A DNA stretch of 64,000 bases from Candidatus Eiseniibacteriota bacterium (GTDB lineage Bacteria > Orphanbacterota > Orphanbacteria > Orphanbacterales > Orphanbacteraceae), in the NCBI GenBank assembly GCA_029262235.1, contig JAJCZU010000006.1, positions 336,268 through 400,267 of the forward strand, written 5' to 3'. How positions within the stretch are numbered: position 1 is the first letter of the stretch; the number at the start of each line of letters is the position of its first letter. The position numbers and the translations under genes are program-made. Below the pieces are notes generated by a model, which had not been told where the DNA came from, searched no databases, and saw only the letters and a list, made by a program, of their open reading frames with translations. Below, in pieces: positions 1 through 64,000 of this stretch.

Positions 1-189
1 GACTTTCTGGATCGGATGCTGGGAAGCGCTATCTCTCGACCGGTGTTGATTCGTCTCGCGCGGTCTTTACAGGACGACGGATTCCGGCTCGAAAAGCGAG
101 GAGTGCGTTCGTCGCGAAAATCGCGCAAGGGCGGGGCGGTATCGGAAACGGGACAGGTTTCTCTTCCGTTTCAGAGCGCCGTGTCCTAA
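1..189 (+). CDS. C-terminal fragment of an unidentified protein
   Basis: An open frame enters from the left edge and runs 62 codons to a TAA at 187-189, 24 bases before lexA. The visible end contains a helical, basic stretch (LIRLARSLQDDGF), then an Arg/Lys/Ser-rich linker and the tail VSLPFQSAVS. The hydrophobic tail is loosely like the end of DNA-repair proteins that bind the sliding clamp, but this is only an impression. The family cannot be named from this piece. The same strand and short gap to lexA suggest possible co-transcription. Confidence 0.45.
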   Translation, partial: DFLDRMLGSAISRPVLIRLARSLQDDGFRLEKRGVRSSRKSRKGGAVSETGQVSLPFQSAVS

Positions 190-213
190 GTTCCGAATCA
201 GAGAAGGAGTTTC

Positions 214-825
214 ATGAAACGACTGACCGACAGGCAGAAAGAAATCTACGATTTTCTTGTGGAGCATTACCACGAGAACGGGTATCCGCCGACGATCCGG
301 GAGATCGGGTTCCGATTCGGGATCAAATCGACGAAGGGTGTCGTGGATCATCTGACAGCCCTCGAGCGCAAGGGGTATATCAAGCGTGAGGTGGGCAAGT
401 CCCGGGCGCTTGAGCTGAACTACATCGAACGCCCGGAATCCGATGCCGGAGTGCCTCTGCTCGGGCGAATTGCCGCCGGGCTTCCGAATGTCGCCGATGA
501 GAACGTCGAAGATCGGTTTCAGATCGACCCGTCGTTTCTGTCCGGCAAAAACGAGTTCCTTCTTCGGGTACGCGGCGACAGCATGATCGAGGCGTTCATC
601 ACGGAGGGGGACATGATTCTCGTTCGTCCGACGACCGATGTTCGCAATCACGATATCGTAGTGGCATTGATGGGGGACGAGGCAACGGTCAAGTACTTCT
701 ATCGGAAGGGAGACCAGATCGAGCTGCGGCCCGCGAACCGGACCATGAAGCCGATTCCGGTCGATCCGAATGACGGTGAGTTTCGCATTCTGGGAAAAGT
801 CGTCGGTTTGTTTCGCTACATGTAG
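214..825 (+). CDS. lexA: LexA SOS-response transcriptional repressor
   Basis: LexA represses DNA-repair genes and inactivates itself by RecA-stimulated self-cleavage. The 203-residue length is typical. Residues 1-68 form the winged helix-turn-helix (start MKRLTDRQKEIYDFL, recognition region TIREIGFRFGIKSTKGVVDHL). The Ala-Gly scissile bond is A88-G89 in GRIAAGLP. The catalytic Ser123 lies in RGDSM and the general-base Lys160 in ATVKYFY; both keep the spacing of E. coli Ser119 and Lys156. The ATG is preceded by AGAAGGAG at a good distance. I saw no clear palindromic operator upstream, so autoregulation is assumed from the family rather than seen. Confidence 0.97.
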   Translation: MKRLTDRQKEIYDFLVEHYHENGYPPTIREIGFRFGIKSTKGVVDHLTALERKGYIKREVGKSRALELNYIERPESDAGVPLLGRIAAGLPNVADENVEDRFQIDPSFLSGKNEFLLRVRGDSMIEAFITEGDMILVRPTTDVRNHDIVVALMGDEATVKYFYRKGDQIELRPANRTMKPIPVDPNDGEFRILGKVVGLFRYM

Positions 826-843
826 CGCAGGCAACGCCTGCAG

Positions 844-1962
844 TTACAGTGACTCGTAAATCTGCAGCAGTTTCTTTTCCTCTTCCTGCCAGCAGAGAAC
901 CCGTGCGGTCTCGATACAATTCTTCCTGATCCTCTGTCGCCGGTCCGGATCGTCGGCCAGCTTGCGCATTGCCTTCACGAGAGCCTCGTCTGTCGCTTCC
1001 TCCACGACTTCGCCAACATCGTACTTCTTGACGAGCTTTGCGATCTCGGGGATGGGAGTCGTAATGACGGGAACTCCTGCCATGATGTACTCGAAGAACT
1101 TGTTGGGGAGCGCGTATCGAAAGTTGAGCGAGGCCATCGAGTAGGCGATGAGGCCGACGTCCGCGGACGCCGTGCGCGGGGGCAACGCGGCGAGGGGGAC
1201 TGCGGCGTGAATGATGACGCGGTTCTCCAGCTTCTCGTTGCGGGCGATTGCGACGAGTGACTCTCGTTCGGGACCGTCACCGAGAATGACGAGGCGATGC
1301 TCCGGGAGCGACTTCATTGCACGCACGATCTGGTCCAGGCCACGTCCCGGCTGGAGATAACCCTGGCAGAGAAACGTGAGCGCGTCCGACGATGGTTCCT
1401 CCGGAAAGAAGGGAATCGGAACGGGGGGCTCTTCGTATCGGGGAATGTTTCGCAGGACGACGGGGCGTTCGATTCCGTAGCGCGCCACCATTTCGTCCGC
1501 GATCGGGTCGGAGACCGTAATCACGCGAGCGCATTGCGTGATCAGGCGCTTTTCGATGGACTCCCATATACGGGTTTCGCGCGCGCGCCCGATCAGAAAG
1601 TGCATCTCCGTGAACAGCTCGTGTGAATCGTATATGAGGGGCTTCCGTCGCAAGCGGGCCGCAATGGCGGCAGGGACGAGAGTGTCGAGGTCGTGGGCGT
1701 GGTACACGTCTCCCTTGAGGGCCACTGCTTTCGAAGCGGCGCGCAGAAAATACTCGGCATATCGCCCCTTGCGCCACGGCCACTTGTGCATGCGCAGACG
1801 CACGACTCGAATGCCGTGTTCGACACGCTCCTCCGGATAGCTGTCATCGTGACGCTGCGCGATCAACGTGACATCGTGCCCGGTCTCCCTAAGGGTGAGA
1901 GCTTCTTTGAGGACGCGATGATCGTTCTCGAAGGTGTGAAAGAGGAACATGACGACGTGCAT
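844..1962 (-). CDS. GT4-family glycosyltransferase
   Basis: A 372-residue GT-B fold glycosyltransferase, probably moving a sugar from a nucleotide donor onto a lipid-linked or surface glycan in the cytoplasm. The N-terminal Rossmann half starts at residue 1 (MHVVMFLFHTFENDHRVLKEA) and carries an acceptor-side HAHDLDTL segment near residue 88. The C-terminal donor half has the GYLQPGRGLD segment near 201 and the family signature PNKFFEYIMAGVPVI at 286-300, with Glu291. The gene starts 13 bases after the stop of the Nudix gene on the same strand, so the two are probably co-transcribed. The acceptor cannot be told from sequence. The ribosome binding site is weak. Confidence 0.88.
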   Translation of the reverse strand: MHVVMFLFHTFENDHRVLKEALTLRETGHDVTLIAQRHDDSYPEERVEHGIRVVRLRMHKWPWRKGRYAEYFLRAASKAVALKGDVYHAHDLDTLVPAAIAARLRRKPLIYDSHELFTEMHFLIGRARETRIWESIEKRLITQCARVITVSDPIADEMVARYGIERPVVLRNIPRYEEPPVPIPFFPEEPSSDALTFLCQGYLQPGRGLDQIVRAMKSLPEHRLVILGDGPERESLVAIARNEKLENRVIIHAAVPLAALPPRTASADVGLIAYSMASLNFRYALPNKFFEYIMAGVPVITTPIPEIAKLVKKYDVGEVVEEATDEALVKAMRKLADDPDRRQRIRKNCIETARVLCWQEEEKKLLQIYESL

Positions 1963-1975
1963 GGGCGCCGTCGTT

Positions 1976-2728
1976 TCAGGAGGGGGTGGGCACGCGCGCG
2001 GCGCGTTGCAGGATGGGGCGCAGGTTCGGGAAGGAAACGATCTCCCACGCGTTTTCGGCGTCGAACCAGCGGGCGTCTGAAATGCACTCTTCCTCGCGGG
2101 GCGTCAAAGAGCCCTGGCTGTCGGCGAAGAGAAGAAAGTAATGCACGCTTTTGAAGAACAGATAATCGTGATCTCCGTAGAAGAGGTAGTCGACGCGGCC
2201 CAGCAGATCGCCGGCCTCGATACCGGCCTCGATGCCGGTCTCCTCACGCACTTCCCGGATTGCGGCTTCGCGCAGCGATTCATGTCGCTTGATCTTTCCC
2301 TTCGGAATCTCCCAGCGAAGCGTGCTCTTGCGCTGCACCTGGATGAGCGCGTGCAGGGGGCCGTCGGGGGAATCATAGCGGACGACTCCGCCTGCGCTGA
2401 TCTGGCGCCGCGTTTCGGCGCCGAGATTCAGGGCGTATCTCTTGTGAACCGCGCCTTCGATCGTGTAGGAGCCTTTCTCCCCGAATACGGGAATACCGTC
2501 GTCGATCAGGGCTGGTCCGTTCAGGATCGTAAAGCGGGTTTTCCGTCGCCAGTGTCGCCGGGCATATGCGGCCGCGGCCTCCCAGGTATCGAAAGCGGCC
2601 ACTTGTTTCTGATTCCAGAGCTTTGTGCGGCGGGAGCTTCCCGGGTCGAGCGTGGCACCTTCCTTGGCGGGCACGATGAGAAACGGAGGTACCGCTCCTG
2701 CCTGGAATCGTTGTGGCCCCTGTGCCAT
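1976..2728 (-). CDS. Nudix hydrolase with an N-terminal extension
   Basis: A 250-residue Nudix pyrophosphohydrolase. The complete Nudix box is visible as GKIKRHESLREAAIREV followed by REETGIE, matching G-x5-E-x7-R-E-U-x-E-E-x-G-U. About 85 residues precede the domain and include a Trp- and Arg-rich stretch (KLWNQKQVAAFDTWEAA, AYARRHWRRK) not usual in small Nudix enzymes. The ATG at 2726-2728 was chosen over a longer frame because the extension would overlap the divergent Nudix gene on the other strand. The bis-5'-nucleosyl-tetraphosphatase-like PKGK segment is suggestive, but the substrate is unknown. Confidence 0.82.
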   Translation of the reverse strand: MAQGPQRFQAGAVPPFLIVPAKEGATLDPGSSRRTKLWNQKQVAAFDTWEAAAAYARRHWRRKTRFTILNGPALIDDGIPVFGEKGSYTIEGAVHKRYALNLGAETRRQISAGGVVRYDSPDGPLHALIQVQRKSTLRWEIPKGKIKRHESLREAAIREVREETGIEAGIEAGDLLGRVDYLFYGDHDYLFFKSVHYFLLFADSQGSLTPREEECISDARWFDAENAWEIVSFPNLRPILQRAARVPTPS

Positions 2729-2812
2729 TGATGTACCCTTCGATCGGAAGTGACGGAATTGTATTAAGATAGCGAACCCGGGAATTGAAGTCAACGAGCG
2801 CGGGAGGGGGCG

Positions 2813-3361
2813 GTGGAAGAACGCAAATGGCGCAAAATCGAGTCGCGTCCGGCGGGCCATTTCGGCATCTTTTCCGTTCGCTACGACCGGTCGCGGTCCC
2901 CCGTATCCGGCTATGAACGCGAGTACACCGTGCTGGAAGCGGTCGACTGGGTGAACGTCGTGGCGGTGACCCCGGAGGGGCGGTTCGTGCTGGTGCGCCA
3001 GTTCCGTCACGGCACAGGCGAATACACGGTCGAAATCGCCGGGGGCGGCGTCGACCGTGGCGAGTCTCCGGAAGCGGCCGCCCGGCGTGAACTCGAGGAA
3101 GAAACGGGGTATGTGGCGGACGACTGGGATCTGCTCGGCGTGGTCGAGCCCAATCCGGCGTTTCAGGCGAATCTCTGCCATACTTATCTGGCGCGCGACG
3201 CGCGACCGGCGGGGAAAACGGCGCCCGACCCGGGCGAGGAGATCGAGATCCTGGCGTGGGACGTATCGGAGGTTCACGAAGCCATCCGCCGCGGCGTCAT
3301 TCGGCACGCCCTCGTGATTGCCGCGTTCTTCTGGTACGAGAAATGGTCGAAGCGCGCCTGA
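2813..3361 (+). CDS. Nudix hydrolase, ADP-ribose pyrophosphatase type
   Basis: A 182-residue enzyme of the ADP-ribose/NDP-sugar pyrophosphatase group, which splits ADP-ribose into AMP and ribose 5-phosphate. The Nudix box is GGGVDRGESPEAAARRELE plus EETGY. The preceding strand EYTVEIAGG and the segment VAVTPEGRFVLVRQFRHG are typical of this subfamily. The start is GTG, with a strong GGGAGGGGG ribosome site just upstream. It is divergent from the other Nudix gene, with 84 bases between the two starts, so a shared promoter region is likely. The exact NDP-sugar specificity is inferred. Confidence 0.87.
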   Translation: MEERKWRKIESRPAGHFGIFSVRYDRSRSPVSGYEREYTVLEAVDWVNVVAVTPEGRFVLVRQFRHGTGEYTVEIAGGGVDRGESPEAAARRELEEETGYVADDWDLLGVVEPNPAFQANLCHTYLARDARPAGKTAPDPGEEIEILAWDVSEVHEAIRRGVIRHALVIAAFFWYEKWSKRA

Positions 3362-3419
3362 GGACTCGCGAAATCCCCGGCGCGCGGCGCAAAGAAATCG
3401 TCATCCTGCCGGGAACCGT

Positions 3420-3425
3420 TATAAT
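3420..3425 (+). promoter_or_regulatory. Predicted sigma-70 -10 box of the PqqD-HprK-B2 operon
   Basis: A perfect TATAAT lies 46 bases before the PqqD-like start. The -35 region about 17 bases upstream (ATCGTC area, 3397-3403) is poor. It marks the likely start of the six-gene operon and leaves no room for a precursor peptide between promoter and first gene. Confidence 0.45.
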
Positions 3426-3471
3426 CATCAGGCGCTCCCGGGATAGCGAACGGCATGCCGGAGCTTCATGG

Positions 3472-3792
3472 ATGGTCGTTCCCGGATTCATGGAGGATCG
3501 TTTGACTGCACTTTCAGCAAGCACGCTTCTGACGCACGCTCCCGACGTCCCTTCACGCCCCGTCGAGGGAAAAGGGGTGCTCATCAACCTGGACAGCGGC
3601 CACTACTTCAGCTTGAACGAGACCGGCCAGTTCATCTGGGCGCGGTTGAACGGGGAGCAGGATCTGGGGGCGATCGCGGCGGAGGTTGCCGCGGAGTACG
3701 AGGTCAATCCGGAGGAGGCGCTCGACGACACTCTTGCTCTCGCCATCGAACTTCTGCGCGAAGGACTGGTCGACGTGATCCGGGCGGAATGA
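3472..3792 (+). CDS. PqqD-family peptide-binding protein (RiPP recognition element)
   Basis: A 106-residue protein with the small winged-helix fold that binds leader peptides of ribosomally made, modified peptides. Diagnostic segments are VLINLDSGHYFSLNETGQFIW, in which the strand pair and Asn-Glu-Thr-Gly turn are typical, then LGAIAAEVAAEYEV and the helical end LALAIELLREGLVDV. The ATG at 3472 has a GGAG eight bases upstream; the next ATG at 3490 is possible. Its stop overlaps the next gene by ATGA. In lasso-peptide clusters this protein pairs with the B2 protease encoded two genes downstream, which supports a leader-binding role here. Confidence 0.85.
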   Translation: MVVPGFMEDRLTALSASTLLTHAPDVPSRPVEGKGVLINLDSGHYFSLNETGQFIWARLNGEQDLGAIAAEVAAEYEVNPEEALDDTLALAIELLREGLVDVIRAE

Positions 3793-4781
3793 CGGACTCC
3801 GGCCTTCATATGACGCTGCTTTCGCAGAGCGCCCGTGTTCGGTCCGACGAGGAGCGTTATCTGTTCGCGATACGCGACGCTTTCCCCCATCTCGAGGCAA
3901 CGCCGACTGCTGCGCCCGGAATCTATCCCGATTCCCGACCTCTCCAATACACATATAAGGAAGGGCGGAAGAGCGACCTCTTCATCGACTCGCTCGGGGA
4001 TCCGATCGCCCACTCTCTGGACTTCAATCTTTACCACTGGAAGAATTCGTTTCTCGTCAGCGCGGGGGAGCGGTCGTTCGCGCAATGCTTCTGGGACGAC
4101 GCCCGCGTCGAGGTCACGGTCCATCCCGATGACCGGGAGAACGACTGGGTGGTCGCGCATCGCCTGTTCTTCCTGCCGCTGCTCGAGTGGATGCGCCGTG
4201 CGGGGTATTACCCGATTCACGCCGCCGCCTTTGCGGTCGCCGGGCGCACGATTCTCGTTTCCGGGCCGAGCGGATCGGGCAAGTCGACCACGTCACTTGC
4301 TGCGCTCGCGGCCGGCGCCCCGTTTCTCACGGACGACACTCTGTTCGTGAGCCGGGATCCAGGCGGAATGCTCCTGCTGAATCCGTTCCCCGAGCCGGTC
4401 AAGATCGGTCGCGAATCGGCGCGATGGTTTCCGCAGTGGCGTCAGGATTTCGTCGAACGCCACGGGAAAATCTCACTTCCCGATAACAAGTTGCCCGGTG
4501 GCGGGCGAATGACGAACTGCGCTCCCGGGCTCTTGCTCTTTCCCTCGTTCTCAGAAGAAAAGGTCACGAGCTTCGAACCGATGTCCCGGTCCGAGGCGAT
4601 GGTCCGTCTGTTGCCGCAGTCCGCCATTCCTTCGACAGCCCGCGTACTGCAGTCGCACATGGATCTGCTTGGTGACCTCGTGGAGGCGTCGGATCCTTAC
4701 TTCTTTCGATTCGCGGCGGACGTACCCGATCTCATCGCGCATATCGATCGGCTTGTACGCGCAAAGGGGCGATCGCATTGA
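3789..4781 (+). CDS. HprK-like serine kinase / P-loop kinase of RiPP-type clusters
   Basis: A 330-residue protein with an HPr-kinase-like P-loop domain. The Walker A motif GPSGSGKST is at 159-167, and the acidic pair of FLTDD at 182-183 matches the HprK acidic motif. About 150 N-terminal residues replace the usual HprK sensor domain. Related stand-alone kinases occur in paeninodin-type lasso clusters, where they phosphorylate the precursor C-terminus; that role here is an inference. The start ATG overlaps the PqqD stop, so the genes are translationally coupled. It is too different from true HprK, and has no HPr gene nearby, to be a carbon-catabolite regulator. Confidence 0.82.
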   Translation: MTDSGLHMTLLSQSARVRSDEERYLFAIRDAFPHLEATPTAAPGIYPDSRPLQYTYKEGRKSDLFIDSLGDPIAHSLDFNLYHWKNSFLVSAGERSFAQCFWDDARVEVTVHPDDRENDWVVAHRLFFLPLLEWMRRAGYYPIHAAAFAVAGRTILVSGPSGSGKSTTSLAALAAGAPFLTDDTLFVSRDPGGMLLLNPFPEPVKIGRESARWFPQWRQDFVERHGKISLPDNKLPGGGRMTNCAPGLLLFPSFSEEKVTSFEPMSRSEAMVRLLPQSAIPSTARVLQSHMDLLGDLVEASDPYFFRFAADVPDLIAHIDRLVRAKGRSH

Positions 4782-5242
4782 ACGCCCTCGAAAGCGCCAT
4801 TCAAAAGTATCCGCTGCCCTGGAGCCGGCTCCTGACCCCGCGCAACATGACGCGCCTGGCGGCGGACACGACGAAAGCGCTACACCTGCTCGTCTCTCTC
4901 AGGAGCAGGACGATCACCGAACTTTTTCCCCCGCTCGGCGCAGGCGACACATTCGATCTGGAGGGGGCGGCCCTGGTCAGCGCGCTTACGGAAAAGCTTT
5001 TTCGCATGCGCGTGTTCCCATACGAGCGAACGTGCCTGCGAAGGTGTCTGGTTCTCTATCACCTGTTCGCGAAGTACGGACTCCCGGTCCGCGTGGCATT
5101 CGGCGTCGACCCGTCCGGCGAAGGAGACTGGGCGGGCCACTGCTGGTTACTGCACGAAGGGAAACCCTTTCTCGAGCAGGCGGGGAGCGACGAGGCCTAT
5201 CTTGCGGTCTTCGAACTTCCGCGGGAGAGGGGGCGCGCATGA
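4778..5242 (+). CDS. Lasso peptide biosynthesis B2-like transglutaminase-fold protease
   Basis: A 154-residue cysteine-protease-like protein of the B2 family, which in lasso systems removes the leader peptide. The catalytic cysteine is expected in RTCLRRCLVLYHLF (Cys86, with Cys90 next to it), and His121 lies in WAGHCWLL. The position 12 residues after His, Asp in McjB-type enzymes, is Glu133. The tail FELPRE matches the family end. The start is TTG overlapping the kinase stop (TTGA). The split B1/B2 arrangement with the upstream PqqD protein is as in known clusters, but no ATP-dependent cyclase is present. Confidence 0.8.
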   Translation: MNALESAIQKYPLPWSRLLTPRNMTRLAADTTKALHLLVSLRSRTITELFPPLGAGDTFDLEGAALVSALTEKLFRMRVFPYERTCLRRCLVLYHLFAKYGLPVRVAFGVDPSGEGDWAGHCWLLHEGKPFLEQAGSDEAYLAVFELPRERGRA

Positions 5243-6417
5243 GAGGCATCGAACTGCGCCAGGAAGCCGCACTGCTGCGGTGCCTGCTTCGCCCGGCGAT
5301 CGATCAGGCGGAGCTCGAAGCCCTGCTGGCGCGTCGCGTCAACTGGCATCGCTTCGAGGAAGTGCTGTTCCGTTCGAAGCTGGTTCCGCTGGCGGGGCGA
5401 CGCATGGAGAATGGAACGGGACTCGTGGAGAACATGCCGGCCGACCTTCGCAGCCGGCTTGCAAAAGAGGGCGTGCGCGCCGCGGTCAGAACGCTGCTGA
5501 AGGAAAAAGAACTGGCTGCCGTGGTCGTCGAAATGGAACGGGAAGGGATCCGCCCCCTCGTGCTGAAGGGGCTTCCGTTCGCGCAGAGACATTTTACGGA
5601 CGCGTCCGCGCGCGACATTCGGGATCTCGATCTGCTGATTCCGCCGGAGCACCTTCCCGCGGCGGAAGATGTGCTGACCGGCCTCGGCTATCATCTGTTC
5701 ACGTCGATCCATTCGCGCGAGTACTACCGGCGCCACCACTTTCATCTCGTGTTCGTGCGCATGCGACAGTCCGTAGACGTGGTGGAGCTTCATTGGAACC
5801 TGCTTCATCCGAGGCAGGGACTTCACTTCGATATCGCCAGGCTGTATCGCGCGGCCCGACCCGAACAATACGGAAACGCAGAACTGTTACTGCTCGAACC
5901 GATCGATGAAATCCTGTACATGATGATCAGCTATCGGATGTCGTCTTTTCTTTCGCTGAAGCGTCTCGTCGATCTTGCGTTCGCGATCGAGAGTCGGCGC
6001 GGGACCGACTGGAAGGAGCGGGTCATGACACGCGGACGTGAGTGGGGGCTTTCGCGCGAAACGGAAGCCGCGTTCCACTTCCTGCATCGATTCTGGGGCG
6101 ATGACGAATACCGGATCGAGCCTTCGAGCAGAACGCGCGGTCTCGCTTCGCGCTACCGGGGCGAGGACTTCTTCGGTGTTTCCCCGCGCCGCTCTCTTGC
6201 GTACCGCATGTGGTGCGCCTCGTGCCTTTCCGGCTACAGCCCGCTCCGATTCGCGGGCAACGTGCTCATCCCGAACGAGCAGATCCGGTCCGAGCTTTAC
6301 TACACGCGCGAAGAGGAAACGTCGCGGATGCATGAATGCAAACGATTCATCTCCGGCCTCGGCTCTCTCGTCGATCTCGGTGCGAACTGGGCGCTGTCCC
6401 CGTTTCGAAAGTTATAA
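5239..6417 (+). CDS. NTP_transf_5 nucleotidyltransferase-family protein
   Basis: A 392-residue protein of the uncharacterised nucleotidyltransferase family that accompanies PqqD, HprK-like and B2 genes. The nucleotidyltransferase core shows VLKGLPFAQRHF near 108-119 and the metal-binding ARDIRDLDLLI near 124-134, with Asp129 and Asp131. The rest is helical, with HLVFVRMRQSVDVVELHWNL typical of the family. The ATG overlaps the B2 stop (ATGA) and has a GGGAGAGGGGG ribosome site. The target is unknown; transfer of a nucleotide or polyphosphate group onto the peptide is a family-level guess. Confidence 0.83.
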   Translation: MRGIELRQEAALLRCLLRPAIDQAELEALLARRVNWHRFEEVLFRSKLVPLAGRRMENGTGLVENMPADLRSRLAKEGVRAAVRTLLKEKELAAVVVEMEREGIRPLVLKGLPFAQRHFTDASARDIRDLDLLIPPEHLPAAEDVLTGLGYHLFTSIHSREYYRRHHFHLVFVRMRQSVDVVELHWNLLHPRQGLHFDIARLYRAARPEQYGNAELLLLEPIDEILYMMISYRMSSFLSLKRLVDLAFAIESRRGTDWKERVMTRGREWGLSRETEAAFHFLHRFWGDDEYRIEPSSRTRGLASRYRGEDFFGVSPRRSLAYRMWCASCLSGYSPLRFAGNVLIPNEQIRSELYYTREEETSRMHECKRFISGLGSLVDLGANWALSPFRKL

Positions 6418-6420
6418 GTG

Positions 6421-7431
6421 ATGCAGCCGGCCATCAGCTTTCAATCGATCTCGAAGACGTATCGCGGTACGCGCGGATGGCTCGACTGGCTGCCCGGACG
6501 CGGGGGCGCGACCGGCGACAAGCGCGCGCTTCAGAATGTGTCTTTTCTCGTACGTCCCGGCGAGATCGTTTCGCTGCTCGGCCCGAACGGCTCGGGTAAG
6601 ACTACGGCGATCAAAATCCTGTCTTCTCTGATCACACCGACGGAGGGGAACGCCGCGATCGCGGGTTTCGACACGAAAGGGAAGAGCCTGCAGAGCCGTG
6701 CGCAAATCGGGTACTGCATGGCGGAGGAGCGCAGCTTCTACTTTCGCCTGACCGGGCGGCAGAACCTGCGCTTCTTCGGGCGGCTCCGCGGGCTCTCGCA
6801 CGCGGCCGTAGACCGCGATATCAAGAGGCTCGAACCGATCCTCCGCCACGGCGATCTCGATGGTCGCTTCATGACGTATTCAACCGGCATGAAGCAGAAG
6901 CTTTCGCTGTTTCGGGCCTTGATCGGAAACGCGCCCGTGCTGCTGCTTGACGAACCGACGCGCGGCCTCGATCCGCATTCTACGAAAATGTTTCTCGACG
7001 AATTGCGCGCTTACGCGCGGGATCGCGGCACGGCGATTCTGCTTGCGAGTCATGATCTCGACGCGGTGGACCGGGTGTCCGACAGGCTGCTCTTCCTGCA
7101 CCGCGGGCGCCTGCTGGCCGACGATACTCCGGACGAAGTGCTGCGGCGCTTCTCGATTCCGCAGGAAGTCGTGATCGAAGTCCGCGACCCGGACGAGTCG
7201 TTTCGCGCGGCGCTCAGGCGAACGGTCGGGGACGGCGCGCGCGAAGAACTCGATCGGGGGGGAGGAACCGTACGGTTTACGTGCGAAGTAGAGGGCGCCG
7301 AAACGGACTGGGTGCGGTTTCTGCGCGAGCAGTCCGGGGCTCATGGCGGCGTCGTGCGCCTTTCGTGGAAACCCGGATCTCTGGAATCGCTGTTCGCGCG
7401 CTTTTCAGTCGAAGACGGAGACGAGCGATGA
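6421..7431 (+). CDS. ABC-2 type transporter ATP-binding protein
   Basis: A 336-residue ATPase driving an ABC-2 exporter. Walker A is GPNGSGKTT at 54-62, the signature is YSTGMKQKLSLF, and Walker B is VLLLDEPTRGLDP. About 80 residues follow the nucleotide-binding domain, similar to the accessory tails of NatA- and wzt-like ATPases. A GTG directly before the ATG could also serve as start. The gene follows the nucleotidyltransferase by three bases and overlaps the permease by ATGA. Exporting the product of the upstream modification genes is the natural inference. Confidence 0.9.
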   Translation: MQPAISFQSISKTYRGTRGWLDWLPGRGGATGDKRALQNVSFLVRPGEIVSLLGPNGSGKTTAIKILSSLITPTEGNAAIAGFDTKGKSLQSRAQIGYCMAEERSFYFRLTGRQNLRFFGRLRGLSHAAVDRDIKRLEPILRHGDLDGRFMTYSTGMKQKLSLFRALIGNAPVLLLDEPTRGLDPHSTKMFLDELRAYARDRGTAILLASHDLDAVDRVSDRLLFLHRGRLLADDTPDEVLRRFSIPQEVVIEVRDPDESFRAALRRTVGDGAREELDRGGGTVRFTCEVEGAETDWVRFLREQSGAHGGVVRLSWKPGSLESLFARFSVEDGDER

Positions 7432-8237
7432 TCGGGAGCAAGCCGGCCGCGTTCATCGCGAAGGATTACCGCGTCGCCACGAGCTACCGGCTCGCGTTTC
7501 TGCTGCAATGGGCCGGCATCGGATTCACCCTGGCGCTGTTCTTTTTCCTCGCCCGCCTTGTCGATCCCACGATGACTCCGTATCTCGAGAAATACGGGGG
7601 CGACTACTTCTCGTTCGTGTTGATCGGAATCGCGTTCTCGAACTATCTCTCGACCGGTCTGAACGCGTTCGCGTCACGCATTCGAGAAGAGCAGGTGGTG
7701 GGCACCCTGGAAGCGGTTCTCTCGACCCCGACACGCTTCGGCACGTATCTGCTCTCTTCCGCGCTCTGGAGTTTCCTGTGGGCGTCGCTGCAGATCGTCG
7801 TGTATCTCGTGGGCGGCGTCGTCTTCTTCGGCGTCGAGCTCGCATCGCCGAACTATGGCGCCGCGGCCGCCTTTCTCGCCCTTACCGTTCTTTCCTTTTC
7901 GAGTCTCGGGATCCTTGCCGCGAGTTTTATCCTCGTTCTGAAGCGCGGGAATCCCGTGAACTGGGTTTTCACATCGCTTTCGCGCCTGCTCGGGGGCGTC
8001 TATTTTCCGCTCACGGTTCTTCCGGGCTGGCTGCAGAAGGTGGCGCTCTTTCTGCCGCTCACGTACGCGCTCGAAGGGATGAGGATGACGCTGCTGCAGG
8101 GCCAGGGCCTCGGGGAGCTGCGGAGCGAATTTCTCGCGCTGCTCCTCTTTACCGCCGTGACACTGCTGCTCGGTTTCTGGTCGGCGCATTTTGCGGTGGC
8201 CCGTGCACGGCGCGACGGGACGCTCGGGCAATACTGA
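7428..8237 (+). CDS. ABC-2 type transporter permease
   Basis: A 269-residue inner-membrane protein with six hydrophobic segments, including LAFLLQWAGIGFTLALFFFL near the start and FTAVTLLLGFWSAHFAV at the end. The loop REEQVVGTLEAVLSTPT is typical of ABC-2 permeases, as is GGVYFPLTVLPGWLQ. It is translationally coupled to the ATPase. It is the last gene of the operon; the next gene has its own extended -10 promoter and start signals. Confidence 0.9.
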   Translation: MIGSKPAAFIAKDYRVATSYRLAFLLQWAGIGFTLALFFFLARLVDPTMTPYLEKYGGDYFSFVLIGIAFSNYLSTGLNAFASRIREEQVVGTLEAVLSTPTRFGTYLLSSALWSFLWASLQIVVYLVGGVVFFGVELASPNYGAAAAFLALTVLSFSSLGILAASFILVLKRGNPVNWVFTSLSRLLGGVYFPLTVLPGWLQKVALFLPLTYALEGMRMTLLQGQGLGELRSEFLALLLFTAVTLLLGFWSAHFAVARARRDGTLGQY

Positions 8238-8269
8238 TTTCGTTTTGGGTCCGCGCCCGCGGATTCCTG

Positions 8270-8278
8270 TGCTAGTAT
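8270..8278 (+). promoter_or_regulatory. Extended -10 promoter before the phosphatase-superfamily gene
   Basis: TGCTAGTAT is an extended -10 element (TG-N-TAGTAT) 29 bases before the predicted TTG start. No good -35 hexamer is seen, which is normal for extended -10 promoters. It suggests that this gene is transcribed apart from the exporter operon. Confidence 0.4.
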
Positions 8279-8307
8279 CGGCTCCGAATTTTCCGAGGGG
8301 AGTATTG

Positions 8308-9918
8308 TTGAATTCCATGGCAGAACAAACGATGGATGAACGCCCGCCGTGGCACGCGTTTCTGGCGTCGCCGGCGCTCGTGGCACTGCTCGGCGCGCTG
8401 ATTGCAGGCGGGGCAGGACTCCTGCAGCTCCGCATGCTGCGCTTCGGCGCGCTCGCCCCGTCGCAGGCCCCGGTTTTCTGGGCATGGTTCCTGGGACTCG
8501 GGATCGGACTGGCGCTGGCCGGCGCCGTTCTCGGAGCGCTGCTTGGCCGCCGCAAGGTGATTTCGTTTCTGCTCGCCGCCGTGCTTCCGGTCGCGCTCTT
8601 CTGGCTGCTGCTCCCGAGTAACGTGCGGGAGCGTCCGCACGTGCTTCTGCTCGTGACCGATACGACGCGCTCGGACCATCTCTCCGTTTATGGTTACGAG
8701 AAGACGACGACGCCGTTTCTCGACTCGTATGCGGACCAGTCCGTGGTCTTCGAGAACTCGGTCTCGCAGGGAACGCACACGATCGTTTCGACTCCGTGCA
8801 TCGTCGCATCCTGCTATCCGTCGGAGCACGGAATTACGGGGTACGCGGACGTGCTCGCGAATCGCTTCACGCTCATATCCGAATACCTGCACGAGTACGG
8901 CTACAATACGTACGGCTATGCCACGAACCCGCATCTCAGTCCGCGTAACGGATACGCCCAGGGCTTCGACAAATACGAACACGATCCGAGCTGGGCGTAC
9001 ACGCCGGCCGAGAAAGTGAACGATCGATTCTTCGCCTGGCTTTCCGAGCAGGATACCCAGCCGTTTTTCGGTTTTCTGTTCTACATCGATCCGCACAATC
9101 CGTACACGCCGCCGCCTGCTTTCCAGACTCTGTTCGACCCCGAATGGAAGGGCGATCCGATCAGCGACTGGAAGCACGAGCTGGGCGAACCCGAGCCCGC
9201 GAAGCTGAAGAACATGATCGCCCAGTACGACGGCGCCATCTGCTACTGGGACAGCGAACTGCGCAAGATGGTCGAACGTCTCGAGACAATGGGCGTCATG
9301 GAGAACACGATGCTCGTTTATACATCCGATCATGGCGAGGAGTTTTACGAGCACGGCTACTGGGGGCATAACAAGCTGCCGTACGAGTCGTCGGTAGGCG
9401 TGCCGCTCATCATCTCGTTCCCCTCGCCGATCGATTTTCCGCCTCTGCCGCGCGCCCACGGCATGGTGGATGAAGTCGTTTCGAACGTGGATGTCGTGCC
9501 GACGATTCTCGAGTATCTGCGGATCGAGGCGGATGAAACGACGCGGGGGCGGAGCGCGGTGCCGCTCGTGTTCGGCGGCGACCAGGGGCCGGAACGCATC
9601 GCCTACGGCGAAGAGATCCTGAAACGATACGGACCGTACGACATTCGATCCATTCGTACGAAAACGCACAAATACATCAAAGTTTTTCAGTATGAAAACA
9701 TCGCCAATCCTCCCGACCTCTTTTTCGATCTGGTCGAAGATCCGATGGAAAAGCGGAATTTGACGAAGGATCGCGCGGAAGATGCCGCCCTGCACGAGCA
9801 GATTCTCGATCTTCGGATCGCGGAAGTCTCGGGGCTCGGATCCGCGGAAGTCGATACGGTTGCAATGGATGAGGCGCAACTGGAACGTTTGAAGGCTTTG
9901 GGCTACCTCGGCGACTGA
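8308..9918 (+). CDS. Membrane-anchored sulfatase-like (alkaline phosphatase superfamily) hydrolase with Thr nucleophile
   Basis: Three hydrophobic segments in the first 100 residues are followed by a periplasmic alkaline-phosphatase-superfamily domain. Asp118 lies in LLVTDTTRSDHLS and Asp341-His342 in YTSDHGEE; both are metal ligands. The nucleophile region reads THTIVSTPCIV before CYPSEHG. Aligned backwards from the YP-x-x-HG landmark, Thr158 falls where true sulfatases carry the formylglycine Cys or Ser, so this is more likely a phosphodiesterase or phosphotransferase. A GGGGAG site sits five bases from TTG 8308; ATG 8317 is the alternative. The C-terminus ends LKALGYLGD, common in this family. 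Confidence 0.82.
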   Translation: MNSMAEQTMDERPPWHAFLASPALVALLGALIAGGAGLLQLRMLRFGALAPSQAPVFWAWFLGLGIGLALAGAVLGALLGRRKVISFLLAAVLPVALFWLLLPSNVRERPHVLLLVTDTTRSDHLSVYGYEKTTTPFLDSYADQSVVFENSVSQGTHTIVSTPCIVASCYPSEHGITGYADVLANRFTLISEYLHEYGYNTYGYATNPHLSPRNGYAQGFDKYEHDPSWAYTPAEKVNDRFFAWLSEQDTQPFFGFLFYIDPHNPYTPPPAFQTLFDPEWKGDPISDWKHELGEPEPAKLKNMIAQYDGAICYWDSELRKMVERLETMGVMENTMLVYTSDHGEEFYEHGYWGHNKLPYESSVGVPLIISFPSPIDFPPLPRAHGMVDEVVSNVDVVPTILEYLRIEADETTRGRSAVPLVFGGDQGPERIAYGEEILKRYGPYDIRSIRTKTHKYIKVFQYENIANPPDLFFDLVEDPMEKRNLTKDRAEDAALHEQILDLRIAEVSGLGSAEVDTVAMDEAQLERLKALGYLGD

Positions 9919-9954
9919 TCCGGAATTAGTTCCCCTCTCATACGTTGCTTCCGC

Positions 9955-9960
9955 TATAAT
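9955..9960 (+). promoter_or_regulatory. Predicted -10 box of the secreted metallopeptidase gene
   Basis: A perfect TATAAT in an otherwise non-coding 121-base gap, 80 bases upstream of the ATG at 10040. The -35 region is not convincing. Confidence 0.4.
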
Positions 9961-10039
9961 ATAAAGCGTCTCCAATCGGCTCTCCCGGCCGACATTCCCA
10001 TTTCCATAATTCGTACCAGCTCCCGACAAAGGTATACAA

Positions 10040-12988
10040 ATGCGACCCATCGCCATTGCGTTGACGCTGGCAGTCGGCCTGTTGACACTTGCGGGTCCGG
10101 CGGACGCCTTCCGCCCGACGACCCAGGCCGAGCAGGATGCCTGGACGATCGAGAAGCCCGTAAGCTACACGAGAGTTTTCGATCGCTTCGTGCGAAGCGA
10201 AGAACAGGTTGATCTCGGTCTCGCCGAGTTTCAATCCCGTGTGGGCGGGCGCTGGGCGATTCAGCGCGATCCGATGACGAATTCGCCGCACATGATCCTC
10301 GGGAGCGGGGTTTCGTACAGCCAGTCACGCGTGGAGAGTGAAGGGCGCGCCGAAGAGCTGTCGCGCTCGTTTCTGAGTGAGCACGCGGACATCCTCATGC
10401 TCGATCCGAACCGCCTCGGCGCGCCGCATGTCGTGCATCAGGATGGAAAGTGGTCTGTCGTTTTCCCTGAATCGTACGAGGGCGTCTACGTACACGGCGG
10501 GCGGGCTCATGTCGTCATGACCGAAGAGGGACGCATCTACGCGCTCGGTTCGGACCTTCACCCGAATGTCACCGCCGATCTCGTTAACGTGATCGACGAA
10601 GCCGAGGCCGTGGCCGTTGCGAAGAACAACATGTTCTACATGGACGGCCGGGACTTCATGCGTGAAAAACCGGAGTTCGTCATTCAGCCGGTTCGATCGG
10701 GAAGCGCGTACGTATACCGGCCTACCTGGAAAGTGATCGTGCACACGCAGGAGCCGTTCGGCGGATGGCGGCACTGGATCGACGCGAATACGGGCGAGAT
10801 CTACGCCCGCGAAAACATGTACGAGAGACTGGACGTGATCGGCACGGTACGCGCCGACATCGAAGAGCCCGGCTACTGCGACGGCGAATCGGACCTGCCG
10901 CTCAAAAACGTCAATATCCGCATTCCTTCGGGAGTCGGCGGGAACACCGACGAGAACGGCCACTTCGTCATACCCGACGTCGGTGTGGACACCGTTTTGA
11001 TTTCGACTCAGTTCCGCGGCACGTACTTCCGGGAGTTTCACATCACGGGCACGGCTTCGCAGGATACGTTTCCCTGGTACCCGGGCGACACGCTCGACTT
11101 CCGCTGGAACGACGGGAACTCACTGCAGTCCGAGCGCGACGCCTGGCGCGGGCACTGGCAGGTGCGGGACATGATCGAAACCGTCGACCCCGCGCTTACG
11201 ACGAACGACTACCAGATGCCGCTCAACATCGAGCGAACCGACGGTTTCTGCCCTGGCAACGCCTGGTGGGACGGCTGGTCCACGAACTACTGTCTGCAGA
11301 GCCTCCAGTATGCGAATACGGCCTGGCTCGGCGACGTGATGTATCACGAGTACGGCCACGGCATCAACCAGTGGACATACGCGGGCATGCCTTTTTCGGA
11401 TCCGCAGTCGGAAGGGAACGCCGACGTGACCACGATCATGGTCCTGCCGCGGCCCACCCTCGGTATCGGGTTCAACAACGGTGCCTGCAATATCGGGATC
11501 CGTTCCGCGAACATGGGCGAAACCTATCCGGCCGACCTGACGGGCGGGGGGCATCATGACGGCCAGTTCATATCGGGATTCGTGTGGGAGTACCGGAACA
11601 GAATGATCACGACGTATGGCGAGGCCTACACGGACTCGATCATGCCGTATCTCTGGCACTTCAGCAGAAAGAGTGGAAAGCCCTCGAACATGCAGGATCA
11701 GGTCACGTGGTTCTTTATCTACGATGATGATGACGGCAACCTCGACAACGGCACGCCGAACTTTACGGAACTTGCGGGTGCGGCGACCGAGATCGGATTC
11801 TCGGTGCCGACGATTACGCAAGGCGTGCACATCACACACGGAGGCCTGAACGCGACCACCGACGATTCGAACCCGCGTACCGTCGTGGCGACGGCGATCT
11901 CTCTCTCGGCCGGCGTCGATCCATCTTCAGTCGCCCTGCACTACAGGGTTGACGGGGGCAGCTACACGACCGTCCCGATGACACCGACAGGCGGCGCGGA
12001 CGAGTACTCGGCCGCAATCCCGGCGTCCGGCGAGGGAACGCGGGTCGAATACTTCGTCGACGCGACGGACTCGTCGTTCAATCAAGGCTTCAGTCCGACG
12101 AACGCGGCAACCGCGCCCCACGCATACGATGTCGTGCTGGTGTACGACGATTGCGAATCGCTCGGCGGATGGACGCTCGGCGATCCGTCGGACGACGCGA
12201 CGAAGGGGGTCTGGATCAACGACGATCCGATGGGGAACGACACGCGACCCGAGGACGATGCGTCACCCGAAGGAACGAACTGTTTCGTCACCGGGAACAG
12301 TGGGAACGTTCGTAACGGGAAGACGACACTCTACTCGCCGGCTTATCAGCTGAACGGGGCCGGCAGCGTGATCGCGAAATACCGGCGCTGGTACTCGAAC
12401 AACTATGATGCGACAGGCGTTCTGCAGACACTGGACGAGTTCTGGGATGCGGATGCTTCGAATAACGGCGGCGCGAGCTGGACACCGATCGAGCACGTCG
12501 GCAGCGGATCGGAGTCGTGGGTCGAGGTCGAAGTCGATCTCGGCGCTCTCTTCGGGGCGATCGACTCGGTGCAGTTCCGGTTCGTCGCGCGCGACACGGG
12601 CGATCCGACGCGTGTGCACGCGGCCGTGGACGATGTCCGGCTGCTCATTCCCGCCAGTATCGCGACTTCCGTCGATGGCGCGTCAGAGGAAGCGCCCGGC
12701 ACGGCTCCCATGGTGTACAGACTCGAGGAGAACCGCCCGAATCCGTTCAACCCGGTGACCAGGATCGCGTACGAACTTCCGCGCAGGAGTCCCGTGACGC
12801 TCGAGGTCTTCGACGTGACAGGTCGTCTCGTGAAGACCCTTGTCAGCAAGGTGCAGGCGACCGGACGGCACGAAGTGATGTGGAACGGCACGAACGATGC
12901 CGGACGGAGCGTTTCGTCCGGGCTCTACTTCTATAAGCTGGAGTCGAATACTTTCTCGAAGACACGGAAGATGATGCTCGTCAAATAG
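10040..12988 (+). CDS. Secreted M36/fungalysin-like metallopeptidase with FlgD-like C-terminal sorting module
   Basis: A 982-residue secreted protein. A signal peptide (MRPIAIALTLAVGLLTLAGPADA) leads to a propeptide-like region (80-250) with FTP/PepSY-style segments such as WKVIVHTQEPFGGWRHWID. The zinc site is HEYGH at 436-440, with the third ligand expected in QSEGNADV downstream. Around residue 595 begin Ig-like/bacterial domains (LHYRVDGGSYTTVPM), then a jelly-roll-like region. The end carries NRPNPFNPVTRIAYELP and VTGRLVKTLV, the FlgD-Ig/T9SS-type module common to several proteins in this window. A perfect hairpin terminator follows. The substrate is unknown; degradation of extracellular protein is expected. 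Confidence 0.85.
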   Translation: MRPIAIALTLAVGLLTLAGPADAFRPTTQAEQDAWTIEKPVSYTRVFDRFVRSEEQVDLGLAEFQSRVGGRWAIQRDPMTNSPHMILGSGVSYSQSRVESEGRAEELSRSFLSEHADILMLDPNRLGAPHVVHQDGKWSVVFPESYEGVYVHGGRAHVVMTEEGRIYALGSDLHPNVTADLVNVIDEAEAVAVAKNNMFYMDGRDFMREKPEFVIQPVRSGSAYVYRPTWKVIVHTQEPFGGWRHWIDANTGEIYARENMYERLDVIGTVRADIEEPGYCDGESDLPLKNVNIRIPSGVGGNTDENGHFVIPDVGVDTVLISTQFRGTYFREFHITGTASQDTFPWYPGDTLDFRWNDGNSLQSERDAWRGHWQVRDMIETVDPALTTNDYQMPLNIERTDGFCPGNAWWDGWSTNYCLQSLQYANTAWLGDVMYHEYGHGINQWTYAGMPFSDPQSEGNADVTTIMVLPRPTLGIGFNNGACNIGIRSANMGETYPADLTGGGHHDGQFISGFVWEYRNRMITTYGEAYTDSIMPYLWHFSRKSGKPSNMQDQVTWFFIYDDDDGNLDNGTPNFTELAGAATEIGFSVPTITQGVHITHGGLNATTDDSNPRTVVATAISLSAGVDPSSVALHYRVDGGSYTTVPMTPTGGADEYSAAIPASGEGTRVEYFVDATDSSFNQGFSPTNAATAPHAYDVVLVYDDCESLGGWTLGDPSDDATKGVWINDDPMGNDTRPEDDASPEGTNCFVTGNSGNVRNGKTTLYSPAYQLNGAGSVIAKYRRWYSNNYDATGVLQTLDEFWDADASNNGGASWTPIEHVGSGSESWVEVEVDLGALFGAIDSVQFRFVARDTGDPTRVHAAVDDVRLLIPASIATSVDGASEEAPGTAPMVYRLEENRPNPFNPVTRIAYELPRRSPVTLEVFDVTGRLVKTLVSKVQATGRHEVMWNGTNDAGRSVSSGLYFYKLESNTFSKTRKMMLVK

Positions 12989-13013
12989 AGCGGATCGTCT
13001 GCATGGAAACGGA

Positions 13014-13050
13014 AAGAGGGGTGAATCGCAAGGATTCACCCCTCTTCATT
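13014..13050 (+). terminator. Rho-independent terminator after the metallopeptidase gene
   Basis: A perfect 12-base arm GAGGGGTGAATC (13016-13027) pairs with GATTCACCCCTC (13033-13044) around a five-base loop, extended by two A-T pairs, and is followed by TTCATTTTT. Confidence 0.9.
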
Positions 13051-13075
13051 TTTCCGCCCGTTTCGGGACGCTGTC

Positions 13076-13330
13076 TTACCAGCGGCCGAGGTAGCGCAGG
13101 AAGGTGATGTACTGCCACCAGAAGATGTTCACGCCGCCAAGGAATGACGTGCGACCGCGACGGTCCTGATTGTCGCTCACCGTAGTGGTTTCGTGATCCA
13201 CCGTCTGTTCCACCGCCGGGGTGGACGAGTGCGAGACCGAGTGCGTGCCGCCGAAACCGGCGAGCGCGACCTGGGGTCCCACGAGCGTGAAAATCAGCGT
13301 AAGTACGATCAAAAGTCGTCCGAGCTTCAT
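13076..13330 (-). CDS. Small secreted protein of unknown function
   Basis: An 84-residue protein with a clear signal peptide (MKLGRLLIVLTLIFTLVG, cleavage near ALA-GFG), a polar Ser/Thr/His middle (HSVSHSSTPAVEQTVDHETTT) and an aromatic, hydrophobic end (VNIFWWQYITFLRYLGRW) that could insert in a membrane. A strong AGGAGG sits seven bases before the ATG, and a promoter with 17-base spacing precedes it. I do not recognise the family. It converges with the metallopeptidase gene at the terminator. Confidence 0.7.
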   Translation of the reverse strand: MKLGRLLIVLTLIFTLVGPQVALAGFGGTHSVSHSSTPAVEQTVDHETTTVSDNQDRRGRTSFLGGVNIFWWQYITFLRYLGRW

Positions 13331-13381
13331 GTTGTTTCCTCCTAAGGATGCTGCTCCGTATGCGATCTGTCTTGTGTCCCG

Positions 13382-13410
13382 TTTTAGTCTCCGGGAGGGT
13401 ACTGATGCAA
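13382..13410 (-). promoter_or_regulatory. Sigma-70-like promoter of the small secreted protein
   Basis: On the minus strand TTGCAT and CTAAAA are separated by 17 bases, 52 bases upstream of the ATG. Confidence 0.5.
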
Positions 13411-13610
13411 CCCGCAGGCCAAGAGAACGCCTTCCGGAAGCGTGAACCGGGAACTCTATAAATCATTGATCTGGCATGGGTTCCCGTGTGTGCGATTTCT
13501 GCGCATCCGAACGGACACCGCGGCCCGGCCCAGCGAGGGGACAGGTCGGTTGAATTTTTCTGCGCGCCGTTGCAAAAGTCGCCTTGCGGAATTGCAGATC
13601 GCGTCTCCGT

Positions 13611-13640
13611 TTGCCCTCCGGGCGGGCGGGACCTACAATA
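13611..13640 (+). promoter_or_regulatory. Sigma-70-like promoter of the PDZ-radical SAM gene
   Basis: TTGCCC and TACAAT are separated by 18 bases and end 40 bases before the ATG. Apart from this promoter and the minus-strand one, the 13331-13680 gap shows nothing else I can support. Confidence 0.5.
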
Positions 13641-13680
13641 GAGACTGCACAATGAACGGAATCGGAGGGGATGGAAGTCT

Positions 13681-15021
13681 ATGGCGCGTGGCGTCCTGGT
13701 AGAAGAAGTAAAGCCGGGTTCTCCCGGCCAGCTGAGCGGGATTCTGGCGGGAGACCGCCTGATCGAAGTGAACGGCCGCAATGTGGACGATCACCTCGAC
13801 ATCCGGTTTCATGCGGCCACGCCGGGCGATGTCAGGCTGAGCCTGCAGCGAACCGGGGAATCGCTCGAACTGACGCTCCCGGAGCAGCGCTATCCACTCC
13901 GGGGGATCACGTTCGAGGAGATCAAGACGAAGGTCTGCGGCAGCGCCTGCATCTTCTGCTTCATCGATCAGCTGCCCGACGGCGTCCGCAGTTCCCTCAA
14001 GGTCAAAGACGAAGATTATCGCCTTTCTTTCCTTCACGGAAACTACATGACGCTGAATACGCTCAAGGATCGCGATATCGAGCGGATTTTCGAACAGCGT
14101 CTCTCGCCGCTCTACGTTTCGATTCACTCCGTCGATCCCGAAGTCCGCGCGAAGATTCTCGGGCGCCCGCCGAGACGTGAACTGATTCCCACGATCGAAA
14201 CTCTGCTCGGCGGCGGAATCGAACTGTACGGCCAGATCGTCCTTTGCCCGAAAGTGAACGATGGCGCGATTCTCGACGAAACGATCGAAGTGCTTGGGGG
14301 ATATCATCCGGGCATGAAAGCAATTGCCGTCGTACCGCTCGGCCTGTCCGCGCACAGAGATGAGAATCCGCTGCTCAGTCCTGTAACGAAGGAAGTCGCC
14401 GGCCGCGTGCTCGATCAGATTCACGAGCACCAGGAACGGCTTCTCAAAGAGAAGGGGACGCGTTTCGTGTGGCCGGGCGACGAGTTCTTCCTGAAGGCCG
14501 AACGGCCGCTCCCCGCGTCGGATTATTACGAAGCGTTCGATCAGTATGAGGACGGCATCGGCATGATCCGCTCGTTTACGAATGAATTCGAGAAAGCGCT
14601 GACCGCCGTCTCGCATCGTACGCCCGTCACGAAGAAGCTCGCGATCGTAACGGGAACGCTCTTCGCGAAGACGCTCGAAGGCATGGTAGGACAGCTGGCG
14701 GAGCGTTCCGGCATGGAACTCCGCGTCATTCCCGTGCCGAACGATTTTCTTGGACGCGCCATCAATGTAGCGGGTCTGCTCTGCGGACAGGATATCGCGC
14801 GCGTGATCGCGGCGGAGGCGCCGGGCTGGGACGTGGCGATTCCGGCCGAGGTCGTTTCGCGCGCGAACGGCCTGCTCCTCGATGACTGGAGTCCGGACCG
14901 CGTGCGGAGCGAAGGGAGCGCGAACGAACTGTTCGTCGTGAACGGGCCGGGCGATCTCGTGAGATTGCTGTGGGAAGGGCGATGCGAGGGAGCCGGAACG
15001 GCGACCTATCCGCACGTCTGA
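13681..15021 (+). CDS. PDZ-radical SAM-DUF512 iron-sulfur protein
   Basis: A 446-residue protein of the DUF512 family. Residues 1-70 form a PDZ-like domain (GVLVEEVKPGSPGQLSGILAGD). The radical SAM-like cluster motif is CGSACIFC (C-x3-C-x2-C) near residue 86, directly followed by the family hallmark FIDQLPDGVRSSLKVKDED and SFLHGNYMTL. The C-terminal half (from about 300) holds the DUF512 part with VTGTLFAKTLEGM and the closing LDDWSPDRV and FVVNGPGDLVRLLW segments. The family's reaction is not established; it is widespread in Firmicutes and Cyanobacteria. The ATG has a GGAGGGG ribosome site. Confidence 0.88.
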   Translation: MARGVLVEEVKPGSPGQLSGILAGDRLIEVNGRNVDDHLDIRFHAATPGDVRLSLQRTGESLELTLPEQRYPLRGITFEEIKTKVCGSACIFCFIDQLPDGVRSSLKVKDEDYRLSFLHGNYMTLNTLKDRDIERIFEQRLSPLYVSIHSVDPEVRAKILGRPPRRELIPTIETLLGGGIELYGQIVLCPKVNDGAILDETIEVLGGYHPGMKAIAVVPLGLSAHRDENPLLSPVTKEVAGRVLDQIHEHQERLLKEKGTRFVWPGDEFFLKAERPLPASDYYEAFDQYEDGIGMIRSFTNEFEKALTAVSHRTPVTKKLAIVTGTLFAKTLEGMVGQLAERSGMELRVIPVPNDFLGRAINVAGLLCGQDIARVIAAEAPGWDVAIPAEVVSRANGLLLDDWSPDRVRSEGSANELFVVNGPGDLVRLLWEGRCEGAGTATYPHV

Positions 15022-15053
15022 TTCGAATCGGAATGAAAAGCAGTGCGAGCGGA

Positions 15054-15740
15054 TCAGGGCGTGGCGCCGATGGCCCCGATCTGGTAGAGCCACCCGGCCG
15101 GTATCGTGATCGTCACTGTCTTCTCCTCGAGCGAAGGTTCCAGCGTGATCTGCCTGCCGTCTCTGTCTCGCGCCACGACTTCGAGAAACGGGCCGATCCG
15201 TTCGTTTGTGTCGGGATCGTAGAACGCGATCGACTCGCCTTCCTTCCGCATTTCGAGCGCGGTAAGTATCTCTGAGATGATGACGAGATCGCCACCTTCC
15301 CAGAGCGGATTCTCGGAGAACTGCCACACCTGGCGGACATGATTCTGTCCGCCTTCGTAAGCTTCCCGGATCAATAATGTGCGCTGATAGGCCACCTGAT
15401 CGCCGTCGCTGCCGAAGGACGAGCTGCCTTTGCTCTCCGTCCAGACCACCTGCCCTTTCGAGCCGTGCATCTCCACGATCCAGTAGGCGAACTGCTTCTC
15501 ATGTTCGGTGAAGCGCCAGATCAGCCCTTCAGGAATGAACTCGCAGTAGTAACTGTCGCCCTTGAAAACGAATCCGGGGACTTCTTCGGCCATCTGGTTC
15601 GGAGCGTCGTATGTGCGGATGTCGGGGACGATCGGCTGTTCGTTCGTGCGGATGGGGGCGGGGTCCTTCGCCTGCACGATCCCGGCGGACAGGATCGCGC
15701 ATACGCCTAGAAATACAGAAAGGACACGGTGCGCTCTCAT
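15054..15740 (-). CDS. Secreted protein of unknown function
   Basis: A 228-residue protein with a signal peptide (MRAHRVLSVFLGVCAILSAG, cleavage near VQA-KDP). The mature part is rich in beta-strand-forming and aromatic residues: PEGLIWRFTEHEKQFAYWIV and VRQVWQFSENPLWEGGD. The ATG at 15738-15740 was chosen because it places the signal peptide at the N-terminus; a 42-residue upstream extension lacks signal character. The ribosome site is poor. I do not recognise the family. It lies downstream of the GH1 gene on the same strand but 91 bases away, so co-transcription is possible. Confidence 0.62.
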   Translation of the reverse strand: MRAHRVLSVFLGVCAILSAGIVQAKDPAPIRTNEQPIVPDIRTYDAPNQMAEEVPGFVFKGDSYYCEFIPEGLIWRFTEHEKQFAYWIVEMHGSKGQVVWTESKGSSSFGSDGDQVAYQRTLLIREAYEGGQNHVRQVWQFSENPLWEGGDLVIISEILTALEMRKEGESIAFYDPDTNERIGPFLEVVARDRDGRQITLEPSLEEKTVTITIPAGWLYQIGAIGATP

Positions 15741-15831
15741 AGTGCGAACGTACTCGTATCCGACCCTGTCTGTCAAGGGGGAGAGGGCGACAGGAGCCTG
15801 CTGAAAGGCACGGGAGCCTTCTTCGAATGGG

Positions 15832-17199
15832 TCAGGGCGAGCCGGCCGATACCCCATTGGCCGCAATCGTGTCGCGGTACCAGACTGCGCTGTCTTTCAA
15901 TGTGCGTGTTTGTGTTTCGTAGTCGACCCAGATGAGGCCGAATCGTTTCTCATATCCCTGGGCCCACTCGAAATTGTCGAGCAGGGACCATGCGAAGTAA
16001 CCTTCCAGCGGCACGCCGTCCGTGATCGCCTGATGTGCGGCGCGCAGGTGGCCGCGGAAAAAAGCGATGCGTCGCTCGTCGCGAATGCGTCCGGCAGCGT
16101 CGGGTCCGTCCGCATAGGCAGCCCCATTCTCAGTAATATAGATACGCGGAGGCGCGTAATCCCGATGCACGCGCACGAGAAGATCGCGCATGCCCTCGGG
16201 GTAGACTTCCCAACCCATGTCGGTCAGTTCTTTCTTCGGCACCATCGACACCGATTCCGGATTGCCCGTGCCGTTCTCTCTCATGACGGCGCGCGCGTAG
16301 TAATTGATGCCCAGATAGTCGAGCGGCTGGGCGATCGTTGCGAGATCGCCCGGCTTCACAAATGGCATGCCGGACACAGGCAGGTGACCGCGCGCGACGC
16401 GGTCCGCGACGGCATCGGCGGGGTACTTCGCATGAAACAGCGGATCCAGATACCAGCGATTGAAGAAGCCGTCCATCCAGCGCGCCGCATCGTGATCTTC
16501 TGCGCGGTCCGTAGCGGGCGAGGTGGGTGTGAGGTTCAGCACGATGCCGACCGGGGCCCCCGGCACGTTGCCGCGAATAACACGAGCGGCCATGCCGTGC
16601 GAAAGAAGCACATGATGCGCCGCCGCGAGTGCGACGGCGGGATCGTGCAATCCCGGCGCATGTTCTCCGTCTTCATGTCCCAGGTGCGCAATGCACCACG
16701 GTTCGTTGTGCGTCGCCCAACTGGCCACGCGATCGCCGAGTCGACGCGACACGACATCGGCATACGTCGCGAACGCGTCCGTTGTCGCCCGCGCTGCCCA
16801 GCCACCGCGATCCTGCAGCGCCTGCGGCAGATCCCAGTGATAGAGAGTGGCGAACGGTTGAATGCCGGCTTCGAGCAGGCCGTCCACGAGTCGTTCGTAA
16901 AAATCGAGTCCGGCGGAATTGACCGCGCCGGTCCCCTGCGGAATGATGCGCGGCCATGCGATGGAAAAGCGATACGCGCCGAGTCCGAGGGTTCGGATCA
17001 GCGCCAGGTCGTCCCGCCAGCGATGATAATGATCGCAGGCCACGGCTCCCGAACTGCCGTCGGCGATTCGCCCGGGCTCGCTACAGAATCGATCCCAGAT
17101 CGACTCACCCCTGCCATCTTCCCCGGCAGCGCCTTCGATCTGATACGCGGACGTAGCGACACCCCAGAGGAAGGAGTCCGGAAATTGTGTCGATGTCAT
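15832..17199 (-). CDS. GH1 family beta-glucosidase
   Basis: A 455-residue cytoplasmic glycoside hydrolase that removes terminal beta-D-glucose or a related sugar. The N-terminus FLWGVATSAYQIEGAAGEDGR is the GH1 signature. The acid/base Glu166 lies in THNEPW (163-168) and the nucleophile Glu357 in YITENG (354-359). The aglycone-side motifs NYYARAV and WSLLDNFEWAQGY, the latter with the Glu-Trp that reads the 4- and 6-hydroxyls, are intact. The length is normal. The start has GGAGAAG seven bases upstream; no signal peptide is present. It is preceded by tRNA-Glu on the same strand. Confidence 0.95.
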   Translation of the reverse strand: MTSTQFPDSFLWGVATSAYQIEGAAGEDGRGESIWDRFCSEPGRIADGSSGAVACDHYHRWRDDLALIRTLGLGAYRFSIAWPRIIPQGTGAVNSAGLDFYERLVDGLLEAGIQPFATLYHWDLPQALQDRGGWAARATTDAFATYADVVSRRLGDRVASWATHNEPWCIAHLGHEDGEHAPGLHDPAVALAAAHHVLLSHGMAARVIRGNVPGAPVGIVLNLTPTSPATDRAEDHDAARWMDGFFNRWYLDPLFHAKYPADAVADRVARGHLPVSGMPFVKPGDLATIAQPLDYLGINYYARAVMRENGTGNPESVSMVPKKELTDMGWEVYPEGMRDLLVRVHRDYAPPRIYITENGAAYADGPDAAGRIRDERRIAFFRGHLRAAHQAITDGVPLEGYFAWSLLDNFEWAQGYEKRFGLIWVDYETQTRTLKDSAVWYRDTIAANGVSAGSP

Positions 17200-17355
17200 G
17201 CCGCTTCTCCGAAGATGAGGGCTGATTTGAGAATGATCGGAGAGCATGCCACTCCATACAAAAAGGGGCCGAGGCGGCCATGATCGATCCGGAAGCTGGA
17301 TTCGAGACCAGACGGAGGGTACTGCTCCGCTGAGCTCTTGAAAACGACGCAGAAG

Positions 17356-17428
17356 CGTCCCCACGGGGAGTCGAACCCCGGTTTTCGCCGTGAAAGGGCG
17401 ACGTCCTAGGCCACTAGACGATGGGGAC
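17356..17428 (-). tRNA. tRNA-Glu (anticodon UUC)
   Basis: A 73-base cloverleaf on the minus strand. The acceptor stem GTCCCCA pairs with TGGGGAC, with G as discriminator. The anticodon arm CGCCC-TTTCAC-GGCG places TTC as anticodon, and the T arm is GGGG-TTCGACT-CCCC. The D arm has the AGTGG form usual for tRNA-Glu. CCA is not encoded (CTT follows) and must be added. Confidence 0.97.
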
Positions 17429-17444
17429 GTTTTGAAGAACCAAC

Positions 17445-17474
17445 AGGTTAGGGGAAGCGCTCATTCTTTGTCAA
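17445..17474 (-). promoter_or_regulatory. Promoter of tRNA-Glu
   Basis: On the minus strand a perfect TTGACA (17469-17474) and TAACCT (17445-17450) are 18 bases apart and end 16 bases before the mature 5' end. The -10 is weak but the position fits. Confidence 0.5.
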
Positions 17475-17505
17475 ACACCATTTCGCGGCCCCGGAGGGGC
17501 CTGAT

Positions 17506-17535
17506 TTGACAGGGCGTTCCCGCCGTTCGTATAAT
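17506..17535 (+). promoter_or_regulatory. Consensus sigma-70 promoter of the regulator-methyltransferase pair
   Basis: TTGACA (17506-17511) and TATAAT (17530-17535) both match consensus perfectly, with an 18-base spacer. They lie 88 bases upstream of the ATG at 17623. This is the best housekeeping promoter in the window. Confidence 0.8.
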
Positions 17536-17622
17536 TGAGAACAGTACCGCGGGAAGCCGGCGCGGATACGCCGAGTCCCCCCGTGGTTTGCACCCATCGC
17601 TCCCCAGAAACGATGGTCACCG

Positions 17623-19011
17623 ATGAGGAACCGCCACGAAATCCTCGTCTGCGGTGAGCGCCGCGCGGAAATCACGACCCGGCTGCGGGACATTCTCCCC
17701 GAAGGCACCACCCCCTCGATTCTTTCCGTAACGGACGGCGCGGATCTCTGCGCGCAAAGTTCTTCCCCCGAGCCCGATCTCGTGCTGGCGTCGACTGACT
17801 GCGTACGGGACCAGGTATTTCTCGACTGGCTGCGTGATCATCATCGCGAACATGCGGTCGTCTGGATTCGCCGCAGCGACTCGCCGAACGAAACTCCTGT
17901 CGCGGGAGCGCTCGTGCTGCCGGAGCAGGAACTGCGCGCCGTTCCTTATCTGCTGAAGCTCGTGCGTCGCCGTGTGCAGGATGAAGCGCGCGCAGCAGGT
18001 GCGGGCGCGTACAAGGCGCGCCGCCGGATCGTCGGAGGGTCCGAAGGGATTCTCGAAGTACAGACGTACGCGCGCAAGGTCTGCAACGCGCAGTCGTCCG
18101 TACTCGTGACCGGGGAGAGCGGCACGGGGAAGGAACTGATCGCTTCGCTGATCCATTACGAAAGTGAGCGAAGGGGCGAGCCGTTCGTGAAGGTGAACTG
18201 CGCCGCCATTCCGGAAACGCTTCTCGAAACAGAACTCTTCGGCATCGAGAGCAATATCGCCACGAATGTAGACCGAAGGATCGGCAAGTTCGAACAGGCG
18301 CAACGGGGAACGATTTTCCTCGACGAAGTCGGTGACATGAGCCTCATGACGCAGGCGAAAGTGCTGCGTGTGCTTCAGGAGCGCGAGTTCGAACGGGTCG
18401 GCGGAACCGAAACGATCCATGTGCGAACGCGTGTGATTGCCGCTACGAATAAAGACCTGCGCGCCGAGATGAAGAAGGCGCTGTTCCGGTCGGACCTCTT
18501 TTATCGACTGAACGTCATCAACCTCCAGATTCCGGCGCTTCGCGATCGCCGCGAGGATATTCCTGCACTCACGGAGTACTTCATCGGGGTCTTCTGCGAG
18601 GAGAACGGACTTTCGCCGAGAACGGTTACGCCGGAGACGATGGAACTGCTGATCGATTACGAATGGCCCGGGAACGTGCGCGAACTCGAGAATGCGATCG
18701 AGCGCGCGGTCGTGCTCGGTGACGGAGACACGATCGCGACCGAAGACCTCCCGCCGGCCATCCTGGGGACTGTGCAACCGGGGGCCGACGACGCGGACGC
18801 CCGGACACTCCAGAGTCGTGTGTCGGACTTCGAGCGAAGCCTGCTGATCGACGCGCTCAACCGGAGTGACTGGGTCCAGGCGCACGCCGCGCGGCGGCTC
18901 GGCATTTCCGAGCGCAGCATGTGGCACTTCTACAAGAAGTACCGCCTCGACCGTTTCGTGAAGAATCGCCGTCCCGGCAGAAAACGTGGTCGCTCGGCGC
19001 GCGCTCTGTAG
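17623..19011 (+). CDS. NtrC-like AAA+ regulator lacking a GAFTGA loop
   Basis: A 462-residue protein. Residues 1-115 look like a receiver domain that has lost the phospho-acceptor ([10 protein letters not shown] has no Asp where the phosphate sits). The AAA+ domain has Walker A GESGTGKE at 164-171 and Walker B FLDEVGDM near 232. The sigma-54 contact loop, normally GAFTGA, reads [10 protein letters not shown] at about 210-219 after ELFGIE, so productive sigma-54 contact is doubtful. Arginine finger region [11 protein letters not shown] and a C-terminal Fis-type HTH ([20 protein letters not shown]) are kept. Expected role: DNA-binding AAA+ regulator, perhaps a sigma-70 regulator or repressor like TyrR-type proteins. 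It lies 48 bases before the fusion gene. Confidence 0.85.
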
Positions 19012-19059
19012 CCAGTTTTCGCTTGGAGGCCCGTCCCTGAGCGGCTACTCTTCTTGATC

Positions 19060-20214
19060 ATGAACCCGCCGCAACGCGTATTTCCGTTCCTGTTCGATCG
19101 CCACGGTGAGTGGCTCTGTCGATTCTTCTTTTTGTTCGTGGAAGACCCTCTCGACGCCGAAGATCTCGCGTACGAATATTTTATTCGGTTCTGGGACGAA
19201 GCGCCGGGCGCATGCGGGCGCGAATTCCTGTTGCAGCGCGCGTTCGAACTGCTCACGACGTACGACCGGCGCATGCGCCAGCGTCCGTACGAGCCGATTC
19301 CGATTGCGAATCCGGGCCCGGTGAAAAAGTCCGCGACGCAGTCGATCGGTGAGCGCTGGGACCGTCTTGCGCACGCGATCCTCTTCGCCCGTCTCGAGGC
19401 GAGGATCGCTCCCGAAGAAACGGGGGCCGCGTACGGATCGACGGACGCACGCGCGGCGCAGGTCGTGGAGAAGATCGTGCGATCGGCGACCGCGTCGTGG
19501 CCTGCGAAGGAGAAGGCGGAGGCGCGGGATGAAGTGCGGCGCTTTCTTGTCAGCGATGAGGGAACGGGTACGCCGGAGCCGCTCGCTCCGTTCGCGCTTC
19601 ATTATCGAAAGACGCTTCCCGACAAAGCGTTCCGCAGACTGAAGAGGCGGCTCGACCGGGAGCGCCCTTCGGGTGAAGAAGTCGTTTCGTACGAGGGAAT
19701 CGATTCGCCGATCGGTCGTGTCTGGATCGCGACGCGCGAGGAAGTGGCCACGACGATTTCGATTTCCGGCATGCACGAAGCCGATTTCGTGGCACGCATC
19801 GTACCCCGCTTCGGTTCGTTTCCCGAGAAGCTGGCCGCCGGTTCCACGTCAGCATCGAGACAGCTGCTCCGCTACTTCGACGGCTCGCTCCGCCGCTTTA
19901 CGTTTCCGTATCGATTTCTGGGCGCGACCACGTTTCAGTCCGAAGTGTGGTCCGCCTGCGCCCGGGTCGAATACGGGCAGATACGAAGCTACAAGGATAT
20001 CGCGGAAGCGATCGAAAAGCCGGGCGCCACGCGCGCTGTCGGCGGGGCGCTCAGCCGCAATCCGCTTCCCATCGTCGTTCCCTGTCACCGCATCCTCGCG
20101 AGCAACGGGCGACTTCACGGTTTCTCCGGCGGCCTCGATCGCAAGGGCAAGCTCCTTGCCATCGAAGGCGTCGGCGACCTCTTCGCATCGAGCCACGCGA
20201 TCGGGGAACAGTAG
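19060..20214 (+). CDS. Fusion of ECF sigma region-2-like domain and O6-alkylguanine-DNA alkyltransferase
   Basis: A 384-residue protein. The C-terminal 165 residues are an Ogt/MGMT suicide repair enzyme: IVVPCHRI with acceptor Cys342, the upstream FQSEVWSACARVEYGQIRSY DNA-binding start, and GFSGGLDRKGKLLAIEG. Residues 8-70 resemble region 2 of an extracytoplasmic-function sigma factor: LFDRHGEWLCRFFFLF, then EDPLDAEDLAYEYFIRFWDE (compare DAEDLVQETFLRAWR) and REFLLQRAFELLTTYDRR. Region 4 is not seen; about 120 residues of unknown helical sequence link the parts. ATG 19060 is preferred to TTG 19054. It probably removes O6-methylguanine; the sigma-like head may link repair to transcription (inference). 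Confidence 0.85.
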   Translation: MNPPQRVFPFLFDRHGEWLCRFFFLFVEDPLDAEDLAYEYFIRFWDEAPGACGREFLLQRAFELLTTYDRRMRQRPYEPIPIANPGPVKKSATQSIGERWDRLAHAILFARLEARIAPEETGAAYGSTDARAAQVVEKIVRSATASWPAKEKAEARDEVRRFLVSDEGTGTPEPLAPFALHYRKTLPDKAFRRLKRRLDRERPSGEEVVSYEGIDSPIGRVWIATREEVATTISISGMHEADFVARIVPRFGSFPEKLAAGSTSASRQLLRYFDGSLRRFTFPYRFLGATTFQSEVWSACARVEYGQIRSYKDIAEAIEKPGATRAVGGALSRNPLPIVVPCHRILASNGRLHGFSGGLDRKGKLLAIEGVGDLFASSHAIGEQ

Positions 20215-20231
20215 GGGCGGCCCCGTATCTC

Positions 20232-21461
20232 ATGAGACTCATCGGCACCGTATTTCGTACTGAACTTCGCGCGGCTCTCCGCGACCGCAATACCGTCGTG
20301 TACTCGCTCGTGATTCCGCTCGCGCTTTATCCGATTCTTTTCTGGGGGATAGGCGAGTGGTTCAGTTTTCAGCAAGGCTCTCTCGAGAAACAGAAGTCGC
20401 GCGTCGTGATCGAAGAAGAGGCGCGCTCTCCACTCGGCGAAGCGATCGCGGCTGACGAGCGCTGGCGCGTCAGCGAAAGGGAAACGGACGCGCTCGCCGC
20501 GGTGAGTGCGGGGGAGATCGACGCGTTCGTGCGCATCGAAGCGCCGTCTTCGGACACCGGCACCTGGTCCCTGCACGCCTGGTTCGACGAAGCCCGCGAT
20601 CGATCGCGCGTCGCGAAGACACGGCTTGGAGAAGTGATCGAAGAGACGGATCGCGCGCTCGTCGAGGATCGCCTGCTGGCTTACGGGGAAACGAACGAGA
20701 CCTTCGCGATCATTAATATGGAAACGGAAAACATCGCGTCGGCGAAAGAAGTCGGCCAGACAATACTCGCCCGCGTGCTTCCGATGCTGCTCGTCTTCAT
20801 GCTCAGCATGGGCGCGATGCATCCGGCTGTCGATGTTCTAGCCGGCGAAAAGGAACGCAAGACGATCGAGACGATTCTCGTGAGCGGGGCGCCGCGGGAG
20901 GCGATCCTGGCAGGCAAGTATCTGCTCGTTGTCACGGCGGCGTTTGCGGCACTCGTGCTGAATCTCATCGGTATGGTGCTTGCATTCAAACATATGTTCT
21001 CGATGATGGGGGATGCGAAGATTCAAATCGCGATCCCGTTCACGTCGGTGATCGCCGTCCTGTTTGCGGGGCTGCTTTTCGCAGCCTTCGTGGCGGCCGT
21101 CATGGTTCTGTTCGCCAGCTTTGCGCGCACTTTCAAAGAGGGCCAGAGTTATGTTACGCCGTTTTATCTGCTGATGATGTTCCCCACTCTCCTCGCGGTC
21201 ATGCCGGGAGTGGAGCTCGACCTTCGCACGGCCTGGATTCCGATCACGAACGTCGCGCTCCTGTTTCGGGAAGTCATTGCGGGGAATTTTCCATGGGGAC
21301 CGATCGCCATCACGCTCGGCACGCTGCTCCTGACGACGGCTTTCGTGATCGCCATTGCGCGACGCGTGTATGCCGACGAGGAACTGCGGCTCGGCAGTGG
21401 AGGGAAGACGCTTCGCTCCCTGCCCTCGATCATCCGGCGAAGCCGCAAGAGGAGTGCATGA
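20232..21461 (+). CDS. NatB-like ABC-2 permease
   Basis: A 409-residue permease. The first membrane segment follows FRTELRAALRDRNTV (VVYSLVIPLALYPILFWGIG), then comes a 160-residue extracytoplasmic domain, then the signature MHPAVDVLAGEKERKTIETIL and four to five membrane segments. This is the NatB/CcmB-like organisation used in Na+ or drug efflux. The next gene's ribosome site overlaps its end, so it is the first gene of a three-gene operon with the ATPase and the permease-protease fusion. Confidence 0.86.
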   Translation: MRLIGTVFRTELRAALRDRNTVVYSLVIPLALYPILFWGIGEWFSFQQGSLEKQKSRVVIEEEARSPLGEAIAADERWRVSERETDALAAVSAGEIDAFVRIEAPSSDTGTWSLHAWFDEARDRSRVAKTRLGEVIEETDRALVEDRLLAYGETNETFAIINMETENIASAKEVGQTILARVLPMLLVFMLSMGAMHPAVDVLAGEKERKTIETILVSGAPREAILAGKYLLVVTAAFAALVLNLIGMVLAFKHMFSMMGDAKIQIAIPFTSVIAVLFAGLLFAAFVAAVMVLFASFARTFKEGQSYVTPFYLLMMFPTLLAVMPGVELDLRTAWIPITNVALLFREVIAGNFPWGPIAITLGTLLLTTAFVIAIARRVYADEELRLGSGGKTLRSLPSIIRRSRKRSA

Positions 21462-21462
21462 C

Positions 21463-22221
21463 ATGAGCAGCATGATTTCGGCCGACACGCTCGTAAAGCG
21501 CTATCACGATCCGGCGCGCGGCGACCTGCTCGCGGTCGATCACGTCTCGTTCGAGTGCAGGGAAGGGGAGATCTTCGGCCTCCTGGGGCCGAACGGAGCA
21601 GGGAAGACGACCACGCTCAGGATGCTGGCGACTCTGCTGAAGCCGACGTCCGGTACTGCCGTCCTGAACGGATATGACGTCGTGCGCGAATCGGAAAAAG
21701 TACGCGCTTCGATCGGGTATCTCTCGGGCGATACCGGACTCTACGGCCGGCTCACGCCGCTCGAAACGCTGCGCTACTTCGCGCGGCTCAATCATTTCCC
21801 CGAGGGCCGCCTCGAAGAGCGGGTCATGTCGCTGGTGCGCGAGTTCGAGATCGAGCGCTTTGCGGATGTTCGCTGCGAAAAACTCTCCACGGGAATGAAA
21901 CAGAAAGTTTCGATTGCGCGGGCGGTCGTGCACGACCCCGCGATCCTCATTTTCGACGAGCCGACATCCGGGCTCGACATTCTGGTTGCCGACACGCTTC
22001 TGACCTACATCGAACGCTGCCGCGACCTCGACAAATGCGTCGTGTTCTCGACGCACGTCATGAGCGAAGCGGAGCGTCTGTGCGACCGGATCGCGGTCAT
22101 CTACGAAGGGCGCATTCTCGCGGTCGGGTCTCTCGAAGAACTTCGCAGTCTGACCGGCGAGCGTTATCTTGAGAAGATTTTCCGGTCCCTTCTCGAAAGC
22201 GGGTCCCGTGAAATCGCGTGA
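21463..22221 (+). CDS. NatA-like ABC transporter ATP-binding protein
   Basis: A 252-residue ATPase. Walker A is GPNGAGKTT at 42-50, the signature [14 protein letters not shown], and Walker [14 protein letters not shown]. The segment [16 protein letters not shown] is characteristic of NatA-type proteins. An AGAGGAG ribosome site lies eight bases before the ATG. It overlaps the next gene (GTG 22208) by 14 bases. Confidence 0.92.
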
Positions 22222-24163
22222 CGTCGGCATCGTGTTCCGGAAGGAACTCCTCGATCTTCTCCGTGACAGGCGCAGTATTCTCGCCACGATCGTTTTTCCG
22301 ATCGCGCTCTTTCCGCTCCTCATGTTCGGCAGCAGCCGCATTCAGCAGGTAGGCGAGAGAAACCTCTCGCTCGAAGTGCTTGCCGTCTCCGTAGAGGACG
22401 CCACGCATCAACTGGAGGCGAGGCTCCGATCCGATACGAGTCTCGTCGTCCGTGCGGTGGACGATCCGCGGGCCGCGATTGCGCGCCGTGAAATTTTCGG
22501 AGCGGTTGTCGTGAACGAGCCGATCCCGGGCCCCGGGGAGGACCCGGTTCGGGTCACGATCCTGATGGACGACACTGCGGAGCGATCGGAAGTCGCGTCA
22601 AACCGGCTTCGCGAACACGTAGAGACATGGCAGTCCGAACTCCAGGCTGCTCGCATTGAGAGCATCGGGGCCACGGGGGGACTCGTGCGCGCTGTCGAGT
22701 GGGAGTCGATCAACCTCGCGAGCGAGGCCCGCATGGCGGGCGATTCCCTGGGCCGGTTCATGCCGATCCTGCTCCTCTTTCTTCTCATGAACCCCGCGTC
22801 CGTTGCCGCAACCGATCTGTTTTCCGGTGAGAAGGAGCGGAAGACGATCGAGACGTTGCTTACGTCGAAGGCGGATCGGCGCTCGATCGTGATGGGCAAG
22901 TTTCTGACGGTCATTCTCGTCGCGGTTCTGTCGACGCTGCTCTTTCTCGCGTCTTCGCTCTTTTTCTCGCGAGTCGGGGCCGTACCGGACGACGCGCTCA
23001 TGGCAACGCTGTCACTGTCCGTCCCTTCTCTGCTTGTCGTGATTCTCGTGTCGATCCCGCTTGCGATCTTCCTGTCGGCGATTCTCGTTCTCGTAGCCGC
23101 TCAGGCGAAGAGCTATAAAGAGGCGCAGACACTTCTGCTGCCGATCATGCTGGCCGCTCTGCTGCCCGCGGCGGCCTCACTGCTGCCCGGGATTCGGATC
23201 GACTCCATCGTGGCGCTCGTGCCGATCGCAAATACGGCGCTGGCGATGCGGGAAGCCCTGGTCGGTAATTTCCCCGTCATTCCGCTGGCTCTCGTCATTC
23301 TTTCGAACGCGCTCTATGCGGGGTTCGTTCTGATGCAGGCCGTTTCCTATATCGAGAGTGAGGAATCGATTCTGGGTGAACGTCCGCCTGCGCCCGGCGA
23401 CGACACGGCCGGTGCGGCGAAAGAAGCCACACTCTTCGGCCTCGCCACGCTTCTGCTGTTCTACTACGTCGGCGTGAGACTCCAGGCGGCGGACCTGCTG
23501 AGCGGACTGCTCGTTTCGCTCTGGGGCATCATCCTGGGCGCCGCGATCCTTTTTGCCGCCGTGAAGAAGCTCCCGGCGCGCGAGGCATTCGCGCTGCGGG
23601 CCCCGCGACCGCTCGCACTTGCCGGTGCCGTTCTGCTCGCGATGCCGACTCTGTTCGCGGCCCACGGTCTCTTCGCGCTGCAATCGCTCTTCGTGCCGGT
23701 GCCCGAACAGCTCTTCGAAGCGATGGAACAGATGATGGACCTCGGCAATGGTTCGCTTCCGCTGCTCGTGTTCGCGATCGCGGTCAGTCCCGGGATCTGC
23801 GAGGAGGCCTTCTTCCGGGGGCTCGTGCTCGGGCGCTATCGGGAGGCGCGCATGCCGGCGTGGAAGGCGATTTTCTTTTCCGCCCTTCTTTTCGGGCTGT
23901 TTCATTTGAGCATCTACCGGATTCTGCCGACCGCGACGATGGGGGCCGTGGCGGGATGGCTGACGTGGCGCACACGCTCTATCTTTCCGGCCATGCTCTT
24001 CCATACCCTGTACAACGGAACTCTCGTGCTGGGAGAGACTTACGACTTTCCGGGCGAGTCACTTCCGACCAGTCCCGTCTGGATCGCGAGCCTCGTTGCC
24101 GCCGCGGTTCTGGGGGCCCTTGCGATTGCCTCAAACGGGTGCGAGAGCCGCTCTCGGGCTTGA
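22208..24163 (+). CDS. NatB-like permease fused to a CPBP intramembrane protease
   Basis: A 651-residue membrane protein. The N-terminal 390 residues repeat the NatB layout (VFRKELLDLLRDRRSIL; FSGEKERKTIETLLTSKADRRS). The C-terminal 220 residues are a CPBP/CAAX-protease-like domain with the catalytic motifs EEAFFRGL, FGLFHLS and FHTLYNG. The same fused layout is known for ABC permeases in Firmicutes and Planctomycetes. Start GTG overlaps the ATPase gene. The operon then gives one ATPase with two different permease halves. The protease half may act on the exported cargo or on the transporter (inference). Confidence 0.85.
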   Translation: MKSRDVGIVFRKELLDLLRDRRSILATIVFPIALFPLLMFGSSRIQQVGERNLSLEVLAVSVEDATHQLEARLRSDTSLVVRAVDDPRAAIARREIFGAVVVNEPIPGPGEDPVRVTILMDDTAERSEVASNRLREHVETWQSELQAARIESIGATGGLVRAVEWESINLASEARMAGDSLGRFMPILLLFLLMNPASVAATDLFSGEKERKTIETLLTSKADRRSIVMGKFLTVILVAVLSTLLFLASSLFFSRVGAVPDDALMATLSLSVPSLLVVILVSIPLAIFLSAILVLVAAQAKSYKEAQTLLLPIMLAALLPAAASLLPGIRIDSIVALVPIANTALAMREALVGNFPVIPLALVILSNALYAGFVLMQAVSYIESEESILGERPPAPGDDTAGAAKEATLFGLATLLLFYYVGVRLQAADLLSGLLVSLWGIILGAAILFAAVKKLPAREAFALRAPRPLALAGAVLLAMPTLFAAHGLFALQSLFVPVPEQLFEAMEQMMDLGNGSLPLLVFAIAVSPGICEEAFFRGLVLGRYREARMPAWKAIFFSALLFGLFHLSIYRILPTATMGAVAGWLTWRTRSIFPAMLFHTLYNGTLVLGETYDFPGESLPTSPVWIASLVAAAVLGALAIASNGCESRSRA

Positions 24164-24182
24164 TATCGACGTTTCTTTTTTG

Positions 24183-24211
24183 TTGACAGTGATCGAACCG
24201 CGATCTAAAGA
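24183..24211 (+). promoter_or_regulatory. Sigma-70-like promoter of the bacterial histone gene
   Basis: A perfect TTGACA (24183-24188) and TAAAGA (24206-24211) lie 17 bases apart, 53 bases before the ATG. Confidence 0.55.
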
Positions 24212-24264
24212 TGGGGGCGCAAGCGGGGGTGTGCCCTGCTTACCACACCTTTAGGAGGTACGAA

Positions 24265-24435
24265 ATGGCCGATCTCATTATTTCGAAGGCCCGCACGAAA
24301 GATGCCGCCAAGAAGTGCAATGTCTCGAGCGATTTTTACGAAGCCCTCGATCAGAGAGTGCGTGCGATGATCAAAGACGCGGAAAAGCGTGCGACGGCGA
24401 ACAACCGGAAGACGCTCAAGCCGCAGGATCTCTAG
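24265..24435 (+). CDS. Bacterial histone-fold DNA-binding protein
   Basis: A 56-residue protein starting MADLIISKARTKDAAKK. The segment SSDFYEALDQRVRAMIKDAE is the long central histone helix, and NNRKTLKPQDL gives loop 2 with the Arg-x-Thr pair and the Asp-Leu start of the third helix seen in archaeal histones and in short bacterial histones such as Bdellovibrio Bd0055. It is basic and lacks a long third helix, as bacterial versions do. A strong AGGAGGT six bases before the ATG, its own promoter and a terminator suggest high expression. A role as nucleoid protein is inferred from the family. Confidence 0.82.
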   Translation: MADLIISKARTKDAAKKCNVSSDFYEALDQRVRAMIKDAEKRATANNRKTLKPQDL

Positions 24436-24474
24436 AAAGCCCGCGTCGCCCCGATTTCAGTTTTTGATTCGAAT

Positions 24475-24506
24475 ACGGCTCCACCGGAAGCGATGGGGCC
24501 GTTTTT
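24475..24506 (+). terminator. Terminator after the histone gene
   Basis: Nine-base arms ACGGCTCCA and TGGGGCCGT with one G-T pair, a ten-base loop and a TTTTT run. The rest of the 24507-24768 gap shows no supported gene. Confidence 0.75.
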
Positions 24507-24768
24507 CATGCCCGGAACCTCCCGCCGCTCCGCGGCGTTCCCCGCCGTTTCAACAGGGCGGTATCGTACGAAGCCCGTACGAACTCGTACGATCTCTCGA
24601 GGGTGTCGCGCATCCGGCGGTCGCTCTTCACGACTCCAACTCTTTTCTCTGTCGGCGTTTCCGTGACGTTTGCCCGTCTGGCACATCCGTTGCAGTTCCT
24701 TCTCGTGATCGCACGAAGCACGAACGCGCGAAACGCGCAGGCACAAACGATAACGGGGAGAAGAGAAC

Positions 24769-25026
24769 ATGATCCGCGCATTGATTCTGGCCACAGTCGC
24801 ACTCGTCACTCTGTCCGCATTCACGCCGGAGGCGGAGGCACGCAGGAACCGCCCCGTCATAGTCGTGAAGCCGGGGAAAGCCATCGTCGTGAAACCGGCC
24901 CGTCCCGTCGTCGTCGTGAAACCCGTGTGCCCGGCCCGCGACGCCGTCTGGGTCGCCGGCCACTGGGACTGGTGCGGACCGCGTCTCGGGTACCGCTGGG
25001 TCGCGGGCCACTGGGTCGTGCGCTGA
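24769..25026 (+). CDS. Small secreted YXWGXW-like repeat protein
   Basis: An 85-residue protein with a signal peptide (MIRALILATVALVTLSAF), a Val-Lys-Pro repeat zone (IVVKPGKAIVVKPARPVVVVKP) and two copies of a WVAGHW module (WVAGHWDWCG and WVAGHWVVR), like YXWGXW-repeat envelope proteins. Function is not established; cell-surface exposure is expected. A GGGGAGAAGAG ribosome site precedes the ATG and a strong terminator follows. Confidence 0.75.
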   Translation: MIRALILATVALVTLSAFTPEAEARRNRPVIVVKPGKAIVVKPARPVVVVKPVCPARDAVWVAGHWDWCGPRLGYRWVAGHWVVR

Positions 25027-25066
25027 ACCGCAGGCGGGGCAACGGAAAAGGCGGGATTTCGCGTAG

Positions 25067-25096
25067 GCCGGTCCCTGGCGGGGGCCGGCTTTTTTT
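25067..25096 (+). terminator. Rho-independent terminator
   Basis: GCCGGTCCC and GGGGCCGGC form a nine-base stem with one G-T pair, a five-base loop and seven T. Confidence 0.88.
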
Positions 25097-25166
25097 CGTA
25101 TCGCTCCCGGTGGGCCGGAACCCCTCTCCGGTCGATGGTGTAGACAGTGACAACAGGCGGAAACAC

Positions 25167-25195
25167 TTGCAAACAGGGGGCTTCTGGGGTAGTCT
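25167..25195 (+). promoter_or_regulatory. Sigma-70-like promoter of the His/Tyr-rich protein
   Basis: TTGCAA and TAGTCT with a 17-base spacer, 31 bases before the GTG start. Confidence 0.5.
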
Positions 25196-25226
25196 ATTGA
25201 TTGGAAACCCCTGAGGGAGAAACGCC

Positions 25227-26249
25227 GTGGCTCGTCTTGCGACTCTCATGATCCTGACAGTTCTGATATTGCCGGGCCTCGCGCTCGGGGCGTCGCTGAC
25301 GTCCGAGGACGTTTCTGCGCTCTGGAAGGCAGGCGTCGGCGAACGCGTGATCCTGGCCAAGATCGCCGAAAGCGGCTCCACCTTCGACCTTTCCACCACA
25401 GAAATCATCGATCTCAAGAAAGCGGGCATTCCCGATTCGGTCCTGGAAGCCATGATCCGTTCCGGGGAAACCGACCTCGACGCCATTCAGGCCGCGATCC
25501 CCGCACGGAATGCGGAAACCGACGTCGACGGGGAAGATGAGATCCCGGCTGATCTCGGATTCGATCGCTACGAAACGCCCGAGGCAGTGGAGGTCGTGCT
25601 CGTGCCCTATGCCGTCCCCCGGTACGGCGGGTACTCCTTTTCATACTGGCACGGTTACTGGAACGATCCATGGTACGCCTCGGTGGCGTTCGACTGGTAC
25701 TACCCCCGCTACTGGTACGGCGCCTACTGTTCGCCGATCGGTTACGCGAGCCTGTACTGGGGCCATTACTGGGGCCACCATTCCTACAGTCACTACGGCC
25801 ACCACGGACATCATGGTCACCATTACAACGATCACCGCGGCGACTACGGGCGCCCGCAAACGCGGCATCAGTCGGTCTATCGCTCGGGATATACCAAGGA
25901 GCGGAGTCGTACGAATGTGGCGGCTCGCAGCGGAAGCCGTTCCGAAACGCACTACAGAAGCGGCACGCAGCGGAGCGTAACCGCGCGGGATACGAAGGCC
26001 ACCACGCGGTCACGGGGAACCACGGCGGGCACGATCACCCGTCCTTCCGGCTCGACACGCTATAGCCCGAAGGAAACGAGGCCGAGCAGCGGAACGAAGT
26101 CCACCGTGCGCTCGCGCCCTTCGAGTACGGGGCGAAGCGCCGTCCAGCGTCCGGCACCGTCGTCGAACCGTGGCACGTCTTCACGAGCCACTACGGGACG
26201 GTCGGGCACGACTCGATCAGGCAGTTCAGGTGGCAAGCGCGGTCGCTGA
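25227..26249 (+). CDS. Secreted His/Tyr/Trp-rich low-complexity protein
   Basis: A 340-residue protein. After a signal peptide (LATLMILTVLILPGLALGA) comes a helical module LWKAGVGERVILAKIAESG and LKKAGIPDSVLEAMI, a motif found repeated in many delta-proteobacterial and FCB envelope proteins. Residues 130-200 are rich in Tyr, Trp and Gly, then comes a histidine-dense run (HHSYSHYGHHGHHGHHYND) able to bind metal. The last 130 residues are Ser/Thr/Arg-rich and disordered. Start GTG has a GAGGGAGAA site. Function unknown; a metal-binding or wall-associated role is a guess. Confidence 0.7.
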   Translation: MARLATLMILTVLILPGLALGASLTSEDVSALWKAGVGERVILAKIAESGSTFDLSTTEIIDLKKAGIPDSVLEAMIRSGETDLDAIQAAIPARNAETDVDGEDEIPADLGFDRYETPEAVEVVLVPYAVPRYGGYSFSYWHGYWNDPWYASVAFDWYYPRYWYGAYCSPIGYASLYWGHYWGHHSYSHYGHHGHHGHHYNDHRGDYGRPQTRHQSVYRSGYTKERSRTNVAARSGSRSETHYRSGTQRSVTARDTKATTRSRGTTAGTITRPSGSTRYSPKETRPSSGTKSTVRSRPSSTGRSAVQRPAPSSNRGTSSRATTGRSGTTRSGSSGGKRGR

Positions 26250-26363
26250 GCCACTTTTGTTACGATAGTTTTACGAATTCGTGCACCAATCTAAGCTAGT
26301 ATGGGGTCTGCACTCATGCTGAAAAAACAAAACGCCCCTTTCTTGAAGAAGGAGAGTTCATTG

Positions 26364-27008
26364 ATGTTCAACGCAAAGAGACTCACGATCGCACTCGCTG
26401 TTCCGGCGCTGCTCGGTCTGGCATTCGTTACGGCCGAATCGGGTGACTACAAGAAGTCGTCGGGAAGCAGCAGTTGCCAGTCGACCACGAAGCAGGCAAG
26501 TGCCAACGGTTCGTGTTCGAGCACGAAGCAGGCCAGCGGCTCCACGTGCTCGTCGACCAAGGCTTCGGTGAAGCAGGCCAGCGCGAACGGAGCCTCGTGC
26601 TCGGGCGCCCAGAAAGCCAGCGCTTCGTGCTCCGGCGCGAATGCCACGGTCAAGCAGGCCAGCGCGGGCGCCGGCTGCTGTGCCGGTGGCGCGAAAGTCT
26701 CCACGGCTTCGGCCTGTGCTTCGGCCTCGAAGTGCGGCGTCAGTCTCGTGAAGGCGGAAGACGGTCTGCGGATTTACGCTCTCGGCGACGAAGCCGGCAC
26801 GAAAGAGTGGATGGAAACGGTGGCGATGGACCTCCGTGAAAACCGTAACCTGAAGGTCGAGATCTTCGAAGCCAAGGGTGGATCGTACATGCTCGTGAAG
26901 AGCACGTCCTCCGGTGCCGCCAGCTACACGCAGCTCGTGCAGGCTGCTGCGGGCGAACAGAAGTGCATGGCCGTATGCGCTACGAACGGCTGCCCTCCGA
27001 AGGCGTAA
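26364..27008 (+). CDS. Secreted Cys/Ser/Lys-rich repeat protein with a C-terminal globular domain
   Basis: A 214-residue protein with a signal peptide (KRLTIALAVPALLGLAFVTA). Residues 25-125 hold five imperfect copies of a K-Q-A-S-A-N-G/A-S-C-S unit (for example TKQASANGSCSSTKQASG and VKQASANGASCSG). Cysteines recur at regular spacing in these repeats. Residues 130-205 look folded (GLRIYALGDEAGTKEWMETV and YTQLVQAAAGEQKCMAVC) and end CATNGCPPKA. The ATG at 26364 was chosen for its AAGGAGAG site. It could be a metal-binding, disulfide-cross-linked or lipid-anchored surface protein. The family is not recognised. Confidence 0.68.
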   Translation: MFNAKRLTIALAVPALLGLAFVTAESGDYKKSSGSSSCQSTTKQASANGSCSSTKQASGSTCSSTKASVKQASANGASCSGAQKASASCSGANATVKQASAGAGCCAGGAKVSTASACASASKCGVSLVKAEDGLRIYALGDEAGTKEWMETVAMDLRENRNLKVEIFEAKGGSYMLVKSTSSGAASYTQLVQAAAGEQKCMAVCATNGCPPKA

Positions 27009-27038
27009 TTCTCTGCCGGAAATTTTGATTCGATTCGA

Positions 27039-27068
27039 GCGGGCCCCATTGCGGGGCCCGCTTTTTTT
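27039..27068 (+). terminator. Rho-independent terminator
   Basis: GCGGGCCCC and GGGGCCCGC form a perfect nine-base stem with a five-base loop, followed by seven T. Confidence 0.92.
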
Positions 27069-27223
27069 ATGTAAGTCGAAACCAGAGAGGAAAGCGAACG
27101 ACGTAAAGCGGAAGAAAACAACCAATCTTGGGAAGGATCGTTAAAGAAACGACCCTGTCGGTCGATGGTTGTACAAAAGGGGCAAACCCGGCCAGCCGTA
27201 GACACGGGAAGGGGACGTATCAC

Positions 27224-29263
<2,040 letters not shown>

Positions 29264-29275
29264 GGGGGAGTCCGC

Positions 29276-30355
29276 GTGCTTCGCATCGACCGGGACCATT
29301 CGCGATTCAAGAAGATCGTCCGCGGGGCGATCAAAGAGAACCTGCGCGAGTACATCAAGAACGGCGAGATGATCGGCCGCCAGGGAGGGCGCTACGTGTC
29401 CATCCCTGTGCCGTCCATCGAACTGCCGCGCTTCAAGTTCGGCCAGCCCGGCTCGGGCGGCGTGGGCCAGGGCGACGGGGAAGAGGGCGAAGGCGTCCAG
29501 GCCGAGGCCGGCGATCAGCCCGGGCAGCACATTCTCGAAGTCGACGTTCCGCTCGACGATCTCGCCGCCATTCTCGGGGAAGAGCTCGGCCTTCCGAATA
29601 TCGAACCACGCGGCAGGATGCAGATCGAAGACGAACACGATCGTTACACGTCGATCAGGCGGACTGGTCCCGAGTCGCTGCGGCATTTCAAACGCACGTA
29701 TACGGCGGCCCTCAAACGCCAGATCGCATCCGGCACTTATAACAAGCGAAACCCCGTCATCATTCCGATTCGCGAGGATCAGCGGTATCGCTCGTGGAAG
29801 ACCATCGAGGAACCCGAGTCGAGCGCGGTCATCATTTACATGATGGACGTGTCCGGTTCCATGGGGGACGAGCAGAAGGAGATGGTGCGGCTCGAGTCGT
29901 TCTGGATCGACACGTGGCTGCGCACGCAGTACCAGAATCTCGAAACGCGTTTCATCGTCCACGACGCCGTGGCGCATCTGGTTGACCGCGAGACGTTCTT
30001 TCATACGCGCGAAAGCGGCGGCACGAAGATCTCGTCCGCGTACGATCTCTGCTGGCGCCTGATCGAACGTGATTTCGCGCCCGAAGAATGGAACATCTAT
30101 CCGTTCCACTTCTCCGACGGCGACAACTGGGGCGGCGGCGACACCGACGTGGCCGTCGGCCTCATGAAAGACCGTCTGCTTCCGGTTTCGAATCAGTTTT
30201 CGTACGGGCAGGTGAAGTCTCTCTACGGCACCGGCCAGTTCATCAAGGATCTGCGCGAGAAGCTTCCCGAAGAGGAGTCTCTCGTGCTTTCCGAAATCAA
30301 TTCCAAGGACGACATCTACGGATCGATCCGTGAATTCCTGGGAGGGGGACGATGA
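29276..30355 (+). CDS. yeaH: YeaH/YhbH-family (DUF444) von Willebrand A-like protein
   Basis: A 359-residue partner of PrkA. The N-terminus ([24 protein letters not shown]) is typical of DUF444. A Gly/Glu-rich linker ([18 protein letters not shown]) precedes the VWA-like domain with the metal-site motif [16 protein letters not shown]. The end [20 protein letters not shown] is conserved in the family. Start GTG follows an AGGGGGAG site, 12 bases after prkA, and the gene overlaps spoVR by ATGA. Confidence 0.94.
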
Positions 30356-31857
30356 GCCTTCCCGCGCATCTGCAGAAGATCAAGGACGAGGTCGAAGCCG
30401 TGGCGAAGAGCGTGGGACTCGACTTCTTCGAGACGATCTTCGAAATGGTCGACTACGACATGATGAACGAGATCGCGAGTTACGGCGGGTTCCCTTCGCG
30501 CTATCCGCACTGGCGTTTCGGCATGAGCTATGAATCCCTCTCGAAGGGGTATCGATACGGGCTGCAGAAGATCTACGAACTCGTGATCAACAACGATCCC
30601 TGTTATGCGTACCTGATGGACTGCAATCAGACCGTCGACCAGAAGATGGTGATGGCCCATGTCTACGGGCACAGTGACTTCTTCAAGAACAACTATTGGT
30701 TTTCGCAGACGAATCGAAAAATGATAGACCAGCTCGCGAACCACGGAACGCGTGTGCAGCGCTACATGGAAAAGCACGGGCCGGACCGCGTCGAGGAGAT
30801 GATCGACGCCGCGCTTTCGATCGAAGATCTGATCGATCCGTATTCCGTGTTCTCGCCGAAGGGTGCCGATTCCATCGCGGACGACGAAGGGCGCATCGGT
30901 AAGATTCAGTCAAAAGAATACATGGACTCGTTCATCAATCCGCCGGAGTTCATGCAGGCACAGAAAGAGCGCCTGCTCGAGGAGCAGAAGAAGAAGGAGA
31001 CGCAGTTCCCGCAGGAACCTCTGCGCGACGTGCTTCTCTTCCTGATGAACTACGCGCCGCTTCGCGACTGGGAGCGCGATGTCCTCTCGATGATTCGCGA
31101 GGAGAGCTACTACTTCGCGCCGCAGGCGCAGACGAAGATCATGAACGAGGGGTGGGCCACGTTCTGGCACTCGAAGATCATGACCGAGTACTGCCTGAAG
31201 GACGCGGAAATTATCGACTATGCCGACCATCATTCGGGCACGGTTGCGACGCAGCCGGGCCAGCTGAACCCGTACAAGATGGGTCTTGATCTCTTTCGGG
31301 ATATCGAGTATCGCTGGGACACGGGACGCTTCGGCGAGGAGTATGAGGCGTGCGACGATCTGACGGCGAAGCGAGAATGGAATCGCAATCTCGGCCAGGG
31401 TCTCGAGAAGATCTTCGAGGTGCGCAAGATCCATAACGACGTCACGTTCATCGACACGTTCCTGACCGAGGAGTTCTGCCGGGAGCACAAGCTGTTCGTA
31501 TTCGCGTACAACGAAAAGAAGGGCCGGCAGGAAGTGGCCTCGCGCGAATTCGGAAAAGTGAAACAGCAGCTCCTGTTTCAGCTGACCAACACGGGGCGTC
31601 CTTTCATTTTCGTGGAAGACGCCAACTTCGGAAACCGCGGGGAATTACTTCTCGCACACCGTCACGAAGGATTGGACCTGGACGATGGGATGGCCAAAAA
31701 GACACTTATCAATATTCAGCGATTCTGGCGCCGTCCTGTTCGACTCCGGTCGATCCGTGACGGGAAAGAAATCCTCTACTCTTTCGACGGCACCGAGATG
31801 GCGGAGGAAGAAACCGATCACAAGCCGCAGCCCGAAATTTTCGAAGAGCTGTCCTGA
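30352..31857 (+). CDS. spoVR: SpoVR/YcgB-family protein
   Basis: A 501-residue protein of the SpoVR family. Conserved blocks are [54 protein letters not shown], and the His-rich region [13 protein letters not shown] and YADHHSGTV. The family works with PrkA and YeaH in many non-sporulating bacteria, so the name does not imply spores. It is translationally coupled to yeaH. Its biochemical role is still undefined. Confidence 0.94.
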
Positions 31858-31876
31858 TCGCGATCGGTCCTGAGCC

Positions 31877-32806
31877 ATGATCACAATCGCTGTTACCGAC
31901 GCCTTTCCACCTTTTCTGTACGACGCGATGCGCGACGCCGGATGGAATCCCGTTGACGGAACGTCCTGGTCCGCGGATGAGCTGCCCGATCGTCTGAACG
32001 AGTCGAAAGCACGCGCCATTCTCGTACGCTCGCGCACGAAAGTGACGCGCGCCCTGATGGAGTCCGCGCCCGGCCTGCGCATCGTGGCGCGCGGCGGGGT
32101 CGGACTCGACAACGTCGATCAGGAGGCCGCGCGCGAAAGAGGAATCGCCGTATTGAACACGCCCGGGGCAAGCGCCGGCGCCGTTGCGGAACTCGTGATC
32201 CTGTTCCTGCTCGCGATTGCGCGAAAACTGCCCGCTGCGGATACCGGAATGAAATCGGGGCGGTGGGAGAAGAAGTCTCTGCGCGGCATAGAAATCGCGG
32301 GCCGTACGCTCGGCATCGCGGGCTTCGGCAACATCGGACGCGTGGTGGCAGACCGCGCTCTCGGCATGGGGATGAAAGTAATCTGGTTCGACCCGGCCCC
32401 GATCGACCCGGGCGCGCTCAGTGCGGTGACCCGTGAAGTGAGCTGGGATGAACTGCTGAAGGAGAGTGACTTCATCACTCTTCATATCCCTCTGCTCGAC
32501 GCCACGCGGCACCTCATGAACGCGGAAGCTTTCGCGAAGATGAAGCCGGGTGCGGGCCTCGTGCATTGCGCGCGCGGCGGGGTCGTGGACGAGGCGGCGC
32601 TCGTCGATGCGCTTCGATCCGGTCGGCTGTCCGGTGCCGGGCTCGACGTGTTCGAAACCGAACCACCGGGAGAATCGCCGCTCTGGGATTGCCCGGGGGT
32701 CGTCGCCACGCCGCACATCGGTGCCGGCACCGAAGAGGCGCAGCGTCGGGTTTCTCTCGAAATTGTGGACCGAATCGTGCATACATGGAATGAAATCGGC
32801 GATTGA
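31877..32806 (+). CDS. D-2-hydroxyacid dehydrogenase, 3-phosphoglycerate dehydrogenase-like
   Basis: A 309-residue NAD-dependent dehydrogenase without a C-terminal ACT domain. The catalytic Arg lies in LRIVARGGVGLDNVD, the NAD loop is LGIAGFGNIGRVVAD, the Glu is in GLDVFETEPP, and the catalytic His is in VATPHIGAGTEEAQRR. The first step of serine synthesis is the likely role, but glyoxylate or other hydroxyacid reductase activity is possible. It starts 19 bases after spoVR and could be a fourth gene of that operon. Confidence 0.88.
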   Translation: MITIAVTDAFPPFLYDAMRDAGWNPVDGTSWSADELPDRLNESKARAILVRSRTKVTRALMESAPGLRIVARGGVGLDNVDQEAARERGIAVLNTPGASAGAVAELVILFLLAIARKLPAADTGMKSGRWEKKSLRGIEIAGRTLGIAGFGNIGRVVADRALGMGMKVIWFDPAPIDPGALSAVTREVSWDELLKESDFITLHIPLLDATRHLMNAEAFAKMKPGAGLVHCARGGVVDEAALVDALRSGRLSGAGLDVFETEPPGESPLWDCPGVVATPHIGAGTEEAQRRVSLEIVDRIVHTWNEIGD

Positions 32807-32833
32807 GCCCGGGAAACTGAAGGGAGGGGTATG

Positions 32834-33211
32834 ATGTCGAAATCGGATGAAAGAAGGAAGCACCGCCGCGTAGACGCGGATTTTGCCGTGAAGCTCGGCG
32901 GAAAAAGTGCAATCACGAGCCCGCTGACGGGACTGAATATCAGCATGGGCGGGGTCTACTGTTCCGTCGCGAACTTCGTGCCTCTCATGACGAAGCTCGA
33001 AACGACTCTGATGCTCCCGCAGGGAGATGGCCAGGAAAGTAAGCTGGAGGCCGAGATGATCGTGGTCTGGTCGGATCCGGAAGTCGAGATCCCCGGCTGT
33101 GAGTCGTACGAGATCGGCTGTGCGTTCCTGCCACTTCCGGAAAAGAAGAAGCAGATGCTGACTCGCTATATCGAGCAGGTCGGCTCCGTATCGACGGACC
33201 TGCCTTCCTGA
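32834..33211 (+). CDS. PilZ-domain c-di-GMP-binding protein
   Basis: A 125-residue single-domain PilZ protein. The c-di-GMP motifs are RRKHRRVDADF (R-x3-R) and LNISMGGVYCSV (N-x-S-x-x-G-G). It probably links c-di-GMP to motility. A GGGAGG lies six bases before ATG 32834; the ATG at 32831 is too close to it. The gene heads the motility-regulation island and is closed by a terminator. Confidence 0.88.
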   Translation: MSKSDERRKHRRVDADFAVKLGGKSAITSPLTGLNISMGGVYCSVANFVPLMTKLETTLMLPQGDGQESKLEAEMIVVWSDPEVEIPGCESYEIGCAFLPLPEKKKQMLTRYIEQVGSVSTDLPS

Positions 33212-33246
33212 CACATTGACGGCTCTGCCATTATTCTGCTCGTCTG

Positions 33247-33281
33247 GCCTGCCATTTCGGCTGTGAAATGGCAGGCGTTTT
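33247..33281 (+). terminator. Rho-independent terminator after the PilZ gene
   Basis: GCCTGCCATTTC and GAAATGGCAGGC form a perfect 12-base stem with a six-base loop, followed by GTTTTG. Confidence 0.85.
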
Positions 33282-33368
33282 GATTGCCCTTCCATGGCTC
33301 ATTCTGCGCGATCTCGCTAACCGGTTGAATTTTAAACTCTTCCTTTGAATCCTCTGTGATCATGATTC

Positions 33369-33384
33369 TGGCACGAGACTTGAT
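33369..33384 (+). promoter_or_regulatory. Candidate sigma-54 promoter before the RpoD-like gene
   Basis: TGGCACGAGACTTGAT has the GG and the -12 G at the required ten-base spacing. The -12 GC is GA, so it is one base from consensus. It lies 74 bases before the ATG. Confidence 0.5.
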
Positions 33385-33457
33385 CTATACATAGGCCGTG
33401 GCAATCAAAAGCCCCGCGGGTCCTATTTCGAGCGGGACCCGGAAAAGAGGAAAGATC

Positions 33458-34327
33458 ATGGAAGCAATGAGTGCAAAAAGAAGATTCGAAACGGACGACG
33501 AACGGTCGCTTCAGAATTATTTCCGCGAGATCGCCCAGGTGGCGCTCCTTACGCGTGAAGAAGAAGTCGAGATTTCACGCCGCATGCGTGAGGGGGACGA
33601 AGAGGCGCGGGATCATCTGGTTCGCGCCAACCTCCGGTTCGTGGTGTCCGTAGCCAAACGATATCGCAGTCACGGGCTCGCGCTGGCGGACCTCATTCAC
33701 GAGGGAAACCTGGGTCTGATCGAGGCGGCACGCCGTTTCGACGAAACTCGCGGGAACCGTTTCATATCCTATGCGATCTGGTGGATTCGCCAGTCGATCC
33801 TGAAAGCGATCGCCGACAAGGCGCGGCTGATCAGGCTCCCCGTCAGCAGGGCGAGCACCGTCCAGAAGATTCTGCGCGAGACCGAGCGTCTGCGTCAGGT
33901 TTTCAGCCGCGAGCCCACCTCGGGCGAGGTGGCGGACGCTGTCGCGCTTTCGGAATCGCAGATCAAAGAGACGATGGACCTGTCCTCGATCTCGCGGTCG
34001 ATCGACGATCCGGAAGGGCCGGCTGACGGCGACAACAGCCTTCGAGACTATCTCGAAGACACGATGACGCCGCGGCCCGACGAGAACCTCGTCGAAGACC
34101 GCATGCAGACCGACGTGCACGACGCCATCGGGAAGCTGACCGACCGCGAAGGAGACATTCTCCGTTCGTACTTCGGATTCGGCGACCGGGACTCGGAAAC
34201 CCTGGAACAGATCGGGAAACGCCTGAAACTGTCCCGTGAAAGAGTCCGTCAGATCAAGGAACAGGCCATGAAGCGCCTGCGCCAGTCCCAGGAAGGGCCG
34301 GCTCTGCGGAGCTACCTGACCAACTGA
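33458..34327 (+). CDS. RpoD-like sigma-70 family RNA polymerase sigma factor
   Basis: A 289-residue sigma factor with regions 1.2 to 4 and no large region 1.1, like primary sigma factors of Bacteroidetes and group 2 factors elsewhere. Region 1.2 starts at SLQNYFREIAQVALLT; region 2 has RANLRFVVSVAKRYRSHGL, DLIHEGNLGLIEAARRFDE and FISYAIWWIRQSILKA; region 4.2 is ETLEQIGKRLKLSRERVRQI. A site resembling a sigma-54 promoter precedes it, in line with a motility- or starvation-linked group 2 role, but it may be the housekeeping factor. A terminator follows. Confidence 0.92.
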   Translation: MEAMSAKRRFETDDERSLQNYFREIAQVALLTREEEVEISRRMREGDEEARDHLVRANLRFVVSVAKRYRSHGLALADLIHEGNLGLIEAARRFDETRGNRFISYAIWWIRQSILKAIADKARLIRLPVSRASTVQKILRETERLRQVFSREPTSGEVADAVALSESQIKETMDLSSISRSIDDPEGPADGDNSLRDYLEDTMTPRPDENLVEDRMQTDVHDAIGKLTDREGDILRSYFGFGDRDSETLEQIGKRLKLSRERVRQIKEQAMKRLRQSQEGPALRSYLTN

Positions 34328-34365
34328 CCGGATGGTCATCCCGGCGCCTGCCGGTTTACATAGAG

Positions 34366-34399
34366 GAAGCGGGAGGTCCGAAAGGGCTTCCCGCTTTTT
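34366..34399 (+). terminator. Rho-independent terminator after the sigma-factor gene
   Basis: AAGCGGGA and TCCCGCTT form an eight-base stem, with a TTTTTG run overlapping the end. Confidence 0.75.
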
Positions 34400-34553
34400 G
34401 CATGTGGACCGAAATTGACCGCCCGTTCGGCGAGAAACTGATCGGCCGGCTGTTTCCCGTCCACCCCGGATCCCCGCCGGGAACTGCGTTTTCCCCTTCG
34501 TAACTCTATCGATAGCTGCGTCTTACGTCCGAATCGCACCCGTGCCGCGGGCC

Positions 34554-34569
34554 GGGCACGCCTCCTGCA
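34554..34569 (+). promoter_or_regulatory. Candidate sigma-54 promoter of fliW-csrA
   Basis: GGGCACGCCTCCTGCA keeps GG and GC at ten-base spacing, with GCACG and TGCA matching consensus. The start of transcription would lie just before the AAGGAGG of fliW. Confidence 0.6.
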
Positions 34570-34597
34570 ATGCACTCCGGGCATCAAGGAGGTGCTC

Positions 34598-35038
34598 ATG
34601 TCATCCAGACGGCACGCAAAGGCGGGCGACAACGAAATCTGGTTCCCGCACGGCCTGGTCGGGCTGCCGGGGTTGACCCAGTTTTCGCTGCATCGCGTCG
34701 AGATCGACGGACCGTTCTCGATTCTGCAGAGCGAAGAGAGGGACGCGATGCGGTTTCCGCTGATCGATCCGCTTCTCATTCGTCCCGACTACGAAGTCAT
34801 CCTGTCGCCGGAAGAGCTGTGCGAACTCGGTATCGCCGAGCGCCGCGACCTCGCGGTTTACGCCATGCTTCACGTTCCGTCCGACGCCTCGGGCATCACC
34901 GTGAATCTGCGCGCACCGATTCTGATTTCTTCCACGAAACGAATCGGCATGCAGATCATTCCGAAAGCGAATTCCTTATCCGTTTCCGCTTCGCTCGCGC
35001 AGGAGCTGCGAAGGGAAGAAGCCGAGGTGCTCCTTTGA
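34598..35038 (+). CDS. fliW: Flagellar assembly factor FliW
   Basis: FliW binds flagellin and, when free, CsrA, and so ties flagellin translation to export. The 146-residue length is normal. The signature FPHGLVGLPGLTQFSLHRVE is at the N-terminus, and VNLRAPILISSTKRIGMQIIP is the conserved C-terminal block. AAGGAGG lies five bases before ATG 34598; the upstream in-frame GTG at 34592 overlaps it. The stop overlaps the TTG of csrA (TTGA), the usual coupling of these partners. Confidence 0.93.
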   Translation: MSSRRHAKAGDNEIWFPHGLVGLPGLTQFSLHRVEIDGPFSILQSEERDAMRFPLIDPLLIRPDYEVILSPEELCELGIAERRDLAVYAMLHVPSDASGITVNLRAPILISSTKRIGMQIIPKANSLSVSASLAQELRREEAEVLL

Positions 35039-35280
35039 ACACGACGAAGACAGTGGTCATCACGCGACGCCAGGGCCAGAGCATTCTGGTCGGAAACAAT
35101 GTCGAAGTCATGATCGAAGGGATCGAAGGCGACACGATTACGCTGCGCTGCTACTCGCCGTCGGGCATGGCGATCGCCGAGCGCGAAGTCGTCGAGCAGA
35201 TCGCGACGGCGAATCGCAAGTCGGCGCTTTCGCGCGTCCCCACGATGGAAGATCTATGCACGCTTCTGGGAGGTGAGTAA
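35035..35280 (+). CDS. csrA: Carbon storage regulator CsrA
   Basis: An 81-residue RNA-binding translational regulator that masks ribosome sites of flagellin and other mRNAs. VVITRRQGQSILVGNNVEVMI matches the CsrA N-terminal strand pair, GIEGDTITLRCYSP the middle, and AEREVVEQI the C-terminal RNA-contacting segment with its conserved Arg. It is more divergent than usual (GMAIAERE instead of the common VHREE) and has a 20-residue tail. Start TTG couples it to fliW. Confidence 0.88.
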   Translation: MNTTKTVVITRRQGQSILVGNNVEVMIEGIEGDTITLRCYSPSGMAIAEREVVEQIATANRKSALSRVPTMEDLCTLLGGE

Positions 35281-35735
35281 TGTCGAACCGGACAACGGGC
35301 GAACGCCTGCTCGCATCGTATCGCAAAACGGAAACGCTCCTGCGCAGTGCGCTCGAAGAGAAACCGGACTGTCCCGATCTGATGGCCCAGCTCGGCAAGG
35401 CGATCGCGCTGCAGGGGCGGATCGAAGACGCGCTCGAGTGTTATCTCGCGAGTCTCGAAATCGATCCCGCGCAGCCGGGGCTGCTGATCAGGACGGGCGA
35501 TCTGTATGCGGGTGAAGGGTGCTTCGAAGAAGCGATCCGTTTTTATGAGCATTACCAGCAGCTCTGCCCGGAACGCGCGCGCGGATACCGCAAGATGGGC
35601 GACTCGCTCCTCGTGCAGGAATACATCTGGTCCGCCGCGGATGCGTATTCGCTGGCGCTCGATCGAGAGCCCAACAACCCCGAACTTCGCGATCGTCTCG
35701 ACAAGACAGTCGAACTTTGCCTGATGGACTTCTAA
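35280..35735 (+). CDS. Tetratricopeptide-repeat protein
   Basis: A 151-residue protein of at least three TPR units, for example PDLMAQLGKAIALQGRIEDALECYL, then PGLLIRTGDLYAGEGCFEEAIRFYE and KMGDSLLVQEYIWSAADAYSLAL. No signal peptide. The start overlaps the csrA stop (TAATG), so it is part of the fliW operon. TPR proteins of this size serve as adaptors or export chaperones; the partner is unknown. Confidence 0.82.
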   Translation: MSNRTTGERLLASYRKTETLLRSALEEKPDCPDLMAQLGKAIALQGRIEDALECYLASLEIDPAQPGLLIRTGDLYAGEGCFEEAIRFYEHYQQLCPERARGYRKMGDSLLVQEYIWSAADAYSLALDREPNNPELRDRLDKTVELCLMDF

Positions 35736-35851
35736 GCACGGTTCCATCGTTCAATATCTGCGCTCAAGGGCCTCTGATTCCTCGTCGATGAAGCCGCTAG
35801 AACGAGGGGTAACGGTCTTCTCGCATCAAGCGTGAGAGCAGCAGGTAGAAC

Positions 35852-36037
35852 ATGGGAGACCAGAAAAAGAAATCGACCGGCAGGAAGCCGCCGAAACCGG
35901 CCCCGGTCGACGAACGCGCATCGTGGAAGATCCTTCGCGTCAAGCGCCGCATCAAGGCGGGTTACTATGATCGCCCCGAGGTGCGTGAGGATATTCTCGA
36001 CCTTCTGCTCGAAGCGTTCATGAACGGAAAACGATAG
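35852..36037 (+). CDS. Putative FlgM-like anti-sigma-28 factor
   Basis: A 61-residue basic protein. The first 25 residues are Lys/Pro-rich and probably disordered (KKKSTGRKPPKPAPVDE). The second half WKILRVKRRIKAGYYDRP and VREDILDLLLEAF resembles the sigma-binding C-terminus of FlgM, where I-x-x-G-x-Y is followed by a leucine-rich helix. Its place in the island with fliA 2.4 kb downstream supports an anti-sigma-28 role. The short length and lack of other motifs make the call tentative. The ribosome site is weak. Confidence 0.6.
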   Translation: MGDQKKKSTGRKPPKPAPVDERASWKILRVKRRIKAGYYDRPEVREDILDLLLEAFMNGKR

Positions 36038-36047
36038 ACGTTCTTCA

Positions 36048-36076
36048 TTGACCCTCCGATCTGCTCCCCGTAGAAT
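36048..36076 (+). promoter_or_regulatory. Sigma-70-like promoter of the YcgR-like gene
   Basis: TTGACC and TAGAAT with a 17-base spacer, 35 bases before the ATG at 36111. Confidence 0.6.
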
Positions 36077-36110
36077 CCGCGCGTAGTCATTGTGGCGGGG
36101 AGGCGAGTGG

Positions 36111-36764
36111 ATGGTGGATCCTTTTCAGACTGTTCCTTATCTTGACATCACGATCGGGAAGAGGGTCAACAGCAAGGTTTATCGTGCGGAGATCGAACGT
36201 TGCGATGCGCGCAACCTGATCCTTCACGTTCCCGGTTTCGACCCCCTGCATTTCGTCGATCTTCTGAAGGGCACGCCGGTCTGCCTGCGCGTTCCCGTGA
36301 ACGGTTCGTTTTCCTTCGCTCGATCCAAACTCGCGAAACACTTCAAGAACAGTTCTCCGTATGTAGTTGTAAGGCGCCCCGATGATCTGGTACCAATAGT
36401 CCGGAGCGGCTACCTGCTCGCTTTGCAGCGAGCCGAGGTCAGCTATGAGCCGATCGTGCCCGCGATCGTGAAGGGGGGCGTCAGGCCGGACGCCGACAGC
36501 CGGGGATATTTGACTCTGTGCGGCCTCCCCGAGCCATTCGATCTCGAGACGTCACTTCGCGTTTCGTGGCAGGACGGGAAAAACCGCGCGATGTCGATCA
36601 TCGTTTGCGTCGCGGCAATCGGACGTGATCCGGAAGATGAAGAGTGTTACGCCGCAAGTGTTCGTATCGACGACCTGAGCGAGGAGCAGAAGGACGGCTT
36701 GCTCCGGCTTCTGCTGGCGCCCGCGCCGCAGGCGGACGAGGATCGTGACGAGGACGAGGCCTAG
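36111..36764 (+). CDS. YcgR/PilZN-like flagellar brake family protein
   Basis: A 217-residue protein. Residues 8-100 resemble the YcgR N-terminal domain: LDITIGKRVNSKVYRAEIERC and LLKGTPVCLRVPVNGSFSF, ending at the VVRRPDDLVPIVRSGYLLAL joint, where true PilZ proteins have Q-R-R-x-x-x-R. Here the arginines are largely missing, so c-di-GMP binding is uncertain. The C-terminal half has a beta-barrel-like pattern and a Glu/Asp-rich tail. ATG 36111 has GGGAGG seven bases upstream. It is followed by the NtrC-type regulator gene after 14 bases. Confidence 0.66.
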   Translation: MVDPFQTVPYLDITIGKRVNSKVYRAEIERCDARNLILHVPGFDPLHFVDLLKGTPVCLRVPVNGSFSFARSKLAKHFKNSSPYVVVRRPDDLVPIVRSGYLLALQRAEVSYEPIVPAIVKGGVRPDADSRGYLTLCGLPEPFDLETSLRVSWQDGKNRAMSIIVCVAAIGRDPEDEECYAASVRIDDLSEEQKDGLLRLLLAPAPQADEDRDEDEA

Positions 36765-36778
36765 ACCAGGAGGTAGGG

Positions 36779-38170
36779 ATGGCAGGGAAGAAGCGTCAGG
36801 TGCTGCTCGTTTCGAATGAGAAGAGCGTACGCTGGACTCTGGGCTCCGCGCTGCTCGAGAACGGGTACGAAGTGGAGACCGCCGACGATCTGTCCTCCGC
36901 CCGCACTCTTCTCAAGAAAGACCCCACCGTCGTGTTTCTCGACCTCGACCTCGCGCAGGACTCTCTCGAACTCCTGAAGGAAGAGCCGATTCGAGACAAG
37001 GACTCCGTCGCGCTCATGCTTCACTCGAAGAAGAGCGAAGATCAGGTCCCCGAAAGCATCAAGCGGGGCGCCGCGCAGTCGTTCGAAAAGCCTGTGGAAA
37101 TTCGCCGCATTCTCGACGTCATCGAGGACCTCATGGCGGACACGGAAATCCGGCGCGAGGTGAAGAGCGCCGAACCGATCGTGATCGGCAATCGGGAAAC
37201 CGACCGCTTCATCCTCGGCAAGAACCCCAAGATGAAGAAAATTTTCGATGTTGTGGAACGTGTGGCCACGAGCCCGCATTCGACTGTGTTGATTCAGGGC
37301 GAAAGCGGCGTCGGCAAAGAGATGGTGGCGAAAGCCGTGCACTTCGGAACCGTGAAGAAGATCGGTCAGTTCATGGAGATCAACTGCGGCGCGCTTCCCG
37401 AAAGTCTTCTCGAAAGCGAACTCTTCGGACACGAAGCCGGCTCGTTTACGGATGCAAAACACTTGAAGAAGGGGCTGATCGAACTGGCCTCGGGCGGGAC
37501 GCTCTTTCTCGACGAGATCGGAGAGATGCCGCTCGAACTGCAGTCGTCGATCCTGCGCGTGATCGAAACGAAACGCTTCAAGCGCGTCGGCGGGACGCAG
37601 GACATCGAAGTGCAGCTTCGCATCATCGCGGCGACGCACCAGGATCTGCAGAAGGCCGTGGCCGAGCGCCGCTTCCGTCAGGACCTCTTTTTCCGCCTGA
37701 ACGTCGTGCCGATTTTCATTCCGCCGCTTCGCGAACGCCCCGAGGACATTCCGATCCTCGCGAGCTACTTCATCGACTTTTTCAACCGGGAGCTCGGTCG
37801 CAATATTCGCGGGCTTTCACCGACGGCCCGGAACCGCCTTCAGAATTATGTATGGCCCGGGAATGTTCGCGAACTCAGGAACGTGCTCGAGCGCGCGATC
37901 CTGCTCGAGGATGAAGACCGCATTCTATTGCACGAAATCCTGATCGACATGCCCCACGACATGATGCCGGTGATGCAGCAGAACGAAAGGGACGGGGACT
38001 TCGTGCCGATTACATTGAGAGAGCTGGAGCTGCAGGCCGTCCGCCAGACGCTCGCCTGGGCGCGGGGCAACAAGACGAAGGCGGCGAAGGCTCTCGGGAT
38101 TTCGCGCCAGACGCTTCGGGAGAAGGTGCGGCGCCTCGACGACGGAGCGCTGGCGGGAACGCCGACCTGA
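36779..38170 (+). CDS. Sigma-54-dependent NtrC/FlrC-family response regulator
   Basis: A 463-residue regulator. The receiver domain (4-120) has VVFLDLDLAQ with a candidate phospho-acceptor Asp and a Lys in FEKPVEI. The AAA+ domain has GESGVGKE as Walker A, ELFGHEAGSFTDAKH as sigma-54 contact loop and FLDEIGEM as Walker B. The loop is GSFTDA instead of GAFTGA but keeps the Phe-Thr pair. The Fis-type HTH is TKAAKALGISRQTLREKVRR. An AGGAGGTAGGG lies before the ATG. It is the natural activator of the sigma-54 promoters in this island, with fliA next downstream. Confidence 0.9.
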   Translation: MAGKKRQVLLVSNEKSVRWTLGSALLENGYEVETADDLSSARTLLKKDPTVVFLDLDLAQDSLELLKEEPIRDKDSVALMLHSKKSEDQVPESIKRGAAQSFEKPVEIRRILDVIEDLMADTEIRREVKSAEPIVIGNRETDRFILGKNPKMKKIFDVVERVATSPHSTVLIQGESGVGKEMVAKAVHFGTVKKIGQFMEINCGALPESLLESELFGHEAGSFTDAKHLKKGLIELASGGTLFLDEIGEMPLELQSSILRVIETKRFKRVGGTQDIEVQLRIIAATHQDLQKAVAERRFRQDLFFRLNVVPIFIPPLRERPEDIPILASYFIDFFNRELGRNIRGLSPTARNRLQNYVWPGNVRELRNVLERAILLEDEDRILLHEILIDMPHDMMPVMQQNERDGDFVPITLRELELQAVRQTLAWARGNKTKAAKALGISRQTLREKVRRLDDGALAGTPT

Positions 38171-38382
38171 GTGGTCGAAAATTTACCACTGCACGGTTTT
38201 TGATCAACCTCGATTCGATCTTGTAATCTTCTGTAAATTCATCGTTTACGACAATATCCCTCTTGATCTGCTCGGAATGTGAACAGAATTCACCCGATCG
38301 ATGCCTCGGACCGCCTTACGAACCAGTCTCATAACTGCTGAAACAGTAACGAATTACGCCTTTCTTCCAAAAGGTTCCGAAA

Positions 38383-38398
38383 TGGCACCACGGTTGCT
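38383..38398 (+). promoter_or_regulatory. Sigma-54 promoter of fliA
   Basis: TGGCACCACGGTTGCT matches the -24/-12 consensus with GG and GC ten bases apart. It lies 47 bases before the fliA ATG in a 274-base gap otherwise without a gene; a weak AGTGGT/ACCACT hairpin follows the regulator gene at its start. Confidence 0.85.
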
Positions 38399-38444
38399 CA
38401 TGTATGACCTTGCCAATCAAAAAACTTAAGGCAGGGGGACAAGC

Positions 38445-39305
38445 ATGGATCAGATCGAGATCGTTTGGCGGAAGTTCAAGAAGTCCGGGGCGAAGAAACT
38501 GCGCGATCAGCTGATTGTGGAGTATATGCCGCTCGTCAAGTACGTTGCCGGCCGCCTCGCCGTGGGGCTTCCGCCGTCCGTTCAGATTGATGATCTGATC
38601 GGTTCGGGAACGATGGGGCTCATGACTGCCGTGAACCGGTACGACCCGGGCCGCGACAACAAGTTCTCGACGTTCGCCATCTCCCGGATCCGGGGCGCCA
38701 TGCTCGACGAACTCCGTTCGATGGACTGGGTGCCGCGATCGGTCCGCAGGAAGGCGCGCCAGCTCGAAGACGCCTACAGCAAGATCGAAGCGCGCAAAGG
38801 GTGCGCCGCCTCCGACGAGGAAGTGGCGACGGAAATGTCGATCGAAATGCGCGACTACTTCCATCTGCTCGAAGATGTCCGTGGCGCGACGCTGCTTTCG
38901 CTCGACGAACAGTGCTCTTCGGACGACGGCAACTCGCCGACGAAGATCCACGATACGGTACAGGACCACAACCAGGTCGACCCCGTGGCCGTGCTGGAAG
39001 TGCAGAAGATGCGAAAAGTGGTCGACGGCTCGCTCGACATGCTGCCGGAGCGCGAGCGCCTCGTCCTGATCCTCTATTACTACGAAGAGATGACGCTGAA
39101 AGAGATCGGCTCGATCCTCGGCGTCTCGGAGTCCCGCGTCTCGCAGATTCACACGAAGGCGATCAGCCGACTGCGTGCGAAGCTTCGTCCGAATCAGGAA
39201 GTGCTGGTTTCGGCGCGTCACGAACACCAGGCCATCGCCAAGGTCGGGAATGCCCGCGAGCGCAGCAAGCGCGCGTATGCCCGGGAAGCTCTGGGGATCG
39301 CGTGA
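38445..39305 (+). CDS. fliA: Flagellar sigma factor FliA (sigma-28)
   Basis: A 286-residue sigma-28 with regions 2, 3 and 4. Region 2 has YMPLVKYVAGRLAVGLPPSV, IDDLIGSGTMGLMTAV and KFSTFAISRIRGAMLDELRS, followed by the diagnostic MDWVPRSVRRKARQLE. Region 4 is LPERERLVLILYYYEEMTLK and GVSESRVSQIHTKAISRLRA. It has about 40 extra residues after region 4. It transcribes late flagellar and chemotaxis genes and is expected to be held by the FlgM-like peptide. The CAGGGGG ribosome site is good. Confidence 0.96.
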   Translation: MDQIEIVWRKFKKSGAKKLRDQLIVEYMPLVKYVAGRLAVGLPPSVQIDDLIGSGTMGLMTAVNRYDPGRDNKFSTFAISRIRGAMLDELRSMDWVPRSVRRKARQLEDAYSKIEARKGCAASDEEVATEMSIEMRDYFHLLEDVRGATLLSLDEQCSSDDGNSPTKIHDTVQDHNQVDPVAVLEVQKMRKVVDGSLDMLPERERLVLILYYYEEMTLKEIGSILGVSESRVSQIHTKAISRLRAKLRPNQEVLVSARHEHQAIAKVGNARERSKRAYAREALGIA

Positions 39306-39928
39306 CCGGGGAGTCCCCACTCGCGATTGCCCGGATGGAAGTGAGCGACCCCGGGCCGCTGGCCCGTGATCTGGCGGCGACCTGCCGTAAGGCGCGCACG
39401 CACCTGCACTGCAGCCTCACGGCTCTCGAGCCTGGCCACGGACGGACCACGGCCGCGTGGATCCGCGCCTCTCTCGCGGAGCTCGGCACGATCGAGACGT
39501 TTCTGGATCTCTGGGCGTGCGCGGGGGCCGAAACGTCGGCCCGGGCCGGCACTTTCGACCTCAGGAACGTCATTCATGACCTCAGGGAGCGTCCGCGCTC
39601 TCCCGGCGATCCCGCCATCGCCACGCGCTTCGATACCGACATCCCGCTGCCTGTGAACGGTGATCGTGCCTTCTACGAGGCCGCGACCCGGATCCTGGCC
39701 GACGAAATCGGCGCAAACCTCGGTGGGAGCGCTTCTATCGGCCTTCGCGTCCTTTCCCGTACCGGCGTGCATGTTGTCACGTTCCGCAGAACCGGGGCCT
39801 CCGCAGCGGCTTCCTGGAAGCCCCGCTGGCAGGGACTCCAGCTCCTGGCTTCGATGTTTCGCGAGCGCGGGAGCCGTCTCGACTGGGATCACCGGCCCCC
39901 GCAGATCCATCTCGTCATTCCCGCCTGA
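39302..39928 (+). CDS. Degenerate histidine-kinase-like ATPase-fold protein
   Basis: A 208-residue protein coupled to fliA by GTGA overlap. It has a helical first half (LARDLAATCRKARTHLHCSL) and a second half with the layout of a histidine-kinase ATPase domain: FDLRNVIHDL, LPVNGDRAFYEAATRILADEIG in the N-box position, GVHVVTFRRTG in the G1-like position, and WQGLQLLASMFRERGSRL then PPQIHLVIPA at the end. The usual Asn and Asp-x-Gly-x-Gly residues are not clearly present. It may be a pseudokinase adaptor for the motility regulators; that is an inference. Confidence 0.6.
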   Translation: MTGESPLAIARMEVSDPGPLARDLAATCRKARTHLHCSLTALEPGHGRTTAAWIRASLAELGTIETFLDLWACAGAETSARAGTFDLRNVIHDLRERPRSPGDPAIATRFDTDIPLPVNGDRAFYEAATRILADEIGANLGGSASIGLRVLSRTGVHVVTFRRTGASAAASWKPRWQGLQLLASMFRERGSRLDWDHRPPQIHLVIPA

Positions 39929-40049
39929 GGCGTAACTTTCCCTGTGAGAACCCCCACGGTTGGGTGATTTCCCCCGTTTTTCCCGCTCTCGTTTGATCCG
40001 ATCCGGCACTGATTCATCGCATTTCGTACTCCTGTCCCCTGTTTCGATT

Positions 40050-40065
40050 CGGCCCGCTCCTTGCA
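40050..40065 (+). promoter_or_regulatory. Candidate sigma-54 promoter before the small helical gene
   Basis: CGGCCCGCTCCTTGCA keeps GG and GC at ten-base spacing with a perfect TTGCA; the -24 half is weaker. Transcription would begin near 40076. Confidence 0.55.
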
Positions 40066-40098
40066 AAACCAAGCCTCATGGAACAAGGAGACAAGCCA

Positions 40099-40347
40099 GT
40101 GGAAGGACACCATTACCCTCGTGAGGGTTTGCATTCGAAGCGGCGGCTCATCGCTGACTATATGAACCGCTATCGGAAGTTAAGGGAACAGGGACGCGTT
40201 GAAGATGCGGCCGTGCAGCTCCGGTTGGCAGCACAGGTCGCGGATGAGTCGATGGAGGAGACGATACTGGTTGCTCGTCGTCTTCTCCTCAGAATCGAAC
40301 ATCTCTGCCGTCAGGAAAGATCGCGCGGAGGGATCGAAGGCTCATGA
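40099..40347 (+). CDS. Small helical protein of unknown function
   Basis: An 82-residue soluble, Arg/Glu-rich helical protein (LIADYMNRYRKLREQGRVED, LVARRLLLRIEHLC). The GTG start at 40099 has AAGGAG eight bases upstream and leaves a normal leader after the sigma-54 start site; an ATG at 40078 would be almost leaderless. No family recognised. Placement suggests a motility-linked role. Confidence 0.55.
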   Translation: MEGHHYPREGLHSKRRLIADYMNRYRKLREQGRVEDAAVQLRLAAQVADESMEETILVARRLLLRIEHLCRQERSRGGIEGS

Positions 40348-40406
40348 CCGGTGTTCGGGGGTGGCGACGATTTGGGTAGCACGTCGCTCACCCCCACCCG
40401 GTCGGT

Positions 40407-40529
40407 CTAAAACAGCGGCCCGAACCAGAAGGGGGCCGGGAGCCCCCGTTCGAACCAGTGGAGGAGAATTCCCCCGACAGAGCTGCCTGCCAGCAAACTG
40501 AACCAGCCTGCTTTCATCCATTCTCTCAT
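40407..40529 (-). CDS. Small membrane peptide (40 residues)
   Basis: A 40-residue frame on the minus strand with AAGGAGGT eight bases before the ATG. The start MREWMKAGWFSLLAGSSVGG leads into a hydrophobic segment, then HWFERGLPAPFWFGPLF, rich in Trp, Phe and Pro. One membrane-spanning or membrane-associated helix is expected. It lies 45 bases after the 23-residue peptide gene, on the same transcript. Confidence 0.55.
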   Translation of the reverse strand: MREWMKAGWFSLLAGSSVGGILLHWFERGLPAPFWFGPLF

Positions 40530-40574
40530 CGGTTTCCTACCTCCTTCTTAATCGCTACGAATCCGCGGAACCGG

Positions 40575-40646
40575 CTAACGCATCCAGTAGAGGATGTCGG
40601 CCAGGCCCCAGAACGTGAACAGAATGATGGCCAGCTTGGCTGCCAT
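40575..40646 (-). CDS. Tiny membrane peptide (23 residues)
   Basis: A 23-residue frame on the minus strand beginning MAAKLAIILFTFWGLAD and ending in WMR: essentially one hydrophobic helix with a Lys near the start and Arg at the end. AAGGAG lies nine bases before the ATG. The ribosome site and the sigma-54 promoter match upstream are the main reasons to believe it is translated. Confidence 0.5.
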   Translation of the reverse strand: MAAKLAIILFTFWGLADILYWMR

Positions 40647-40773
40647 GATTGGTCTCTCCTTTGTCTTAAGTATTCGACGGATGGATCGACTGATCTGGCA
40701 CACATAGGCATCACCCCTCTCGGTCTGCGGCCACCTGGGCCTCCCCTGATTTCACGGCAAGAGACATGAATTG

Positions 40774-40790
40774 CATAGGGAGTGCCAATG
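40774..40790 (-). promoter_or_regulatory. Sigma-54 promoter of the two small membrane peptides
   Basis: On the minus strand TTGGCACTCCCTATGCA has GG and GC ten bases apart and matches TGGCAC-N5-WTGCA. It is about 130 bases before the first peptide start. The 40348-40969 region otherwise shows no other supported gene. Confidence 0.7.
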
Positions 40791-40969
40791 TGCTGAAATC
40801 GTCGTAAGTAGCTTTTGTGTATCAGGTTAGGCGAAACTGTGGATGGCAGGAAGTGTGCAGAAACCGACCAGTTTCTAGCCGGCCCCGGTAAATATCTTGG
40901 CAGATTGAGGGAGCGATGGGCGGAATCAAACGGGATCGACGGGAGCCGTCTCGATATCGCAGGAAGCGG

Positions 40970-43513
40970 TCAGGAGCGGGCGTCTTTCCTGTATTTCAGG
41001 ACGAGGAGAGTCAGATCGTCCGTCGGGTTCTCTCCGAGGAAGTTGATGACCGCCCTGTGAAGAGCGTCGCAGATGGCGGCCGCATTCCCGGCGCGATGCT
41101 CCCTGACGATGTCGGTCAGGCGCTCCCGTCCGAAGCTCCGGTCGTGGGCGTTCGGCTCGTCGGTAATGCCGTCGGTAAAGAGCACGAGTACATCGTCGGT
41201 TTCGAGCGGGAAGGCATGTTCCCGATACGCGACTTCCGCGTCGACCCCGAGAATCAGGTCGCTCTCGTCGAGGTCGTGATGGGATCCGTCGGCGTGGACG
41301 ACGATCGGGGGCGGATGCCCGGCGTTGGCGTACGTGAGCACCCCGCGCCCCGGGTCGAGCATGCCGTAGAAGATCGTCACGAAACGGCCGCTCGTGTTCC
41401 GCTCCTGCATCTGGCGGTTCACCTTTTCGAGCGACGCTCCGGGCGAAGCGGAAATACGCGCTTCGGCCCGAAACGAGGACTGCACGGCCGAGATCAGAAG
41501 CGCGGCCGAAACCCCGTGCCCGATCGCGTCCGCGACCACGAGCCCGACTGAGCCGTCGGGTCCCGGCACGTAGTCGTAGTAGTCGCCGCCGACTTCTTCC
41601 GAGATCACGTAGAGCGAGGCGATGTCGACACCCGGGAGCGACGGCGGCGAGGGGGGAAGCAGCTGCAGCTGAATTTCGCGCGCGAGTTCCAGTTCCTGCT
41701 TCATCCGCTCGCGATCGATCGTTTCCCTGTGAAGCTGCGCGTTCTCGATCGCCAGCGTGGCCTGGTTCGCGAGCGTGTTCAGCAGTTCGCGATCTTCCCG
41801 CGAATAGACTTCGCCCGATTCCTTCGGCCCTAACGAGACGATTCCCGTCAATCGATCACCCGATATCAGGGGAATGAGCAGCGAAGACTCGAGCTCCGCG
41901 AGGCGCGCCTTCTCCGCAGCGGGAAGCAGCACCGTGCCCTCGCCGTCGGCGACGCGGTCGATCGGAACGGCGCGATGCGAGCCCTCGAGAAAACGCACGA
42001 TCTTGTCGTCGCCGGAAAACGTGATCGGTGCGGCGCCCGTTGCTTCGCGCACGATGCCCGCCGCTTCCTGCAGTACGAGATTCCCCGTCGCTTCGTCTTT
42101 CAAGAATACGGCCACACGATTCACGTGCAAAGTTTGTGAGATGCGTCGCACGAGCACGCGGAGCAGCGTCTTCAAATCGAGAATCGACGTGATCGCCTGG
42201 CTGAACTCGTGCAGTGTGCGTCGGTACCGGAACTTCTCGCGGAAAAACGTGCGATCGATCCATTCCTGTATCAAATTGCGCGCAGGGGAAAAGAGGAGCG
42301 CGATCAGGAAGATCGTGAGTATGCTCGGCAGGATGTCGGTCCCGCCGGAAACATTGCGAACGAGACGCCCCACGAGATCGACGAGTCCGATGTAAGCGAC
42401 GGCAAGGAACGCCGTCAGGATCGTGTACAGCATCGATCGCTTGACAATGATTTCGAGATCGAGCAGACCGTAGCGCACGATGGCATGACCGAAGCTGAGC
42501 GGAAGGAGGAGCACCAGAAGAACGAAGTACGGGCCGGCGAAGATTTCGCCTTCGGGACGGACGAGTTTATACACGTTCGTGAACGCGAAAGGAAGGAGCG
42601 CGATCGACGTGCCCCAGGCGACGCCGCGCAGCTTGCGTTTCATGACGGGAGACTTCGTTGTCCGGTACGAGTGCAGGAAAGCGCCCACACCGGCCAGAAT
42701 GCAGAGCAGCATGTACAGCGCCGAGATAAACTGGAAGAACGAAAGGAGCGGCCGGTGCAGATTACCCGTGAAATAGATCGTGATGTTCAGCGTGAGACTC
42801 ATGAGGAAGAAGACAACGCTCACGAGATAGAGGCCGCACGGGAATTTCCGTCCGAGAATCGTGACCGGGCCGAGCATGGCGAAGGCCGGAGGAATCCTCT
42901 TCTTCCGCGGGAACAGCAGGAACAGATGCAGAATCACGGGAGCGGCGAACAGAATCGCGAAATCGGCCGCGGTCTTGACCGCGAACTGGAGAAAAATGCT
43001 GCCCGTGGGAGGGGGCTCGATCAGCAGAAAGCCGAGAGTGATGCCCGCGAAGTAGAAGAGGCTCGCGACGATGTCGTTCCGGTTCCAGAATACGATGAAC
43101 CCGAGGACCACGAACGCCAGGCCGACGAGGGACCGGATTGCGATGCGGAGGCGCAGCTCGGGGGAACGTTCCGCGGCGATCACCTCGAAATGCTCGACTG
43201 CGCCGGCGCGCTCCACCTGGAACAGAATGCGGTCCCCCGGCCGGAACGTGCCGAACGCCCGCAGGATCCCCATCATGTCGTCCCGGTGCACTCCCTGCAT
43301 GCGGAGCACTTCGTCCCCCGGACGGAGTCCCGCACGGTCTGCCGGGCCGTCCGGAGAGATGTCGGTCACGGCGAACTGGCGGAATTGAAAGCCCAGATCG
43401 GGCACCAGAGGGAGGCGGAGCAGTGCCACGATCGTATACAGGATCAGAATCGGAAGCAGCGCAACGAGAAGGCCGTGGCCGGCTCCCGCGCGTTTCCGGT
43501 GGTGGCGCGACAT
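40970..43513 (-). CDS. Membrane PDZ-GAF-SpoIIE/PP2C phosphatase
   Basis: An 847-residue protein. After a first membrane segment (LLVALLPILILYTIVALL) a periplasmic PDZ domain (DISPDGPADRAGLRPGDEVL) spans about 45-110. Then come about ten membrane segments to about 415, a GAF domain (FSQAITSILDLKTLLRVLVRRI onward) and, after a coiled-coil REIQLQLLPPSPPSLPGVDIA, a SpoIIE-type PP2C phosphatase (EEVGGDYYDYV, VVADAIGHGVSAALL, LYTDG-like LFTDGITDEP, ENPTDDLTLLVLKY). It probably dephosphorylates an anti-sigma-factor antagonist in response to a periplasmic signal. Start has a GGGAGGTGA site. Confidence 0.9.
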   Translation of the reverse strand: MSRHHRKRAGAGHGLLVALLPILILYTIVALLRLPLVPDLGFQFRQFAVTDISPDGPADRAGLRPGDEVLRMQGVHRDDMMGILRAFGTFRPGDRILFQVERAGAVEHFEVIAAERSPELRLRIAIRSLVGLAFVVLGFIVFWNRNDIVASLFYFAGITLGFLLIEPPPTGSIFLQFAVKTAADFAILFAAPVILHLFLLFPRKKRIPPAFAMLGPVTILGRKFPCGLYLVSVVFFLMSLTLNITIYFTGNLHRPLLSFFQFISALYMLLCILAGVGAFLHSYRTTKSPVMKRKLRGVAWGTSIALLPFAFTNVYKLVRPEGEIFAGPYFVLLVLLLPLSFGHAIVRYGLLDLEIIVKRSMLYTILTAFLAVAYIGLVDLVGRLVRNVSGGTDILPSILTIFLIALLFSPARNLIQEWIDRTFFREKFRYRRTLHEFSQAITSILDLKTLLRVLVRRISQTLHVNRVAVFLKDEATGNLVLQEAAGIVREATGAAPITFSGDDKIVRFLEGSHRAVPIDRVADGEGTVLLPAAEKARLAELESSLLIPLISGDRLTGIVSLGPKESGEVYSREDRELLNTLANQATLAIENAQLHRETIDRERMKQELELAREIQLQLLPPSPPSLPGVDIASLYVISEEVGGDYYDYVPGPDGSVGLVVADAIGHGVSAALLISAVQSSFRAEARISASPGASLEKVNRQMQERNTSGRFVTIFYGMLDPGRGVLTYANAGHPPPIVVHADGSHHDLDESDLILGVDAEVAYREHAFPLETDDVLVLFTDGITDEPNAHDRSFGRERLTDIVREHRAGNAAAICDALHRAVINFLGENPTDDLTLLVLKYRKDARS

Positions 43514-43586
43514 GGTTCACCTCCCGGGTAGGTCTCTTCACGTTAAGAATTCCACGAAATGGGGTCAATGAAAAAGGGGCAGGGGC

Positions 43587-43616
43587 TTGCCCGCATTTCA
43601 CCCGCTGTGCTAGCCT
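43587..43616 (+). promoter_or_regulatory. Sigma-70-like promoter of the TPR membrane protein
   Basis: TTGCCC and TAGCCT with an 18-base spacer and a TG before the -10, 39 bases upstream of GTG 43655. Confidence 0.45.
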
Positions 43617-43654
43617 GTGACGGTTGTTATGGGAACGAAAGGAGCGGCATAGCC

Positions 43655-44341
43655 GTGGCGAAAAGCACTCGCTTGACAAAGCGACAACTTAAGGAAGATC
43701 AATTCGTTACCTCCGCATTCCAGGCGGCGGATTTCTTCCAGGAACATAAGAAACCGATCTTCATGGGGCTGGCCGGCGTCGTACTCGGAGTCGCGGCGGT
43801 CTTCTTCTTCATGCACTCGCAGGCTTCGGGCGCGAAAGCGGCCGCGGCGATGCTCGGGCAGGGGACGGGACTCTTTACGAGCGGTAATTATCCGGAAGCG
43901 GCGATTCAGCTCAGCCGGTTTCTCGATGAACATCCGCGGAGCCCCAGTGCCGGGTATGCGGCGGTTCTGGCCGGCGACTCGTACTACTACAGCGGGCGCC
44001 CGAGCGACGCGGCGCAGAAGTATCGCTACGCGATCGAGCGTGCGAAAGACGGAAGCGATGTGAAGCGTTCCGCGACAGCGGGGCTTGCGGCCGTTGACGA
44101 GTCCGAAGGGAAGTTCACGGAAGCCGCGCGCACGTACGAAGAGCTGGCGGCTTCCGAGAAGACGGAGGCGGGCAAGGCGCGCATGCTGTATGCGGCCGGC
44201 CGCTGTTATCTGTCAGGGAATGAATTCCAGAAGGCGAGCGAGATCTTCGCGAACATCGATCGCGATCTGATTGACCCGATTCAGGCGGCCACTCTCGACT
44301 GGTTCGAGAAAGAAGCCGAGATCGGACTCGCGGGGAGTTAG
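43655..44341 (+). CDS. Membrane-anchored TPR protein, YfgM-like
   Basis: A 228-residue protein with a cytoplasmic start (KRQLKEDQFVTSAFQAADFFQEHKKP), one membrane helix (IFMGLAGVVLGVAAVFFFM) and a periplasmic TPR array, for example GNYPEAAIQLSRFLDEHPRS, GRPSDAAQKYRYAIERA and GKFTEAARTYEELAA. The order matches YfgM-type proteins that assist secretion or envelope chaperones. The GTG start has AAAGGAG ten bases upstream; a longer N-terminal frame has no ribosome site. Confidence 0.8.
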   Translation: MAKSTRLTKRQLKEDQFVTSAFQAADFFQEHKKPIFMGLAGVVLGVAAVFFFMHSQASGAKAAAAMLGQGTGLFTSGNYPEAAIQLSRFLDEHPRSPSAGYAAVLAGDSYYYSGRPSDAAQKYRYAIERAKDGSDVKRSATAGLAAVDESEGKFTEAARTYEELAASEKTEAGKARMLYAAGRCYLSGNEFQKASEIFANIDRDLIDPIQAATLDWFEKEAEIGLAGS

Positions 44342-44400
44342 CGACGCTTCCCGGGCTCATGAGAAGTCCGAAAGACAGCGCGATCAGAATCTGAATACGA

Positions 44401-44429
44401 GAGCCCGGGGGAAAGTTTCCTCCGGGCTC
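44401..44429 (+). terminator. Hairpin, probable terminator
   Basis: GAGCCCGG and CCGGGCTC enclose an inner GGAAA/TTTCC pairing, then a T-containing run. It ends the TPR gene. Confidence 0.55.
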
Positions 44430-44504
44430 GTTCGCGTTTGAGTAGCATGACTCCTATCTACTTGATGGCTCGATCATCAACATGCGAGATGAACACGGGC
44501 AGAT

Positions 44505-45980
44505 TTACCGGACCAGGTGAATGCGCGTAGTCGTGTGTGAATCCGAATCCCGCGCGAAATAGATACCCGAGCTCAATGGCCGTCCCTGCCTGTCCAGTCC
44601 GTCCCAGACAACGGAGCGGCCTCCGGGTACTGCAAGTTCTCGAACGAGACGACCACGCATATCATGAATCAGGAGTCGACTGATCGCGGCATCGCTTGGT
44701 GCGATTGAGAATCGCACAGACCCGGTGGATGGATTGGGCTGCGCATGGAATCCCCGAGACACCGATGGGTCCGATTCGGAAACGTCAGTGGGCGGATACA
44801 CCTGAGCGCACTCGCTGATGTCGGAGGCTCCGATAGAAGTCCAGTTAAAGCAGGGGAGGTGGTCGTGGATCGGAGAACCGGGACTCAGGTCGAAGATGCC
44901 GTCCTGAGGTGAGCAGAACTGCGGTGACACGCTCATGTTTCCGTTGACGAACAGCGTATCCGCGATCGGTCCCACCCAGTCGCCTCCTTCATTGTCAAAG
45001 ATATCCGTACAGGCGATCTTGGGAAGGACACCGCCCCCATGGTGATAGGCTGCCGTATTCAGGCCCTGTGAGAGGATACAGGCGCTGATCGCGAATTGAT
45101 ACGGCCGGGTCGTGCTGTTAAGAATATGGGCACCTGCACTGTCGGCCGAGTTCTTGTAGAAGGTCGAGAACGCGACTACCGAGAGATTGAAGAGCGCGCC
45201 TCCGCGGGTCGGTGATTGAGTCGCGATCGCGCCCCCGAAAGCTGCATGATTTTCTACGAAAAGACAGTCTCTGAAACGAAACCAACTGTCCTCGAGAAAA
45301 GCGGCGCCTCCGCGACTATCCGAACTGTTTCCGATGAATCGGCAATCTTCGACATCCAGCGCGGTTAAGCGTGCCGGGCAAATGGCTCCGCCGTCTCCGG
45401 GGTTGTGATTGTACCGGACAAGACAGTCACGCATCGTGATATAGCCGTCGCCTGTGCCCTGGAATTCCGAAGTGATCGCCGGCCTTCCGACAGTCCCTTC
45501 AATAATACACCGCCAGATTTGCGTGTTCGACGTTGAGGCATTGATCTGCATGTCCACGAAATGCAATCCATCAAGGATCAGGGTACTGAATCTATAGGGG
45601 CCAAACAACTGGCCGGAGATGGTCACGGTCCCATCGATTTCGGGAACGAGGTAGGCTTCCCATTCGGATTCCTCATCCCCGTTGTCACCGTGGTCGCTGA
45701 TCACTATGTTTTCGGTGTAGTGGCCGGGACCGATGATGATTCTATACCCGCCTGGCCCGTAAGCCAGGTCGATTGCCCCCTGAATCGTCGTGGCGTCACC
45801 GGAGCCGTCCTGACGCACGAGAAAACCCAGCGCAGGTTCTTGGGGAGAAGGCAGTGCACTGTCTCGTCGTGTCTGGAGCGGCGCCTCGAAATCTAAATCG
45901 CCCGCATGGGCGACGCCGAGGGACGCCAGGTCCATGCATAGAAGGAGAGGGAGGCTTATCAGGAGAAGGGCTTTCGACAT
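44505..45980 (-). CDS. Secreted beta-helix surface protein with FlgD-like C-terminus
   Basis: A 491-residue protein with a signal peptide (SKALLLISLPLLLCMDLASLG), then a right-handed parallel beta-helix of the pectate-lyase or Pmp type: GSGDATTIQGAIDLAYGPGG opening and coils like DVEDCRFIGNSSDSRGGAAF and DSWFRFRDCLFVENHAAFGG. The C-terminal 80 residues carry FHAQPNPSTGSVRFSI, MRGRLVRELAV and SSGIYFARD, the sorting module. The repeated GG-x-AF and E/D-N-x-A ends are the FxxN-like landmarks of Chlamydia Pmp proteins. Adhesin or glycan-binding role is inferred. Confidence 0.8.
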   Translation of the reverse strand: MSKALLLISLPLLLCMDLASLGVAHAGDLDFEAPLQTRRDSALPSPQEPALGFLVRQDGSGDATTIQGAIDLAYGPGGYRIIIGPGHYTENIVISDHGDNGDEESEWEAYLVPEIDGTVTISGQLFGPYRFSTLILDGLHFVDMQINASTSNTQIWRCIIEGTVGRPAITSEFQGTGDGYITMRDCLVRYNHNPGDGGAICPARLTALDVEDCRFIGNSSDSRGGAAFLEDSWFRFRDCLFVENHAAFGGAIATQSPTRGGALFNLSVVAFSTFYKNSADSAGAHILNSTTRPYQFAISACILSQGLNTAAYHHGGGVLPKIACTDIFDNEGGDWVGPIADTLFVNGNMSVSPQFCSPQDGIFDLSPGSPIHDHLPCFNWTSIGASDISECAQVYPPTDVSESDPSVSRGFHAQPNPSTGSVRFSIAPSDAAISRLLIHDMRGRLVRELAVPGGRSVVWDGLDRQGRPLSSGIYFARDSDSHTTTRIHLVR

Positions 45981-46070
45981 TACTCTCTTTCCAGTCGTTC
46001 AGTCGTATGGTGCCAGCATTCAAGGCGGAAATAGAAGCCTACGTTTTCAGCATGGAGAACCGAACTGCTT

Positions 46071-48698
46071 CTACTTCAAGAGCACGATCTTGCCCGTCGC
46101 CTTCTGGCCGCCCGCCTCGATTCGATAGAAGTAGATGCCGCTCGAGACTCGTTCGCCGCTTTCGTTTCTTCCGTCCCAGTCGATCGCATGAAGGCCCGCC
46201 GGCCGCGTGCCGCTCACGAGCGACCGAACACGGCGACCACTGATCGAATAGATCGCGAGGTCGACATCACCCTTCCGCGGGAGCGCGAACCGCAGCGTCG
46301 TTCCGCGCGCACCGAACGGATTCGGCTCCGCGCGAATCGAGAATCGGACTGCTCCCGTGCTGCCGCCCGCGACATCAGTCGATGTGCTGAACCAGTCGAG
46401 CGCATTCTCGACGAGGTCCTGTGCACCCGGCATCAGCAAGTGATAGAGAGGGAAGTCGACGAACGCGGTCTTGAACGTACCGCCATCTTTGCGGAGCGCG
46501 ACCGGAGCACCGTGAAATGCCGAGTCGGGGGGATCCGAGAGAAACGTGTAAATCGTCTCGGCCCCCGGGGCACTCGCCGTCAGGAAGTCCGCATCGGGAA
46601 GCTTGCCGACCCAGGGGGGACGCGCTTTGGCCGTGTCGACTGTGACGCTCGGATACCCGAGAGCCCCGGTTGCGCCGTAGAAATAGCGGCCCCCCTGAGG
46701 GGACGCCGTTCCGACGTCGGCGACACCGAAGTAGTCGTAGAGAACGCTTCCGGGTCCGTACGTTCCGGGGTAGATCGGGTCGACACCGCCCGAAAGCCGC
46801 CAGCCCATGAGCAGCACGTTGCCCCCCACATCGAGATACTGCTGAAGCAACGCCAGATTCTGGCCGAGGAACTGCGCCTGCACCGGGACCCCGGCGACTT
46901 CGCGGTCGCGGTCGTCCGACACCCAGATCACGGACGAGTACGCGCCGAGGTCGGACAGCGTGAGCCCGTCAGCGGCGGCCGCGCTGTCGTAGTCGAACAC
47001 ATCGTGCGGCGTGTTCGTGAGCACCTGGGCGTAGAACGCATCGGAGAGTATGTCGGAGGGACTGTGGGGCTGGCCCGTGCCGTCTTCGGATTCTTCGACG
47101 AGCAGAATCCCCTGGTCGAGGGAGGCGACCCGGCCCCGCGCGAAGCCGGACTGCGCGCTCTCTGTGCTGTTCGTGTCGACCGTGCTCACCTTGTAATAGT
47201 AGAAAGTGCCGAGTGCCGCGCTGTTGTCCGCGTAGGAGGGAAGGGCGAGTGGTCCCGCGAGCGGAGAATACGGCCCGCCGGCAGCGGTCGCGCGAAACAG
47301 GTTGTGGTGCGAGAAGTCTCCTTCGGGCGCCGGGTTCCATGACAGATTGATCTGGACGTTGTCGGGCAGCGCCGCGAGTCCGGTCGGCGCCGCGGGTACG
47401 GTCGACAGCACGCCGAGTTCTTCTGTCACGAGTCCGAGATGCCCGAGCGTGTCATACGCGGCGGCGCCCACCCAGAGAGATTCCGAAGGGGAGGAGGCGA
47501 TCACGTAGTCGGTCACGTTGCCGACGTCGATCGACTGCTGCCAGTAGGTCGTGTCGGTGGTTCGGATCGTGACCATATAGCCGCCGAGATCCGTCGCGTC
47601 GCTCGGGTCCCAGCTCACCGTGAAACCGGTCGAGTCGCCCGTATTCCCCACGACGAAATTTTCGAGCGGCCGCGGCGCATTCGCGAGACCGGCCAGCGTT
47701 GCGATGTCGATGCCGACGTTCCGCGCGTAGTAGGGGAAGTTCATGACCTGGAGCGTGTCGCCGAAGTTGTGTTGATGCAGCAGATTGTCGAACACGTCGA
47801 CGAGACGGCATGCCGTGAAGCCGTTGTCGTTGAACGGAATGTGATCGCCGCCGCGGTTCGGCCGGTCCTGTGCTGCGATCAAGTTGACGCCCATGGACGG
47901 GACGTACGTTTCGCCGTAGAGCTTTACGGCGCGCGCCATCTGGCGGGACCCCGAGTTCGACGGACCGATCGAGAACATGCGGACGTGCGTCGAGTCGAAC
48001 GCGAGGCTGTCGCCTGTTCCGGCCTCACCGAAGACGACGTTCCCGACCATGTCGTTATTGAGCATGCCTTCGATGTTCGTCCCGAGTTGCGTCGCGAGCT
48101 GCGCATACTCGCCGCTGCCGAGAAGTCCCTGTTCTTCGCCCACGAATGCAATGAAAACGACCGTGGCTTCGGGCGGATTCTGCGCGAGGATGCGCGCGAC
48201 TTCGAGCGCGGCGCCGACGCCTGATGCGTCATCGTTGGCACCGTGCGCAAACCCTGTCGAATCGGCGAGGTCTTCGTTCCGGGAATCGAGATGACCGCCA
48301 ATGATGTAAACGCGGTCGGCCTGCGCCGGGTCGGTTCCCGTAATGGTGCCGACGACGTTGCGATGTTCTTTCGTGATTCCCTGTGTCGTCAGCTCGAAGC
48401 TGTGATACGCAACCGTAAGATTGCCCGTCGCGTTTCCGATCTCGAGCAGGCGGTTGTAGACCCAGCGCCGGGCGGCACCGACGCCGAAAGTATTCGAGGT
48501 CGTGTCCGAGTTCGTGTGCCTCGTCGTGAAGCTCGTGAGCGTATCGATTACGTTGAAGAGCGAATCGACCGAAACGGATTCGATCATCGCGCTGATCTCC
48601 GCGTCGATCGCGGGCAGTGCGACCTGTGCATGCGCCGTGGCGGGAAGAAAAATCGCAAGTAGAATCGGGAGCAGACAAGGGGCGAATCGGGACGTCAT
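46071..48698 (-). CDS. Secreted M28 family metallopeptidase with FlgD-like C-terminus
   Basis: An 875-residue secreted aminopeptidase-type enzyme. A signal peptide (RFAPCLLPILLAIFLPATAHA) precedes the M28 catalytic domain, in which the zinc ligands and catalytic residues are visible: GGHLDSRN, HGANDDASGVG, FVGEEQGLLGSG, and the late His in GGDHIPFNDNGF. Fibronectin-like domains follow from about 380 (TGFTVSWDPSDATDLGGYMV), then a large region with a GATase-like fold, and the sorting module with AEPNPFGARGTTLRF and VSSGIYFYRIE. ATG 48698 places the signal peptide correctly; a 28-residue extension upstream is unlikely. Confidence 0.87.
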   Translation of the reverse strand: MTSRFAPCLLPILLAIFLPATAHAQVALPAIDAEISAMIESVSVDSLFNVIDTLTSFTTRHTNSDTTSNTFGVGAARRWVYNRLLEIGNATGNLTVAYHSFELTTQGITKEHRNVVGTITGTDPAQADRVYIIGGHLDSRNEDLADSTGFAHGANDDASGVGAALEVARILAQNPPEATVVFIAFVGEEQGLLGSGEYAQLATQLGTNIEGMLNNDMVGNVVFGEAGTGDSLAFDSTHVRMFSIGPSNSGSRQMARAVKLYGETYVPSMGVNLIAAQDRPNRGGDHIPFNDNGFTACRLVDVFDNLLHQHNFGDTLQVMNFPYYARNVGIDIATLAGLANAPRPLENFVVGNTGDSTGFTVSWDPSDATDLGGYMVTIRTTDTTYWQQSIDVGNVTDYVIASSPSESLWVGAAAYDTLGHLGLVTEELGVLSTVPAAPTGLAALPDNVQINLSWNPAPEGDFSHHNLFRATAAGGPYSPLAGPLALPSYADNSAALGTFYYYKVSTVDTNSTESAQSGFARGRVASLDQGILLVEESEDGTGQPHSPSDILSDAFYAQVLTNTPHDVFDYDSAAAADGLTLSDLGAYSSVIWVSDDRDREVAGVPVQAQFLGQNLALLQQYLDVGGNVLLMGWRLSGGVDPIYPGTYGPGSVLYDYFGVADVGTASPQGGRYFYGATGALGYPSVTVDTAKARPPWVGKLPDADFLTASAPGAETIYTFLSDPPDSAFHGAPVALRKDGGTFKTAFVDFPLYHLLMPGAQDLVENALDWFSTSTDVAGGSTGAVRFSIRAEPNPFGARGTTLRFALPRKGDVDLAIYSISGRRVRSLVSGTRPAGLHAIDWDGRNESGERVSSGIYFYRIEAGGQKATGKIVLLK

Positions 48699-48836
48699 GG
48701 TGAAGCCTTTCGACGGAGCAGCGATCCGAATCATCGATGGGACTGACCCTGATTGTAGCGGATTGCGACGCGTCCCGTGCAAGTCTGCCCGAACGAAGGC
48801 TTTCGGTTTAGCCGTAAACTGAAAGAAGAGAGAGAG

Positions 48837-49661
48837 TTAGGCGGTGAAATCGACGTGGGCGGTTTTCTCCGCTGCTGAGCTGGAGGGAGCGCTATTGAGC
48901 GAAGCGTTCCCGAGCGGAGCGCTCTCGAGCGCAGGGTTATCAAGAGTCGTGTTTCCGTGCGCAGTGCTCTCGAGTGCGCCGCTTTCGAGTACGCCGCTCT
49001 CGAGTGTAGTGCTGTCGAGTGTGGCGATCTCGAGGCCCTCATCGCCGAACCCGCCGTTTTCCGCGGACTGTTCCGTCATTTCCCTGCGCGCGGCGGCTTC
49101 CATGCGGCCGGCTTCGAACGCGACCCGGAAATCCTGGAGCGAAGGCGGCACGGGTGCCATCGCGGAGCGCCGGATCACCCTGGCCTTTTCGAGTGTTTCC
49201 TCCGGAGTGGGTTCCGGAGATACATCGACGGGGACGTTGCCTGAAACGGCGTATCGTCTGCCGTCGGGCCCGGTTTCATACTTGTATTTCGGGCCGCCGC
49301 TTCGAAAGCGCCCCAGGGCCGCCAGATGCGCCTGCTCGTGAGCGCGCACTTCCTTGTCCCGGCGCTTCAGCTCTTCGACCTGCTCGGCTTCTTCGGGAGA
49401 AAGCTCCGCTTCGAGCGACGCCGGGGAGGACTTTTCCTGTGGAACGGAGTCGTTCGCGGTCCGAGCGGCGGATTCGCGCGCATGCGTGCGACCTTCGGGA
49501 GAGATCGAGATGACGGCGGCGTCGTTTTCGGACGCACGCGTGTGATCGGCGCTCGCTCTGAGCCCCGTGCCGCGCGTTTCCCGGGAGCTGATCCGCGTCC
49601 CGGGGATCTGAACCGGCACGTAGCGGCCGGTGCTGTTCATGGCGGTTCGCACGTAATCCAT
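48837..49661 (-). CDS. SprA-like metalloprotease-family protein with pentapeptide-like repeat tail
   Basis: A 274-residue protein. Residues 95-200 match the family of putative metalloproteases related to SprA: DKEVRAHEQAHLAALGRF, with the HEQAH zinc motif at 108-112, then KYKYETGPDGRRYAVSGNV and VIRRSAMAPVPPSLQDFRVA. The N-terminal 90 residues are disordered. The C-terminus (about 205-260) is a run of five-residue repeats of x-x-Leu-x-Ser type such as TTLESGVLESGALES. Such a tail is not usual for this family. The start ATG is tentative, with a weak ribosome site; an internal ATG seven residues later is possible. Confidence 0.72.
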   Translation of the reverse strand: MDYVRTAMNSTGRYVPVQIPGTRISSRETRGTGLRASADHTRASENDAAVISISPEGRTHARESAARTANDSVPQEKSSPASLEAELSPEEAEQVEELKRRDKEVRAHEQAHLAALGRFRSGGPKYKYETGPDGRRYAVSGNVPVDVSPEPTPEETLEKARVIRRSAMAPVPPSLQDFRVAFEAGRMEAAARREMTEQSAENGGFGDEGLEIATLDSTTLESGVLESGALESTAHGNTTLDNPALESAPLGNASLNSAPSSSAAEKTAHVDFTA

Positions 49662-49941
49662 GTTCAGTATATCGACGGGGCCTGTAAGGGATTCAGTACA
49701 CGCCTGCGCGCAATGGGAAAAGAGGAAAAGGGAAAATCGTTCCGTTGCAATTCGCGACAATAGTGGCCTCACGGGATGAAAGGGGGTCATGGCGGGGCAG
49801 CGAGGGCCGTGCGATCCACCGGAAGCACCGTTGCATATGCTCCTTAAGGCCCGGAGCCGACGGAGTGAGTCTGGTGCTCGTTCACAACAGGATGCTTTAT
49901 GTGGTAATATATCTACAACCTACGCGAAAGACAGGATATCT

Positions 49942-50415
49942 ATGACTATTCGTATCATTTTAGTGGTTGCCGTTCTTGGATGCATGGCGCCTTGTGCAGC
50001 GTTTGCAATCGATGCCTGTGCCGCGGATACCGACGGAGACGGCTATATTTACGTGGAGATAGAACCCGCGGATGAAGGCTATCTGAACCACAGCAGGACC
50101 TGGGAGATCTGTCTCGCGCCCGGCGGACGAATCCTCGCTTTGCTGGGACAGGTTTGCGTAAACCCTTGCGGGGGCGGCTGTCCCGGCACCAGCTACACAC
50201 ACGAGCTCTATGAGGGGGACTCGCTCATCGTGCAGGATTCCCTGTTGATTCGTCATCATTCGGTCAATGGAGGCGATTTCACTCTGTTCGGCAGGATGGT
50301 TTGCGACTGCGATTGCGGCTACCAGAGATTCATCCACAGTATCTTCCTGGATTGCTGCGGCCTGACAGGCACCGAAAGCCTGAGCTGGTCAGAGTTGAAA
50401 AGCCTCTTTCGTTAG
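49942..50415 (+). CDS. Secreted cysteine-rich protein of unknown function
   Basis: A 157-residue protein with a signal peptide (MTIRIILVVAVLGCMAPCAA, cleavage near FA-IDA). The mature part has twelve cysteines, including clusters VCVNPCGGGCPG, VCDCDCGYQ and LDCCGLTG, and an acidic calcium-loop-like TDGDGYIYVE at the start. The pattern suggests disulfides or metal binding. The family is not recognised. The ATG was picked to place the signal peptide at the N-terminus; the ribosome site is weak. The 280 bases between it and the divergent SprA-like gene show no other supported feature. Confidence 0.62.
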   Translation: MTIRIILVVAVLGCMAPCAAFAIDACAADTDGDGYIYVEIEPADEGYLNHSRTWEICLAPGGRILALLGQVCVNPCGGGCPGTSYTHELYEGDSLIVQDSLLIRHHSVNGGDFTLFGRMVCDCDCGYQRFIHSIFLDCCGLTGTESLSWSELKSLFR

Positions 50416-50771
50416 GAATTTCCGAGCCCGATCATGCGGCCGACCGTCGGATGATCGAGGGATCCTGCGCGGCCGTACCCATCTTCAAACGATCCCATCT
50501 TCAAACGATCCCATCTTCAGTAGTTGCCACAACTCGGATGCAATCGGTCTGCGAGAACAGAATTCCCATGTACGGGCGTTAGGCGAGCAGGTTATCCACG
50601 GGAACGACAGTGTCGTAGAATCTATATTATGTAAACTTACAACCGGTGTGGAAAAGGGGTGGACAACTCATCCGTATGCAGGCAGCCCGGGCGCGCAGCG
50701 CGGGGCCCTCTCTCCCGTTATAGAGGCCCGTGGAGGGCTTCAGGGCGTATATGAGGGGCCAAGCGGCCGCA
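50416..50771. other. Gene-free stretch with short repeats and DnaA-box-like sites
   Basis: No coding region is supported. It holds two and a half copies of a 16-base unit CCATCTTCAAACGATC (50479-50520). Further on TTATCCACG (50592-50600), TGTGGAAAA (50647-50655) and GTGGACAA (50659-50666) resemble DnaA boxes on both strands around an AT-rich core. The two flanking genes converge here. Confidence 0.5.
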
Positions 50772-51989
50772 CTACAGCGGGGTTTGCTGGAATGCCCTGC
50801 GGCCCTTCATGTGAGGCGGTATGGGATGTTCTAAAAGCGATAAAAACGAAGGAGCTACGTCGATCAGCTTGATCTCTTTCTCAAGGGGCTTCGCGTCGTC
50901 GCTCAGAATCGACAGGAAGCCGTGTTCCGATGGATGGTCCGGGTGGTGCCCGTGATTCGCCCTGTGAACCGGGCTCCTGAGCCTGGCCTTTTCCTGTTTC
51001 AGGCCGAGAAAACGGCTGGCCACCGGCTGATAGAAATCGTGTGGGAAAAACGCCGTTCCGTGCGCCGCAATCAGGTAGAGATCACCGAAGCGGTTGTCCT
51101 CGAATGCCAGGTCGAACTCCGCCATTTCCTTCCAGGAATACACCGCCAGTTTCCCATGCCCGCGGAGCAGCGGCTCGATCTCGCGCCGGGCCCGTTCCGT
51201 CCGAAACCAGACCCTCGCGACGCCGACCTCCACGTAATAGTGAAACTCGTCTGCGCGGACTCCGGTCCCTCGCAGCATGCCCTGCAGATCGAGCGTCTCG
51301 GTCACGGGTTCCTGACCATGGTCCACGAGGAGCGCCATCGTGACTCCCTCGCGTGCGCAGCGGTCTTCGAAGGCTCCGACGGCCCCGTCGACACGCAGCA
51401 GGGCCTCCCTCATGCGGTCCGGCCGGTCGGAGTTCCAGTGGCTGAACAGATCGTACCCGTAGAACTCGAGAAAATCGAACCGGGCCTCCGGACGCGGGAA
51501 GCGCGCGGTCAGTTCTTCCAGCGCCCCGAATCCCCCGCCGAAGTGATATTCCGCCGCGGAGCCGATCACGTCGAAAATCGTCGGGACGTCCCTCCCGCCG
51601 CCCAGCTTCAGATTGCCCTCGAAGCGCCGCTTGAACTTGAAGCGATGCTGTCGGAAGTGCCGGCGACGCCTGTACGGAATCGCCGCCAGGTCATACTGCA
51701 CGTCGAGAAAATGGCGCAAACACTGCAGCGTTGTGATCATCGGGTCCGGCACGAGCTCGATGAGTCTCGAGGCAATCGTATCCGGCTGTTCGTCGAGGCT
51801 CACCTGCCACACGTTGTGCTCGTGCGGCCATACTCCCGTGATCATCGTCGGCACGAGTTCCGTAGTGGGAAGCGTGCGAATCGTTACGGGCGGCCAGCGC
51901 TCCAGAATCGTGCGAATGCGGGGCGTGTCGTCGCCGATCAGGCGACGGTCGAGGCCGGGAATGTAGCAGACGAAGATGTTGGGAGGCAT
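50772..51989 (-). CDS. Alkaline-phosphatase-superfamily phosphodiesterase-like protein, copy A
   Basis: A 405-residue protein of the type I phosphodiesterase/nucleotide pyrophosphatase-like superfamily. The first metal-site region is PPNIFVCYIPGLDRRLIGDD, the nucleophile region LPTTELVPTMITGVWPHEHN (Thr or Ser of TTEL/PT), and later metal motifs are LFSHWNSDRPDR, LLVDHGQEPV and NHGHHPDHP. No signal peptide or membrane anchor is visible, so it is probably cytoplasmic. It is a close paralogue of the neighbouring gene, in tandem with a nine-base gap. Substrate unknown. Confidence 0.76.
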   Translation of the reverse strand: MPPNIFVCYIPGLDRRLIGDDTPRIRTILERWPPVTIRTLPTTELVPTMITGVWPHEHNVWQVSLDEQPDTIASRLIELVPDPMITTLQCLRHFLDVQYDLAAIPYRRRRHFRQHRFKFKRRFEGNLKLGGGRDVPTIFDVIGSAAEYHFGGGFGALEELTARFPRPEARFDFLEFYGYDLFSHWNSDRPDRMREALLRVDGAVGAFEDRCAREGVTMALLVDHGQEPVTETLDLQGMLRGTGVRADEFHYYVEVGVARVWFRTERARREIEPLLRGHGKLAVYSWKEMAEFDLAFEDNRFGDLYLIAAHGTAFFPHDFYQPVASRFLGLKQEKARLRSPVHRANHGHHPDHPSEHGFLSILSDDAKPLEKEIKLIDVAPSFLSLLEHPIPPHMKGRRAFQQTPL

Positions 51990-51998
51990 GCCTGTCTC

Positions 51999-53204
51999 CT
52001 ACTGATCGAACATCGGTTGCCCGACGAATTGAGCGAGATGTTCCTGCTCTGCGGCGGCGATGATCGTCGGGGCGACATCGTACAGGTGGCCCCGTTCGCG
52101 ATTACGCTTCCAGCTGTCCCCTATGACGGTGCAATAGCCCTCTTCTGCGGGATGATCCGTGTGCTGGCCGTGGTTCCCGCGATGCCTGGGGTTCAGGATG
52201 CGGGCGTGCTCTTCCGTCAGGCCGAGCACGAAGTTTCCGATCGGGTGATGGAAGTCGTGCGGGAAAAACGCCAGGCCGTGGTCCGCGATGACGAAGAGGT
52301 CGCCGAATTCCCGTTCGTCGAAACACACGTCGAACTGCGCGTACTCCTTCTGATTGTAGACCTGGATGCCCGGGGTTTTGCGGAGCACCGGCTCGATTCG
52401 CGCGCGCGCCATTTCGTTCCGGAACCAGAGTCGCGCAAGAGTGATTTCGATAAAGTAGTGATACTCCTTCTCGGAAACGCCGATGCTCTTCAGTATCCTG
52501 CGGAAGTCGATCCGCGTCTCGATCAGCGTCTGTCCGTGGTCCACAAGGAACATCATCGTAACGCCCCGCCTCTCGCATTTGTCGCGGAACGCGCCGACGA
52601 GCGCGTCGGTCGAACGCAGTCGCTTCTCCACCCTGTCAGGGCGGTCGATGTTCCAGTGCAGAAAGATGTCGAACGCGTGAAACTGAAGGAAGTCGATCGG
52701 CACGTTCGGGACGGGATGCCGCGCGAGCACATCGTCGGCACTCTTGAAACTCTTCTGGAACTCGTACCGTGATCCGGGAACGGCGCTGAACAACGTATTC
52801 ACTCCGCTCCGGATGTCCATGATGCCGGCCAGCCTGCGATCGTAGGAGAGTCGGTGTGGTTGCAGATGGCGCCTGCGACGCCACGGGATTGCCGCGAGGT
52901 CGAACGTCTTTCTGTCCACGAAGTGTCCGAGACACTGCGCGGTTGTGGATACGAAGTCCGGGATCAGGTTCGCGAGCCGCTGTTTCCAGTCGAACGGGCG
53001 TTCGTCCAGACTCACCTGCCACATGCCGTGCGTCTCAGGCGGGACCCCGGTGATGATCGTCGGAATCAGTTCGGTCGAGGGAATGGTACGGAGTACGACG
53101 GGCGGGTGCTCGGCGAGTATTTCGCAGATGCGAGGCGTCACCGCCGGGTCGAGAAGCCGGTGGTCGAGGCCCGGCATGTAGAGAACGAACACCGGTCGGC
53201 TCAC
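51999..53204 (-). CDS. Alkaline-phosphatase-superfamily phosphodiesterase-like protein, copy B
   Basis: A 401-residue paralogue of copy A. The same blocks recur: VFVLYMPGLDHRLLD at the start, IPSTELIPTIITGVPPETHG as nucleophile region, IFLHWNIDRPDRVEKRLR, FLVDHGQTLIE and NHGQHTDHPAEEG. The conserved pattern with different surroundings suggests an old duplication with distinct substrates. Transcribed before copy A on the same strand. The start was taken at the ATG giving MSRPVFVLYMPGLD, equal in length to copy A. Confidence 0.76.
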   Translation of the reverse strand: MSRPVFVLYMPGLDHRLLDPAVTPRICEILAEHPPVVLRTIPSTELIPTIITGVPPETHGMWQVSLDERPFDWKQRLANLIPDFVSTTAQCLGHFVDRKTFDLAAIPWRRRRHLQPHRLSYDRRLAGIMDIRSGVNTLFSAVPGSRYEFQKSFKSADDVLARHPVPNVPIDFLQFHAFDIFLHWNIDRPDRVEKRLRSTDALVGAFRDKCERRGVTMMFLVDHGQTLIETRIDFRRILKSIGVSEKEYHYFIEITLARLWFRNEMARARIEPVLRKTPGIQVYNQKEYAQFDVCFDEREFGDLFVIADHGLAFFPHDFHHPIGNFVLGLTEEHARILNPRHRGNHGQHTDHPAEEGYCTVIGDSWKRNRERGHLYDVAPTIIAAAEQEHLAQFVGQPMFDQ

Positions 53205-53241
53205 GATGGCCCCGCTTCGCAGTAGATGGTTTCGCCCTATC

Positions 53242-55677
53242 CTACCTGACGATGACGTTGACGATGCGGCCCGGGATGACGATCCACTTGACGATATTCT
53301 TCCCGTCCAGGTGGCGCGCCACGTTCGGTTCGTCCTGCACCGCCGCCCGAATCACGTCTTCGCTCGCGTCGGGCGCGGTTTCGATCGTGCCGCGCATCTT
53401 GCCGTTCACCTGCACGCCGAGCGTGACCGTTTCGCGTACGATCTTGCCCGGGTCCGCGACGGGCATTCCCGAGTCGAACACGGTCGTCTCTTCCCCGCCG
53501 CTCTTCTCGTAAAGTTCTTCTGCCAGATGCGGCGCGTACGGAGCGAGGAGCGAAAGAAACGCGTGCATGGTTTCGCGGTCGAGGTTTTTCTCTTTGCGAA
53601 GCGTGTTCAAGAGCTCCATCAAAGCCGCAATCGCCGTGTTGTATTTGAGATCGCCCGTGTCTTCGATCACTTTCGCGATCACGCGGTGCAGTTCCGAAAC
53701 CGTTGCCTGCGACGGACCCTCGCCCCCCTCCGGCTTCGCTTCGAGCCAGCGATCGAACAGCTGGTGCGTGCGGTCCAGAAAGCGCGCGATGCCGACGATG
53801 CCGTCGTCCTGGAAGTCGCCCCCTTCGGTGTACGGCCCGAGGAACATCAGGTACATGCGGAACGTGTCGGCGCCGAAGCGGTCGATAAACTCGTCGGGGT
53901 TCACGACGTTGCCGCGCGACTTGCTCATCTTCGCGCCGTCTTTGACGATCATGCCGTGAGCCCGGAACTTCTTGAACGGCTCTTCGAAATGGAGATGCCC
54001 CATGTCATGAAGCGCCATGCAGAGAAAGCGCGTATACATGAGGTGCAGCACGGCGTGTTCCTGGCCGCCGATATACATGTCGACCGGGAGCCACTGTTTC
54101 GTAAGCGCCGGATCCAGCGGGACGTCGTCGCGATGCACGCTCGGATAGCGCAGGAAATACCACGCCGAGTCGAGAAAGTTGTCGAGAACGTCCGTGTCGC
54201 GCGTCGCCGGTCCGCCGCAACCCGGGCAGGTCGCCTTCACGAACTCCGCGTTCCGCGCGAGCGGCGATAGCCCGGAGTCGTCCGGCTTGTAATCGTCGCT
54301 CTTCGGGAGCAGCACGGGCAGGTCCTCTTCCGGGACCGGAAGCGCGCCGCACTTCTCGCAATAGATCACGGGAATCGGCGGGCCCCAGTAGCGCTGGCGC
54401 GACACGCACCAGTCGTGCAGGCGATACTGAATCGTGCGCTCGCCGAAGCCTTGTTTCTCGAGCCACGCGGGAATCGCCTCGCGCGCGCTTTCCGATGTCG
54501 TGCCCGTGAAGTTGCCGGACGACACCATGCGCCCTTCCCCGATGTACGCTTCTTCCGGCTTCGTCGCCGGTGTGCCTTCATCGTTCGGATCGATCACCGT
54601 GCGAATGGGAAGCTTGAACTTCGTCGCGAACGCGAAGTCGCGCTCGTCGTGCGCGGGCACCGCCATGATCGCGCCCGTACCATAGGTCACGAGCACGTAG
54701 TCGCTGACCCAGACCGGTACGCGTTCCTGCGTGGCGGGATTGACGCAGACGCCGCCTGTAAAGACGCCCGTTTTCTCGCGCGTGGCGTCGAGCCGGTCGC
54801 GCGCGTTCTTCTTCGCCGCCTGTTTCTGATACGCGGCCACCGCTTCGCGCTGCGCGTCCGTCGTGAGCGTTTCGACGAGCGGATGCTCGGGCGCGAGCAC
54901 GACGTACGTCGCGCCGAACACGGTGTCCGGCCGCGTCGTGAACACTTCGATCTCGCCCGCGTTCTCCCCTTCCAGCGGGAATCGAAGGCGCGCGCCCTCG
55001 CTCTTCCCGATCCACACTTCCTGCGCGTGCTTCGTGACCGGGGACCAGTCGATGGTCTCCAGGTTGTCGAGCAGGCGCTTCGAAAACTGCGAGATCTTGA
55101 AGTACCACTGCGCCATTTCGCGCTGCACGACTTCCGTGCCGCAGCGTTCGCATTCGCCGTCGATGACCTGCTCGTTCGCGAGCACCGTTTTGCACGACGG
55201 GCACCAGTTCACGGGCCCCGTGCGCCGTTCCGCGAGCCCGTTCTTCATGAGCTGCACGAACATCCACTGCGTCCACTTATAATAGGAAGGCTGCGTGGTA
55301 TCGACCTGGCGCGACCAGTCGAACATCGCGCCCATGCGCTTCAGCTGGTTGTCGCGGAAGTTCTTGATATTGCGCGGCACAAGATCCGACGGATGCACGC
55401 CCATTTTGAGCGCGAAATTCTCGCTGTGAATCCCGAACGCGTCGAAGCCCATCGGTTCAAAGACATCGTAGCCCTGCATCTTCTTGAAGCGTCCGTGGAT
55501 GTCCGAGCCCGTGAACGCGAAGAAGTTGCCGACATGAAGCCCCTCGGCGCTCGGATACGGGAACATCATCAGGTTGTAGAACGGCTTCTTTGCGCTCGCG
55601 AGGTCGGGAGAATGCGCCCCCCTCTCGTCCCAGCGCGCCTGCCATTTCTTTTCGATTTCCGCGAACGGATAGGCCAT
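53242..55677 (-). CDS. leuS: Leucyl-tRNA synthetase
   Basis: Charges tRNA-Leu with leucine. The 811-residue length is normal for the bacterial form. The HIGH-like signature is FPYPSAEGLHVGNFFAFTGSDI, with HVGN in place of HIGH. The CP1 editing domain has FTTRPDTVFGATYVVLAPEHPL and the later KMSKS signature reads GAKMSKSRGNVVNPDEFI. The zinc-like insertions CPSC and CERC are present, as is the anticodon-binding C-terminal region ending WIVIPGRIVNVIVR. An AAGGAG lies upstream of the ATG. Confidence 0.97.
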   Translation of the reverse strand: MAYPFAEIEKKWQARWDERGAHSPDLASAKKPFYNLMMFPYPSAEGLHVGNFFAFTGSDIHGRFKKMQGYDVFEPMGFDAFGIHSENFALKMGVHPSDLVPRNIKNFRDNQLKRMGAMFDWSRQVDTTQPSYYKWTQWMFVQLMKNGLAERRTGPVNWCPSCKTVLANEQVIDGECERCGTEVVQREMAQWYFKISQFSKRLLDNLETIDWSPVTKHAQEVWIGKSEGARLRFPLEGENAGEIEVFTTRPDTVFGATYVVLAPEHPLVETLTTDAQREAVAAYQKQAAKKNARDRLDATREKTGVFTGGVCVNPATQERVPVWVSDYVLVTYGTGAIMAVPAHDERDFAFATKFKLPIRTVIDPNDEGTPATKPEEAYIGEGRMVSSGNFTGTTSESAREAIPAWLEKQGFGERTIQYRLHDWCVSRQRYWGPPIPVIYCEKCGALPVPEEDLPVLLPKSDDYKPDDSGLSPLARNAEFVKATCPGCGGPATRDTDVLDNFLDSAWYFLRYPSVHRDDVPLDPALTKQWLPVDMYIGGQEHAVLHLMYTRFLCMALHDMGHLHFEEPFKKFRAHGMIVKDGAKMSKSRGNVVNPDEFIDRFGADTFRMYLMFLGPYTEGGDFQDDGIVGIARFLDRTHQLFDRWLEAKPEGGEGPSQATVSELHRVIAKVIEDTGDLKYNTAIAALMELLNTLRKEKNLDRETMHAFLSLLAPYAPHLAEELYEKSGGEETTVFDSGMPVADPGKIVRETVTLGVQVNGKMRGTIETAPDASEDVIRAAVQDEPNVARHLDGKNIVKWIVIPGRIVNVIVR

Positions 55678-55921
55678 GAATCGGGCTCCTTCAGGTCTGG
55701 CTGTGAGGGGACATGGTAGAACCGCGGGAGTGGTCCGTCAAGGCGGGGCGGGGTTGGAGCATCCGTGGGCGGCGGGGCCCTGTGGCTCCCCGCCACACCC
55801 TGACGCGCCCGGCCACCCCTGCCTCGGCAGGCTCGGCAGGGGGCCCCGGCGGGCGCGCCACCCGCCGCGCGGGATGTGCGCATTCGGCCCCGTCATTCAC
55901 GGCCTGCGCGAAGTGAGGAAT

Positions 55922-55999
55922 GAGGAGCAGGAGCAGGAGCAGGAGCTGGAGTAGGAGCAGGAGCAGGAGCTGGAGCAGGAGCTGGAGCAGGAGCAGGAG
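55922..55999 (+). repeat. Hexanucleotide (GGAGCA/GGAGCT) tandem repeat
   Basis: About thirteen tandem GGAGCA, GGAGCT or GGAGTA units in a 460-base gap between leuS and the beta-helix gene. It lies just upstream of a perfect hairpin GGAGGTC-GCTTGT-GACCTCC at 56021-56040. No coding sequence is supported; frames on both strands give Arg-Ser or Cys-Ser runs without a start. Confidence 0.85.
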
Positions 56000-56139
56000 T
56001 GAGAATGGGTACAGGAATGGGGAGGTCGCTTGTGACCTCCGTTATTCGGCCAACACTGCCGCTCCCACAAAAAAAGGTGGGTCGCCATCACTGTCGGACC
56101 CCCACTCTGGCTCCCCGGGCAGGACTGTGTTTCCATCCT

Positions 56140-58086
56140 TTAGCGCACCATCGTAATCTTGCGCGTCTCGCCCGCGTCGCCGATCGCCGTGCGCACGAAA
56201 TAGACCCCGGACGCGACCGGCGATCCGGAGGCGTCGTGTCCGCGCCACACGACATTGTGCGTGCCGGACGCGAGAGCGCGGTCGAGAAGAACGACTACTT
56301 CGCGCCCCGCGAGATCGTGCACGGCGACGCGCACCTGGGCACGACGTGGCACGCCGAGCGAGATCGTTGTCGAGGGGTTGAACGGATTGGGGGCGACCGC
56401 AAGCGTGGGCAACGCGGGGATCGCGTCGGCAGCGTCATCGCCTGCACCGGCGACTTCCGTCGCGAACGAGCACGCGGCGTCGAACGCGCCCATGGCCCCA
56501 CACGCGGCGAGCCACGCGGGTGACATGTCGTCGAGCGCGTAGTCGCCGTTCGCCGAGTCGCAGAACAGCGGATCTTCACTGATGTTGCCGTTCATGTTGG
56601 CCTGGGCTGCGATGCAACTCACCCAGTCGCCGCCGGGATTGCCGAACACATCACTGCACTGAATGGTCGGAACCGCCCCCGAGTCACAGTAAACGGCCTC
56701 GGATCCGGTGTTCCCAAAAATGATTGAAGTTTCAATGTCAAGAGCCGAGCCTGGTTGTTGATGGATGGCGGAACCCTCGGACGCGGTATTCCCAACGAGG
56801 GTGCATTCGCTCAAGGAGGTCGTGTTCGCCGTTTGAGATGAATCTGTCGCCCAGCAGGCGATCGCCCCTCCCTGTTCAGCAGCGCCGTTGCCGGCAAATA
56901 GACTTCTTGTAATTTCGGCGCCGCCATTGCTCGTGCCGAAGCTCTTACCGAAAATGGCTCCCCCATAAAGTTCCGCACTGTTTCCGATGAAACGGCAACT
57001 GTCGATCATCGGAATGTCGACGTCGGCAAAAACGGCGCCCCCCCTTCTCTGGGCATGGTTGGACTCGAAGTAACATCCTCGAACCAGCACCTCTGGAGTG
57101 TTTTGGTTCATATACAGCGCGCCGCCCGCATCGGATTCGTTCCCCAGGAATCTCGAGTTTCGAATCTCGACTTCCGAGTCCTTCTGATAGACGGCTCCGC
57201 CACGTCCCTCAAAAATCCCACTCGAATCGCCCAACAAAGCAGTCGTGTTGAACTCGAAGTCGCAGTCATCGATGAAAACGGCCGTGGAGAAGATGTAGAT
57301 CGCTCCGCCCCAACTAACATCGTTGGTCGAGCTCGTGGAGTTCTTTGTGAACATACAATCGACAATGGTCGCCGTTGCCTCGGAGAGTCGAATTGCTCCG
57401 CCTGCCCTGCCTGCCGTGCAGCTGTCGAAAACGCACCCCGTTAGAATCAAGCTTGAACCTTCGGTTGCCGAGATCGCCGCACCGTTGCCATCATTCAGAT
57501 TGCGATTGTCAAAAAACTCGCAGTCCATGAGGTCCAAACTCGCACCGACGCATCCGATCGCGCCGCCATCGTGTGCTCTGTTGTTCACGAACACGCACTC
57601 CTCCAGCGAGAGATGCGCACCCACGCCAACGCCGAGCGCCCCTCCACTTTGTATCAAATAAACGGAGGAAGTCGGAATCCTGTTCGCCTCGAACCGGCAC
57701 TCCCGAAGGGTCGCCGCCGATCCGTTAAAGCAGTAGATCGCCCCCCCCTGTCCGGGGCCGGGCGGTGCCTTGCCGTTGCGTATTGTAATCGCTTCGATAC
57801 GACAATCTACCGTCTCCCCCGAGCCGATGCTCAGCGCACGTCCGAGGACTTGCGGATCGATGATGCACAAACTCGCATCTCCGCTCTGCGAGCGCAGAAC
57901 GAGATCCTTGCCGTTCATATTGAGAGCGTAATTGCCCGTGCCCTGGAACGTACCGTCCGCAAGCAGGATCGTGTCGCCGCTCGCGGCCGCGTCCATCGCT
58001 GCCTGGATCGTCGGGAAATCGCCGGTTCCGCCAGGCTCGATCAGATAGGAGGTGGCGGACGCAAGGCAGGGGTAACAAAGGAGCAA
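56140..58086 (-). CDS. Beta-helix (Pmp-like) surface protein with FlgD-like C-terminus
   Basis: A 648-residue protein. The opening YLIEPGGTGDFPTIQAAMDA starts a long right-handed beta-helix of at least twelve coils marked by D/E-C-x-F and GGA-(I/V)-(Y/F) ends, such as LEECVFVNNRAHDGGAIG and IVDCMFTKNSTSS. The C-terminus has APNPFNPSTTISLGV, LAGREVVVLLD and ASGVYFVRT, the sorting module. The start is unresolved: the only start-like codon (TTG 58086) leaves a very short signal, while the preceding frame reads on as FCLVSALLLCYPCLASA without an ATG. Adhesin-like role inferred. Confidence 0.76.
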   Translation of the reverse strand: MLLCYPCLASATSYLIEPGGTGDFPTIQAAMDAAASGDTILLADGTFQGTGNYALNMNGKDLVLRSQSGDASLCIIDPQVLGRALSIGSGETVDCRIEAITIRNGKAPPGPGQGGAIYCFNGSAATLRECRFEANRIPTSSVYLIQSGGALGVGVGAHLSLEECVFVNNRAHDGGAIGCVGASLDLMDCEFFDNRNLNDGNGAAISATEGSSLILTGCVFDSCTAGRAGGAIRLSEATATIVDCMFTKNSTSSTNDVSWGGAIYIFSTAVFIDDCDFEFNTTALLGDSSGIFEGRGGAVYQKDSEVEIRNSRFLGNESDAGGALYMNQNTPEVLVRGCYFESNHAQRRGGAVFADVDIPMIDSCRFIGNSAELYGGAIFGKSFGTSNGGAEITRSLFAGNGAAEQGGAIACWATDSSQTANTTSLSECTLVGNTASEGSAIHQQPGSALDIETSIIFGNTGSEAVYCDSGAVPTIQCSDVFGNPGGDWVSCIAAQANMNGNISEDPLFCDSANGDYALDDMSPAWLAACGAMGAFDAACSFATEVAGAGDDAADAIPALPTLAVAPNPFNPSTTISLGVPRRAQVRVAVHDLAGREVVVLLDRALASGTHNVVWRGHDASGSPVASGVYFVRTAIGDAGETRKITMVR

Positions 58087-58229
58087 AGCCGAAACCAGAC
58101 AAAACGATTCCGAGAAGCGGACGGAACTGAAACTGGCACGGAACGCGCAGAGAATGACTGACTCCGGAGGTTGGTGCCTGCGTCTTCAGGAGGGCAACCA
58201 AAACATTAGCACATATAGTGTGCCGTTGC

Positions 58230-60872
58230 CTACCGCGAAGCGGCGGCGACCTTTTCCCTGATCACCGCTGCCCGCGCGGCGACATCATCCGCTTCCGCCG
58301 TCCGGCCGAGCCCGCGCAGCACGGTTTCAAGAAGCTCGAGATCTTCAGCAACGAGAATGTCGGGCGTGTCTGCGAAGAGCGGTTCCCGGATCGCGACCGC
58401 TCGTTCGGCGTGCGGAAGCGCGGCGGCGAATTGGTTCAGATTCACGAGATTCTCTGCCAGGTTGAACGAGTGGTACGCGATATACCGGTTGCCTGGCTCG
58501 TAGCTCGCGAGAGCGATCTTCATCGCGCGTTCGAACAGGGGCTGCGCGGCCTCGAAATCGGATTGCATCTGGTGAGTGTAGCCGATATCGCCCAGCGAGA
58601 ATGCGACATCCCGGTGGTCCGGTCCGAAAGCCTTCTCCCGAATCGCGAGACTGCGCTCGTACTGCCGGATCGCCTCGCCGAACTCCCCCTGATCCCTCAG
58701 TATGTCGCCCAGAGTTCTGTAGGCTTTCGTCAGGTCCTGATGGTCGGGGCCGAATGCGGCCACGAGAATCTCGATCGCATGTTCGACATGGGGTTTCGCG
58801 CCATCAAGATCTCCCATGTTCTTGAGAGTGCCCGCGTAGTTCAGGTGATTCTGGCCGACCTTCGGATGGTCCGGGCCGAACGCCGCTTCGCGAATGGCGA
58901 GCGCTTCTTCCTCCAGCTTCCTCGCCTCTTCGTAACGCTCCTCCATCTTGATCGCGAGAGCCAGGTTTCCCATCGCCTGCGCAACACGGGGATGATCGGG
59001 GCCGTAGGTTTCGCGGGAATATGCGAGCGCCTTTTCGAAGAGAGGAACGGAGAGATCGTAACGTCCGAGCCCGTGATGGTAAATCGCGAGGCTTCGCGAG
59101 ATAGCCGGGACACTTTCCGGTTCGTATGTTTCGGCCAGAGCAATGGCTCGGTCGAGATACGAAAGCGCAGCCTCGTCCTCTGCTGTCGCCCTCTTCACGT
59201 CACCGAGATCCGTGAGGGCGCTGATCAACAGCGGAGCACGGACTTCGAGCGGTTCCTCGCTCTGCTCCGCGATCGCAAGCGCGCGGTCGAGAAGAGGTTC
59301 CGCCGCCGCATAATCATCAAGGACCACAAACAGGGCGCCCTGCTTCCAGAGGCTCGAGGCGAATGCGAGAGAACCGGGGCCGAGCGCCGCCTCACGAAGC
59401 TTTCCGGAGTTCTCGATAAACGGCAGCGCTTCCTGATAGAGACCGAGCGCGCGATACATGTCCCCCATCGTAAATGCGATACGCGCCTTGACGAGCGGCT
59501 GTTCTTCGAATGATTCGTCGATGGTCCTGGCGCCTTCGTCGAGCACCTCGCGGACGGTCACGTCGCGCCCGGCATCATCCGGGTCGACGGCACCCAGCAG
59601 ATCCGTCATGAACGTCGTGACTGCCTCCGATTCGTCGCGGGCGACTTCGGCGTTCCGACGCTCGGCTTCAGCGTTCCGACGCTCGGCTTCCGCGCGCGTG
59701 TACAAGACGCCCATCCCGATCGCGAATCCGACCAGCGAAAGCGCGAGCAGCGACGCGAACGCGAAAGGGAGCTTGTTGCGCGCGACGAGTTTCTTAAGCT
59801 GGTAGATCGTGCTCGGCGGCCTGGCGAGAATCGGCTGGTTCGTGAGATAGCGCTCGATGTCCTCGGAAAGCGCGGCCGCATTCGCGTAACGCTCGTCGGA
59901 ATTCTTGGCCAGCGCCTTCAGCACGATCGTTTCGAGATCGCTGCCGACGAAGCGCGCCGCGCGCGGCGTGTTCCGGAACGATCGCGGCGGGATCTCGTTC
60001 ACGACGCGAAGCGCTTCGATCACCGAGCCCGTCTGCGTATCGTACGGAAGGTCCCGGGTCACGATTTCGTAAAGGATCACGCCGAGCGAATAGACATCCG
60101 TACGCAGATCGATCTCCTGCGGGTTCCCGCGCGCCTGCTCCGGGCTCATGTACGCCAGCGTCCCCTTGATCGCGCCCACTTCCGTCATCATGCTCGCCGC
60201 GGCCGTATCGGAATCGGTCATCCGCGCGAGACCGAAGTCGAGGATCTTCGGCTGGCCCTCTTCGTCGATCAGGATGTTCGAAGGCTTGAGATCGCGATGA
60301 ATGACGCCGCGCTGGTGCGCGTAGTTGACCGCGTCGCAGATCGCGCGAAAGAGCGCGAGCGGTTCGCGAAGATCCGCCTGCTTGCGATCGTCCCCGGCCG
60401 CCGTTTTCCGCATGACATGAACGTCGAGCGTGTCGCCGCGCACGAGCTCCATCGCGAAGAAGTGCTGGCCTTCTTCCGTCCGCCCCGACTCGTAAATCGC
60501 GCCGATCCCCGGGTGTTTCAGGCGCGCCAGCGATTCCGCCTCGCGTTGGAACAGCTTCACCGACATGTCGTCTACGAAGTGCCCGCCCCGCACGATCTTG
60601 AGCGCCACGCGCCGCTTCGGGTTCTGCTGCTCCGCCTCGTAGACGACGCCCATGCCGCCCTCGCCCAGTTTGCCGTGAATCGTGTAGTTGCCGATCGTGG
60701 CCGGGGTGGCCGCGGATGCGGAAACGGGCGGTGACGGCGAAGCGTCGCGCGATCGCATCGTCTGGTCGGGGCCGGATGCGAGTGTGTGGTCGGAATCGGA
60801 AGAGATCGTGCGATCGCTGTCGCCCGGGAGCGTGCGGTCCGAATCTTCCGGTGGTCGGTCATTCGTGTTCAT
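58230..60872 (-). CDS. Membrane Ser/Thr protein kinase with TPR sensor domain
   Basis: An 880-residue Hanks-type kinase. The kinase domain (about 62-330) has GKLGEGGMGVVYEA, VIHRDLKPSN with HRD Asp, DFGLAR and the GTLAYMSPEQA activation segment, with a Lys in ALKIV. One membrane helix (LPFAFASLLALSLVGFAIGMG) and a coiled coil follow, then a C-terminal array of TPRs (FGPDHPKVGQNHLNYAGTLK, GEFGEAIRQYERSLAIREK) to the end. The first 45 residues hold repeated DSDRTL, DSDRTI, DSDHTL and PDQTM units, candidate autophosphorylation or FHA-binding sites. Substrate unknown. Confidence 0.9.
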   Translation of the reverse strand: MNTNDRPPEDSDRTLPGDSDRTISSDSDHTLASGPDQTMRSRDASPSPPVSASAATPATIGNYTIHGKLGEGGMGVVYEAEQQNPKRRVALKIVRGGHFVDDMSVKLFQREAESLARLKHPGIGAIYESGRTEEGQHFFAMELVRGDTLDVHVMRKTAAGDDRKQADLREPLALFRAICDAVNYAHQRGVIHRDLKPSNILIDEEGQPKILDFGLARMTDSDTAAASMMTEVGAIKGTLAYMSPEQARGNPQEIDLRTDVYSLGVILYEIVTRDLPYDTQTGSVIEALRVVNEIPPRSFRNTPRAARFVGSDLETIVLKALAKNSDERYANAAALSEDIERYLTNQPILARPPSTIYQLKKLVARNKLPFAFASLLALSLVGFAIGMGVLYTRAEAERRNAEAERRNAEVARDESEAVTTFMTDLLGAVDPDDAGRDVTVREVLDEGARTIDESFEEQPLVKARIAFTMGDMYRALGLYQEALPFIENSGKLREAALGPGSLAFASSLWKQGALFVVLDDYAAAEPLLDRALAIAEQSEEPLEVRAPLLISALTDLGDVKRATAEDEAALSYLDRAIALAETYEPESVPAISRSLAIYHHGLGRYDLSVPLFEKALAYSRETYGPDHPRVAQAMGNLALAIKMEERYEEARKLEEEALAIREAAFGPDHPKVGQNHLNYAGTLKNMGDLDGAKPHVEHAIEILVAAFGPDHQDLTKAYRTLGDILRDQGEFGEAIRQYERSLAIREKAFGPDHRDVAFSLGDIGYTHQMQSDFEAAQPLFERAMKIALASYEPGNRYIAYHSFNLAENLVNLNQFAAALPHAERAVAIREPLFADTPDILVAEDLELLETVLRGLGRTAEADDVAARAAVIREKVAAASR

Positions 60873-61378
60873 GGTCGGGATTCTAGCAGATCGACAGCGC
60901 GTTGCGACCGGGACGGTTCGCGCCGGCCTTCCCTTTTGCGTGTTTTGATGGAGTTAACCTGGAGGTGAAATAGCCATCGAGCGCCTTGTGCCCGACAACT
61001 CGAACCACGCGCTCGTTACCACGCGGGAGGCAACGCAGCTAACCTGAGGTGTCTCGATCAGTACAAAAAAATCAACGGTGGTTGTTTTCTGACCGCCGAA
61101 ATGGCGGTCGAGAATTGGCCAATCCGCATGTGCCGCATGTGCCATACATTCGTAACCGGTCAGTCCGACGCCGATCACTGACCGGTTACGATATGATAGC
61201 ACTCGAACCCTCCACAAGGATCATCACAAATGCCAAGTCTAGTAGTCTACATCCTGCAGCATAGTGAACCTGGAGAGTCCAAGATTTGCCGAGTACTCCC
61301 ACCCGGCGACAGAGTACGTCAAGAATTCTGACAATTACCAGTCAGCGGCCTTCCTGCGATTGGTCTATCCGCGACCGG
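60873..61378. other. Gene-free stretch with two perfect inverted repeats
   Basis: No coding region is supported. It contains a GACCGCC/GGCGGTC hairpin at 61091-61109 and the larger palindrome listed separately. It also marks a fall in GC content toward the right end of the window. Short open frames here have no ribosome site. Confidence 0.55.
61150..61191. repeat. 15-base perfect inverted repeat with 12-base spacer
   Basis: TCGTAACCGGTCAGT (61150-61164) and its exact complement ACTGACCGGTTACGA (61177-61191). No T run follows on either strand, so it is not a typical terminator. Confidence 0.85.
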
Positions 61379-62677
61379 CTACGGAATAAGCGTCAAACGG
61401 TGCAGCGTAGTGCCCTCTTTAGTGTGAACACGAGCGAAATAAACGCCGGGAGAAAGGAATCGTAAATCTATTCCCCTGCTCTTTGTTATCACCTGGTTCC
61501 CTACCAGTCTTCCACTGACAGAATACAGTTGCACGTCCGCTTCTGTACCCACTAGGCCGAAAAAAGTGGGGGTTTGATTGCGCTTTGCGACGTTAGGATA
61601 GAAGTATTTCCTCTCGCTAGACTCTGTGGAAGATATTGCAACTTCGGTGACTACCGTGCAGCCAGGGAGTGTATGCCCGTATGTACCCCACCCTTGCCCT
61701 GCGGTACAAACATCTGACTGTACGAGGGCGGAGCTGGAGTCGATTGTGTAGTCGCCTCCTGCGTCCGGGCTGATTAGAGCAGACACTGGGTTGCAAAACT
61801 TGGGATCCACGTTGGTAATGAAAGGTCCCGTGAACGTAGCTAAGGAGCGGCTTGTATCCGTAGCCATGCAAAATGCGATAATGTAGGATTGGGATGAGAT
61901 CGCGATCTCAAGCCCTGCGTGTCCGGGCGAATCGTTGCCAGAAACGATGGAGAGAATGAAATCAAGCGGTGCGCCACTAGACGTCATTGCAATTCCTCCG
62001 CCCCCGTTATCTGCCAAGTTAGCAGTAACGGTGGACGTGTAAAAATCAGCCGTTGCTGTCCCGTTACGAAGACAGACCCCCCCCCCACTACCCGCAGCAT
62101 AGTTTCCACTTATCAGAGTTGAATCGAACACTGCCGATACCTGTGTTCCATTGAGACAGACACCTCCCCCGCGAAAGGCACTGTTTCCCCGGATCTCACA
62201 TCTAACAATGCTTACCGATGCCGGACCATCTCTGACGAGGATTCCACCTCCGTCGTCTTCCGGACCGCTCGTCGCACAGTCAAGTATGTGGCAGTTTCGA
62301 ATAGTGAGATCAGACTGACTGACGTATATTCCTGCCCCTCCTGGGGCGACTCCGTTTACGATTGTAAACCCTTGGATCTCAGCTTGCGTCTCTCCTAATG
62401 TAACTGAAAGCGCTCTGTCCATGAACTCGCAATCGATGATAGTATTTGATGGACCAGAAATGGAACGGAGAACAATCTCTTTGCCGCCGAAATCAAGGCC
62501 TCTATTACCAAGTCCTACGAATGTCCCACTCCCGACCAAGACTGTATCCCCCGACATGGCACTATCAATTCCAGCTTGAATCGTTGGCTGATCTCCGGGC
62601 ACATTCACCGTCGAAGCATCTGACCCCACAACCCAGATCAAGACACTCAAAGCTATAGCCATGCGAAACAGATTCAT
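61379..62677 (-). CDS. Beta-helix secreted protein with FlgD-like C-terminus (low-GC pair, second)
   Basis: A 432-residue protein with a signal peptide (MNLFRMAIALSVLIWVVGSD). The mature part opens TVNVPGDQPTIQAGIDSAMS and continues as a beta-helix of DCE-type coils with GG-x-G landmarks (IRNCHILDCATSG, IVRCEIRGNSAFRGGGVCL). The end QLYSVSGRLVGNQV and LSPGVYFARV is the sorting module. Its ATG overlaps the stop of the preceding beta-helix gene (ATGA), so the two are translationally coupled. Base composition is clearly less GC-rich than in most of the window. Confidence 0.78.
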   Translation of the reverse strand: MNLFRMAIALSVLIWVVGSDASTVNVPGDQPTIQAGIDSAMSGDTVLVGSGTFVGLGNRGLDFGGKEIVLRSISGPSNTIIDCEFMDRALSVTLGETQAEIQGFTIVNGVAPGGAGIYVSQSDLTIRNCHILDCATSGPEDDGGGILVRDGPASVSIVRCEIRGNSAFRGGGVCLNGTQVSAVFDSTLISGNYAAGSGGGVCLRNGTATADFYTSTVTANLADNGGGGIAMTSSGAPLDFILSIVSGNDSPGHAGLEIAISSQSYIIAFCMATDTSRSLATFTGPFITNVDPKFCNPVSALISPDAGGDYTIDSSSALVQSDVCTAGQGWGTYGHTLPGCTVVTEVAISSTESSERKYFYPNVAKRNQTPTFFGLVGTEADVQLYSVSGRLVGNQVITKSRGIDLRFLSPGVYFARVHTKEGTTLHRLTLIP

Positions 62678-63731
62678 CGAAGCCTCACTAAGCGACTCGT
62701 GTAGACATCATCGCCTACTCTTACACGTATGAAGTATACACCTGCCCCGACTCGTTGTCCATCAGCGGTTTTCCCATCCCAATCGGCTACCAGCCGTCCC
62801 TCGGAAGAGTGGGCACGCAAGGTCCGTATATGTCTTCCAGAAATATCGTAAATATCCATATCTGCCTTGGTTGCGCCCTCCAATCCGCGAATGAAAAGTG
62901 TAGCCGTGCTCATCGAAGGGTTTGGCCAACTCTCAATTGACTGCACGCGCAGCTCCTCAGGATTCGCAGGCGAAGAGTAGGTTCCGGCCTTGAGTGCCGA
63001 CCAATAATCCCATGGGAAGATGTAGGGAAGACTTAGCTGAGCATTGTCAATGCTGATGTTGTTGGGCAACCCCGATCCGTCTTCTAGAAAAAGATCAGGG
63101 CTGTTAGTCTCAAGATCGCTTGTGGTACGCCCTCCCCAATAGCAGCCATCTGCAACCAGTGTGTTTGTCCCAAGATCTTCAGTTACTTCAATATAGGCTC
63201 GCCCACCTCCTTGGGCCAAAGAGTCTGCAAAGTAGTTCGGCGCACCCAACGTGTCCCACAATACCGGCGTGTGCGTGTTTGACCTGACGCCTACATCGAA
63301 CCCAATTGCTGCGGTGCCCGATATCCTTGTGTTAACAGCGTACGTCAAGTCAAACACCAATCCGACACTCAAGAATTCGTTTCCGGATGAAGCTGCAAAG
63401 ATGTCCCCTGCGTCCACCTTGCTCTCAGATGTACCTGGAAGCTGGACATCCGGCATCCTGATGTCCAGCCCAGTGCCTGTAATGTACTTGAGTGAGTTCT
63501 TAGTAAATGAAACTTCATCGCCTGTCCCGACTCCGTCTAGATCTAGAAGCACACCTGACTGTACAGAGTCTACGCTGCCCTGACTTGCGAAACCGCCAAA
63601 GAAGTTGTTGGTGATCTCAATCTCACAAGCACTCGGTCCCGTGCTCTTGAGCTGCACCCCTGTCTGTCCAGGATAGATACCATTGAGGCGCACAATACAT
63701 GAATCCACAATTCCACCGGTTGACTCCAACC
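62674..63731 (-). pseudogene. Beta-helix surface protein gene truncated at its 5' end by an IS3 element
   Basis: About 352 codons of the C-terminal part of a beta-helix protein are present: coils such as CIVRLNGIYPGQTGV and ITNNFFGGFASQGSV, then the sorting module ESWPNPSMSTATLFI, ISGRHIRTLRAHS and GAGVYFIRVRVG. No signal peptide or start is found; the frame reaches the IS end at 63732 and lasts only a few codons beyond before a stop. The N-terminal part should lie beyond the element, outside the window. It was probably the first gene of the pair with the coupled downstream gene. Confidence 0.72.
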
Positions 63732-64000
63732 TGAACGGCCCCGACTTTACCGGAGGCTCTATTTCTTGAGAGAATGGAGCTTATGGAACATCCCAAGCGA
63801 TACTCACCGGAAGTCAGAGAACGTGCGGTGCGGATGGTTTTCGACCACCAGGGAGACTACGACTCCCGGTGGGCGACGATCCGCTCGATCGCCGAGAAGA
63901 TCGGATGCTCGCCGGAGTCTCTTCGGAAGTGGGTTCGTCAGGCCGAGCGGGACGATGGAGTTCGCCCCGGCACGACGACAGACGAGCAGAAGCGTCTGAA
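63732..64000 (+). mobile_element. IS3-family insertion sequence, left end
   Basis: The element starts TGAACGGCCCCGACTTTACC, then GGAGGCTC, resembling left terminal repeats of IS3-family members, and carries an orfA on the plus strand. It interrupts the beta-helix gene to its left. Its right end, orfB and any target duplication are outside the window. Confidence 0.8.
63783..64000 (+). CDS. IS3-family transposase OrfA (partial)
   Basis: The first 72 codons of an OrfA run off the window end. The protein begins MEHPKRYSPEVRERAVRMVF, followed by a helix-turn-helix (WATIRSIAEKIGCSPESLRK) and WVRQAERDDGVRPGTTTDEQ, which is the standard OrfA pattern. An upstream in-frame ATG at 63774 is a possible start. 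OrfA binds the terminal repeats and, by a programmed frameshift, forms the transposase with OrfB. Confidence 0.9.
   Translation, partial: MEHPKRYSPEVRERAVRMVFDHQGDYDSRWATIRSIAEKIGCSPESLRKWVRQAERDDGVRPGTTTDEQKRL

Follow-up and report, generated by a model that had tools for sequence, protein, structure and literature searches.

The six genes at positions 3490–8237 of the window (the whole 64,000-nucleotide stretch analysed) appear to form one half, that for maturation and export, of a RiPP system that has no cyclase and makes linear, Ser-phosphorylated peptides, a reading to which we give a probability of about two-thirds. The probable substrates of the six-gene machine are short linear peptides encoded elsewhere on the chromosome, which it would phosphorylate, trim and export. 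The closest known system is LPP (linear polyphosphorylated peptides), a cyclase-free RRE/HprK/NTP-transferase RiPP family published in May 2026 and known from Bacillota only (PMC13381572), and the description of the locus as an undescribed system, made earlier in a sequence-only reading, was therefore too strong.

All six genes were found on the forward strand: a PqqD/RRE protein, or B1 (3490–3792; PF05402, 6.5e-19), an HprK-like kinase (3789–4781; TIGR04352, 8.3e-12, under the cut-off of that model, and Hpr_kinase_C, 0.001), a B2/Transglut_core3 peptidase (4778–5242; PF13471, 5.6e-11, and NF033537 lasso_biosyn_B2 at 40.4 bits, above the cut-off of 33 bits), an NTP_transf_5 nucleotidyltransferase (5239–6417; PF14907, 1.1e-39), a DrrA-like ABC transporter ATPase (6421–7431; TIGR01188 drrA, 9.5e-55, under its curated cut-off) and an ABC-2 permease (7428–8237; PF01061, 6.1e-17). 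The PqqD protein probably starts at the TTG at 3502, which has GGAGG just ahead of it and is a better start than 3490. The sequence-only reading had described genes that overlap by ATGA or TTGA or lie a few bases apart, and the overlaps are indeed present at 3789 (ATGA), 4778 (TTGA), 5239 (ATGA) and 7428 (ATGA). The six genes are genuine, intact and translationally coupled. The sequence-only reading was also right to relate the parts to lasso clusters of the paeninodin type.

The gap between the stop of the upstream NUDIX gene and PqqD (3362–3489, forward strand) is only about 130 bp. When the reading frames of this interval were compared in seven genomes, one or two precursor genes were found at the same place in the relatives G002, G003 and G005, while the interval 3362–3501 of the window held no precursor frame; a hidden local precursor was rejected on this ground. 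The seven genomes represent five genera of the GTDB family of the window (Orphanbacteraceae).

The small genes immediately 5' of the cassette in G002, G003 and G005 encode peptides with a lasso-type leader, YxxPx[LVI]...T. A first profile, made from these upstream peptides only, recovered two peptides in the genome of the window (2.2e-7 and 6.8e-6), both on another contig than the cassette: precursor a, MDRKSYEKPSVTKHGSLKEITLTSFSRADDAQSVEESS (C2:236645-236761, 38 aa), and precursor b, MKKKTYEKPRVEKHGTLKEITLTSFQPPPPK (C2:241387-241482, 31 aa). Both also scored above the cut-off of the NCBIfam lasso leader model NF033521, which is an independent call. Both peptides have a Lys before the motif His and so escaped a strict DNA search pattern for the leader, but the profile recovered them. 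The statement that there is no precursor thus holds for the locus in the window and fails for the genome, where the proposed search for small leader-bearing frames was successful. The final profile found peptides in 6/7 family genomes and in 0/186 other genomes; none was found in the sister species G001, whose assembly is 82% complete and in 830 contigs. Precursors a and b lie at a second locus, with synteny across the genome of the window and five relatives (six in all), and most precursor genes there have a promoter and terminator of their own. All 11 peptides have Y, P and T at canonical leader spacing and an invariant Ser at leader Thr +3, and H is present in 10/11. Since the cassette and the peptides of its own genome are on separate contigs, the link between them rests on the leader match, on co-occurrence and on the cis copies in relatives. 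Leader peptides at the second locus, and beside the cassette in three relatives, support the earlier proposal that a peptide whose gene lies elsewhere is modified, trimmed and exported by this gene set.

The cassette could instead act on another protein or on a small molecule exported in the manner of DrrAB, with the leader peptides served by other enzymes, which we consider unlikely. Consistent with another substrate, no peptide adjoins the cassette in 4/7 family genomes, and the exporter genes are conserved far more than the modifying genes: the ATPase is conserved in 7/7 family genomes, and no other cassette gene is as conserved as the permease (71–97% identity within the family; dN/dS 0.023). 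The exporter may take a broader substrate range. However, the genome of the window encodes a single PqqD protein and a single Transglut_core3 protein, so that neither family offers another RRE or B2. Moreover, the peptides lie immediately 5' of the cassette in three relatives, and their presence follows the cassette across the genomes searched.

It is still less probable that this is a true lasso system whose ring is closed in trans by one of three asparagine-synthetase homologues. The absence of an asparagine-synthetase-like gene from the cassette locus of the window, noted in the sequence-only reading, was confirmed, and no cyclase lies beside the cassette in any of the seven genomes (0/7). 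The genome search proposed earlier did find three Asn_synthase homologues without the glutaminase Cys2, as in lasso cyclases (L025 and L027 start MAG, as does L026 in the gene call), and L025 matched the lasso cyclase model NF033535 weakly, at 78 bits against a cut-off of 525. In peptide a, core residues 7 and 8 are both Asp, and an acidic residue occurs at 7–9 in several relatives. However, the three homologues are unlinked to the cassette or the peptides, and they match other amidotransferase families best. The core of peptide b, TSFQPPPPK, has no Asp or Glu, so a lasso ring cannot form, and no acid column is conserved at core positions 7–9 across the 11 peptides. In addition, G002 (96% complete) carries the cassette and two precursors, yet has only a normal MCG-type AsnB genome-wide. 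In other families, too, cassettes whose kinases fall in this clade have no cyclase within the stretches examined. A cyclase in trans was rejected because the three GATase-dead homologues are unlinked, match the lasso cyclase model weakly and are missing from G002.

The order PqqD/RRE, HprK-like kinase, B2, NTP_transf_5, ABC-2 ATPase and permease, which was to be compared across relatives, is identical in 7/7 family genomes, and the cassette lies in the same chromosomal neighbourhood wherever contigs permit checking. All six genes are under strong purifying selection (dN/dS 0.02–0.19 against the sister species G001). This, together with an order shared by all seven genomes across five genera, shows that the cassette is not a chance assembly. 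The cyclase and a local precursor are both missing, as they would be in a decayed lasso-cluster remnant, but the constant gene set, the invariant catalytic residues of kinase, B2 and nucleotidyltransferase in the family alignment, the low dN/dS, the intact conserved precursors elsewhere and the lack of any relative with an adjacent cyclase leave this explanation a negligible probability, and it was rejected. The cassette belongs to the core genome of a little-studied bacterial lineage and is vertically inherited. A search of genome contigs with the kinase alignment matched four family MAGs only, and plasmid sequences gave no match to the HprK protein.

The proposed maturation of linear phosphopeptides starts from what was observed: a conserved gene set, and precursors with their leader motif and invariant Ser. 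Judging from characterised homologues, the PqqD/RRE protein would first bind the YxxPx[V/L] leader. It is predicted to be a discrete RiPP recognition element, and its best relatives of solved structure are PbaB1 (9x90) and LppB (9x8z). N43 and D80 of this protein, invariant in the family and in genome G231, are equivalent to N33 and D70 of LppB; PbaB1 has Gly/Gln at the positions of these leader-fixing residues, whereas the cassette RRE has Asn/Asp. The RRE would then hand the peptide to the HprK-like protein, predicted to be the kinase for the invariant peptide Ser, which would place a phosphate on the Ser at Thr +3, again by analogy with characterised homologues. H144, K165, D182 and D183 of the kinase are invariant in the family and correspond to the motif His-Lys-Asp-Asp known from peptide kinases (PMC9266682). 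The kinase scores far under the cut-offs of named HprK-related families, and its substrate is therefore a predicted one.

In a third and more tentative step, NTP_transf_5 is predicted to put a nucleotidyl or sugar-phosphate (glycosyl-phosphate) group on the phosphoserine. D129, D131 and H185 are invariant. In a structure search with the predicted structure (pLDDT 83.9), residues 86–284 resembled MenT1 and ANT(2'')-Ia at Z 14–15, and FKRP was lower at Z 8–9; the model suggests a general MenT/ANT(2'') fold, which does not settle the donor. In the LPP study, deletion of lppN had no visible effect (PMC13381572), so this step is unsupported even there. B2, a predicted transglutaminase-fold leader peptidase, would remove the leader by cleavage at or just past Thr, as characterised homologues suggest. 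Its acidic residue is Glu, as read earlier, and Cys, His and Glu are invariant in the family alignment, so the Glu characterises the lineage and is no sign of decay. Finally, the ATPase and the ABC-2 permease, predicted exporter subunits, may release the short linear core.

A use of the peptides at the cell surface or in signalling is a guess. It is possible, though we hold it only tentatively, that this is a genome-core, vertically inherited form of phosphopeptide secretion, in which one fixed machine serves several scattered stand-alone precursor genes and the very short linear phospho- or glycophospho-peptides have a housekeeping role, at the surface or in signalling, and are not a horizontally traded antimicrobial. 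If this is true, the occurrence of this kinase clade together with radical SAM enzymes would point to a cross-phylum class apart from lasso peptides. Lasso-type leaders and RREs usually lead to the expectation of knotted peptides; in this lineage such recognition appears to serve linear ones, and mining that is restricted to the surroundings of an RRE or demands a cyclase overlooks such systems. Linear phosphorylated RiPPs would be extended past Bacillota, with protease and exporter exchanged. The 31-aa precursor, with its 9-aa core and one conserved Ser, offers a clean test case for the kinase and NTP_transf_5.

Lasso systems share with this system the YxxPxL...T(-2) leader, the discrete RRE (B1) and the B2 peptidase, but a cyclase with the cluster and a conserved Asp/Glu at core 7–9 are missing here. 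In the phosphorylated lasso cluster Bsf of Bradymonas sediminis, BsfK phosphorylates core Ser3 and B1 stimulates it (PMC10368454). Bsf and the cassette both have B1, B2, kinase, nucleotidyltransferase and transporter, with the target Ser3 near the core start (phosphorylation being predicted here). However, Bsf has a cyclase, a ring-forming Gly1...Asp8 core, Ile(-2) and an in-cluster precursor, whereas in the system described here the cyclase is absent, no ring acid is conserved and the residue at -2 is Thr. The paeninodin and pseudomycoidin lasso peptides (PadeK, PsmK, PsmN) likewise involve a His-Lys-Asp-Asp HprK-like kinase, and in pseudomycoidin an NTP-transferase-type enzyme attaches hexoses to phosphoserine (PMC9266682). 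The cassette shares both enzyme types, but in those systems the target is the C-terminal Ser, a cyclase is present and the RRE is of the PbaB1 type with Gly/Gln.

The nearest kinase relatives outside the family are in PqqD–HprK–radical SAM–B2 cassettes (L036, L131, L132 and L130; SynChlorMet-like by name), for which a literature search by name (PqqD, HPr kinase and radical SAM cassettes) found no paper. They too have no cyclase within the stretches examined, but carry a radical SAM enzyme, missing here, and most have no nearby NTP_transf_5. G231 has the order PqqD–B2–rSAM–peptides–HprK–NTP5, with lasso-type leaders and short cores.

LPP, described as lppAKBSDN in Paenibacillus alginolyticus, has the motif YxxPxVLxHQxIxFETxxS with Ser3 as the mapped phosphosite, and is reported to be extremely patchy and restricted to Bacillota (PMC13381572). 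Like the cassette, it has no macrolactam cyclase and combines a discrete RRE, an HprK-like kinase, an NTP transferase, a leader peptidase and an ABC exporter. The leaders share the same Tyr-type register (Y1, P4, V/L6, H9, I/L12, T16, S19), the FE before T mostly being replaced by EI in the family peptides; RRE residues N33/D70 are kept, and the phosphosite Ser of LPP corresponds to the Ser that is invariant in the family peptides. In contrast, the peptidase of LPP is LppS, a signal-peptidase-like protein (SpI-like, SipW-type), and its exporter the MsbA-like LppD; the cassette has no SpI gene and encodes a transglutaminase-fold B2 and a separate, DrrAB-like ABC-2 ATPase and permease. Unlike in LPP, the precursors of the family are mostly in trans at the second locus, with cores down to 9 aa, and the cassette is inherited vertically through a whole non-Bacillota family. 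What is new relative to LPP, for a function predicted from sequence, is thus the B2 protease, the ABC-2 exporter, the in-trans precursors and vertical inheritance outside Bacillota.

The cassette (3490-8237) consists of six successive genes on the + strand, in the order PqqD/RRE, HprK-like kinase, B2 peptidase, NTP_transf_5, ABC ATPase and ABC-2 permease, with a NUDIX gene at 2813-3361 on one side and a sulfatase-family gene at 8305-9918 on the other. The ATGA or TTGA overlaps or few-base gaps claimed for its junctions by the sequence-only reading were confirmed on the window sequence, and the acidic residue of B2 is Glu, as it had stated, a trait of the whole family. The PqqD start is probably TTG 3502, with GGAGG ahead, because ATG is absent from the corresponding position in the sister species. 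The top model for the kinase was HprK-related kinase A, at 44.8 bits against a cut-off of 200, and the protein was therefore considered a superfamily member outside every named subfamily. The B2 protein scored above the NF033537 cut-off. The NUDIX hydrolase gene is located on the same strand 5' of the cassette in all seven family genomes. The gene 3' of the permease, also on the same strand, belongs to the sulfatase/phosphoethanolamine-transferase superfamily and is the next gene after the permease in four of the seven. It might be part of the cassette pathway.

Comparison across relatives showed an identical six-gene order in 7/7 family genomes from five genera, and LexA and glycosyltransferase genes were also found 5' of the cassette in all six genomes whose contig extends far enough. 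Protein identity to the window copies was 38-97% across the family, highest for the permease. The dN/dS values against the sister species were 0.16 (PqqD), 0.16 (kinase), 0.19 (B2), 0.09 (NTP_transf_5), 0.06 (ATPase) and 0.02 (permease). The kinase residues H144, K165, D182 and D183 (His-Lys-Asp-Asp), the Cys, His and Glu of B2, and the core of the nucleotidyltransferase motif RDLDLLI were invariant in the family. Judged by these sequence comparisons, the cassette is a functional core locus, vertically inherited. A deletion remnant, the alternative raised earlier, is contradicted and ruled out by the order conserved in 7/7 genomes, the invariant catalytic residues and the low dN/dS (0.02-0.19).

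The NUDIX-PqqD gap is longer in three relatives, G002, G003 and G005, and contains one, one and two small genes, respectively. The encoded peptides share the leader YxxPx[LVI]xRHxx[LI]xxIT (for example, MRHEKENYVKPELKRHENLKTITLVSDPKLHLERHELYVGDEL). Profile A1, built from these four peptides and run on the seven family genomes, had among its matches two loci in the genome of the window (4.47 Mb, 11 contigs), with E values of 2.2e-7 and 6.8e-6: C2:236645-236761 (peptide a, MDRKSYEKPSVTKHGSLKEITLTSFSRADDAQSVEESS) and C2:241387-241482 (peptide b, MKKKTYEKPRVEKHGTLKEITLTSFQPPPPK). The whole-genome search for leader-bearing small frames, as had been proposed, thus found two, on contig C2; the cassette is on a different contig. 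Both also matched NCBIfam NF033521 (lasso RiPP leader), at 23.3 and 23.7 against a cut-off of 19. The C2 locus is syntenic in G002, G003, G004, G005 and G006, where its flanks encode a secreted protein of 1000-1400 aa and a 730-aa propeller protein, both with a FlgD-Ig tail (flank domains, FlgD-Ig included, were checked on the copies of the window's genome). This synteny in five relatives suggests a functional link of the peptides with the flanking surface proteins. On L071, the extracted C2 stretch, the precursors (8645-8761 and 13387-13482) lie either side of a 1389-aa secreted protein with He_PIG repeats and a FlgD-Ig tail (9143-13312), and they are followed by a propeller protein of the Sortilin/BNR type that also has a FlgD-Ig tail (13509-15794). 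A promoter-like TTGACN - 16 to 18 bp - TAnnnT was found 5' of nine of the 11 peptide genes (shuffle fraction ≤0.05 each), and a hairpin followed by Ts was found 3' of the stop in eight, weak for the first of the G005 tandem pair. The final profile A3, at E 0.001, matched in 6/7 family genomes and in 0/186 other genomes; the sole family exception was the sister species G001 (82% complete, 830 contigs).

With core boundaries set by the published spacing Y(-17), P(-14), L(-12) and T(-2), the cores were TSFSRADDAQSVEESS (peptide a) and TSFQPPPPK (peptide b). The latter is devoid of Asp and Glu, which makes the lasso-defining isopeptide ring impossible on peptide b. No conserved acid column was present at positions 7-9 across the 11 aligned peptides. 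The suggested asparagine-synthetase search did yield three homologues in this genome, L025 (C3), L026 (C10) and L027 (C8), with Ala replacing the glutaminase Cys2, but these were unlinked to the cassette or peptides and gave a weak score or none with the lasso cyclase model. Such Ala-for-Cys2 homologues are not common to all family genomes, and G002 carries the cassette and two precursors, yet its only Asn_synthase-type gene is a normal AsnB. One of the three homologues lies near flagellar genes and another near a carbamoyltransferase-like gene. Compared with lasso systems, the window system fails two of their defining features.

A Ser three residues past the leader Thr (T-[LM]-x-S) was invariant in all 11 peptides. 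In the linear polyphosphorylated peptides (LPP) of Paenibacillus alginolyticus, the motif is YxxPxVLxHQxIxFETxxS; the HprK-like kinase LppK phosphorylates that motif Ser (Ser3), and cleavage occurs after Thr (PMC13381572). In the Bradymonas lasso cluster bsf, core Ser3 is phosphorylated by the kinase, stimulated by B1 (PMC10368454). Among solved structures, the leader complexes of PbaB1 and LppB are nearest to the window RRE. In LppB, N33 and D70 fix the leader Pro and Tyr (PMC13381572); the equivalent residues are retained in the window RRE, in 7/7 family members and in G231, a genome outside the family, while PbaB1 has Gly and Gln there. Based on the invariant Ser, Ser3 phosphorylation in LPP and bsf, and the RRE residues shared with LppB, we infer all cassette functions as follows: the RRE would bind the YxxP leader, the kinase would phosphorylate the invariant Ser, NTP_transf_5 would add a group onto the phosphoserine, B2 would remove the leader, and the ABC-2 pair would export the product. 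PsmN adds hexose in pseudomycoidin (PMC9266682), and in the LPP study deletion of lppN caused no visible change (PMC13381572). Residues 86-284 of the nucleotidyltransferase model (pLDDT 83.9) adopt the MenT1/ANT(2'')-Ia fold, consistent with nucleotidyl transfer, though short of proof.

The kinase profile was searched on 386 genomes, giving matches at E 1e-15 in 14 that do not belong to the family. Several of these loci were PqqD-HprK-radical SAM-B2 (L036:7750-10528, L131:8027-10994, L132:7640-10451 and L037:6619-13876), a cyclase-free combination shared by several unrelated families; L037 also holds a probable precursor, at 9054-9200. Cyclase absence looks general in this kinase clade, because the Asn_synthase profile used found nothing in stretches of up to 20 kb around the examined outside-family matches. 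The closest outside-family cassette is that of G231 (L130:6898-11548), with the order PqqD-B2-radical SAM-two peptides-HprK-NTP5. Another peptide pair, MGESGKTAELIDREAKESKA[AP]Y..., lies upstream at L130:4976-5276. More peptides occur elsewhere in that genome (L156:9070-9443 and L157:5139-5342), with MK...PYTKPTLTKHKPLRDITA followed by cores down to 6 aa, so that scattered precursors are found in at least one lineage beyond the family. These additional leader peptides of G231, at least three in number, adjoin unrelated genes. The G231 Ser sits one or two residues later than in the family peptides, and therefore the exact target position is not the same.

By analogy, we infer that the window system works like LPP, with which it has in common the cyclase-free gene logic, the leader register, the RRE residues and the Ser. 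However, the SpI-like peptidase and MsbA-like exporter that define LPP are missing from it. LPPs were described by their authors as confined to Bacillota and extremely patchy (PMC13381572), whereas the window system is fixed in one family outside Bacillota.

Follow-up and report, generated by a model that had tools for sequence, protein, structure and literature searches.

Sigma-fold domains are known as initiators of transcription or, in PhyR, decoys, and we know of no bacterium in which the direct reversal of O6-alkylguanine is tied to transcription. Ada carries its regulatory methyl acceptor in an N-terminal zinc domain. In the sections of the literature consulted, fusions of the alkyltransferase MGMT are described in Ada, with EndoV and with a histone-like domain (PMC10779285); the consulted extracts of reviews on ECF sigma factors refer to MGMT solely in connection with ECF122, next to which its gene lies (PMC8999054). 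An initial annotation of the window (the whole 64,000-nucleotide stretch of DNA analysed here) described an unfamiliar fusion of an ECF sigma region 2-like head with a complete MGMT. This unfamiliarity is borne out: no sigma–MGMT fusion was found in the ECF and MGMT literature searched, parts of which were accessible and in which a mention in Casas-Pastor 2021 is possible, and none elsewhere among the genomes sampled.

The fusion gene and its parts are as follows:
19060-20214, + strand: gene for a putative pseudo-sigma–MGMT fusion (384 aa; open frame; architecture shared by 7/7 genomes of the phylum)
19078-19281, + strand: sigma-2-like domain, three helices (residues 7-74; sub-threshold Pfam Sigma70_r2; ECF profile match at residues 7-49; predicted helices with an ECF-like fold)
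19144-19164, + strand: DPLDAED motif of region 2.2 (residues 29-35; invariant in 7/7 relatives)
19333-19500, + strand: degenerate sigma-4-like domain (residues 92-147; matches of the family profile to sigma factors in the PDB; hhalign; predicted helices, pLDDT about 87-90; GTVKSRxxRAR eroded)
19501-19674, + strand: helical linker (residues 148-205; predicted helices 149-164, 173-183 and 188-200)
19675-20211, + strand: O6-alkylguanine-DNA alkyltransferase (MGMT) domain (residues 206-384; PF01035, 1.6e-30; TIGR00589, 1e-29; fold match to M. tuberculosis OGT)
20080-20091, + strand: active-site PCHR (residues 341-344, acceptor Cys342; invariant in the six members covering the site)

One open frame holds both sigma-like motifs singled out by the initial annotation, LFDRHGEWLCRFFF and DAEDLAYEYFIRFW, together with the C-terminal MGMT and its PCHR, as had been claimed. 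The proposed start at 17506 was wrong, as positions 17623-19011 belong to a separate sigma-54-dependent activator gene and the fusion is correspondingly smaller. The fusion was found in all seven sampled genomes of the phylum, representing five genera (the copy in genome G006 is split by contig ends), and this recurrence excludes chance. A sequencing or assembly artefact was also considered and ruled out, as independent genomes agree. The fusion has a single origin, its MGMT domains grouping in one clade (support 100/97). Among the matches listed from 386 genomes, a sample of relatives and of the wider domain, none besides the fusion extended over both halves, and matches elsewhere were to MGMT only. 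A profile search of the genome contigs with the head yielded four loci, all within the same phylum set, and no relative of the fusion was found on viral contigs. We found no ECF gene within 1.5-kb flanks of the nearest standalone MGMTs, so no unfused ancestor is seen.

The head, residues 7-147, is an ECF sigma factor in degenerate form that comprises both a sigma-2 and a sigma-4 domain. The signal from this protein alone is weak: Pfam Sigma70_r2 matches with E = 0.0011 and 19.1 bits, below its cut-off of 24, and none of the ECF or sigma-70 models reached its curated cut-off. Sigma identity is therefore secured by the relatives, for which family profile, hhalign and fold agree. A seven-member N-terminal profile retrieved ECF sigma factors of the PDB as its top matches (best 5.7e-5, profile positions 15-146, regions 2 and 4), and hhalign aligned the family head with 45 ECFs, taken from the present genomes plus a handful of other bacteria, at 98.8% probability over 143 columns. 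These profile comparisons uphold the sigma similarity proposed for the head, but region 4, which had been reported as lacking, is present in degenerate form at about residues 92-147. In relatives, ECF models are matched over almost their whole length: TIGR02983 matches the member from genome G002 at 3.6e-9, and full-length ECF similarity is kept in the members from G002, G003 and G005. Residues 2-155 of the AlphaFold2 model align with structures of ECF sigma factors (Z 10.2 for RpoE and 9.3 for SigW), and the sigma-like domains of PhyR are also among the structural matches of this model (Z about 8.2-8.5). A second model, of the G002 member, was too poor for use (pLDDT 51).

DPLDAED is invariant in 7/7 members although identity between N-terminal halves from different genera is only 25-30%; it supplies 7 of the 13 invariant N-terminal alignment columns, and a contiguous run of this kind arose in 1 of 200,000 shuffles. 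Between the fusion gene and its 90%-identical congener, omega was 0.083 overall and 0.018 over residues 7-47 (small counts, with 1 nonsynonymous against 10 synonymous differences), below the 0.045 of the MGMT part; the values for residues 48-99, sigma-4 and the linker were 0.23, 0.17 and 0.08, respectively. The family's match to conserved ECF positions (0.67-0.77 for ordinary ECFs) is 0.64 for region 2.2 and 0.69 for region 4.1 but drops to 0.29 for the 2.3-2.4 helix and to 0.26 for region 4.2; region 2.1 also fits the ECF consensus poorly (0.19). The region 2.4 Trp and Asn, present in 41/45 and 37/45 of the ECF set, are lost in all seven members, and the loop of region 2.3 has become shorter. 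The −35 recognition helix, GTVKSRxxRAR, is eroded (match 0.26, versus 0.67 in ECFs), with its Arg kept in three members only.

The region 2.2 Gln that follows DAED in 43/45 ECFs is replaced by Y, H or R in every member, and the adjacent Glu is lost in three; we take these residues to be the equivalents of sigma-70 Q406 and E407, which help to bind core. With this Gln replaced, RNA polymerase (RNAP) binding by the head is no more than plausible. The DAED motif of ECFs has been described as contacting RNAP beta' (PMC8999054, in the part consulted), and its standing as the most conserved part of the head fits the polymerase binding that the initial annotation had suggested. Retention of the polymerase-side motif, combined with loss of the DNA-reading side, suits a docking module better than a functional sigma factor; judged by its residues, the head is probably a pseudo-sigma.

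The alkyltransferase half scored above the curated cut-offs for Ogt/MGMT (PF01035, 105 bits against 27; TIGR00589, 102 against 46). M. tuberculosis OGT was its best PDB sequence match (5.9e-27) and also its fold match (Z 11.0), although the assignment rests on sequence because the MGMT C terminus has low confidence in the first structure model. All six members covering these positions share Y311, R325, N334, C342, H343 and E369, which presumably correspond to human MGMT Y114, R128, N137, C145, H146 and E172, such that this half appears to be catalytically intact. The same genome encodes a second, conventional Ogt (G000:C8:408834-409598, L038), which makes a special role of the fusion plausible. 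A separate full Ada-type protein is encoded in G006, and a close relative of that protein in G004. The linker of the G002 protein (L005:889-2097) contains HAAGCPVC and further Cys and His residues, resembling a zinc-binding anti-sigma motif; as to an origin of the linker from such a domain, Pfam zf-HC2 was not matched and the cysteines are absent from the other members.

Gene order around the fusion is conserved in the phylum (in G006 only the activator side is visible):
17623-19011, + strand: sigma-54 activator-like gene with AAA+ and Fis HTH, upstream syntenic partner (PF00158, 8.3e-61; synteny)
20232-21461, + strand: ABC-2 permease (PF12698, 7.5e-27; synteny; starts 17 bp after the fusion gene)
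21463-22221, + strand: ABC transporter ATPase (PF00005, 8.8e-33; synteny)
22169-24163, + strand: ABC-2 permease fused to a CPBP (Rce1-like) protease (PF12698, 2.8e-21; PF02517, 2.3e-21; synteny; start codon uncertain)

The 17-bp gap suggests that the fusion gene and the downstream ABC genes form an operon. The activator-like protein has NIATNV in place of the GAFTGA loop (N/R-I/T-A-T-N/L/G-V in the family alignment), although sigma-54 is encoded in 7/7 genomes. A tRNA-Glu gene (ttc; 17355-17428, minus strand) lies just upstream of the activator gene. Further downstream, two consecutive open frames (25215-27005) are conserved in several relatives and have no Pfam matches, and they are directly followed by a PrkA-type kinase gene (27107-29260). 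Neither a transcription-coupled repair gene in the neighbourhood of the fusion nor an anti-sigma gene in its conserved part was recognised.

From the observed architecture, single origin and conservation of the fusion, the selection on both of its halves, the retained DAED and the eroded promoter-reading side, we tentatively favour a phylum-specific protein in which a decayed ECF sigma factor would dock MGMT on RNAP. The head would bind core through the beta' region that receives sigma region 2.2 and would open no promoters, and docking would place the alkyltransferase beside transcribed DNA, where it could remove O6-alkyl groups by a transcription-coupled kind of direct reversal. Alkylation of Cys342 would be a one-shot event and might in addition alter or terminate the contact with polymerase. 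That the phylum in this way performs transcription-coupled direct reversal, with an alkyltransferase permanently mounted on an RNAP-riding pseudo-sigma and repairing O6-alkylguanine in transcribed DNA, is a further-reaching proposal that we consider doubtful. Against docking itself, the DAED stretch could be retained for folding or for another partner, and the replaced Gln, the poor fit of region 2.1 and a neighbourhood in which no transcription-coupled repair gene is recognised also speak against it.

The same features bear on three other readings. If the head still worked as a non-canonical sigma factor or as a transcription regulator, its own operon being one conceivable target, alkylation of Cys342 could change it and the protein would act as an Ada-like sensor. 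We regard this as possible, if on the doubtful side: Ada is a precedent for an alkyltransferase doubling as a sensor, fused C-terminal domains control several of the ECF groups (PMC8999054, in the part consulted), the gene lies between the activator-like gene and the ABC operon in the family's genomes and three members retain full-length ECF similarity, but all or most members have lost the region 2.4 Asn and Trp together with much of the recognition helix of 4.2, the 2.3 loop is shortened and the N-terminal zinc domain of Ada is absent (no Pfam match). The structural matches to PhyR, itself a precedent for an ECF-fold domain unable to initiate transcription (PMC8103513, in the part consulted), raise the alternative of a decoy that binds an anti-sigma factor and frees a genuine ECF once the MGMT half is alkylated or occupied. 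PhyR is, however, described in that part as degenerate in both its promoter and core-RNAP regions, whereas DAED is the best conserved part here, and with no anti-sigma gene recognised in the conserved neighbourhood a decoy seems unlikely. The faster evolution of residues 48-99 and of the sigma-4 part (omega 0.17-0.23) would suit a fossil sigma domain that an ordinary MGMT keeps merely as an appendage for solubility or structure; seven contiguous invariant residues, the strong constraint on residues 7-47 and retention across five genera make this distinctly improbable.

Docking on RNAP thus remains our preferred reading, under which the fusion may connect direct DNA repair with the machinery of transcription. 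Because it has a single origin, keeps the polymerase-contact motif and has lost promoter reading, a specific link between repair and RNAP becomes testable with one protein. The domain combination, and possibly also its function, may be new. Like ECFs with a fused C-terminal domain, the protein has a sigma-2/sigma-4 module followed by a C-terminal extension, but here the extension is a DNA-repair enzyme and the module lacks promoter-reading residues. The closest case reported is ECF122, likewise associated with a 6-O-methylguanine DNA methyltransferase (PMC8999054, in the part consulted), which is encoded there by a separate neighbouring gene instead of being fused (a comparison made by description). 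Ada, AGT-EndoV and C. elegans AGT-2 also join an alkyltransferase to another functional module, none of them a sigma-factor module in the consulted part of the source (PMC10779285), and relative to Ada the fusion lacks both the methyl-phosphotriester zinc domain and the AraC-type HTH (no Pfam match). With PhyR it shares structural similarity and an ECF fold probably unable to initiate transcription; PhyR combines a receiver domain with a degenerate RNAP interface (PMC8103513, in the part consulted), whereas the fusion has no receiver (no Pfam match) and keeps DAED.
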